Of a DNA stretch of 27,035 nucleotides, positions 1 through 27,035 are shown one piece after another. The stretch is taken from the IMG/VR virus record IMGVR_UViG_3300047455_000115, positions 1-27,035 of that record; one strand, written 5' to 3'. Source of the DNA: a virus. The position numbers were made by a program, and so were the translations under genes. How positions within the stretch are numbered: position 1 is the first letter of the stretch; each line of letters starts with the position of its first letter. The notes beneath the pieces are model-generated. The model was not told the origin of the DNA, ran no database searches, and saw only the letters and a program-made list of their open reading frames with translations.

Positions 1-14
1 GTTTCAAACTCGAA

Positions 15-1574
15 ATGCTGGAAGATTTCAGCGGCGGGTTGAACCTGCGTTCAGACCAGTTCAATCTGGCTCCGAACGAAAGCCCAGATATGTTGAATGT
101 TGATGTTGACCCTCGTGGTGGCATCAAGATGCGTCTTGGCGTGGTTAAAAGAAATCAGACTGCTTTAGCTTCATCTGTTACGGGTTTAGGGCAGTTCACT
201 CCTGATGGGGGAACTGCCCGAGTTATTTGTTCTTACGGTACAGTTGTAGCTCAGTCTGCTTCTGGAGCTTCAGGCGATTTTGCGACAATGAATGGGGTTT
301 CCGTCACGGATGGCAACCGCATGTACGGGCAAACTACGAACTCAAAGTTTTATGGAGTGTCAGGTGATGCAGCGTCATTTGTTTATGACGGAACTACGGC
401 TTCTAACCTTGCATCAAATATTAACGGGTCTGCTGGTAATTACCCAATAGCGAAATACACCTGTCATTGGAACAATCATGCATGGGTTGCTCACACCAAA
501 GAAGGTGGAACTGCTCACGCTAACCGTATTCGTTGGTCAAAGGTCGATGATCCAGAAACATGGCGAGAGTTCGACTATATCGATGTCAATGTAGGAGAAC
601 GAGGCGATGAAATGTCTGCTCTCGTTCCTTATGCTGACCGTTTACTAGTATTTAAAACAAATAGCGTGCATGCATTATTTGGCAACAGCACTGAGTCATT
701 TCAAATGGTGCCGTTAAGCCAAGACGTTGGTTCTGTATCGATGTCGTCTCCTGTGTCTACCCCGTATGGAGTGTTCTTCTGGTATGACCGCCAAGGTGTT
801 TGGGTATACAACGGCGAAAGATTTGTGTGGGTGTTTGAGAAATTACAGCCAGCCATTGATGATGGCAGGTTGCAATTTACTAATCCCCCACAGCTTGCTT
901 GGTTCAAGAACCGTCTTTATGTCTCAGTGGATTGGTCTGAAACGTCTGAGCTTTTAACCACTCGTCGTGTGCTTGTTTATGACCCGACTCTTGGTTCTGG
1001 TGGAGCTTGGACGATGACCGATATTGACGCAAATGTTTTGTTGACGTTTGCTCCACCGAATGACCAACAAACTCTTCTTGGGGGTTGTTTAACAAATACT
1101 GGTCGAGTTGTAGAGATGGAACAAGAACGCCAAAGCGATTTTTATGGGACTTCGACTTCCCATATTGTGAGTTCGTACACGACTTCGTGGATGGTGGGGA
1201 AAAACCCTATCGTTCGTAAACGTTGGGGGAAGCCCCGTATTGTCACGTCGTCCGACTCGACTGTCGCTTTAACTGCGAAACTGTATACCGATTACGATAC
1301 TGCGGATTTCAAGAAATCTATGCCGTTTGGTGTTCAAACAAGTGGTGCAGTTTCGTCAACTTGGGCTTCAGGACAAGGACCCACTGGTGGGACGGGTGTT
1401 TGGGATACAGGTGTGTGGGCTGGTGAACCGAATACGACGATCACCCAGATTGAACGTTTGCCTACACTTGGGACAGCGAAGGCTATACAAATGAAGGTTG
1501 AAGGTCCCGTTAATGATGAGGCTTGGGAAGTGAATGCTATGGCGTTTACTTATTTACATAGGAGATTGCGTTAA
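15..1574 (+). CDS. Podovirus tail nozzle/stabilisation-like protein
   Basis: Probably a component of the tail tube or nozzle that closes the DNA channel below the portal, in the T7 gp12 / P22 gp10 class of beta-propeller proteins. The N-terminus (FSGGLN near residue 5, then LAPNESPDMLNVDVDPRGG near 18-36 and a run of short beta-rich repeats) is the recognisable signature: in this class a 'no-mismatch-positions' start of the form GGLN...NES.D..N is common. The remaining 450 residues are Gly/Ser/Thr- and aromatic-rich beta strands with no membrane segment. The frame is open to the left window edge (no stop upstream of position 15) and no Shine-Dalgarno precedes this ATG, so the true start may lie outside the window. 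The stop overlaps the next start by one base (TAATG), implying co-translation with the fibre gene. Family assignment is by motif and position, not alignment. Confidence 0.7.
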   Translation: MLEDFSGGLNLRSDQFNLAPNESPDMLNVDVDPRGGIKMRLGVVKRNQTALASSVTGLGQFTPDGGTARVICSYGTVVAQSASGASGDFATMNGVSVTDGNRMYGQTTNSKFYGVSGDAASFVYDGTTASNLASNINGSAGNYPIAKYTCHWNNHAWVAHTKEGGTAHANRIRWSKVDDPETWREFDYIDVNVGERGDEMSALVPYADRLLVFKTNSVHALFGNSTESFQMVPLSQDVGSVSMSSPVSTPYGVFFWYDRQGVWVYNGERFVWVFEKLQPAIDDGRLQFTNPPQLAWFKNRLYVSVDWSETSELLTTRRVLVYDPTLGSGGAWTMTDIDANVLLTFAPPNDQQTLLGGCLTNTGRVVEMEQERQSDFYGTSTSHIVSSYTTSWMVGKNPIVRKRWGKPRIVTSSDSTVALTAKLYTDYDTADFKKSMPFGVQTSGAVSSTWASGQGPTGGTGVWDTGVWAGEPNTTITQIERLPTLGTAKAIQMKVEGPVNDEAWEVNAMAFTYLHRRLR

Positions 1575-2923
1575 TGGCAACTTTTACTGCGCCTAACACG
1601 GCTGTAGCGGGTAACGCCATCGTTGCCAGTGAACACAATACTAATTGGACTTATTTGAAGAACTGGTTAGAGGGTGTTCCTGGCCAGACTGCTACTTATC
1701 CTGGGGTTATACAGGGTAACGGTGGTTCTATCGATGGAACTTTAGGAGTCACTGGGATTTTAACTGCGGGGGGCTATTCCTCTGCTGGGACTTTGACTAA
1801 CACAGGAACTGTTTCCCTTGGAGCCACAAACCACCTGTATCTGAACAGCACTCAACATAGCGTTATTGGTTTAAGTACTGGTACTGATATCAATGCTCAG
1901 ACTGCTGGAAGTTTCTTAAAGGATCTGAACTATCGAGCGAACTTCACAAGTGCTGGTCCTGGTACTAACACGCATCAGCTTTCTATGGGGTCAGACGTAG
2001 CTTCTGGCGCAGATGCAGGAAACTATTTATCCGAGAGTCACCGTTATTCGGTGTACTCTCGTCGTGCTGGCGACGGATGGAGTCCTGGCGGCGGCGCTGC
2101 ACATCCAGGCCGTCCTTCTTCCGAATATCGTTTAGTTATCAACGGTTCAATGGCGATCCGTGGAGACATTATTGGTTATTCAGCTTTCAACGAAAGCGTG
2201 CCTGGAACTTCAACTGATTATTTAGAAGGTGAAGGTACTCGTATTAATTGCCAGTGGTTGAACGTCGCAGCGAATGTTGACGTAAATGGCTACATCAGGG
2301 TGATGACCAAATACGATCATGCTCGTTTGTTTATGGGCAATGATTACGGCCAGCCTGGTGAGGATTGGTTGGAATGGAACGACAACATTCATTCAGGCGG
2401 CGGATCACCGCAACCTGGATTTGGGTTTCACGTAAATGGTTCTTCTTCTGTAAATGAAAGCGGTCGTATTCTTTCCATCTCGAAAGATTCGAGCAACTAT
2501 GTAGATGTTCGTGCCCCTGTCCAAAACAGCATTGGTGGTTCGACTACTGCTGGTTGGCCGACGATCTCAGGAACCACAGCAAATATTGATACAAGCACTC
2601 AACGCCTTGGGGTTGCTTCTTCTTCTATCCGTTTCAAAGAAGATGTAGAAGATTTAGAAACAGAAGAGAACTGGGACAAATTGCGTTCGTTGAAGCCACG
2701 CACGTTCCGCTGGAACCGCGAAGTAGCTGACCGCTCTAGCTTGGATTATGAAACTCAGACTCCAGAGCTTGGGTTTATTGCTGAGGAAGTTCACGAAGTG
2801 GCACCTGATATGACGTTGTATGACGCTGAAGGTGACCCGATTGTGTATCGAGAGAAGTCGATGCTTGCGATGCTAGTTAAAGCAGTGCAAGATATTGACA
2901 ACAGGTTAGGGGCGCTTGAGTAA
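1574..2923 (+). CDS. Tail fibre/spike with C-terminal S74-type intramolecular chaperone
   Basis: A 449-residue receptor-binding fibre or spike. The N-terminal 330 residues are Gly/Ser/Thr/Asn-rich and beta-like. The C-terminal ~110 residues form an intramolecular chaperone autoprocessing (peptidase S74) domain: a conserved serine in the [13 protein letters not shown] stretch (about 350-362), then LKPRTFRWN, then LGFIAEEV, and a terminal helix [14 protein letters not shown]. In this family the domain helps trimerise the fibre and then cuts itself off just before the Ser residue. Start ATG shares one base with the upstream stop (TAATG), and the stop overlaps the next ATG in the same way. The position after the nozzle gene fits a tail fibre. 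Confidence 0.85.
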
Positions 2924-3570
2924 TGCCCACAGGTGCAACATACATTCAGGACGTAGGAGCAGGAACAAACCTTATTTCCTATGCTGACGGTTTCCGTTAT
3001 CAAGGAACATGGTCATCTGGTACCTCCTACTCTGTTGGTGATGTTGTTGAATACAACAATGGTTCCTATGTTGCCCGTACAGCGCATTCTGGGCAAACCC
3101 CAGCTTCGGGTAGCAGCTATTGGCAAGTAGTTTCTAACGCTGGTACTGCTGGTGGGCCTGGTCCTGCAGGGGCTTCTGGACCGCAAGGCCCAACTGGGCC
3201 AACAGGTCCAGCAGGAGATACTGTTCTTAACGGTGTTGGTGACCCACAAGGTGTTACGGGTCAAGACGGCGACTTTTATTTGAATGTATCCAATAACTAT
3301 TTCTTTGGACCGAAAGCCAACGGCGTGTGGCCTGTTGGCTTCAGCCTCATTGGGCCTCAGGGAAGTACTGGCCCAACGGGACCAACGGGACCTACTGGCC
3401 CGTTAGGTCCTCCTGGTGGGCCTCCTGGGCCTACAGGGCCGCAGGGGCCACAAGGAATTGTTGGTCCTGCGGGACAAGCTAGTGGTTTAGTTAATGGAGG
3501 TATTCCTGCCTCTAACGCTAATGGAGATTACGGAGGCGTCACACCTATTGACGCAGGAGGGCCAACCTAG
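2923..3570 (+). CDS. Carbohydrate-binding and collagen-like tail protein
   Basis: A 215-residue modular adhesin. Residues about 25-70 ([17 protein letters not shown], then YNNGSYVAR, then YWQVV) look like a CBM5/12-type carbohydrate-binding module. Two collagen-like Gly-X-Y tracts follow (about 79-97 and 144-187, rich in GPTGPTGP), separated by a non-collagen segment with GDFYLN and YFFGPK. The last 25 residues end in a NGDYGG...DAGGP motif that recurs in similar form at the end of the next protein. Collagen-like tracts in phage tails form trimeric stalks, so this protein may extend the fibre or present the sugar-binding module. It is joined to both neighbours by one-base stop/start overlaps. 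Confidence 0.75.
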
Positions 3571-3872
3571 TGCCTATTCAGATTCAATTCCGCCGAGGAA
3601 CATATGCGGCTTGGGTGGCTGCTGACCCTGTTTTAGCTGATGGGGAAATGGCTATCCAAACTGATGCAGGTGGCGGAGAACAAGCTCAAGCTTTGAAGAT
3701 AGGCGATGGGGCTACCGCTTGGAGTTCACTCGCTTATGGTGGACTTCGTGGACCTACTGGTCCAACGGGTCCACATGGAACTTCTGTCAATAACCTTGAC
3801 GGGGGCGAAGCGGCAACTAACTATGGAGGCATCGGGGCTACGGCTACTGGTGGCAACGCACAAGGAATATAA
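3570..3872 (+). CDS. Small Mtd-N-like tail protein with short collagen-like segment
   Basis: A 100-residue protein beginning at GTG, which overlaps the preceding TAG by one base. Residues 4-58 (IQFRRGTYAAW, DPVLADGEMAIQTD, LKIGDGATAWSSL) match the small beta-prism-like N-terminal domain seen in Bordetella phage Mtd and many marine phage tail proteins. A short GPTGPTGP tract follows. The C-terminus (NNLDGGEAATNYGG) resembles the end of the preceding collagen-like protein. It is probably a trimeric tail-tip module. The stop is directly followed by the next ATG. Confidence 0.75.
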   Translation: MPIQIQFRRGTYAAWVAADPVLADGEMAIQTDAGGGEQAQALKIGDGATAWSSLAYGGLRGPTGPTGPHGTSVNNLDGGEAATNYGGIGATATGGNAQGI

Positions 3873-4352
3873 ATGGCTGTACAAATTCAACTCCGACGAG
3901 ACTCCAGCAGCAACTGGACATCTGCTAACCCGACGCTCGCTCTTGGTGAGCTTGGGTTAGAAACTGATGGATACAAGTACAAGATTGGTGACGGCGCTAC
4001 TGCGTGGACCTCTTTAGGTTACGCAGAGCTAGCTGGTACTGACGTATTCACCATTAATGAGCAGACAGGTACTGCTTATACGTTGCTTGCTGGGGACGCT
4101 GGCAAGCTTGTCAAGATGACGAACGCTGCGGCGAACACCGTGACGGTGCCGCCATCTTCGAGTGTCAACTATGCCATTGGAACAACGATCAACGTTGTTC
4201 AATATGGTGCAGGTCAAACAACATTTGCTCAGGGTTCTGGTGTAACGATTTATTCGTACAACAGTGCGTTGAGTATCACTGGTCAGTATGGTCAGGCTGT
4301 TTTGACGAAGTGTGCGGCTGATCTTTGGATTCTTGCAGGGCTTTTGAGCTAA
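3873..4352 (+). CDS. Second Mtd-N-like tail protein
   Basis: A 159-residue protein whose first 50 residues (IQLRRDSSSNW, NPTLALGELGLETD, YKIGDGATAWTSL) repeat the Mtd-N-like module of the previous gene. The remaining ~105 residues form a beta-rich domain (YTLLAGDAGKLVKMTN, TVTVPPSSSV, INVVQYGAGQTTF). That pattern is common in phage tail proteins in which pyocin- or fibre-like strands pack into a trimer. The start immediately follows the upstream TAA, and the stop overlaps the next ATG (TAATG). The two adjacent Mtd-N domains probably arose by duplication. Confidence 0.75.
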   Translation: MAVQIQLRRDSSSNWTSANPTLALGELGLETDGYKYKIGDGATAWTSLGYAELAGTDVFTINEQTGTAYTLLAGDAGKLVKMTNAAANTVTVPPSSSVNYAIGTTINVVQYGAGQTTFAQGSGVTIYSYNSALSITGQYGQAVLTKCAADLWILAGLLS

Positions 4353-4951
4353 TGGCTGGTTCGACGACTGCGGCGAGAATGGCTTGGGGGGCTGTTGCTT
4401 CTTCGGAAGAAATGAACCCTAAGAAGGATTGGAGTCATTTTGTTTCTACTGAAGCAAGTGGCTACCAAATGGTCGGTAGCATTCCGCAGACTCACAAGCA
4501 TTTGCGTATCTTTGCCCATAACTCCCAGCAATCAAACTGGTATGGGACGGGTTACTTTAACTTTAACTCGGGCAGTACCAGCGGCGCTACTCCTTCCAAT
4601 ACCTACGGTTCTCGTTCGTACTTCAATGATGGGTGGTCCCAAGGCGATGACTACGGTTACACCACCGCTACGAGCAACCCAATCAACGATGGCACTGGTT
4701 ACTCGGATTATCCGCACCTCATAACGATAGATGTTTACAACTATTCGTCTTCGACAGTAATCAAGCCTTGGAGGAGTCATTCCACTGGAGCGAATGGTTC
4801 CTCGACTTCTTACGCCTATTCGGGTGCAGGTGCTGGGTTCTTTCAGGCAGGTCAACCGATTACGAATTTCAATATGTACACAAACTATGGGAACGGCAGC
4901 AGTAGCTATAACCGTATTTCGGTGTACGGATGGGGCGGATTGGTCTCGTGA
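4352..4951 (+). CDS. Beta-rich tail adhesin, first of three paralogues
   Basis: A 199-residue Ser/Tyr/Asn/Gly-rich protein, probably a receptor-binding or tail-tip component. The start is the ATG that overlaps the upstream TAA by one base; an in-frame start 27 bases upstream would lie inside the preceding gene. It shares the layout of the next two genes: an N-terminal GSIPQTHKHLRIFAHN strand pair, a variable middle, and a C-terminal segment (PITNFNMYTN ... NRISVYGWGG) ending on the last beta strand. The HLITIDVYNYSS stretch (about 130-140) is typical of this phage family. No enzymatic motif is visible. Confidence 0.65.
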   Translation: MAGSTTAARMAWGAVASSEEMNPKKDWSHFVSTEASGYQMVGSIPQTHKHLRIFAHNSQQSNWYGTGYFNFNSGSTSGATPSNTYGSRSYFNDGWSQGDDYGYTTATSNPINDGTGYSDYPHLITIDVYNYSSSTVIKPWRSHSTGANGSSTSYAYSGAGAGFFQAGQPITNFNMYTNYGNGSSSYNRISVYGWGGLVS

Positions 4952-5619
4952 GCGACAATAATTGTTACATCCTCGGTCAGTACACTGTTCCAGCAACGAA
5001 CAGCGTAAACAGCTTTACTTTTGGATCTATTCCTACGGAGTATGACCTGATCGAAATTCACGTCGCAGGTAGCTTCACGAAAGATCAAGATTCAGGCGCA
5101 ACTGGTCAAGTCCAGTATCTATCTTGTGAAATACAAGACACTTGGGATACGAGTTCTACTGGCTACACCGCTGATGTGTCTCGAATGTATATGAGTGCCT
5201 ATGGTTCTTGGTATGGCCAAAGCAAATACGGTTATGCGTGGCGAGGAAGCGATTCTAACCCTATTTACTCTGGGTATGTTCCGATAAGCCCTGACAACAA
5301 CATCGCTGACACTTATAACAAAGCCTTTGGGGTCAGAATGCAGTTAATGGGGCCAAATAGCCAATGCCCAAAACAGGTGTATTTCGCAGGAACAATGGGT
5401 GACAACCACATAAGCAGCAACGCTCGCTTCTTTAACGGAGCGTTCGGGTTGGATATTCAAAGAAATTCGACTGTCCGTGACTGGGGTAAAGGTCCTTGGC
5501 GAAGCATGAAAATGCGTTTAACCAATTACGGGACTTATAGCGCTTCTACTTCTCCGACTTTCGTGGAAGGAACCGAGTTCACGATGCTCGGATACAAAGG
5601 GTTAGGACTTGGTTGGTAA
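4948..5619 (+). CDS. Beta-rich tail adhesin, second of three paralogues
   Basis: A 223-residue protein starting at the GTG in a GTGA overlap with the previous stop; an in-frame ATG 18 bases upstream lies inside the preceding gene. Its N-terminus (ILGQYTVPATNSVNSFTFGSIPTEYDLIEIHVAG) aligns in pattern with the preceding protein's GSIPQTHKHLRIF. Its end (VEGTEFTMLGYKG) matches the next protein's AEGSTFVCYAW. The middle is aromatic- and Ser/Gly-rich. It is inferred to be a virion surface or tail-tip protein. The gene is coupled on both sides by overlapping stop/start codons. Confidence 0.65.
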   Translation: MSDNNCYILGQYTVPATNSVNSFTFGSIPTEYDLIEIHVAGSFTKDQDSGATGQVQYLSCEIQDTWDTSSTGYTADVSRMYMSAYGSWYGQSKYGYAWRGSDSNPIYSGYVPISPDNNIADTYNKAFGVRMQLMGPNSQCPKQVYFAGTMGDNHISSNARFFNGAFGLDIQRNSTVRDWGKGPWRSMKMRLTNYGTYSASTSPTFVEGTEFTMLGYKGLGLGW

Positions 5620-6329
5620 TGGCTAAAACTCCTCTTAGGCATATTGGGACCATAAGAGTTACAGGCGCAACCTCGTCTGTAACCTTCACTAATGTCACCT
5701 CTGCTCAATCGCCTTATTACATCAGTAACGGTGTCAGTTCGAGTAATGCCACGAACCTTGCTGTGAACGATACTTGGCGTCTGAATTTTCGCATCTATTT
5801 CAGGGCGGTATCTAACGGCAATTCAGACGTTAATAACTACGGTAGCTACCCTTACGTCTATTCGGATAACGCTAACTCTTGGGATCGCAGTGGCTTTTAC
5901 TACCAAACTACTGGGACTAGCTCAAACACCACGGTTAATAGTTGGAGCTCCAGTCCTAGTTACACCTATTCAGGGGCCAATTTCGGTTCACCGTATCAGG
6001 GAGGTAGTTGGCAGTACAGCTATAACACGAACACCGCTGATAACTCATTAGCAAATTGTGATGCTCAGTTTGACCACGGTTTCATCGACTACAACTTTGG
6101 GGCCAACCATAAGCCTTGCGCCAACATAAATAGTTTCTCTATACGGCCAAACGGGAGCGACACTTCATCTACCGCCTCGATCGCTATCAATGACAACACT
6201 TCTATGGGTGGCGGACCTAGCGGTGGTAATGGTGGGCCGTACAACATCAACATCTATAACGGACAGAATTGGGCTGAAGGATCAACATTTGTTTGTTATG
6301 CGTGGGATTCCAAAGATATTAATGAGTAA
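5619..6329 (+). CDS. Beta-rich tail adhesin, third of three paralogues
   Basis: A 236-residue Ser/Asn/Tyr-rich protein. The ATG at the TAATG overlap is preferred over an in-frame TTG two codons upstream. The N-terminus (HIGTIRVTGATSSVTFTNV) and C-terminus (WAEGSTFVCYAWDS) keep the family pattern of the two preceding genes. The middle carries a long insertion of repeated SSS/NYG/YSY segments. It is probably another host-recognition subunit. It closes the coupled cassette: the next gene starts 11 bases later with its own Shine-Dalgarno (AAGGAAATAGG). Confidence 0.6.
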   Translation: MAKTPLRHIGTIRVTGATSSVTFTNVTSAQSPYYISNGVSSSNATNLAVNDTWRLNFRIYFRAVSNGNSDVNNYGSYPYVYSDNANSWDRSGFYYQTTGTSSNTTVNSWSSSPSYTYSGANFGSPYQGGSWQYSYNTNTADNSLANCDAQFDHGFIDYNFGANHKPCANINSFSIRPNGSDTSSTASIAINDNTSMGGGPSGGNGGPYNINIYNGQNWAEGSTFVCYAWDSKDINE

Positions 6330-6340
6330 AGGAAATAGGT

Positions 6341-6622
6341 ATGTCTGAAGAAGAAAGACCTTTGATAACGGAATACGACTGTGCGACGCATATTCAAACT
6401 GAGCGTCTGATGACTGACGAAGAGTTTGAAGAACACAAAGTTCGTGTAGCCAGAGACCAAGAACTTGCTGATGCTGAGTTCGCTAGTCGAACTGCGGAGC
6501 GAGAGAAAGCACTTTCTGGTCGCCAGAAGCTAGCTGATCTTGGATTAGACGAAGCAGAGATTGACGTTTTGGTTGGTGCGGCACCTGAAGAGCCGCAGCC
6601 AGTTCCAGAGCCAGCCGTATGA
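6341..6622 (+). CDS. Small acidic helical phage protein
   Basis: A 93-residue protein of unknown function. It opens with an EYDCATHIQTERLMTDEEFEE segment of a kind common in small phage proteins that follow fibre genes. A charged helix follows (EEHKVRVARDQELADAEFASRTAEREK), then LADLGLDEAEIDVLVG, and a Pro/Glu tail (PEEPQPVPEPAV). It is preceded by AAGGAAATAGG. Its stop overlaps the next start as ATGA. A chaperone or accessory role for the fibres is possible but not shown. Confidence 0.7.
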   Translation: MSEEERPLITEYDCATHIQTERLMTDEEFEEHKVRVARDQELADAEFASRTAEREKALSGRQKLADLGLDEAEIDVLVGAAPEEPQPVPEPAV

Positions 6623-6771
6623 GCGCTGACGTAGGTATCGAAGAAGTTATTGCTTCTTTGAGTGAGCGTGGACAGTTGGAATGGGAAATCGCTTTGATGC
6701 GAGTTCACATTAAGCAGCTTGAGGACGCTACTTGTACTTGTGATTGTTGTTGTGGGACGACTGAAGGTTAA
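6619..6771 (+). CDS. 50-aa helical protein with cysteine-rich tail
   Basis: A short gene found by translating the gap: 50 residues from an ATG that overlaps the preceding TGA (ATGA). It starts MSADVGIEEVIASLSERGQL and continues with an amphipathic helix through LMRVHIKQLED. It then ends in a compact cysteine cluster, CTCDCCCG, with five cysteines in seven residues. The helical part resembles small proteins found after tail genes in other phages. The cysteine tail could bind metal or form disulfides. The coupling overlap and codon pattern support it being real. Confidence 0.7.
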   Translation: MSADVGIEEVIASLSERGQLEWEIALMRVHIKQLEDATCTCDCCCGTTEG

Positions 6772-6785
6772 TTGTAGGAGTAGTT

Positions 6786-7607
6786 GTGGCTTTTAGGTTG
6801 CTTGACCATATGCCAGTTCCTGGCAAAACTAAAAAGGTTAGAGGCGTTTCTCTTAATCCTGAAGTTTTGCATGCCCGTAAAGAGTATGGGGTTGGTGGCC
6901 CTAGTCGTTTAGAGAGAAACAACGCTGGGTCTTACGCTGCGGAAAGCATGAATGATGCTATTGGGACATGGGGGCGTCCTAACGCTACTGCTGATTGGGC
7001 GACTATCGACGCTGCTTCTCTAGACCCATTTCCTCGGGGTGGAACAGTAACTCCTGAGTCGTCGGCTTTATCTGAAGCTGCTTCGACGTTCGCTCCTAAC
7101 TCGAATGTATCCTCTGATCCGAGTGGGTATTACGCACAGCCTTCTGTGGGTAATACGAATATTGGTACGTTTGGTACCTCTGCTCAAGATGAGTATTACT
7201 TTAATTTGATTGACGCTTTGAGCGGCAATCAATACAACCGTGAGCTTTTGGGTCAACAGTTGGCTTATGGTTTGGATACAGCCGAGAGGAATCGTATTCG
7301 TGGGGAGCGTCCTATTTGGGACAGGTTGAATCAGCGTGGCATTGTTAATAGTGGGATTAAGGATCGTACGGTGGGGGAGTATGAGTCTGACCAGTTGAGG
7401 GCGATTGGGGACATGCTTCGTCAGCATGATTTGTCTTCTCAGCGTCTTGATATTGGCGGTGATTTGGCTCAGGAGCAGCAGTATTATCGTGGTGTTGATG
7501 CTGATTCGCTTGCTGATGCTTTGAATGTGGCTGCTACTACGGCAAATATTTCTGATCCGAATGAGTTGAGGGCGAGTATTGCCCAGCAGATTCGGGCTAT
7601 GGGCTAG
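6786..7607 (+). CDS. Virion-associated protein, possibly internal (unknown)
   Basis: A 273-residue protein starting at GTG after a TAGGAG Shine-Dalgarno (about 6775-6780). The N-terminus is basic (RLLDHMPVPGKTKKVRGVSLNPEVL). Residues 60-130 are Ser/Thr/Pro/Asn-rich and low complexity. The last ~140 residues are helical and charged: AERNRIRGERPIWDRLNQRG, IVNSGIKDRTVGEYESDQL, and an alanine-rich end. The helical C-terminus and the two larger helical proteins that follow suggest an internal-virion or ejection module. I do not recognise a named family. Confidence 0.65.
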   Translation: MAFRLLDHMPVPGKTKKVRGVSLNPEVLHARKEYGVGGPSRLERNNAGSYAAESMNDAIGTWGRPNATADWATIDAASLDPFPRGGTVTPESSALSEAASTFAPNSNVSSDPSGYYAQPSVGNTNIGTFGTSAQDEYYFNLIDALSGNQYNRELLGQQLAYGLDTAERNRIRGERPIWDRLNQRGIVNSGIKDRTVGEYESDQLRAIGDMLRQHDLSSQRLDIGGDLAQEQQYYRGVDADSLADALNVAATTANISDPNELRASIAQQIRAMG

Positions 7608-7615
7608 GAGTTATT

Positions 7616-9406
7616 GTGAATCAACCATTGCAACGTAAGAATAGATTAACTGGGCAGAGTTTTGGACCTGCGAGTAGTGAAGCACAGTGGTTAGCGGATG
7701 CTGATAGGGTTTTGAAGAGTGGTTTAAGCGGTGTTGCTAATGCTGTTGGCAGTATCCCAGAAGGTTATGACCGTCTTATGGATGCTGCTCCTGGTAATCG
7801 TTGGGACCCTACTTTGGGTGGCGCTCAAGCACTTGGTGATTTGGTACCTGTTCAAGAGGGCATTAACACGCTTGGGAGAGGTGTAAATGCTGGGCTTGAT
7901 GGTGTCCAGCAAGCGCTTTTAACTGGTTTGGATACTGCTGGGAGTGGGTTGGAAACCGCTGATGCGGCTTTGATGGACGCTTTGCGGAAGGCGCAGAGTG
8001 GGTATGGAACTGCTCGGAGAGAAGTCGGAGGTTTCTTAGGTGACGCTGCAAATACCCCGATCCGTAATCTTCGCGGAATCCAAGATGCGGTAGGTACTAT
8101 TCAAGGCGGTTCTGAACCTCCTTTGGAAAATCCTGGTTTAAGTAATTTGAATCTTTCAGATAATGATTACATCCAAATGTTGATGAAAAAGAAAGATCGA
8201 ACTCCAGCGGAGAATGAAGCTCTTACTGATTATTTGACGAATGGTCAGATTAATCGTTTGAATGAAATGATGCTTCCTCCTGAGGTTTCGTCTGGGGCTT
8301 ATAACCCGTATGGCGTTGGGGATGCTGAACAAGATTTGAAAGATGCTATTGCCCGAAAAGAAGCAGGCACTTTAGTTCCCGAAAGAGGAGGGAGCAGCAA
8401 AAGTTCTTCTCCTGACGCTGACGGTGAAATGTATGGGCCAGGAAGACCAGAGTACGAGAAAGCTATAAGAAATCTTGAAGAACAAGAAGCTGCTCGAATG
8501 CAAGCTTTGTTTGACCAAATGTTTCCTGCAGGTGCACAAGCCGAAGGCGGCATGGGATTAGCAGAACAGTTAGCAGACACTAATCGTGGTTACGCTCAAG
8601 GACGTTACAACGATCTAACAGGTTTCTTGGACGCTGAACGCACTAGGGCTGGTGCCCAGTTCGACAGCGACGAAGAAGCGATTGTTAAACAGCTTTTGGG
8701 TTCTGACGCTAAACGTCGTAACGCAGAAGATATGTATACAGCCCGTAGAGGCCAATCGTTTAACGAACTGGAAAGAAAACTTGGTGCTCGTACAGGTGCT
8801 GCAAGTGCAAGATTAAAGAATCTTGGCATTGATCCTGCTGGTTACACGGATGTAGTTGGTCAGGAGATGGGTGCTTTGCTTGGTGCTCAGATGCAGTCTG
8901 GTGCTGATTTGGCTGAGCGTATGGCGATGCTTGGTGCTGAACGTGCTCAGTTGGGTATTGGTCGTGCTAAGGCTGGGATGGCTAAGGAACGTCGGGCGTT
9001 TGATCGGAATGCCTCTGACATGCTGTTCCAGGGTTCTCAGCGGTTGTCGTATGAGCTTCAAGATATTAATGAGGCTTTGATGAATCGTCGTATTAGCGCA
9101 GCGGATGCTGCTGCTGCTTCTGCTGCAGCGGCTAATGAGGCTCGGGCGCAGGCTTCTCGGGCAATGGTTATTGGGCAGTCTTTTGGTATGCCTGGTGATG
9201 TGGCTGCGGCTTCGTCTACGTTCCCTGGGTTGTTGAAAGAGTTTGCTGGGATGGCGGCAGACAACGATCAGGGAATGGCTATGACGTTGACTCCAGAGAT
9301 GCTTCCTGATGGGTTTAAGCATTTAGCTGACGGGCAAAGAACTGCTTCTCTCGATCAAATAATTCAGTTTGGGAAAATTGCTGAACAAGCTGCTCTATAC
9401 GGCTAG
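7616..9406 (+). CDS. Alanine-rich coiled-coil virion protein, probable internal/ejection protein
   Basis: A 596-residue protein starting at GTG with GGAG eight bases before it. After a Gly/Asp/Asn-rich N-terminal third with no membrane segment, residues about 280-520 are nearly all helical, Ala/Gln/Arg/Glu-rich and coiled-coil-like (for example EKAIRNLEEQEAARMQALFD and INEALMNRRISAADAAAASA). In podoviruses, helical Ala-rich proteins of this size between tail genes and lysis genes are usually internal virion (ejection) proteins. The stop precedes the 1638-aa gene by 8 bases. No lytic-transglycosylase motif is seen here. Confidence 0.65.
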   Translation: MNQPLQRKNRLTGQSFGPASSEAQWLADADRVLKSGLSGVANAVGSIPEGYDRLMDAAPGNRWDPTLGGAQALGDLVPVQEGINTLGRGVNAGLDGVQQALLTGLDTAGSGLETADAALMDALRKAQSGYGTARREVGGFLGDAANTPIRNLRGIQDAVGTIQGGSEPPLENPGLSNLNLSDNDYIQMLMKKKDRTPAENEALTDYLTNGQINRLNEMMLPPEVSSGAYNPYGVGDAEQDLKDAIARKEAGTLVPERGGSSKSSSPDADGEMYGPGRPEYEKAIRNLEEQEAARMQALFDQMFPAGAQAEGGMGLAEQLADTNRGYAQGRYNDLTGFLDAERTRAGAQFDSDEEAIVKQLLGSDAKRRNAEDMYTARRGQSFNELERKLGARTGAASARLKNLGIDPAGYTDVVGQEMGALLGAQMQSGADLAERMAMLGAERAQLGIGRAKAGMAKERRAFDRNASDMLFQGSQRLSYELQDINEALMNRRISAADAAAASAAAANEARAQASRAMVIGQSFGMPGDVAAASSTFPGLLKEFAGMAADNDQGMAMTLTPEMLPDGFKHLADGQRTASLDQIIQFGKIAEQAALYG

Positions 9407-9414
9407 GAGTTAAA

Positions 9415-12400
9415 GTGGCAATTCCTCCTCCTCCACGGCCTCAAAACCGTGGGAATATGATTAAAAATCTAAATATAGATTGGGGGAATAAGTCTTCTTC
9501 TGCTCCTTTAGCTGGGTATGTTGCTCCTGCAAAAAAGGGTGGAGGGATATTTGATATTCCTGTCCTTGGACAAATTATTGACGCTATTGATACGCCTCGT
9601 GCTGCCATTGTTTCGGGTATCAAAGAGATAGGTGACATCTTTGATGCTGATAATGATTTCTCGATTGGAGAATTTGTTCAGCAAACCCGTGACAACATCA
9701 TGATGGGTGAGGTGTTGCGGGATTGGGACGTTGATCTTCCTGGGCCTTTAGATTTTGCTGTGGGTCTTGGGTTGGATATTGCTTTAGATCCTTTGACTTA
9801 TATGGCTGGTGCTGGGCTGTTGGCTCGTGGCGCTAAGGCTGCTGATGTGGCGAATGGTTTACGAAAGGCTGCAAAGCTGCCACAAAATGCTAATAGAGCA
9901 GCAGATATGTTGAAGGCTGCACAAAAAGTTGACCGTACTGGGTCTGTGTTGTCTGCAAGTAAATACTTGGACGACATAGGTATTTCGTCTGGTGCTCGTT
10001 TTACAATTCCTGGGACTGGCAAGATTGGTCGCACGATTATTGAGAAGCCGTTACGAAGAATATTTCCTGTTGTCGGCAGGAAGTTAGATGACATGCGTGT
10101 CAGACAGTTGTATACCGATACTGCTGCTGGTCCTGGGGGCATGTTTCGGTGGGGTGATGAAGCAGATCGTGCTCTTGATTTAACTAATCCTAATAATCAG
10201 AAGCTTGTTAGGAATAGGGTTCGGCAGTTGCGAGGTGAGGGACCTGCTGTTGCTGTGAAGCAAGGTTCTGAGGCTGATAAAGCAGCGAGACTGGCTATGA
10301 AGATGGCAGTCGAGATGCCTGGAAGTGCTCAGATGTTAGCGAAGATTCCAGGGAGTACTGCTTTTGTTGCTTGGGCTGCTTCTGGTCCTGGCAAAGCATT
10401 TGCATCGGTTGCGGATACAAAGATGGGTCAGGCGTTTGGTAAAGCGTTTTCAACGAACGTTGATATCAACCAAATGATTCGTTCTAGCAATATAGAGGAA
10501 CAGGTTACTGGTCGTTGGGTTCAGCGTATTGGTTCGCAAGCTAATACGAGGTCGTCAAGGTTTGCTTCGGTAGCAAAGAATGGGGCAGAGAATCTTAAAC
10601 GTGCCGCTGATGATGCTGGTGTTGATTTTGACGAGTTAATGTTGTCTGCTGAAAACGATCTTCCTTATTTGTTTTCGCAGGGTAGTGACTTTGGTATTAA
10701 CCCTAAGCATATGGCTTTAAGGGAACAAGCTCGGGAGTATTTGGACAGTTTGCGGACGATGGTTAATGAGGCTTTGCCGTACAGCGACGATTTAGATGGC
10801 GTTGTTGGTGAGCTTTATTTGATGCGTTATATCGGTAAGGAAGGCGCAGAGAAGCTTGATGAGCTTGGCCGTTTAAGTGGCAAGCCGTTGCCAAAGGGTG
10901 TTGCTGCTGATGACCTGATTCAGGGTAATTCTTTTCATAAGCGTAATTGGATTACGCCTAAAGGAATGAAAGATCTTATTAGGGAGAACTTAAAACCAGG
11001 TGTAAAGCCTGATATTAGTATCGAGAAGCTGATTGATGACCTAGGTGTTGATCCTTCTAAGACTGGTGATGCTTTAGAAGATGCTTTGTTGAAAGCTATT
11101 GACGATGCGGCTGACGATGGTTTCAGAGTTACTGGTACAGATGGGCATGTATACACCAACAAAACGCATGTTGGAACGTTAAAAGATATTGAAGCTGGCT
11201 CTATTAGAGATCAGCTTTCAAGAATGGGTAAAGAAGCTCACGGTAGCGAGTGGGTTGACATATTCGATACGGATATGACTAAAGCTTTGACGAGCTACAT
11301 AGATTCTCATTCTCGTTTTATTCGTTCTCAGTATGTTGTTGATGGTTTAGCGCAACGTGGAATTATTGTTCGTGGCGCTAATGGTCAGTTGAGTCGTGCG
11401 GCTGCTAATCGTTTGACATCTTCGATGAATAGAGCAGGTAAGAAACTTAGTAATGCCCAAATACTTAAAGATAGGTTAGAAGCTACTAAGACTGCTCGTG
11501 ATGAGAAGATTGCTTTTTACACAGGTGAGGCTGGTAAGGCTGGAAGTAAGACAAGTCAACGAGCAGCTACTAAAGCTGCTCTTGAAGTAGCCAGACTTGA
11601 AGGAGAGCTAAGAGCTATTTCTTCTGTTATGGACGCTATAGCTAATGGTTCAGGGATCGAGGGTTTGACTAACGATGCTTTGGCTCTTATCCAACCTGGC
11701 GCTCAGTTCGATCTTCGTAGAGGTGTTGGATACATAAGTCAGAAAGTGAAGCAAACTTCTGAGGAAGTTGCTCGTTTACATAATGCTCGTAATGATGCTG
11801 TTGAGTTGATTCATTCTTTAGATGAGCAGATTGCTCAGGTTGAAGAGATGCTTAAACGCATTGAAGCTGTCAACAATATTGATCCTGAGCTTCAAGGGTT
11901 CTTGCCTTTGTTTGATGGTTATAAAGAGATCCAAGATTCAGTGAATATTATGCGCGAGGGTTTGCGTGCATATAAGTCCACGTTTATTAACCGCATGTTG
12001 GATGACGTTACGGTTCGTGCTGCTGACGATTTAGAAGATTTCTTAAATGGGATGACAGGCGATGGCTTGTTTGATTTCGCTAAGAACGGTAAGCGGCTTA
12101 TAAGTGCTGCTCGTAAAGATGAGCTTGGTCGGATTTCTAGACGGTTGGGTCAGATCTTTAAGGGTAATCCTAAGTGGGAGAAGTGGCTGGAAGAGATGCC
12201 TGAATTGGCGGATCTTAAGCACGCTATTGAGAATCTTGATGAAGGAGACATGGGGATTCTTGCTCGTCTTGAGCGTTACAGACAGATCAAGGGCGCTGAT
12301 GCTTTGATCGATGGGAAGTCTCCTATAGGTAACAATATTGCTGAACTTTTGTCTGATATAGGTGGGGCGGAACGCAGGTTGTTGAATGCGAAGTTGCGTG

Positions 12401-14331
12401 AGATAGAAGAAATTTTAAGACTTGGCTTAAAAGCTGATAGAGGTGTTCCTTATAAACCATTAGCAGGTCAGGTTTCTGATGAAGCAACTGAAGCTTTGCA
12501 AGAAACGTTTGATCTTCTTGGCGTAAAGTTTGAAGAGCTTGAAGTAGCTATGAGCAGTGCTCAGAAGAAGCTTTTGGAAACAGAAGCTTATTTAGCGGAG
12601 CGACGTACTTACTGGCGAGGAAAGAAACAACTCACTGAAAGCGAGTTGTCTGAAGTCAGCGCAACAATGGTTCAGCAACAAAGAATCATTGACGAATTGA
12701 AATTAGAAAAGATGCGGTTAATGGATTCAGATAGGACAACTATCCGAATGAGTGCTGCTGATTCGCAGCAAGCTGCTGCTAATGAGCTTCGCAAAGTACG
12801 CAACCTTCACAATTTGTCAGATGTTTATGGTGGTCGGTTAAACGATTACATGGTTAATATGTCTGGGCTTGGCAACGCCCAAGATGTATCCAATAGAACA
12901 AACAATTTGTTGCGTGGATACAGTCTTGTAGACGGGGCAGGAGAAGGTTCGGTTGAACTGTTTTCTGCTGCGGTTCAGGCTGCTGCTAGAACTGCTGATG
13001 TCAAAGCGATGAGTGACTTTATGAAGAAGTACTCAACGTTTGTGAACTGGTGGAAAGCTCAAGCTGTTGCTACTCCTGGGTTCATTATGAGAAACATGAT
13101 GGGTGGCATGTGGATTAACAACCAGATTGCTGATGTGCCTATGAGTATGCACACAAGAGTTTTGGGTATCCGTCGTGCTGCTGCTAAGGCTGCTCAGGAG
13201 GGTGGCCGTAAAGGCGACATTGCTTACGGTTTGGAACAGCTTATTGCTAACGGGAAACCTGTTGGTTTGAAGAAGTTGGGTATTCCACAGCTTCAGTCTG
13301 CAGTTGATGTGGGTGAGCTTGAAACGTTCTTGACGTGGTATCGGACAGGGATGGCTAGCAGTGGTCAGGTATCTCAGGAAGTTAGATCTTCGTTGGATGC
13401 TATTGGCGGTGGAAAAGGTTCGTGGAAACCGTGGCAAGCAGAGTTTGCTCCGTTTGCTAAAGTTCGTGAGTTAAACCAAGAAGCTGAGTTTATGTTGCGT
13501 GGTTCAGTAGCGCATCACACTGCTATGACTGGTGGAAGCATCGATGATGCTTTCGAGCTTGTAAATAAGTATCACTTTGATTATGCGAATCTGACTCAAA
13601 CTGAACGCAAGATGAAGCAGGTTATTCCGTTCTGGACTTGGCAGAAAAACATTTTGCCTGTGCTTGTTGAGTCGATTGGTAAGAAACCTACTGCTTGGGG
13701 TCGGTTGCAGCAGGTGAAAGGCGAGTTGGAGTTGCATTCTCCTGAAGAAGGGCTAGTGCCTAGCTGGTTCGGAGAGAATATGGGTATACGTTTGCCATTC
13801 AATATTGGTGGGAACAGAGCGTATGCTATTCCTGATTTGCCGTTCCGTGATCTTGCTAAATGGTCTAAAGCTATTGAAGGTAAAGAACCGTGGCGACCTT
13901 TAGCGGAAAGCGTTTTTCCGATGTACAAGCTCCCGATAGAGCTTGCGTTTGGCAAAAAATATTTTGGCAATATCCCGTTCACTGGTCGATATCAACAAGC
14001 CCCTAACTCTTATGGAAAGATTCCTGGGCTTATGCCAGCCCTTGGTGCGCTTGGTTTTGCGAAGAAGAATCGTAAAGGGGAATGGAAAACAACTGACCAA
14101 ACTCTTTATGTGTTAGATCAGTTCATGCCGTTGTTGGGTAGGGTGCGAAGGGTTCTTCCTAATGAAGCTCCTAAACAAGAACGAATGCTAACTACTTGGC
14201 TTTCAGTGTTTCTAGGTACGAACATCCGTCCTAACACTCCTTCAACTAAACGTAGTGAGCTAATTCGTATGCAGAAAGAACTCGCTGAAGAGCTTCGCGA
14301 TAAGAAAGATATAGAATTCCGCAAGGTCTAG
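9415..14331 (+). CDS. Giant 1638-aa internal virion/ejection-type protein
   Basis: The largest protein in the window, starting at GTG after GGAG. Residues about 100-150 contain a hydrophobic segment, LDIALDPLTYMAGAGLLARG, of a type I associate with very large podovirus internal proteins. Several coiled-coil stretches follow (about 655-720, 770-810, 1050-1110). Near 1350-1400 lies the segment FDYANLTQTERK, then VIPFWTWQKNILPVL. It matches a motif seen in large phage structural or ejection proteins, but its function is unknown. By analogy with T7 gp16, such a protein would be carried in the virion and enter the cell with the DNA. No transglycosylase or protease signature is evident. Confidence 0.7.
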   Translation: MAIPPPPRPQNRGNMIKNLNIDWGNKSSSAPLAGYVAPAKKGGGIFDIPVLGQIIDAIDTPRAAIVSGIKEIGDIFDADNDFSIGEFVQQTRDNIMMGEVLRDWDVDLPGPLDFAVGLGLDIALDPLTYMAGAGLLARGAKAADVANGLRKAAKLPQNANRAADMLKAAQKVDRTGSVLSASKYLDDIGISSGARFTIPGTGKIGRTIIEKPLRRIFPVVGRKLDDMRVRQLYTDTAAGPGGMFRWGDEADRALDLTNPNNQKLVRNRVRQLRGEGPAVAVKQGSEADKAARLAMKMAVEMPGSAQMLAKIPGSTAFVAWAASGPGKAFASVADTKMGQAFGKAFSTNVDINQMIRSSNIEEQVTGRWVQRIGSQANTRSSRFASVAKNGAENLKRAADDAGVDFDELMLSAENDLPYLFSQGSDFGINPKHMALREQAREYLDSLRTMVNEALPYSDDLDGVVGELYLMRYIGKEGAEKLDELGRLSGKPLPKGVAADDLIQGNSFHKRNWITPKGMKDLIRENLKPGVKPDISIEKLIDDLGVDPSKTGDALEDALLKAIDDAADDGFRVTGTDGHVYTNKTHVGTLKDIEAGSIRDQLSRMGKEAHGSEWVDIFDTDMTKALTSYIDSHSRFIRSQYVVDGLAQRGIIVRGANGQLSRAAANRLTSSMNRAGKKLSNAQILKDRLEATKTARDEKIAFYTGEAGKAGSKTSQRAATKAALEVARLEGELRAISSVMDAIANGSGIEGLTNDALALIQPGAQFDLRRGVGYISQKVKQTSEEVARLHNARNDAVELIHSLDEQIAQVEEMLKRIEAVNNIDPELQGFLPLFDGYKEIQDSVNIMREGLRAYKSTFINRMLDDVTVRAADDLEDFLNGMTGDGLFDFAKNGKRLISAARKDELGRISRRLGQIFKGNPKWEKWLEEMPELADLKHAIENLDEGDMGILARLERYRQIKGADALIDGKSPIGNNIAELLSDIGGAERRLLNAKLREIEEILRLGLKADRGVPYKPLAGQVSDEATEALQETFDLLGVKFEELEVAMSSAQKKLLETEAYLAERRTYWRGKKQLTESELSEVSATMVQQQRIIDELKLEKMRLMDSDRTTIRMSAADSQQAAANELRKVRNLHNLSDVYGGRLNDYMVNMSGLGNAQDVSNRTNNLLRGYSLVDGAGEGSVELFSAAVQAAARTADVKAMSDFMKKYSTFVNWWKAQAVATPGFIMRNMMGGMWINNQIADVPMSMHTRVLGIRRAAAKAAQEGGRKGDIAYGLEQLIANGKPVGLKKLGIPQLQSAVDVGELETFLTWYRTGMASSGQVSQEVRSSLDAIGGGKGSWKPWQAEFAPFAKVRELNQEAEFMLRGSVAHHTAMTGGSIDDAFELVNKYHFDYANLTQTERKMKQVIPFWTWQKNILPVLVESIGKKPTAWGRLQQVKGELELHSPEEGLVPSWFGENMGIRLPFNIGGNRAYAIPDLPFRDLAKWSKAIEGKEPWRPLAESVFPMYKLPIELAFGKKYFGNIPFTGRYQQAPNSYGKIPGLMPALGALGFAKKNRKGEWKTTDQTLYVLDQFMPLLGRVRRVLPNEAPKQERMLTTWLSVFLGTNIRPNTPSTKRSELIRMQKELAEELRDKKDIEFRKV

Positions 14332-14340
14332 GATTTAGAT

Positions 14341-15114
14341 ATGTCTGAAAGAACAATTATTTCTCGGGACGGGTGGGAAGCCCGTCCCCCTAAACGGCCT
14401 TTCACTAAGTTGAAGCCGTCAAGAGTGCAGGGTGTTGTTCTTCATCACAGTGGTGTGAAGAACGGACCAAAGGGTTTAGCTGCTTTGAAAGCTTATGAGC
14501 GTTTCCATATGGATTCTCGTGGGTGGAACGCTATTGCTTACAACTGGTTGGTAGACGAAGACGGAGTTATTTATGCAGGGCGTGGGGCTGGTGTCGTTTC
14601 TGGTGCTACTAAGGGTTGGAATTCTCGTACTGAGTCGATTTGTTTTACGGGTTGGGGAGAGGTAGAAGCTCCTCAGGCTGCTTTGGATTCTATTAAGTGG
14701 CTGGTTAGCGACATCAATAACCGTTACGGAGGGAAACTGTGGGTCAAAGGACACAGAGATCTAGGAAATTCCACTTGCCCTGGGAATTGGTTGTACAACT
14801 GGCTGAAGTCAGGGATGCCGTCACAAGTTGGCGATCCGAACAGCGTAGATTGGGACGGAATCAAAGCCCATCTGGAGACTCTTAAAGCGGTTGTATCCCA
14901 TAGTCCTCTATCTAGGAGGCGGAAGAGCCGTGGAGAGGCTGTGAGAGCCGTTCAGGAGCGTCTGAAGGACCTTGGGTATGAGCCTGGGGGTATAGATGGC
15001 ATCTATGGATACAACACGAAGCGTGCTGTGAAGATGTTCCAGGTTAAATACTGTTCATTCCTTAAGGTTGATGGCATAGTGGGTGCCAGAACTTGGGATG
15101 TGTTATTCGCTTAA
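14341..15114 (+). CDS. Endolysin: N-acetylmuramoyl-L-alanine amidase with PG-binding domain
   Basis: Cuts the amide bond between MurNAc and L-alanine in peptidoglycan at lysis. The N-terminal Amidase_2/PGRP-like domain (about 6-157) has the zinc ligands expected for T7 lysozyme-like enzymes: the His35-His36 pair in VVLHHSG, His138 in VKGHRD and Cys146 in NSTCPG. The tyrosine in IAYNWLVDEDG (about 68) is in the catalytic position. Residues about 195-255 are a PG_binding_1 domain (AVRAVQERLKDLGYEPGGIDG, then TKRAVKMFQ). There is no signal peptide, consistent with holin-dependent release; the holin candidate lies two small genes downstream. Full-length and intact. Confidence 0.92.
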   Translation: MSERTIISRDGWEARPPKRPFTKLKPSRVQGVVLHHSGVKNGPKGLAALKAYERFHMDSRGWNAIAYNWLVDEDGVIYAGRGAGVVSGATKGWNSRTESICFTGWGEVEAPQAALDSIKWLVSDINNRYGGKLWVKGHRDLGNSTCPGNWLYNWLKSGMPSQVGDPNSVDWDGIKAHLETLKAVVSHSPLSRRRKSRGEAVRAVQERLKDLGYEPGGIDGIYGYNTKRAVKMFQVKYCSFLKVDGIVGARTWDVLFA

Positions 15115-15136
15115 TGGGCCAGTCCCAACACTCTAT

Positions 15137-15142
15137 AGGAGG
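15137..15142 (+). promoter_or_regulatory. Consensus Shine-Dalgarno of the 48-aa gene
   Basis: AGGAGG, eight bases before the ATG at 15151. It is the strongest ribosome binding site in the rightward block and is the main evidence that this short frame is translated. Confidence 0.8.
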
Positions 15143-15150
15143 TCTTATAG

Positions 15151-15297
15151 ATGTCTAAAGAAAGTAAACAGTGGAAAGATTCTTCCTCTGTAGATAATGC
15201 TGAAGCAATGGGTAAGTCTGCTAAGAAAGCGGCAGCATTTTTGCGTTCCTCATCTCTGGGTAACCAGAACCATGGCGGTCGGCCTTTCGGGAAGTAA
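15151..15297 (+). CDS. Small basic protein between endolysin and holin
   Basis: A 48-residue protein found by hand translation, supported by the perfect AGGAGG upstream. The sequence starts MSKESKQWKDSSSVDNAEAM, then has a Lys/Ala-rich middle (GKSAKKAAAFLRSS), and ends NHGGRPFGK. There is no membrane segment. A role in lysis or DNA binding cannot be decided from sequence. Confidence 0.7.
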   Translation: MSKESKQWKDSSSVDNAEAMGKSAKKAAAFLRSSSLGNQNHGGRPFGK

Positions 15298-15304
15298 CCC
15301 GATA

Positions 15305-15442
15305 ATGCCACTTAAGTCTGGTAGTTCTAATGAAGTTGTTTCCCACAACATAGGGAAACTTATTGCTGAGGGATACAAGAAAGAACAAGCTGCAGCTATA
15401 GCTTTCGATAAAGCTAAACGCAGCAGGAAAGGTAAGAAGTGA
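15305..15442 (+). CDS. Small basic MPLKSGSS protein widespread in marine phages
   Basis: A 45-residue basic protein (MPLKSGSSNEVVSHNIGKLI, then EGYKKEQAAAIAFDKAKRS, ending in GKK). The pattern 'MPLK.GSS...S.NI..L...G....QA.AIA..KA' recurs in many phages, usually without assigned function. An in-frame start further upstream would overlap the preceding gene, so the ATG eight bases after that stop is chosen. It overlaps the next start as GTGA, so it is probably translated together with the holin. Confidence 0.75.
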   Translation: MPLKSGSSNEVVSHNIGKLIAEGYKKEQAAAIAFDKAKRSRKGKK

Positions 15443-15633
15443 CCGAAGAAACTGCTAAAACAAAGTTCTCATGGGCTGACTGGATTGAGCGATCTGTCTG
15501 GACGGGTGTGGAAGCAGCGTTAGCTGTTGTTGTCGTTACGGATGTGTCTAGTCTTAAGGCTGCAGCTACTGCGTTCGCTGCCGCTGCAATCGCAGCATTG
15601 AAGACGCTTGCGAAGGCTCGCCTCGGGAGGTAG
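15439..15633 (+). CDS. Putative r1t-type holin
   Basis: A 64-residue membrane protein starting at GTG inside the GTGA overlap. The pattern (a charged N-terminus, WADWIERSVWTGVEAALAV, a short polar turn TDVSSLKAA, then a very Ala-rich second hydrophobic segment, then LKTLAKARLGR) fits the r1t-like holins of actinobacteriophages. Those form membrane pores that release the endolysin. Two membrane-spanning helices (about 17-34 and 40-57) are likely. The location just after the amidase supports it. Confidence 0.75.
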   Translation: MTEETAKTKFSWADWIERSVWTGVEAALAVVVVTDVSSLKAAATAFAAAAIAALKTLAKARLGR

Positions 15634-15638
15634 CTCCT

Positions 15639-15959
15639 GTGGATGAAGAAGAACAGTTCGATGACATTTGGGCAGACTGGATGGCCGAAGAGGGCCTAGC
15701 CATTGAAGATGAGATCCAAGAAACTTTGGTTTCTAGCCGTGGTTTGTTGGATATTGACGATGGAACACATGCTCAATGGATAGATGGAACTCTTGGTGTT
15801 CTTCTTACATTCGATTTATCTGAGGTTCATTCCATTCTTAATGCGTGGGATGAAGCTGAGGATGGGAACATGATGGCCCTTGCAACCTTGATGCATTGGT
15901 TGCAGGGCTTCAGTTGTTTCCTTGAAGCATGCATGTCGAATATTGAAGAAGAGAACTAG
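15639..15959 (+). CDS. Acidic protein of unknown function at the end of the late block
   Basis: A 106-residue, strongly acidic protein (EEEQFDDIWADWMAEEGL at the start) starting at GTG behind GGGAGG. A nearby ATG is in another frame. A helical, weakly hydrophobic stretch (LMHWLQGFSCFLEACMSN) lies at the C-terminus. The stop TAG sits in the CTAG that also provides the stop of the leftward gene from the opposite strand, so the two blocks meet with a two-base overlap. Function unknown; the acidity is compatible with a DNA-mimic or lysis-associated role, but nothing proves this. Confidence 0.65.
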   Translation: MDEEEQFDDIWADWMAEEGLAIEDEIQETLVSSRGLLDIDDGTHAQWIDGTLGVLLTFDLSEVHSILNAWDEAEDGNMMALATLMHWLQGFSCFLEACMSNIEEEN

Positions 15960-16435
15960 GTCTTTCGATTCAAGTACTGTTGTACTGCTGGTTCTCTCAG
16001 CAAACTAGTTCGCAGTTTTTCTGCTAGTTCATCTCTGCGTCTGGCCATAGTTGTTTTGGGGATGTCTAATATTATGGCCACAAAACGCAAAGAAAGACCC
16101 ACGTCAACGAGCATGTGGTAAAGCCACTGCTCGTCTTCTGTGAGTCCTATGAATGTTTCATGTACTGCGAGAATAAGATCTTCTCGGTTTTCTTCTCGTT
16201 CTTCTATAGACCGAAGCGGGTCCTCGAAAGGACCCGCCTCCATAATGCTTTGCATTTCTGTTTCAGGCGTTGGCCTGTAAAGAACTTCTTTCCTAGCTGA
16301 TCTGTTTGTTTCTCCCCAGTGACCACTTTTAGGTTTGCTGGTTACGTTTGTCCAAGGTCGTTGTGGTTGCAGTGAAGGAAAGTTTGCTTTCCTAAGAGCG
16401 TTAAAGAGTTTTGCTCCCTCGCTCTCCTCATCCAC
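15956..16435 (-). CDS. Sigma-factor region-4-like HTH protein
   Basis: A 159-residue protein, GTG start, overlapping the upstream gene by 8 bases. Residues about 70-145 read as an RNA polymerase sigma region-4-like helix-turn-helix: DPLRSIEEREENREDLILAV, then LTEDEQWLYHMLVDVGLS, then FVAIILDIPKTTMARRRDEL with the recognition helix at about 127-142. A basic, Pro-rich N-terminus (15-50) carries no region-2 signature. It is the last gene of the leftward replication unit, which makes it a candidate timing factor that could redirect transcription to the late rightward genes. An HTH regulator other than sigma is the main alternative. Confidence 0.6.
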   Translation of the reverse strand: MDEESEGAKLFNALRKANFPSLQPQRPWTNVTSKPKSGHWGETNRSARKEVLYRPTPETEMQSIMEAGPFEDPLRSIEEREENREDLILAVHETFIGLTEDEQWLYHMLVDVGLSLRFVAIILDIPKTTMARRRDELAEKLRTSLLREPAVQQYLNRKT

Positions 16436-16895
16436 CGTTCCAATGCAGGTATTCTGAGTGTATTGAGAAGAACAATTTGTTGTTATCGAAGTTTCCTACA
16501 GGAATGTCTTCGGTGTTAATGATTGTCATAAGTTCTCTGTAACTCAAATCTGCATAGTTTTGGCGTGACCGTGACCAAATCCAAAACCACACATCCAGTT
16601 CGGACGTGTCCCACCACTGTAGCGCACGAATTTTATTAAACTTTACTTTAAGCATTTCGTCGCCACCCATACCCATTACTTCTACTAGGCGAGGGAACCC
16701 GCCGTTAGATAACTGTATGTAGTCGGGAGTAGCTGCAAACGTTTGAGGTATTTGATGTAACTCGAAACCGTCAGGTCGATTAAAGCCGAACCGTTCCCAG
16801 TTTCGTTCTCGTTTCTCGAACTCGCCTTCAGCTTCGTCACCCATAGACTTATATCGTTCTGCATATGGACGTTTGTGGAACTCGGGAGCTTTCAT
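16428..16895 (-). CDS. PD-(D/E)XK-like putative nuclease
   Basis: A 155-residue protein with features of a restriction-fold nuclease: helix-borne acidic residues Asp20/Glu22/Glu24 (MGDEAEGEFEK), TPDYI (Asp58), RLVEVMG (Glu72) and a basic KVKFNK (Lys83-88). The canonical Lys after the second acidic residue is replaced by Met (EVM), so a migrated Lys or an inactive fold is possible. Similar proteins with a 'GFNRP...TPDYI...VEVMGLG' pattern are known in actinobacteriophages. It sits directly after the RusA resolvase (ATGA overlap) and could process recombination or packaging intermediates. Start ATG after GGGAG. Confidence 0.5.
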   Translation of the reverse strand: MKAPEFHKRPYAERYKSMGDEAEGEFEKRERNWERFGFNRPDGFELHQIPQTFAATPDYIQLSNGGFPRLVEVMGMGGDEMLKVKFNKIRALQWWDTSELDVWFWIWSRSRQNYADLSYRELMTIINTEDIPVGNFDNNKLFFSIHSEYLHWNGG

Positions 16896-17230
16896 TTTTT
16901 TCTCCCTACTATTCGGTAAACCATGATGTCGTCGTCATAGGCGACGCCATTCAATGCGTCCTCAACTGCTTTCAAATAGTTAGTTGTATCGCCACGAAGT
17001 TTCGTGTCGCTCTCATCTAGTTCAGAGATAGTTACCTGTGTCCGTTTCGATGTGAACACACAGCTAATAGATATAGGTCCCTCAAATTTGGGGCCATCAT
17101 AATGATTGCGAATGTGTTCTTCGTGTTCCAGTGTGGACTTAGGAGTATACGTTCTGCCTCGTGCGAATCGAGGGCGACCTTTAACCTTTGGTTTCCCAGG
17201 AACAGTGAACTTATATGAGCGTTTAGTCAT
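16892..17230 (-). CDS. rusA: RusA-family Holliday junction resolvase
   Basis: Endodeoxyribonuclease that resolves four-way DNA junctions formed by recombination or replication. The N-terminus has the typical VPGKPKVKGRPRF then TYTPKSTLEHEE pattern. The catalytic region contains RGDTTNYLKAVEDALNGVAYDDD, where the spaced Asp residues and Lys correspond to the RusA metal-binding Asp and Lys. The 112 residues are close to the usual ~120. The start ATG is chosen because it follows GAGG with TACC spacing and overlaps the primase stop by 8 bases; an upstream in-frame start would lie far inside the primase. Confidence 0.85.
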   Translation of the reverse strand: MTKRSYKFTVPGKPKVKGRPRFARGRTYTPKSTLEHEEHIRNHYDGPKFEGPISISCVFTSKRTQVTISELDESDTKLRGDTTNYLKAVEDALNGVAYDDDIMVYRIVGRKK

Positions 17231-18146
17231 GGTACCTCGTTGTTTGGGCAGCCTTAGAAACAATATTTTGTAACTGTTTCTCTCTATCTGCTCTATCTGT
17301 GAACTTTCCAACCCTCTCGTCTAGCCGTCGCAGCCAGTCGATAGCTGCATCTTCTGAATAGTCTTGCCAAAGAAGACTGCTAGCAAAAGCGTACATCGCT
17401 TCTGATCGATCCGAGAACTCTGTTTGTTCCCAGATCGATCTTGCATTCCCCTTAAAGTTGGCATCTTCTCTGTTGCCTGGTTTGTATTGAGGGGCTTTAG
17501 GTTCCGTTGCCTCGAAGAATCGAAGCAACGAGCGAAGCAACCCTGGCGAAGTTCGTGATGCCCATGCAGCGTCAACAAATTCTTCAAGGGAGAAGAAAGA
17601 ATCTGTTTTCGATGGATCATAAACTTCATGGCGGCCAGGGTTACGGTGCTCAGGGTAAGGCAAACGCAAACAGTTGCCTAGAGCACCTTCGTTCAATGAT
17701 GTTTGTTTCGGATACACCTCTTTGGTGGGGACATCCACGACACGACATGCACCTGTCAGAGCTTTACGTGCCACGTTCGCTGCTACTGGTTCAGTTAAAT
17801 AAACCCAAACGTGGTAGCCCTTACTCTTAGAAGTTTCCTTCCAGCTTTGTATCCCTGTCTTCTCCAGAAGAGCGATCAGGTTATCTGCATGGACGCTGGA
17901 GTTTTCTCCATCGTCAAGGTCCACTGCACACCAGTTGACCATCCATACACCATTACGTTTCCATAACGGATATACCCCAAGTGCAAGTTTGCTATTGAGA
18001 TGTTCGTCTATGTACTGAAGGTATTCTTCTCCGTAGCCAAGAGCTACGTTTCCGTCTTCTTCTAACGGATGCACCCATTCTGTTACGTCGGCTAACGCTC
18101 CTCCTTCGTGAAGAGAAGCGAACCTTTCAAGAGTTACTCCACCCAT
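17223..18146 (-). CDS. Archaeo-eukaryotic-type primase (AEP superfamily)
   Basis: Makes primers for DNA replication. The catalytic signature of AEP/primase-polymerase proteins is visible: AVDLDDGE with Asp76 and Asp78, TSKSKGYHVWVYL with the basic/His112 (s-x-H) motif, and CLRLPYPEHRNPGRHE near 159-174 as a third conserved segment. The last 130 residues are helical (SEAMYAFASSLLWQDYSEDA), possibly a PriCT-like helicase-coupling domain. It overlaps the helicase gene by 13 bases, giving a coupled helicase-primase pair. No DNA polymerase is in the window. Confidence 0.8.
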   Translation of the reverse strand: MGGVTLERFASLHEGGALADVTEWVHPLEEDGNVALGYGEEYLQYIDEHLNSKLALGVYPLWKRNGVWMVNWCAVDLDDGENSSVHADNLIALLEKTGIQSWKETSKSKGYHVWVYLTEPVAANVARKALTGACRVVDVPTKEVYPKQTSLNEGALGNCLRLPYPEHRNPGRHEVYDPSKTDSFFSLEEFVDAAWASRTSPGLLRSLLRFFEATEPKAPQYKPGNREDANFKGNARSIWEQTEFSDRSEAMYAFASSLLWQDYSEDAAIDWLRRLDERVGKFTDRADREKQLQNIVSKAAQTTRYHD

Positions 18147-19114
18147 CTGTCATCCCCAGGAATATCGTTCTCATAATATTCTCGCACAAGACCACAGTTC
18201 GGGTCCATGTAATAGTCAATGGGTGGATCTGTGACCTGACAAGGTGGCCTCTTGTTTTTGCAGAGGTCAAGTGAGACAGAGACTGAATGTATTCTTCTTT
18301 CTGCGTCAGAAAGCTTTGGGTCATCTCTCCGTCGGAAAACATTGAGTTGCAGGATTGCGTATTCATCAGCATTGAATTTGCCGTCGTCCATTCCTCTTGA
18401 TGTGCCCCGAGTTGAGCCTTTGCCTGACTGGTGGATTAACCCAACGGGCAGGTTCTCTGTCTCTGCCCATTCCTTTAATCCTTTTAACACTGTTGATACC
18501 CCCTCGTATCCCGATGCTCCTGGGAGTTGTTCGAGGAAGTCAACCATTACGAACCGTGGCTTATGTTGCCAGTAATCTTCGCATTCTCTCATTGCGTTGC
18601 TCATGTCGTTAAACGACAGAGCATTAGGGAAGATTTTGATTCGATCAAGGAAGCCGTACTTGGCTTCTTGGATTTCGTTTATGACTGTTTGGTCTTGCGT
18701 CCGAAGAGCTTCTTCCACTTCAGCAAGATTTCGTTGATATAAGAGTGCATATAGTTTGGATACAACCAGGATCTCGGGTTCATCAGGAGTATAGATCACT
18801 CCGTAAAAGTCTGGATCTTCTAATAGGTTGCGTGCCATTGAGGAAAGCAGCACCGCAGATTTACCGCTGTGTGCTCTGCCTGTTACGACGAGTACGTCGC
18901 TAGGCCAGACTCCTCTCATGCGACTATCGATGTCTTGTAGTCCTAGATGGAAGCAGTCGTGGCTGCCTTTGGCGTATTCAACCCATCGGTCTACTGCCTC
19001 GGATGTTGGCTTAAAGAATTTGTACTGTGGCTCTCCCTCGGGGAGATCGATACCCGCAAGTCGGGCATCGATCTCCTCGGTGGTGAGGGCGACAGCTTCG
19101 TCACCCTCACTCAT
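18134..19114 (-). CDS. DnaB/RecA-like replicative helicase ATPase
   Basis: A hexameric-helicase-type RecA-fold ATPase lacking the N-terminal primase-interaction domain of DnaB. Walker A is GRAHSGKS (79-86), the catalytic acidic pair is TPDEPE (109-114), Walker B is FVMVDFLEQL (188-197), and the sensor-like residues are IHQSGKG (227-233). The C-terminal beta strands (SVSLDLCKNKRP) match the DnaB/KaiC end. The start ATG shares one base with the stop of the preceding gene (TGATG), and the stop lies inside the primase gene, so it is co-translated with both. Confidence 0.82.
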   Translation of the reverse strand: MSEGDEAVALTTEEIDARLAGIDLPEGEPQYKFFKPTSEAVDRWVEYAKGSHDCFHLGLQDIDSRMRGVWPSDVLVVTGRAHSGKSAVLLSSMARNLLEDPDFYGVIYTPDEPEILVVSKLYALLYQRNLAEVEEALRTQDQTVINEIQEAKYGFLDRIKIFPNALSFNDMSNAMRECEDYWQHKPRFVMVDFLEQLPGASGYEGVSTVLKGLKEWAETENLPVGLIHQSGKGSTRGTSRGMDDGKFNADEYAILQLNVFRRRDDPKLSDAERRIHSVSVSLDLCKNKRPPCQVTDPPIDYYMDPNCGLVREYYENDIPGDDRWVE

Positions 19115-19887
19115 CAGTTGCCCTTATAGGCAAATGCTTGTAGCTCTGCCCGACGAGCGATCCAATCCCATTCGATTGCATCTTGTTGGGATTCTCCAAC
19201 GGCTTGGTTCCAGACTTTCAATGGGACATTGCTGTCTCCATCGTTGACCCAGATCCCAACGTCGCGGGATGTTGCTACACCGATGTGTTCCAAAGCGTCC
19301 TTGCTTATCGAGAAGTTGGGGAAGTTCTTCCCTGTCTTCGTCACATCGGTTGATCCGTCAGCGTGTTCCTTGACCTCATACACCTTAAGGGTGTTGCCGT
19401 CATTGGTGTCCCACTGATTCGGATGGAACGCAAGCAAGTTGAAAGCAGCTTGACGTTCGTCTGCACCTTTACCTGTGCAAAACTCGGTGCGCTTATATGT
19501 GCGTCCACTCATCTTGCCACCAGCAGGTCCTGCTTGGGCAGGGGCAGGTGGTGCCGCTACTGAAGCTGCCGTAGGTCCTGACGGACCACTGACACTGGCA
19601 GTCTCTTGCGAGGCGGCGGGGCTTGGACCACTAGCAGGCCTGGAAACGCCGCTTTTCAAGCGTCGCATCACAACCCCATCGGGAGAAAGATCTATCTCCT
19701 GACCTGATTGTTTCAGGACCTCACCTTTAACTTGCTCAAATAAAGAGGATACTTCGGCAAGAATGCCTTCATCCCCCATTGATTCGGGAACTGCCCGCTC
19801 AATGGTGAGCGAGTAGTCCGCTGTTTCATATGGTGCTTCACTAACTTTCTGTGTGAAGCTAACTGTCACCTTTGCTGTGTCAGTCAT
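19114..19887 (-). CDS. Two-domain linker-rich protein between exonuclease and helicase (unknown)
   Basis: A 257-residue protein. The start ATG after an AAAGGTAGAG Shine-Dalgarno is preferred; the longer frame would overlap the exonuclease gene. The N-terminal ~65 residues are beta/alpha (TVSFTQKVSEAPYETADYSL, then SSLFEQVKGEVLK), a pattern I have seen in actinophage proteins adjacent to replication genes. A flexible Ala/Pro/Gly/Ser linker (about 85-125) follows. A second folded domain contains TFCT-like Cys/His-poor segments (RTYKRTEFCTGKGADERQAA, KVYEVKEH, NFSISKDAL, VGIWVNDG). Position and linker suggest an ssDNA-binding or helicase-loading accessory, but there is no motif that proves it. 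Confidence 0.5.
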   Translation of the reverse strand: MTDTAKVTVSFTQKVSEAPYETADYSLTIERAVPESMGDEGILAEVSSLFEQVKGEVLKQSGQEIDLSPDGVVMRRLKSGVSRPASGPSPAASQETASVSGPSGPTAASVAAPPAPAQAGPAGGKMSGRTYKRTEFCTGKGADERQAAFNLLAFHPNQWDTNDGNTLKVYEVKEHADGSTDVTKTGKNFPNFSISKDALEHIGVATSRDVGIWVNDGDSNVPLKVWNQAVGESQQDAIEWDWIARRAELQAFAYKGN

Positions 19888-19903
19888 ATCTCTACCTTTC
19901 TCC

Positions 19904-20671
19904 CTACCAGGGATTTTCTCCGAGGTGTTCACCTCGGCATTTGCCTGCCTGCCAGACAGGACACCATAAAGGAGAGCAATGCCAGCCCTCCCAATTCTGT
20001 GGCCAAGTCTCTGCGTCCGACATTATTGTCGGGACCATCGACCAGCACAGTTCCAGAAAAGCATTCTTATGCTGTTCTGTTCTTTCGATCTCAATTATTT
20101 GAAGCTTCCCATTGGCCATCACACCGAAGTTGAACTCCGTTGCATCCAATGCCCAACTATAGGCATGAGATTGGATATCCCAACGCTTCTTCTCCCAAGC
20201 TTGGTACTCCCTGCCAGGATTCTTCCAATCCCACAGCGCTCCAGACTTATCTACCCAGTCCACAGTGCCAGTAAGAACTAGACGAACGTTACCCCTAACC
20301 CCTATCTCCCTCTCGAAAGGAGTTTCAACTCCAACAGGATCAAGGATGGGAAACAACTCGTCATACCAAACTTTCAGATTGGCTCGAACGACATCAACAA
20401 TCTTCTCGTACTCATGTCTCCACACTTCAACTTCAGATGAGTAACTAACAATAAATTCTTCTGCGACTTCAGTTATCTCTTCCAATGATGGGCGAGGCAT
20501 ACCCGCCATCATTAAACGTCCTGCGTATTCAATCGCTGTGTGGACAGCGTTCCCTCTAAGAAAATCTGTTGTTTCTTTTTGGGATACAAGTCCGAGGCGT
20601 TCCTGCCTCGCTTGTTCAGGGCATCTAAGGAATGTATTAATCCAACTCTGTCGTAAACGTATCTCAATCAT
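19904..20671 (-). CDS. Fe-S cluster PD-(D/E)XK exonuclease (Cas4/RecB-like)
   Basis: A 255-residue nuclease. Motifs in order: LRQSWINTFLRCPEQ with Cys17 (entry of the Cas4/AddB-type fold), GNAVHTAIE with His44, GTVDWVDKSG with Asp138, LWDWKNP with Asp148-x-Lys150 as the D-x-K active site, and WDIQSHAYSWAL with Gln167/Tyr171. Three C-terminal cysteines (Cys232, Cys237, Cys245 in WHCSPLWC and GKC), with Cys17, form the set used to bind a [4Fe-4S] cluster in this group. Such enzymes usually trim DNA ends for recombination. It is the first gene after promoter P1; its Shine-Dalgarno (CAGGGAGATAG) is complementary to a leader hairpin loop. Confidence 0.85.
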   Translation of the reverse strand: MIEIRLRQSWINTFLRCPEQARQERLGLVSQKETTDFLRGNAVHTAIEYAGRLMMAGMPRPSLEEITEVAEEFIVSYSSEVEVWRHEYEKIVDVVRANLKVWYDELFPILDPVGVETPFEREIGVRGNVRLVLTGTVDWVDKSGALWDWKNPGREYQAWEKKRWDIQSHAYSWALDATEFNFGVMANGKLQIIEIERTEQHKNAFLELCWSMVPTIMSDAETWPQNWEGWHCSPLWCPVWQAGKCRGEHLGENPW

Positions 20672-20674
20672 CTA

Positions 20675-20717
20675 TCTCCCTGTTCGGTGGAGCCGTCCCG
20701 CAGGGAGACACGGGACG
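20675..20717 (-). promoter_or_regulatory. Leader hairpin with loop complementary to the exonuclease Shine-Dalgarno
   Basis: On the leader strand a perfect 7-bp stem (CGTCCCG pairing with CGGGACG, positions 20694-20700 and 20711-20717) encloses a 10-nt loop containing TCTCCCTG. This is an exact complement to CAGGGAGA at 20675-20682, the ribosome binding site of the exonuclease gene. The arrangement fits an H-type pseudoknot that could hide the ribosome binding site. The pairing is seen in sequence; regulation is inferred. Confidence 0.45.
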
Positions 20718-20738
20718 ACCCAACCTTGTGACTTCTCC

Positions 20739-20759
20739 ATTTCTAACAGTGTTAGAAAT
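20739..20759. repeat. Palindrome site 1 of 3 (leader of the replication unit)
   Basis: Nine-base arms ATTTCTAAC and GTTAGAAAT are perfect complements around a 3-base centre AGT. The same arms occur at 25646-25664 and 26854-26880, each once in the leader of a leftward unit. The two-fold symmetry and sequence conservation suggest an operator for a dimeric regulator; an RNA hairpin with a triloop is the alternative. Confidence 0.75.
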
Positions 20760-20780
20760 AGAAATTCCCCATTGCTTCAA

Positions 20781-20812
20781 ATGGGGGGAACCCTTTTGGG
20801 GGTTCCCCCCAT
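20781..20812 (-). terminator. Strong hairpin after the HTH gene, terminator-like
   Basis: Thirteen-base perfect arms (ATGGGGGGAACCC and GGGTTCCCCCCAT, 20781-20793 and 20800-20812) around a 6-base loop, 22 bases after the stop of the HTH gene at 20835. It is GC-rich and very stable. The following tract on the transcribed strand is only TTTG-like, so intrinsic termination may be inefficient; a processing or attenuation role is the alternative. It overlaps the start site region of P1. Confidence 0.55.
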
Positions 20813-20838
20813 TTTAACATGGATACAACTAAAGTCAA
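20811..20838 (-). promoter_or_regulatory. Promoter P1 (replication unit)
   Basis: On the minus strand: TTGACT (20833-20838), 16-base spacer, TAAAAT (20811-20816), giving a start near 20804 and a leader of about 130 bases before the exonuclease gene. The -35 contains the TGA stop of the HTH gene. The -10 abuts the terminator-like hairpin. Weaker than P2 by spacing. Confidence 0.5.
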
Positions 20839-21128
20839 ACAACCCCTTCTCCCAGAGGCGGTTCGACTCTATGCAAACGTTCAAATTGTGCACGTTCAAC
20901 CATGTCATGTGTTCTTTGTCGAGACAACCCAATGCTACGTCCAACTCGTGCTTGGTTTCCTTCAGCGTGGACAGCATCTAACAGTGCATGTCTACGCATA
21001 TAACTGGTGAGCTTTGTTTGTTCTCTTAACTGGTTATCTATGTTGTCCAGATGTTTGAGAGCAACCAAAGGATCTGTGTTGTCTACAAACTTTCTTAAAG
21101 TTTCATGCAATTCTTTAGCTGTGCTCAT
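20835..21128 (-). CDS. Small HTH DNA-binding protein
   Basis: A 97-residue protein. Start ATG chosen from the ATGA overlap with the upstream stop. Residues 47-80 (RHALLDAVHAEGNQARVG, then RSIGLSRQRTHDMVERA) fit a helix-turn-helix of the type found in small phage regulators, with a recognition helix near 68-80. The N-terminal helix (KELHETLRKFV, then LKHLDNIDNQLREQ) may dimerise. It is the last gene of unit P2 and lies next to palindrome site 1, so it is a plausible binder of the three palindromes, including autoregulation through P2. This is only an inference. Confidence 0.65.
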   Translation of the reverse strand: MSTAKELHETLRKFVDNTDPLVALKHLDNIDNQLREQTKLTSYMRRHALLDAVHAEGNQARVGRSIGLSRQRTHDMVERAQFERLHRVEPPLGEGVV

Positions 21129-21307
21129 TCGCAGCACTCCCTGTCTTGTTCGTTGTCAGCCCATGTTTCGGCTGCTTGTTCGGCTTCGGCCAGCGTTCCA
21201 AAGAACTGTTTGTAATGGCCGTCTTGGAGGACAACATATCCCGATGTCCTTAACCCTGCTCCTAAGGGGACTACGGTCCCTCTGATCTCATACTTCGATG
21301 CTGTCAT
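21125..21307 (-). CDS. 60-aa protein of unknown function
   Basis: A 60-residue protein starting MTASKYEIRGTVVPLGAGLR. Residues 18-50 (GLRTSGYVVLQDGHYKQFFGT, then LAEAEQAAETWADN) look like a short antiparallel beta sheet plus helix, ending in ECCE. The start follows GGAAGC and overlaps the previous gene by 20 bases; a longer in-frame start would overlap it by about 95 bases. The pattern 'Y.V...DGH....F.TLAEAE..A' occurs in small phage proteins of unknown role. Ends in ATGA overlap with the HTH gene. Confidence 0.6.
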   Translation of the reverse strand: MTASKYEIRGTVVPLGAGLRTSGYVVLQDGHYKQFFGTLAEAEQAAETWADNEQDRECCE

Positions 21308-21521
21308 CGGAGCGAGCTTCCATAATTTGTTCCCTTGTGTAAGCGTCGTGTAGGGGCGCTTTCTTTTCTCTTCTTGGTCCACGTCTTTTCTCTGTTTTCT
21401 CCTTGTTGTATTGGTTCCAAGCAGAACGACATCCCAAACATCTACATCCGTTCCCGTAATGAGAAGCTGAGGGTTTCCCTTTGCAGTTGTATCCGTGTCG
21501 TCTGTTTCTATTGGTCGCCAT
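21288..21521 (-). CDS. Small CRCxxC protein (copy 2)
   Basis: A 77-residue basic protein. RRHGYNCKGKPSASHYGNG then CRCLGCRSAWNQYNKEKT is the typical pattern of small phage proteins in which an 'HG......GC.C..C...W..Y' segment binds zinc (C-x-C-x2-C). The rest is Lys/Arg-rich. It is related to the gene at 21677-21904, separated by one small gene. Start overlaps the upstream stop by 14 bases; AAGG lies about 7 bases before it. Confidence 0.65.
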   Translation of the reverse strand: MATNRNRRHGYNCKGKPSASHYGNGCRCLGCRSAWNQYNKEKTEKRRGPRREKKAPLHDAYTREQIMEARSDDSIEV

Positions 21522-21708
21522 CAGTATCCCTTAGGGGTATGACTTCGGCTTCTTCTTCATTGTTGGCTTCACTTAAGAAGTGATGCATTTTTTCTTCTAA
21601 TCTTTCTGCTCTTTCGAGTAGAAGGACCGCAAGTTTACGGTCGGAATGGATGATGTCATGTGTCTCATCCATCAATTCAATTAGAAGTTCTCCGTTTATA
21701 TGATCCAC
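21508..21708 (-). CDS. Acidic helical protein (66 aa)
   Basis: A 66-residue acidic helical protein of unknown role (GELLIELMDETHDIIHSD, then KLAVLLLERAERLEEKMHHF, then a Glu-rich tail with EVIPLRDTD). The GTG at 21708 is chosen as start because GGAGG (21717-21721) precedes it by eight bases. An ATG 15 bases further upstream has no Shine-Dalgarno and overlaps the preceding gene more. It overlaps the preceding gene by 32 bases. Confidence 0.5.
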   Translation of the reverse strand: MDHINGELLIELMDETHDIIHSDRKLAVLLLERAERLEEKMHHFLSEANNEEEAEVIPLRDTDGDQ

Positions 21709-21904
21709 GAGGTTTTCCTCCATCTGTTAGGGATCTTATGTTTGCTCTTCTTTCTCTTGACAAGTTTTGGTCGTACTCCCAGTCCTCCCATCGTTGTTTG
21801 CATTTGTCGCATCGGCATCCACCTATTGCGTAGGTGGCTATGTACCCATGTTTAACAAAATCTGTTTTATCCCATTTGATTGTGAAGCTGTCTTCGTAGC
21901 TCAT
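21677..21904 (-). CDS. Small CRCxxC protein (copy 1)
   Basis: A 75-residue protein with KHGYIATYAIGGCRCDKCK then QRWEDWEYDQNLSRERR. The 'HG...Y..GGCRC..C...W..Y' layout with three Cys matches the second small CRCxxC protein downstream, so the two look like paralogues. A zinc-binding role is inferred from cysteine spacing. The start ATG follows GAGG at about 6 bases and lies within the end of the HNH gene (38-base overlap). Confidence 0.65.
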   Translation of the reverse strand: MSYEDSFTIKWDKTDFVKHGYIATYAIGGCRCDKCKQRWEDWEYDQNLSRERRANIRSLTDGGKPRGSYKRRTSN

Positions 21905-22493
21905 CGTTGTCCTCTAATAATCTTTCTATCTCTTGTTCTAACTGGTATACGACAACGGAATGCGTACTCGCCTCGAAAGAGTTGTCTTCGCCTGTTACTA
22001 GTTCTAAATGGTTGATGTTGCAGCATCTTGGTTCGTGGCATGTGTGGTGTACCTGCAATCCATGAGGTATGGGACCATTATGGTAAACCCATACCATACG
22101 ATGTGTCAAGGCGTTACGGATTGTGCCTACTCGTTCAGCAATCACCTTGCTATTGACCGCTCCGTATCCACCATTCTGCGTAAAGCCCTGCCAAAGAATG
22201 CAAACAGTTCCATCATCACGAATGATGTGACCAAGCTGAACATGAGCAAACGCAGGATTCAAATACGTTTCAACCCGTTCCTCGAACGTAAGAGTGGTCA
22301 TCAACCTGATAGGAATATCCGTACGAGGTGTCCCGTACTTTAAGAAATGATTCCTGTGCCCATGACACAAAGGAATCTGACCGTCTTTAGATCCAGGCCC
22401 ATCATAAGGCTGCAACGTTCGACGCTCACGTTGGCACTTACTTCCATCAGGAAGTATTGCCCCGCATTCTCCTCTGCTATCCCTAGGTTTCAC
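21867..22493 (-). CDS. HNH endonuclease with N-terminal zinc finger
   Basis: A 208-residue free-standing HNH endonuclease. The GTG start in the GTGA overlap follows GGGAGA at five bases; the longer frame would overlap the preceding gene by 34 bases. The N-terminal Cys10/Cys20 with Cys43-x-His45 is zinc-finger-like. The HNH motif is HRMVWVYHNG (131 onward), VHHTCHEPRCC (148-158) and NHLELVTGEDN (161-171). A C-terminal coiled coil (LEQEIERLLEDNDELRRQL) follows. In phages such proteins are often homing endonucleases or packaging nickases; here it lies in the early unit. Confidence 0.82.
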   Translation of the reverse strand: MKPRDSRGECGAILPDGSKCQRERRTLQPYDGPGSKDGQIPLCHGHRNHFLKYGTPRTDIPIRLMTTLTFEERVETYLNPAFAHVQLGHIIRDDGTVCILWQGFTQNGGYGAVNSKVIAERVGTIRNALTHRMVWVYHNGPIPHGLQVHHTCHEPRCCNINHLELVTGEDNSFEASTHSVVVYQLEQEIERLLEDNDELRRQLHNQMG

Positions 22494-22834
22494 TTGTATC
22501 TCCCACAAGTCCAAAGGTCCCACTTCTCTCGGGTGTGTTCCACTATGTAGAACGCAAACCGAGTTGACTGCTCAACCTCGAAACGTTTATGCCAATAATC
22601 TTCAAAGACATCACCCCAGTAATACTCATTGATCTGGAACAAGCCAGACGATTTCTCAGCCGCCGCATAAGCGCGAGGGTTATGCAAACTCTCACACCAA
22701 GCAACCCCTAACGGCCTCACACACGGATCAAAGTATGCACAAACAACCTCAACTACTTCCGTGTTCTCTGGTGGTGGTTCATGGTTCACTGATGCGAAGT
22801 CAAGTATCGCCCAGATAGCTAACCAAACATTCAT
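22490..22834 (-). CDS. Secreted lysozyme/transglycosylase-like protein
   Basis: A 114-residue protein with a short hydrophobic N-terminus (MNVWLAIWAILDFASV) that could be a signal or membrane anchor. A lysozyme-like domain follows: VAWCESLHNPRAYAAAEKSS with Glu48 as the likely catalytic acid, then SGLFQINEYYW (63-73), the conserved substrate-binding segment, and a C-terminal W..W.C. The domain is small, as in phage transglycosylase or Rpf-like proteins. It lies in the early leftward unit, apart from the late endolysin, so its role may be entry, host-wall modification or a second lysis activity. ATGA overlap with the upstream gene. Confidence 0.65.
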   Translation of the reverse strand: MNVWLAIWAILDFASVNHEPPPENTEVVEVVCAYFDPCVRPLGVAWCESLHNPRAYAAAEKSSGLFQINEYYWGDVFEDYWHKRFEVEQSTRFAFYIVEHTREKWDLWTCGRYK

Positions 22835-22998
22835 TCTCCTACCTCAATTCCTTTAGGCGCACCGTCACACAAGACAGACTGATTCCAAATATGGACAGGC
22901 CAATCAGGGACACCATTCTTAGGACGGATAAACCCAAACATCTCAGACTCCAAGCGTGTGGGTCTACCGCATCTCTTGCACTGCTTTGTATCCGTCAT
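22831..22998 (-). CDS. 55-aa zinc-ribbon-like protein
   Basis: A short gene found by hand translation in an otherwise empty gap. ATG overlaps the upstream stop (ATGA), and its own stop overlaps the next start in the same way. The sequence runs from MTDTKQCKRCGRPTRLESEM (CxxC at 7-10) through VHIWNQSVLCDG (Cys44). The CxxC plus downstream Cys suggests metal binding. Similar 'CRRCGRPTR...W..CDG' small proteins occur in actinophages. Function unknown. Confidence 0.72.
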   Translation of the reverse strand: MTDTKQCKRCGRPTRLESEMFGFIRPKNGVPDWPVHIWNQSVLCDGAPKGIEVGE

Positions 22999-23216
22999 TC
23001 GACTATTTCATCGAAGTCAATCTCAGGATCTTCAACAAGCATCTCTAACTGATACTGAATAGCTCGATCAGTTATGACATCGATGCTTGGGATGAACTCT
23101 AAGAAACTGTCTCGGTCTTCTACATACTGCTGTTTCAACTCGTCCAAGATCAGGACAGTGAACAAGGCAAACGCATAAGCCGAGCGTTCTAGATCTGTAA
23201 ATGCAGACTCACCCAT
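22995..23216 (-). CDS. 73-aa protein of unknown function
   Basis: A 73-residue acidic helical protein (MGESAFTDLERSAYAFALF, then TVLILDELKQQY, DSFLEFIPSIDVITDR, and an acidic end DPEIDFDEIVE). The ATG is chosen because a longer in-frame start would extend 84 bases into the previous gene. The YAFALFTVLILDEL stretch is moderately hydrophobic but too short and acidic-flanked for a convincing membrane helix. It overlaps the upstream stop by 8 bases. Confidence 0.6.
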   Translation of the reverse strand: MGESAFTDLERSAYAFALFTVLILDELKQQYVEDRDSFLEFIPSIDVITDRAIQYQLEMLVEDPEIDFDEIVE

Positions 23217-23406
23217 AGTATGTCTCCGCATCTGTCTCGATCCAGACACGAGCGCCGCATCGGTCAGGCTCATCAGGCTGAACGATGTAACAAGGGCCAT
23301 CTATATAGACCCGACGGTGGTGTGTTGAACCTTTATAGGTGCGATCAATAATGGCGGCTTCACCCTTCTTGATCTTCTGTTGATGGACATGGATAACGTG
23401 CTTCAT
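23209..23406 (-). CDS. Small MKHVIHV...GARVWIET actinophage-type protein
   Basis: A 65-residue protein. Both ends match a family of small phage proteins I know mainly from actinobacteriophages: MKHVIHVHQQKIKKG at the N-terminus, and a terminal GARVWIETDAE preceded by a YKG...V.I.GP segment. Function is unknown. The ATG at 23406 (TGATG overlap) is preferred over the GTG three bases upstream because GGGAG is at proper distance only for the ATG. Confidence 0.72.
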   Translation of the reverse strand: MKHVIHVHQQKIKKGEAAIIDRTYKGSTHHRRVYIDGPCYIVQPDEPDRCGARVWIETDAETYYG

Positions 23407-24197
23407 CACTCTCCCTTTCTATTGGTCGAAGCAAACCTGACATTGTTGCGACCGTAGATACACATGCCGCATTCGACACATGCACCACGACCGAACACCC
23501 CGTCGTCGTCCCAGACGACCATCGGGGTTTTACCTGTTAGCTCAGGACACTTAGGTCCTTTGCGTCGGTGTGGAAACTTGGCAGCTAACTCTTCAGTCTC
23601 TTCCCAAGTGTCCGCACAGAACGCCAGCATCGGTTCGGACAGCAAAGCTTTCTCTGTCCGAACCGCATCCAGCACATTGTCCTTATCAACAGATAAGTAA
23701 ACGGCTAGGTTACTGACACCCATTAGTAGAGGGACTGCCTTAAAGGTTCTCGTATACAACCAGAACTGAAACTCGGGGAAGTCCTCTGCTACTCGTTTGA
23801 TTGCTTGAGCGAACGCAGCGGAGGGAATGTCGCCGTCCCAGAAGTGACGGAACACCCACTCGTCCTGCGGTATGCCTGCTCGCACATATTCGATAGAGCA
23901 TTCACTGAGCATGGCACTGAGCATGGCATGCAGCGTGTCTACGTCATTGAGGTGAGGAGACACGACATCCCAGTTCTCTTGCACCAAGTTACGAACGCCT
24001 GGAAAGTTCTGAAGTGCCAACGCATAACACGCATCAGCGCACCATTGAGTGTGCCCAGGACAGGAGACAAGGGCGGGAAGCCCGAAGGTGTTCTTAACCT
24101 TCGGGGTCCCCTCGTTAATGCCCTTACCTTTTTTCCTGACTAGAGGTGCAACTTTGCGGTCACTACTTAAGCGTGGCAACCCAACGTTGACAATCAC
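23406..24197 (-). CDS. GP88-like cysteine-rich protein, possible Fe-S or radical-type enzyme
   Basis: A 263-residue protein starting at the GTG in a GTGA overlap. It resembles the mycobacteriophage gene 88 family (GP88): LVSCPGHTQWCADACYAL near 44-60 (Cys46, Cys53, Cys57), then FRHFWDGDIPSAAFAQAI (a conserved HxxxxG/D segment), LYTRTF and YLSVDKDN. The C-terminus adds Cys217 and CVECGMC (Cys240, 243, 246), a ferredoxin-like cluster-binding pattern. Seven such Cys suggest one or two Fe-S clusters. The family has no established function; a radical-SAM-like reaction is only a guess. Confidence 0.6.
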   Translation of the reverse strand: MIVNVGLPRLSSDRKVAPLVRKKGKGINEGTPKVKNTFGLPALVSCPGHTQWCADACYALALQNFPGVRNLVQENWDVVSPHLNDVDTLHAMLSAMLSECSIEYVRAGIPQDEWVFRHFWDGDIPSAAFAQAIKRVAEDFPEFQFWLYTRTFKAVPLLMGVSNLAVYLSVDKDNVLDAVRTEKALLSEPMLAFCADTWEETEELAAKFPHRRKGPKCPELTGKTPMVVWDDDGVFGRGACVECGMCIYGRNNVRFASTNRKGE

Positions 24198-24544
24198 GAT
24201 TCTAGCCTGCCCAACAACTCACTAAGGAGACTGCTGACAGTCTTGAGGATCTCGATAATGTCATCAGTTCGCTCATCCTTAGGCTGCATAGCTTTCATTG
24301 CTTCTTGCACTTCGCGCTCTACTACGGCTTCTAGTTTCTCTTCGCTGACATATCCCCACTCTGTAAGCAGGTCAGGAATGTGACGCTCAAAGATGTTGTT
24401 CCAGTAGTAGTAGTTGCCGATGCCGTCACTTATATCATCGCTGAAATCCATGTTCTGGCAGTAGTTTTCTACTGCGCTGTCGACGAGGTGCTCCATAGAA
24501 TTGAACAGCCCATCTTCATCTATTTCTATTGTAAATTCAGCCAT
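24194..24544 (-). CDS. Acidic helical protein (116 aa), unknown function
   Basis: A 116-residue acidic protein (MAEFTIEIDEDGLFNSMEHL, then CQNMDFSDDISDGIGNYYYW, then helices EEKLEAVVEREVQEAM and TDDIIEILKTVSSLLSELL). It starts after GGGAG and ends in a GTGA overlap with the GP88-like gene. The C-terminal helices could oligomerise. No family recognised. Confidence 0.6.
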   Translation of the reverse strand: MAEFTIEIDEDGLFNSMEHLVDSAVENYCQNMDFSDDISDGIGNYYYWNNIFERHIPDLLTEWGYVSEEKLEAVVEREVQEAMKAMQPKDERTDDIIEILKTVSSLLSELLGRLES

Positions 24545-24561
24545 TGGTTTCTCCCTTGTTT

Positions 24562-24590
24562 GGCTATGAAGTGCTTAAGCACATCAGCCA
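24562..24590. promoter_or_regulatory. Hairpin-forming dyad in the 83-base gap before the 116-aa gene
   Basis: The 12-base palindrome GTGCTTAAGCAC (24571-24582) lies between complementary flanks GGCT and AGCC, forming an interrupted hairpin. There is no T-tract on either strand and no open frame in this gap (24545-24627). It could be an operator or an RNA processing or stabilising stem within the transcript; evidence is structural only. Confidence 0.35.
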
Positions 24591-24627
24591 GACACAAAAC
24601 ATATTTGTCTTGTACCTGACGGGATGC

Positions 24628-25608
24628 TCAAACTCCGACTAGCTCACGCATCCTATGAGTGAGCGGAGTGTCGTTATCCCTAATCTGATCCACCTGCTTC
24701 CTTATCTGCAGATCAGTACTAGAGGAGCGAGTGAAGTCGTGTGTCTCCGCAGATTGAATAGCATTCCACGCAGCCCACGCTGTACCAGCCGCAGGACCAT
24801 CGTCCTCCACCTGCCAGTAATACTTCACAGCTTTCATTTTCTCTTCCCACGCATTCATGGTCCGAGTGCTCACCTCTTCGCCCTCAGGTGCAGTCGGCTC
24901 AGGCAGAAAGGTACGAAGAAAGCTCTGATATTGAGCATAAGTAAAGAGTATGCGACGCATAGCGCCAGCCATACGGTTAAACATCTCCGCATGTTGCCCT
25001 GCTTTAGCAAGCACAAGACTACGATCCAACAGAATCTGATCGTGGTTCGTAGTTCTACGCAGCTTTATCTTGGTGTTCTCTGCTGTGCATTGGTTGCTAC
25101 AGAAGAGCCGCCCAACATATGAAGACATAAACGTAGGCCATGTCCCATCCAAAGAACCACCTATAAGGAGATTCGACTGCAACCAGTCTGGATAGTCGGG
25201 GCTAGCTACGTTGTATACATCTCCTAGTTCAAAGGTTGCCATGAATCGCTTGCCGTTATCCAGCGGGCGCATAGCTGTGCATGAGTTAGGAAAAGCAGCT
25301 TCTACTGTTTCAATCCACTGTTGGTGATTGGACTCAGGATGCTGAGGTGGAACCACATTGAGAATCATGGGATCTTCCCAATCATTGTCCTGCCTGTACA
25401 AGACTTTTCTCTCAGGTTCACCTTTGTATTTGCCACTCTTCACCTCAGGTATTTGACCCTTTATCTCTATTGGCATTGAGTGGACTTTGAATAGGACTCC
25501 GTTATCGATAGCGGCATCCACAGCATTCATTTGACCACCGAACCTATGCTCGGACTCGATCATGCCGTATTCACCTCCACCGTATGGAGTCGGGGATATG
25601 ATGCTCAT
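24628..25608 (-). CDS. DUF932-like phage protein
   Basis: A 326-residue protein and the first gene after promoter P2, with GGGAGG (25615-25620) as ribosome binding site. Segments match the DUF932/phage-plasmid protein family: GVLFKVHSMPIEIKGQ near 38-52, LNVVPPQHPESNHQQW, then LLIGGSLDGTWPTFMSSYVG, RLFCSNQCTAEN and TTNHDQILLDRS (the 'RvVCsNt' and rHt-like motifs). The C-terminal third is helical. The family is widespread on phages and plasmids but its biochemical role is not established. Intact full length. Confidence 0.72.
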   Translation of the reverse strand: MSIISPTPYGGGEYGMIESEHRFGGQMNAVDAAIDNGVLFKVHSMPIEIKGQIPEVKSGKYKGEPERKVLYRQDNDWEDPMILNVVPPQHPESNHQQWIETVEAAFPNSCTAMRPLDNGKRFMATFELGDVYNVASPDYPDWLQSNLLIGGSLDGTWPTFMSSYVGRLFCSNQCTAENTKIKLRRTTNHDQILLDRSLVLAKAGQHAEMFNRMAGAMRRILFTYAQYQSFLRTFLPEPTAPEGEEVSTRTMNAWEEKMKAVKYYWQVEDDGPAAGTAWAAWNAIQSAETHDFTRSSSTDLQIRKQVDQIRDNDTPLTHRMRELVGV

Positions 25609-25645
25609 ACTTAACCTCCCTGTTAATGATGTGTATGAGAACTTG

Positions 25646-25664
25646 TTTCTAACGCTGTTAGAAA
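25646..25664. repeat. Palindrome site 2 of 3 (leader of the DUF932 unit)
   Basis: Eight-base arms TTTCTAAC and GTTAGAAA are complementary around GCT. The next outer bases are G and T, so the perfect symmetry stops there. Its centre is 42 bases from the end of the P2 -10 box, the same as at P3, in the transcribed leader. Confidence 0.75.
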
Positions 25665-25696
25665 TAGGGCACTGACCCTATTTGCACTTCGACCTA

Positions 25697-25725
25697 AGTA
25701 TAGGCCCTGTATTCACCTAAGTCAA
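25697..25725 (-). promoter_or_regulatory. Promoter P2 (DUF932/GP88/HNH unit)
   Basis: On the minus strand TTGACT (25720-25725), 17-base spacer and TATACT (25697-25702), a near-consensus sigma70-type promoter with a start near 25690. The -35 contains the TGA stop of the upstream gene. Upstream lies a palindrome (GTCAACGA-G-TCGTTGAC, 25721-25737) overlapping the -35, a possible operator. Its 30-base upstream part matches that of P3. Confidence 0.75.
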
Positions 25726-25934
25726 CGACTCGTTGACAGTAGGGATTGGAATGTGTAACGAGTACGGACAGGCCACTCGCAAGGCTCCATGCGACGGAAC
25801 CCATCGAAGAAATCACGGACAGCCTCATCCTCACCACAAGGACTACAGATATACAAACCTGCACCCATACGACTCAAGGCATTCTGAGCTTGCACCTCGG
25901 CAAGGTCAGACACTCGGCACCTAGGACATTTCAT
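25722..25934 (-). CDS. 70-aa CxxC zinc-ribbon-like phage protein
   Basis: A 70-residue protein: MKCPRCR (CxxC at 3-6), then ALSRMGAGLYICSPCGEDE (CxxC at 30-33) and AVRDFF. Two CxxC pairs spaced for a zinc ribbon, followed by the 'CGEDEAVRDF' segment, is a frequent pattern in actinophage small proteins. It overlaps the upstream gene by 14 bases; GGGGAG lies before the ATG. Its stop is inside the P2 -35 hexamer. Confidence 0.7.
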   Translation of the reverse strand: MKCPRCRVSDLAEVQAQNALSRMGAGLYICSPCGEDEAVRDFFDGFRRMEPCEWPVRTRYTFQSLLSTSR

Positions 25935-26121
25935 TGTTTTGCTCCCCTATGTATTTGTTTACTTCAGACCACATCTTTAAGCGGTCATCGATCCTGCGAT
26001 CCAATAGATCATTGAACCATTCATTATCGTCATCGATAAGTATGTTCACATGATGGACGATCATTTCTTCCAATGCTTCCAGCATGCGACCAGTGATTGT
26101 GTTGTCTTTCCAATCAGTCAT
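25921..26121 (-). CDS. 66-aa helical protein of unknown function
   Basis: A 66-residue acidic helical protein (MTDWKDNTITGRMLEALEEM, then HHVNILIDDDNEWFNDLLDR, then RIDDRLKMWSEVNKYIG). The start is the ATG overlapping the preceding gene's end by 8 bases, after GGAG; a longer in-frame start would overlap more. No family recognised. Confidence 0.6.
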   Translation of the reverse strand: MTDWKDNTITGRMLEALEEMIVHHVNILIDDDNEWFNDLLDRRIDDRLKMWSEVNKYIGEQNNEMS

Positions 26122-26362
26122 TGTCTTCTCCAAACAATTCATCCCCACACGGAGGACACATATAGTACGAATAGCCAGCAGGCCGATCCAACAACCTCAC
26201 AAGCTGAGACTGCATGATGATCTCCCGTTCATCGGCAGTCTTATCAGGCCACACATCCTGAATTAAAGAACCACCAACCCAATCCCACACCTCGTCTTCA
26301 ATTACCGAAGTGAAATAGTCGTTACCGCATTTACCACGACAACGAGCACGAGCCTCCAACAT
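26114..26362 (-). CDS. 82-aa CxxxC/CxxC zinc-ribbon-like protein
   Basis: An 82-residue protein starting two bases after the upstream stop (TGAGATG) with GGGAG as ribosome binding site. CRGKC (about 8-12) and YMCPPCGDELFGED near the end supply a C-x3-C and a C-x2-C pair. The spacing and the phrase QLVRLLDRPAGYSYYMCPPCG resemble the small zinc-ribbon phage family represented by the 25722 gene. Function unknown. Confidence 0.65.
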   Translation of the reverse strand: MLEARARCRGKCGNDYFTSVIEDEVWDWVGGSLIQDVWPDKTADEREIIMQSQLVRLLDRPAGYSYYMCPPCGDELFGEDND

Positions 26363-26363
26363 C

Positions 26364-26528
26364 TCAAGCTCCCTTTCTATGTTCGGAGTCCAGCATTGCT
26401 TGCCAGTACTCAGGTCCACGGGCACGCTCTCGTGCCCAATACCACTGACTAATCAGATAGCAACCACGACAGAACATGATTACGCACAGAACTAGCAGCG
26501 GGCCAGGATAAGTAGGTACAGCAGGCAT
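26364..26528 (-). CDS. 54-aa small membrane-like protein
   Basis: A short gene recovered by hand translation. ATG overlaps the preceding stop (TGATG). The product MPAVPTYPGPLLVLCVIMFC followed by RGCYLISQWYWARERARG has one hydrophobic segment (about 10-20) next to a basic, aromatic segment, which suggests a single-pass membrane or membrane-associated peptide. The stop is followed immediately by the next start. Function unknown. Confidence 0.6.
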   Translation of the reverse strand: MPAVPTYPGPLLVLCVIMFCRGCYLISQWYWARERARGPEYWQAMLDSEHRKGA

Positions 26529-26815
26529 CACCCAACCTCCAGATGACTGGACCTGCTAAACGCAGTCTCTTGAGCACGAACCATTCTCGTAACCATTGCC
26601 TCAGCGTCGAACTCTTGAGCGCTAATTCCACGTTTCTGCATCTCATTTAGCAAGCCCTGCAACTCATCGATCACTGCTTTCGCATGACCTATGCCGTCAT
26701 AGTCTTGCTTCCAGCGATCCCAATGAGCAACAAACACATCTGAATGGTTAGTCACTTGAGCTTTAAGTAGCTCGGGACTCGCTAAATGAATATTCTCAAA
26801 GTCTATATAGGACAC
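26528..26815 (-). CDS. 95-aa first gene of unit P3, unknown function
   Basis: A 95-residue protein starting at a GTG chosen because AAAGGGAG (26823-26830) precedes it by seven bases; a longer in-frame start at 26857 would place the Shine-Dalgarno inside the gene. The sequence is MSYIDFENIHLASPELLKAQ, then SDVFVAHWDRWKQDYDGIG, HAKAVIDELQGLLNEMQKRG, and EAMVTRMVRAQETAFSRS. Mostly helical, no known motif. First gene after promoter P3 and palindrome site 3. Confidence 0.6.
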   Translation of the reverse strand: MSYIDFENIHLASPELLKAQVTNHSDVFVAHWDRWKQDYDGIGHAKAVIDELQGLLNEMQKRGISAQEFDAEAMVTRMVRAQETAFSRSSHLEVG

Positions 26816-26853
26816 AGTTATTCTCCCTTTGTTGTATCCAATATTAAGTATCC

Positions 26854-26880
26854 CCAATTTCTAACATCGTTAGAAATTGG
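26854..26880. repeat. Palindrome site 3 of 3 (leader of unit P3)
   Basis: Perfect 12-base arms (CCAATTTCTAAC and GTTAGAAATTGG) around ATC, the longest of the three sites and containing the common core ATTTCTAAC/GTTAGAAAT. The centre is 42 bases from the end of the P3 -10 box. Confidence 0.78.
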
Positions 26881-26908
26881 TTAGTCGGTATCTCCATCGA
26901 CAAACTCC

Positions 26909-26937
26909 AGTTTACGCTATGGCGCATCCTAAGTCAA
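26909..26937 (-). promoter_or_regulatory. Promoter P3 (first leftward unit)
   Basis: On the minus strand TTGACT (26932-26937), 17-base spacer, TAAACT (26909-26914), start near 26902. The ten bases TTGACTTAGG at the -35, and a TCCCTACTGTC element upstream of it, are shared with P2. Confidence 0.7.
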
Positions 26938-26956
26938 GGACCTACGGACAGTAGGG

Positions 26957-26990
26957 ACGGCTCCACATACGGAACGGCTCCCCATACGGA
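26957..26990. repeat. Tandem 17-base repeat with hairpin at the right end
   Basis: Two directly adjacent copies of ACGGCTCC(A/C)CATACGGA (26957-26973, 26974-26990) differ at one base. The second copy with its following bases forms a perfect 7-bp stem, CGGCTCC/GGAGCCG (26975-26981 with 26988-26994). It lies just upstream of P3. The roughly 155 bases right of palindrome 3 hold only P3, these repeats and an A/T-rich edge; no gene is supported there. Confidence 0.6.
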
Positions 26991-27035
26991 GCCGCCTCCT
27001 CACTATCATTTTCACTATCACCCAAAAAAATTTTT

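Follow-up and report, generated by a model that had tools for sequence, protein, structure and literature searches.

The replication operon and its surroundings

The sequence analysed, referred to here as the window, is a record of viral DNA 27,035 bases long. On its minus strand is an operon opening with exo (19904..20671, start at 20671), the first gene after the leader described below, which encodes a PD-(D/E)XK nuclease with a match to the PDDEXK_1 domain (PF12705). Four cysteines, C17, C232, C237 and C245, are invariant in an alignment of 21 proteins and match the Cas4/AddB cysteine pattern; domain and cysteines together support its earlier designation as an Fe–S exonuclease, predicted to be of the Cas4/AddB-like type. 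Beginning with an ATG 16 nt after the exo stop is gene 2 (19114..19887), conserved beside exo, followed by genes identified by domain matches as a DnaB-like helicase (18134..19114), whose start overlaps the gene 2 end, and an archaeo-eukaryotic-type primase (17223..18146), and then by more genes including RusA, all in the same minus-strand operon. The gene 2 product has a Pro/Ala-rich disordered middle and no known fold; its AlphaFold model is weak (pLDDT 67.7), and its only clear structural relative in BFVD is a viral protein at 47% identity. A role for it as a single-strand-binding protein paralleling gp32 was considered and rejected, given the weak model, the lack of a PDB sequence relative below an E-value of 0.3 and a best Foldseek E-value of 1.6 against the PDB.

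Preceding the leader is a sigma70-type promoter (20811..20838, minus strand) composed of TTGACT, a 16-nt spacer and TAAAAT preceded by TG, with 10 of 12 positions matching. Sites of this type are no commoner in the region than in shuffled sequence, and the match is weak by itself; relatives carry TATAAT-like hexamers at the same place. Directly upstream of the exo promoter, four of nine tested genes belong to the WhiB family (PF02467; relatives L026, L041, L042 and L057), which indicates actinobacterial hosts. Phages of ‘Ca. Actinomarinales’ that carry WhiB have been reported (PMC7771536). Both MAG contigs that encode a relative are labelled Actinomycetota, one of them Acidimicrobiaceae TMED189, MAG binning being weak evidence. 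The hosts of this virus family are probably marine Actinomycetota. Among named phages, tblastn gave a single match, MW202803, at 26% identity.

A leader hairpin with a loop complementary to the Shine–Dalgarno sequence

Read directly on the minus strand, the sequence before exo is 5′-GGTTGGGTCGTCCCG TGTCTCCCTG CGGGACGGCTCCACC GAA CAGGGAGATA G ATG. The 5′ arm (GGTTGGGTCGTCCCG, 20711..20725) and 3′ arm (CGGGACGGCTCCACC, 20686..20700) form a hairpin stem, S1, of 14 pairs and one mismatch, located by sequence, folding, scanning and comparison with relatives. Enclosed by S1 is a 10-nt loop, TGTCTCCCTG (20701..20710), containing an anti-Shine–Dalgarno (anti-SD) segment; this loop and the SD stretch CAGGGAGATA (20673..20682), both located by sequence, scan and relatives, would constitute the 5′ and 3′ strands of a second helix, S2, and are complementary over 10 bases, including one G–U pair. 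The preliminary description had recognized a 7-bp stem, CGTCCCG/CGGGACG, and an exact complementarity of the loop segment TCTCCCTG to CAGGGAGA. Both are present in the sequence, the former at 20717–20711/20700–20694 as the inner half of the longer stem; the distance from this inner stem to the SD, given there as 12 bases, is 11. Minimum free energy folding of 195 nt recovers the hairpin, and the leader as a whole has a z-score of −5.9 against 200 shuffles. The arrangement of hairpin and loop:SD complementarity ahead of exo is a real feature of this genome.

Conservation among relatives

A search of IMG/VR with the exo protein returned 93 stretches encoding a relative, and the best 80 of the 93 were retained. 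Among these best 80, the element is found at the exo start in 65; one (L007) is cut by a contig end, and L032, L036 and L069–L080 are without it. Searches starting from an alignment and from distant members, together with two MAG contigs, widened the set. Counting the window, it comprises 113 contigs or records, of which 74 carry the element, 37 do not and 2 are cut. This count omits loci that repeat a retained contig and six that have no exo 5′ end (L189, L191, L210, L221, L224 and L235). Of the 111 distinct leaders having an intact exo start, 74, among them that of the window, have a hairpin whose loop can pair with an SD-containing stretch downstream.

With lineages defined as clusters at 85% exo protein identity, the element occurs in 18 of 29. 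At 60% identity to the window or above there are 18 lineages; 17 of these have it, the exception being L032/L036; L188, at 56% identity, has it with an S2 of 5 bp, and the remaining ten element-free lineages are 36–53% identical to the window.

Among the element-free leaders, L032/L036 keep an SD-like stretch. L069–L080, L193–L196 and L219 have no SD and carry a −10-like CATACT hexamer 6 to 7 nt before the exo start; in these SD-less lineages we infer that the exo message is leaderless. Sister lineages (L069–L080, L193–L196 and L211–L219) are without the SD pseudoknot, and some retain a hairpin whose TCCTCTCC loop has nothing to pair with, which fits occlusion of the SD only as a relic. Retention of the gene with loss of both stem and loop complementarity, singled out in the preliminary description as telling against a pseudoknot, is thus seen in L032/L036, which bear an SD, and in the leaderless-looking lineages. 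The existence of such lineages means that the element is not obligatory.

Covariation in both helices

From lineage to lineage the sequence of S1 is largely replaced and its pairing retained. Across the 18 lineages 275 of 278 S1 cells are paired, and four to six standard pair types occur at each of the first 13 positions; this variety of pairs, not the paired fraction, is the evidence, because the stems were chosen for pairing. Complementarity of the arms is 0.99 within lineages as against 0.47 between them. Replaced stems are misaligned by MAFFT.

In S2 the core CTCC:GGAG is invariant throughout, and the evidence for covariation comes from the flanking pairs. With one leader taken per lineage, the base before the SD core forms C–G in 13 of 18 lineages and U–A in two; the second base after the core forms U–A, C–G and G–U pairs (7 of 17 cells unpaired), and the one following it forms C–G, U–A and A–U pairs (6 of 16 unpaired). 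SD-flank pairs are formed in 73 of 98 cases as against 64.2 ± 2.4 after shuffling, a value reached in 1 of 5,000 shuffles with relatedness ignored. In 36 leaders the mean energy of the loop with its own SD is −16.01, compared with −14.16 for re-dealt and re-optimized loops, and none of 20,000 permutations reaches the observed value; these permutation tests ignore relatedness, and since the leaders were pre-selected for pairing, re-optimization allows for selection only in part. In L047 S2 extends to 12 pairs, and in L040 to 9. Compensatory changes are thus found in both helices, relatedness being ignored and the SD core being invariant. The pseudoknot architecture proposed in the preliminary description holds up in homologous leaders: 18 exo lineages keep it, and both the stem and the SD-flank pairs show compensatory change. 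No conserved unpaired bases were found in the leaders of the 18 lineages; only the paired CTCC:GGAG is invariant.

Specificity within genomes

In a scan of both window strands for hairpins with loop:SD complementarity, scored as a sum from a simple stacking score in kcal/mol, the exo leader is the strongest match, at about −46.7 kcal/mol as against about −26 for the runner-up. When the 115-nt leader was dinucleotide-shuffled 5,000 times, 49 of the shuffles produced a match of any kind at much looser thresholds, the best scoring −36.0 compared with about −46.7. The element precedes exo in 19 of 20 relatives’ records and is absent from G005, a record of the leaderless type; the scan list merges identical elements, so that G003, G010 and G014 are represented there by the window, L084 and L083. 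No comparable element was found at other genes in the scan of the 20 relatives’ records, the two MAG contigs and the window. A phage-wide regulon was considered and rejected, other candidates in the 20-record scan scoring far lower. In L046 (235–323) a very strong hairpin lies before another gene, scoring −43 in a scan without the start-codon filter; its loop:SD helix is weak and includes G–U pairs.

The pairing of each loop with its own SD is less exclusive. Across 18 genomes, 43 of the 416 SDs located elsewhere in the phage that carries the loop pair with it equally well or better; at most one other SD does so in only nine of the 18, and the own SD, within the top tenth of partners overall, is strictly the best in five. 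Mimicry of the 16S 3′ end was also rejected: the loops of most lineages share with it only the CTCC core, and their flanks follow their own SD.

Inverted repeats and palindromes in the leaders

Directly after the −10 hexamer is a long perfect inverted repeat, IR1 (20783..20810, minus strand), identified by sequence and folding and present in most lineages, where its sequence differs. In the window it reaches into the −10, and the expected transcription start falls inside its 5′ arm. IR1 could be a stem at the extreme 5′ end of the mRNA, or a DNA site. It was rejected as a terminator for upstream genes, as no U-run comes after it and it directly follows the −10.

Between IR1 and S1, a palindrome search located TTTCTAAC-N3-GTTAGAAA (20740..20758, minus strand), one of three perfect copies in the window (20740–20758, 25646–25664 and 26858–26876; none expected), each behind a TTGACT promoter; the leader copy is probably a separate regulatory site. 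Relatives (loci L085–L117) have palindrome families of their own, with phage-specific sequence; each record has 3 to 13 copies, often placed a short way before an SD and start. Families with at least three copies are found in 11 of 21 groups, G004 and G009 being less convincing. These families resemble an operator system of the immunity type, or a stoperator-like one, in which each phage has sites of its own; in some cases the pairing continues into the flanks, and the palindromes may also act as RNA hairpins.

A pseudoknot proposed to gate exo translation

By A-form modelling, S1 and S2 could coexist in 36 of 36 leaders, but in 24 of these only with one to five S1 pairs open in the best model, chiefly because the linker cannot reach from the full stem to the SD; the linker of L042, L048, L057 and L058 contains an additional palindrome. 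A crude energy model favours the pseudoknot over the hairpin alone in all 36, by 1 to 17 and on average 10 kcal/mol, these energies being rough and the pseudoknot penalty of 8 a chosen value.

We consider it probable that a pseudoknot in the leader, acting in cis, covers the SD and controls translation of exo, and perhaps of the replication genes that follow in the operon. This leader would fold into an H-type pseudoknot, with the long hairpin as S1 and the pyrimidine loop paired to the SD as S2. Formation of S2 would exclude the 30S subunit and keep exo translation low, and opening of S2 would free the SD. The short linker would impose two competing states, with the SD free or covered, and the balance between them may be shifted by a phage protein or by folding kinetics during transcription. 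We infer from the comparative data that the RNA is made and folds in this manner, with the consequent drop in translation and shift of balance. Repression may spread over the operon because 16 nt separate the exo stop from gene 2, whose end is in turn overlapped by the start of the helicase gene. The virus thereby likely throttles the rate at which a DNA-cutting enzyme is synthesized.

Two specific forms of SD occlusion can be distinguished. In the first, to which we give appreciable credence though short of even chances, no ligand takes part, and low or delayed exo translation is fixed by thermodynamics and folding kinetics. Conservation of base pairing alone and the competition of S1 with S2 in most leaders suit such a device; its retention over 18 lineages seems costly for a fixed brake, for which a weaker SD could suffice. 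In the second, which we regard as possible and put forward tentatively, a phage replication protein (exo or gene 2) would lock the SD through the pseudoknot as an autogenous operator. The occurrence of one element per genome, always before exo, points this way, as does the precedent of T4 gene 32: as PMC3014915 describes, a leader pseudoknot there, lying some 67 nt before the start, is the nucleation point for binding of gp32 across the ribosome binding site. The exo leader resembles that of gene 32 in T4, T2 and RB69 in combining a phage replication gene, a leader pseudoknot and translational repression (here proposed). It differs in having the SD itself within the second helix and in lacking a known protein partner; moreover, the gene controlled in the gene 32 type encodes a single-strand-binding protein, whereas the first gene here encodes a PD-(D/E)XK nuclease and gene 2 has no recognizable single-strand-binding fold. 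The leaders also offer a protein no conserved bases to read except paired ones. A narrower version, in which the SD is locked by pseudoknot-bound Fe–S exonuclease or operon partner, perhaps depending on Fe–S-cluster state, would represent a new class of viral translational operator and is, in our estimate, unlikely. If it were true, nuclease supply would follow single-stranded DNA or the iron/redox state, and the operator would be held by structure alone, with stem and SD helix competing.

That the loop acts in trans, antisense to the SDs of other phage messages, is very unlikely. The other SDs that match or beat that of exo would be its candidate targets; covariation of the flanks is with the own SD, which ranks in the top tenth overall and first in the five genomes noted above.

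Scarcely probable is a metabolite riboswitch of the preQ1 or SAM-II type, although the architecture, with the SD in the second pseudoknot helix, is the same. In the SAM-II riboswitch the second pseudoknot helix pairs with the SD. In preQ1 class I type III and class III riboswitches, the hairpin loop or second helix pairs with it, as PMC11625349 describes. The conserved part of these riboswitches is a ligand-binding core, whereas in the exo leader only base pairing is conserved. No Rfam family reached its gathering score in the window or in ten relatives, and no match was credible at E-values up to 5, the weak matches falling far below gathering scores. Coupling to a metabolite, raised in the preliminary description, is disfavoured by the absence of a conserved, unpaired aptamer-like core.

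Equally improbable is a DNA-level feature or chance, with the inverted repeats serving as protein sites and the SD complementarity a by-product: the leaders do hold palindromes of their own as possible DNA sites, but the crossed pairing, the replacement of stems and the covariation of loop with SD point to RNA and not to a DNA site, and the shuffles fall short of the observed score.

Relation to other leader pseudoknots

The rpsO operator is bound by S15 and acts by ribosome entrapment. The STAXI motif (Rfam RF01728) differs from the exo leader in having two or three tandem copies of its knot, the exo leader being without an Rfam match. STAXI pseudoknots lie near single-strand-binding and other DNA-handling genes, according to PMC2864571, and PMC3014915 mentions control of rpsO translation by an mRNA pseudoknot at the gene start. 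The exo leader shares that placement of an mRNA pseudoknot with rpsO and differs in that no ribosomal protein gene is present. In a literature search in which subscription papers were partly covered, no title or abstract describing this leader was found. The conserved, predicted pseudoknot leader is of a known structural kind and, so far as these searches show, new as a family.

The element would add a further phage leader family, unrelated and deeply conserved, that stands before a replication operon in viruses whose hosts are probably abundant uncultured marine Actinobacteria. Its 18 lineages, with stems replaced and pairing kept, provide a clean comparative set for testing how an SD-covering knot tunes translation and how such a knot is lost where the mRNA seems to turn leaderless.

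Follow-up and report, generated by a model that had tools for sequence, protein, structure and literature searches.

Two kinds of phage control system offer the closest comparison for the elements considered here. In lambdoid phages, immunity depends on the repressor CI and on palindromic operators, a hypervariable regulator lies between conserved genes, and heteroimmune phages such as 434 and lambda differ by an exchange in which repressor and operators move together. In Cluster A mycobacteriophages such as L5 and Bxb1, a single phage-encoded repressor acts at many dispersed sites termed stoperators (PMC6550527, PMC3029335, PMC9283540), which are asymmetric 13-bp sequences present in one orientation at 24-34 copies per genome (PMC3029335). 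The Cluster A repressor combines an N-terminal HTH with a second DNA-binding domain and binds as a monomer, and maintenance of the prophage relies on either an integrase or ParA (PMC6550527, PMC3029335, PMC9283540).

Here, we describe a computational analysis of a 27,035-base viral contig (the window) in which late genes are carried on the plus strand and early genes on the minus strand. Palindromes in the leaders of the early operons probably function, at a likelihood of about 75% judged from comparative sequence evidence, as operators of a phage-encoded, immunity-like repressor whose specificity switches together with that of its sites.

Three early promoters and their palindromes

The window holds three exact copies of a 19-base palindrome, TTTCTAACnnnGTTAGAAA, where 0.11 would be expected even allowing up to 3 mismatches, and every early operon has a copy approximately 35-55 bases downstream from its inferred start. 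The three promoters, P1, P2 and P3, are all on the minus strand. At P3, a -35 hexamer TTGACT (26932-26937), kept in relatives, is followed after a 17-base spacer by a -10 hexamer TAAACT (26909-26914) and by the palindrome TTTCTAACATCGTTAGAAA (26858-26876), whose arms are perfect over 12 bp once extended. The gene placed under its control (26528-26857, minus strand, ORF as listed) has no assigned function and likely begins at a GTG near 26815. At P2, the -35 TTGACT (25720-25725) overlaps the stop codon (TGA) of an ORF at 25722-25934; it is followed by a 17-base spacer, a -10 TATACT (25697-25702), the palindrome TTTCTAACGCTGTTAGAAA (25646-25664), and genes for a DUF932 protein (24628-25608, minus strand) and GP88. 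P1 consists of a -35 TTGACT (20833-20838), a 16-base spacer and a -10 TAAAAT (20811-20816), with the palindrome TTTCTAACAGTGTTAGAAA (20740-20758) ahead of an operon that opens with an exonuclease gene (19904-20671, minus strand) and continues with helicase, primase and RusA genes. A reading frame at the end of this operon (15956-16435, minus strand) weakly matches a family of phage sigma factors (E 0.006). The P1 leader also carries a perfect, GC-rich hairpin of 28 bases (20783-20810, minus strand) that is kept in relatives and lies immediately after the -10, so that the P1 transcript would begin within the hairpin.

A sequence-only reading of the window had drawn attention to the likeness of P2 and P3, and its measurements are borne out: the 30 bases at 25716-25745 and 26928-26957 (minus strand) are identical at 24 positions (80%), the spacers and -10 hexamers are as it described, and the distance from the left end of the -10 on the plus strand to the palindrome centre is 42 bases at P2 and P3 and 62 at P1, or 47, 47 and 67 when measured from the 5' end of the -10. 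A pattern built from both 30-mers matches at those two places only, with no match expected in shuffled sequence. The two 30-mers are 1212 bases apart, as are the palindromes of P2 and P3, and this equal offset places the two cassettes in register.

That reading had further suggested a duplicated or co-selected control cassette, marked by the 30 bases and the common 42-base distance. The control cassettes are real and conserved, but a 30-base duplicated module with a fixed distance is not supported as their unit. About a dozen related contigs among public viral sequences have the combination of promoter, leader and palindrome at these three places. The exact 30-mer core has no further copies in viral contigs. 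Its upstream part, TCCCTACTGTC, is kept with small changes at P3 of relatives (26947-26957 in the window, minus strand). At P2, where it falls in the coding end of the upstream ORF (25735-25745, minus strand), it is missing from four relatives (L006, L009, L010 and L011) in which promoter and palindrome are still present. Two copies of TCCCTACTGTC alone, at up to one mismatch, are not significant, as 6 of 100 shuffles contained as many. Spacing from the -10 to the palindrome at P2, P3 and P1 is 47/47/67 in two of the palindrome classes defined below (A and B) but 45/55/65 in the third (C), and ranges from about 45 to 84 bases in distant lineages. Given the absence of the upstream part in four relatives and the variation of spacing by class, the functional unit is the promoter plus the palindrome and not the upstream 30-mer. 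The 20 extra bases at P1, which had been likened to two helical turns, need no such explanation, for the additional 28-base hairpin sits between the -10 and the operator and accounts for the longer spacing.

The register of P2 and P3 raises the question of their descent. P2 may have been copied from the P3 cassette or vice versa, leaving the 30-mer and its spacing merely as a relic of duplication; such an event accounts for the 24 matching positions and the common 1212-base offset of both elements, and is compatible with an operator function of the palindromes. We consider this unlikely as the explanation, since every relative sequenced in this region already has both cassettes, with leaders and -10 hexamers that differ, and since the upstream match at P2 is lacking in four of them. 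Duplication also leaves P1, and the class switching described next, unexplained.

Concerted change of the palindrome among related phages

Within any one phage the palindrome has a single form, but that form varies from phage to phage, and three classes were distinguished: A (TTTCTAAC), B (TTTATAAC) and C (AAATATAA). Class A sites are the TTTCTAACnnnGTTAGAAA of the window; class B sites are TTTATAACnnnGTTATAAA, with one arm reading TTTGTAAC at P2 of L009 and L010; class C sites are AAATATAAnTTATATTT, with a fourth site that carries one substitution. Phages with several sites have a single class throughout, A, B or C, without mixtures, and none of 200,000 label shuffles, which ignore phage kinship, was as uniform. 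Between L007 (class A) and L008 (class C), class C replaces class A at both P1 and P2 within flanks that are approximately 99.5% identical, and at P1 the difference is confined to about 30 bases at the operator. Operators likewise differ between near-identical flanks in L013 (B) and L044 (A), and in L009 (B) and L027 (A). On a tree of the P1 flanks the operator classes are scattered, requiring 4 changes on the best tree where a single origin of each class would require a minimum of 2. What is conserved, and what co-varies, is the palindrome, a member of a genome-wide set that reaches past the window.

Palindromes positioned in this manner might instead work as RNA, forming 5' leader hairpins with a stabilising or attenuating effect on early mRNAs and perhaps serving as targets of a phage RNA-binding protein. 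Every P1-P3 site falls within a leader inferred to be transcribed, and most can form hairpins of about -5 to -14 kcal/mol. However, all sites of one phage have a common primary sequence beyond what pairing would require, the P2 hairpins are weak in class B (-3.3 kcal/mol) and class C (-1.2 kcal/mol), the centre of the class C palindrome is a single base, and some sites are not in leaders at all, such as the one that follows the terminator of the regulator gene discussed below. We regard a role in RNA as very improbable.

Class A palindromes were also observed outside this group. L022 (IMGVR_UViG_3300032321_000984), a phage without detectable relatives of the window's proteins, has six of them, three exact and three with one mismatch, and two of these flank a small ORF; they may have arisen by transfer or by convergence. 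Single palindrome matches in isolate-derived or unrelated contigs (e.g. L030, L034, L036 and L040) were counted as chance.

A variable regulator-like gene beside TerS

Contig L004 continues to the right of where the window ends, and the proteins common to both are 96-100% identical; the regulator of the window's own phage was inferred from L004. Adjoining TerS, and outside the window, L004 encodes a candidate class A regulator of 253 residues (L004:404-1162) whose gene is flanked by two more palindrome sites, one of them positioned after a terminator downstream of the gene, for 5 sites in the contig altogether. In these regulators the GTG start is located about seven bases past a -10-like hexamer, which suggests, as a prediction from sequence, a leaderless transcript. 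The corresponding slot holds the class B regulator in L054 (14-724, minus strand) and the class C regulator in L008 (5570-6268), the latter 24% identical to that of L004. The first ~180 residues of the L054 regulator are 58-69% identical to class A, and its C-terminal part belongs to the class C type, suggesting that regulator domains may be shuffled at an MGGN linker. The L054 and L008 regulators differ in their N-terminal parts and have in common a C-terminal part unlike that of L004 and L023. Class A and class B regulators diverge most at residues 117-127 (GLAITKSxLQK versus TLPASKRQIQN, the latter from one class B sequence), which makes this stretch a plausible candidate for the recognition segment.

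Searches with the regulators against Pfam, PHROGs and PDB sequences gave no significant match, and the absence of any Pfam match for the L004 protein means that neither an HTH_3 nor a peptidase S24 domain was found in it. No match was obtained by a DNA search of cultured phages or by tblastn with TerS and the regulator, and a wider regulator search returned three contigs only, all already in the set of relatives. The AlphaFold model of the L004 regulator is helical, with a pLDDT of ~80 for roughly residues 21-160 only; with this usable portion a fold search of the PDB had no significant match, and a second fold comparison (VIA) gave no Z above 5. Structure prediction for the L107 regulator was poor.

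The slot beside TerS is diverse across the TerS family. Among 80 TerS-bearing loci, the slot genes form at least five groups without sequence relation to one another, with singletons besides, and TerS itself is 63-82% identical to the L008 copy while the slot gene is unrelated between many lineages. Homology between the regulator groups was not detectable by profile comparison, a result compatible either with separate origins or with a single ancient family. L106 and L107 are ~95-100% identical in DNA around TerS, and yet their regulator cassettes cannot be aligned and their operators are different. A de novo palindrome search of the TerS relatives recovered a recurrent palindrome, in 2-9 copies, in 18 of 21 early regions. 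Late regions had none (0 of 21), and dinucleotide shuffles hardly ever yielded one. In total there are approximately 18 palindrome types, 14 of them with three or more copies, and the type differs for almost every lineage. L088 and L089 have no repeated palindrome by this search; their slot is occupied by a different gene, followed by a GP88-like gene.

Regulator and palindrome vary together. Homologous regulators are associated with more similar half-sites (a mean of 5.5 versus 3.7 matches, a value reached in none of 20,000 permutations), although some of this likeness could stem from the phages being related in general. Three metagenome-assembled genomes show known regulator-operator pairings again. 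Several distant lineages have strong -35/-10 pairs 45-84 bases upstream of their own operator, which is mostly located just before the ribosome-binding site, and in L063 and L067 some sites directly precede ribosome-binding sites that have no promoter.

Other features of this region were observed. An element near GCACTGGATATTGATATCTATACATA is kept upstream of TerS across lineages in which the adjoining regulator is not kept (L004 80-120, L008 5260-5300, and the equivalent place in L054, L063, L067 and L096); it may be a late promoter or a packaging site. The large terminase of L008 (1203-2767, minus strand) appears to be split in two overlapping reading frames. Many assemblies end near TerS (e.g. 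L051, L052 and L057), breaking at the regulator slot, as expected if the slot is hypervariable within samples. GP88 relatives are found in Mycobacterium and Streptomyces phages, and TerS relatives are on contigs from bins of marine Acidimicrobiaceae and of other Actinomycetota, but also from one Euryarchaeota bin. The host is likely actinobacterial.

A proposed immunity system and its counterparts

These comparisons point to the following mechanism. A repressor encoded beside TerS, just past the right end of the window, would bind each palindrome, probably as a dimer, with the centre of the site approximately 35 bases (P2, P3) or 55 bases (P1) downstream of the inferred start. Once in place, the repressor would obstruct either promoter clearance or elongation, so that the early and replication operons fall silent, and it would also bind additional sites, some near its own gene and others between genes of the early set. 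Repressor specificity and all operators of one phage would switch jointly, such that a phage would not be repressed by one of another class, a relationship equivalent to heteroimmunity. We infer the start sites, the identity of the binding protein, its action in repression and not activation, and immunity as its purpose.

Alternatively, the sites might be targets of a phage-encoded activator, of a phage timing factor or of a regulator from the host, with immunity not involved. Integrase, serine recombinase/resolvase and ParA (PF00589, PF00239 and PF13614) were not found in 22-25 possibly incomplete contigs, among them the near-complete 36.8 kb contig of L011, and on this ground a role in lytic timing is possible. 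A host factor, however, hardly explains why phages that are nearly identical should have different sites, the repeated joint replacement of all sites and the regulator is left without a reason by a timing factor, and a location downstream of strong promoters fits blocking rather than activation. We consider this group of explanations improbable. The diversification of regulator and sites, in turn, is the outcome that selection for immunity would be predicted to produce.

The proposed repressor system resembles that of Cluster A in that a single phage-encoded regulator has many dispersed sites, in having sites both at promoters (the P1-P3 leaders) and away from them (the L004 site past the terminator; L063 and L067), in a consensus that differs between groups jointly with the regulator, and in the proposed block of elongation. 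Unlike stoperators, the sites are symmetric palindromes of 17-20 bp rather than asymmetric 13-mers in one orientation, and they number 2-9 per early region as opposed to 24-34 per genome. The regulator sequences are unrelated to known families, switching takes place between nearly identical phages, and neither integrase nor ParA was found in the contigs searched. With lambdoid phages the system has in common palindromic operators, an exchange of regulator-operator specificity, and a hypervariable regulator amid conserved genes. It differs in that the operators are situated in leaders downstream of the -10, and do not overlap the -35/-10 of divergent promoters; in that they occur at unlinked loci up to ~7 kb away; and in that no HTH_3/S24 repressor was found by Pfam and no Cro is recognisable. 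In view of these few, symmetric sites and of a regulator without a known relative, we do not claim membership in either the Cluster A or the lambdoid CI group. Rather, we put forward tentatively, at slightly less than even odds and on comparative grounds, that these phages, which are marine and probably actinobacterial, may possess an uncharacterised immunity system. It would pair a repressor of no known family, encoded in the TerS-adjacent slot, with palindromic operators dispersed over the early leaders; these would switch as a set between almost identical genomes, with approximately 18 specificities in all, in phages that have no gene recognisable as serving integration or partition.

The process by which a repressor and its many unlinked operators jointly acquire a new specificity is poorly understood. 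The natural pairs described here, in which flanks are 95-99.5% identical and operators are fully replaced at several loci, make intermediates and routes of recombination readable. If immunity specificities do change so fast, frequent superinfection or lysogeny-like states would be implied among marine phages that have no recognisable integrase.
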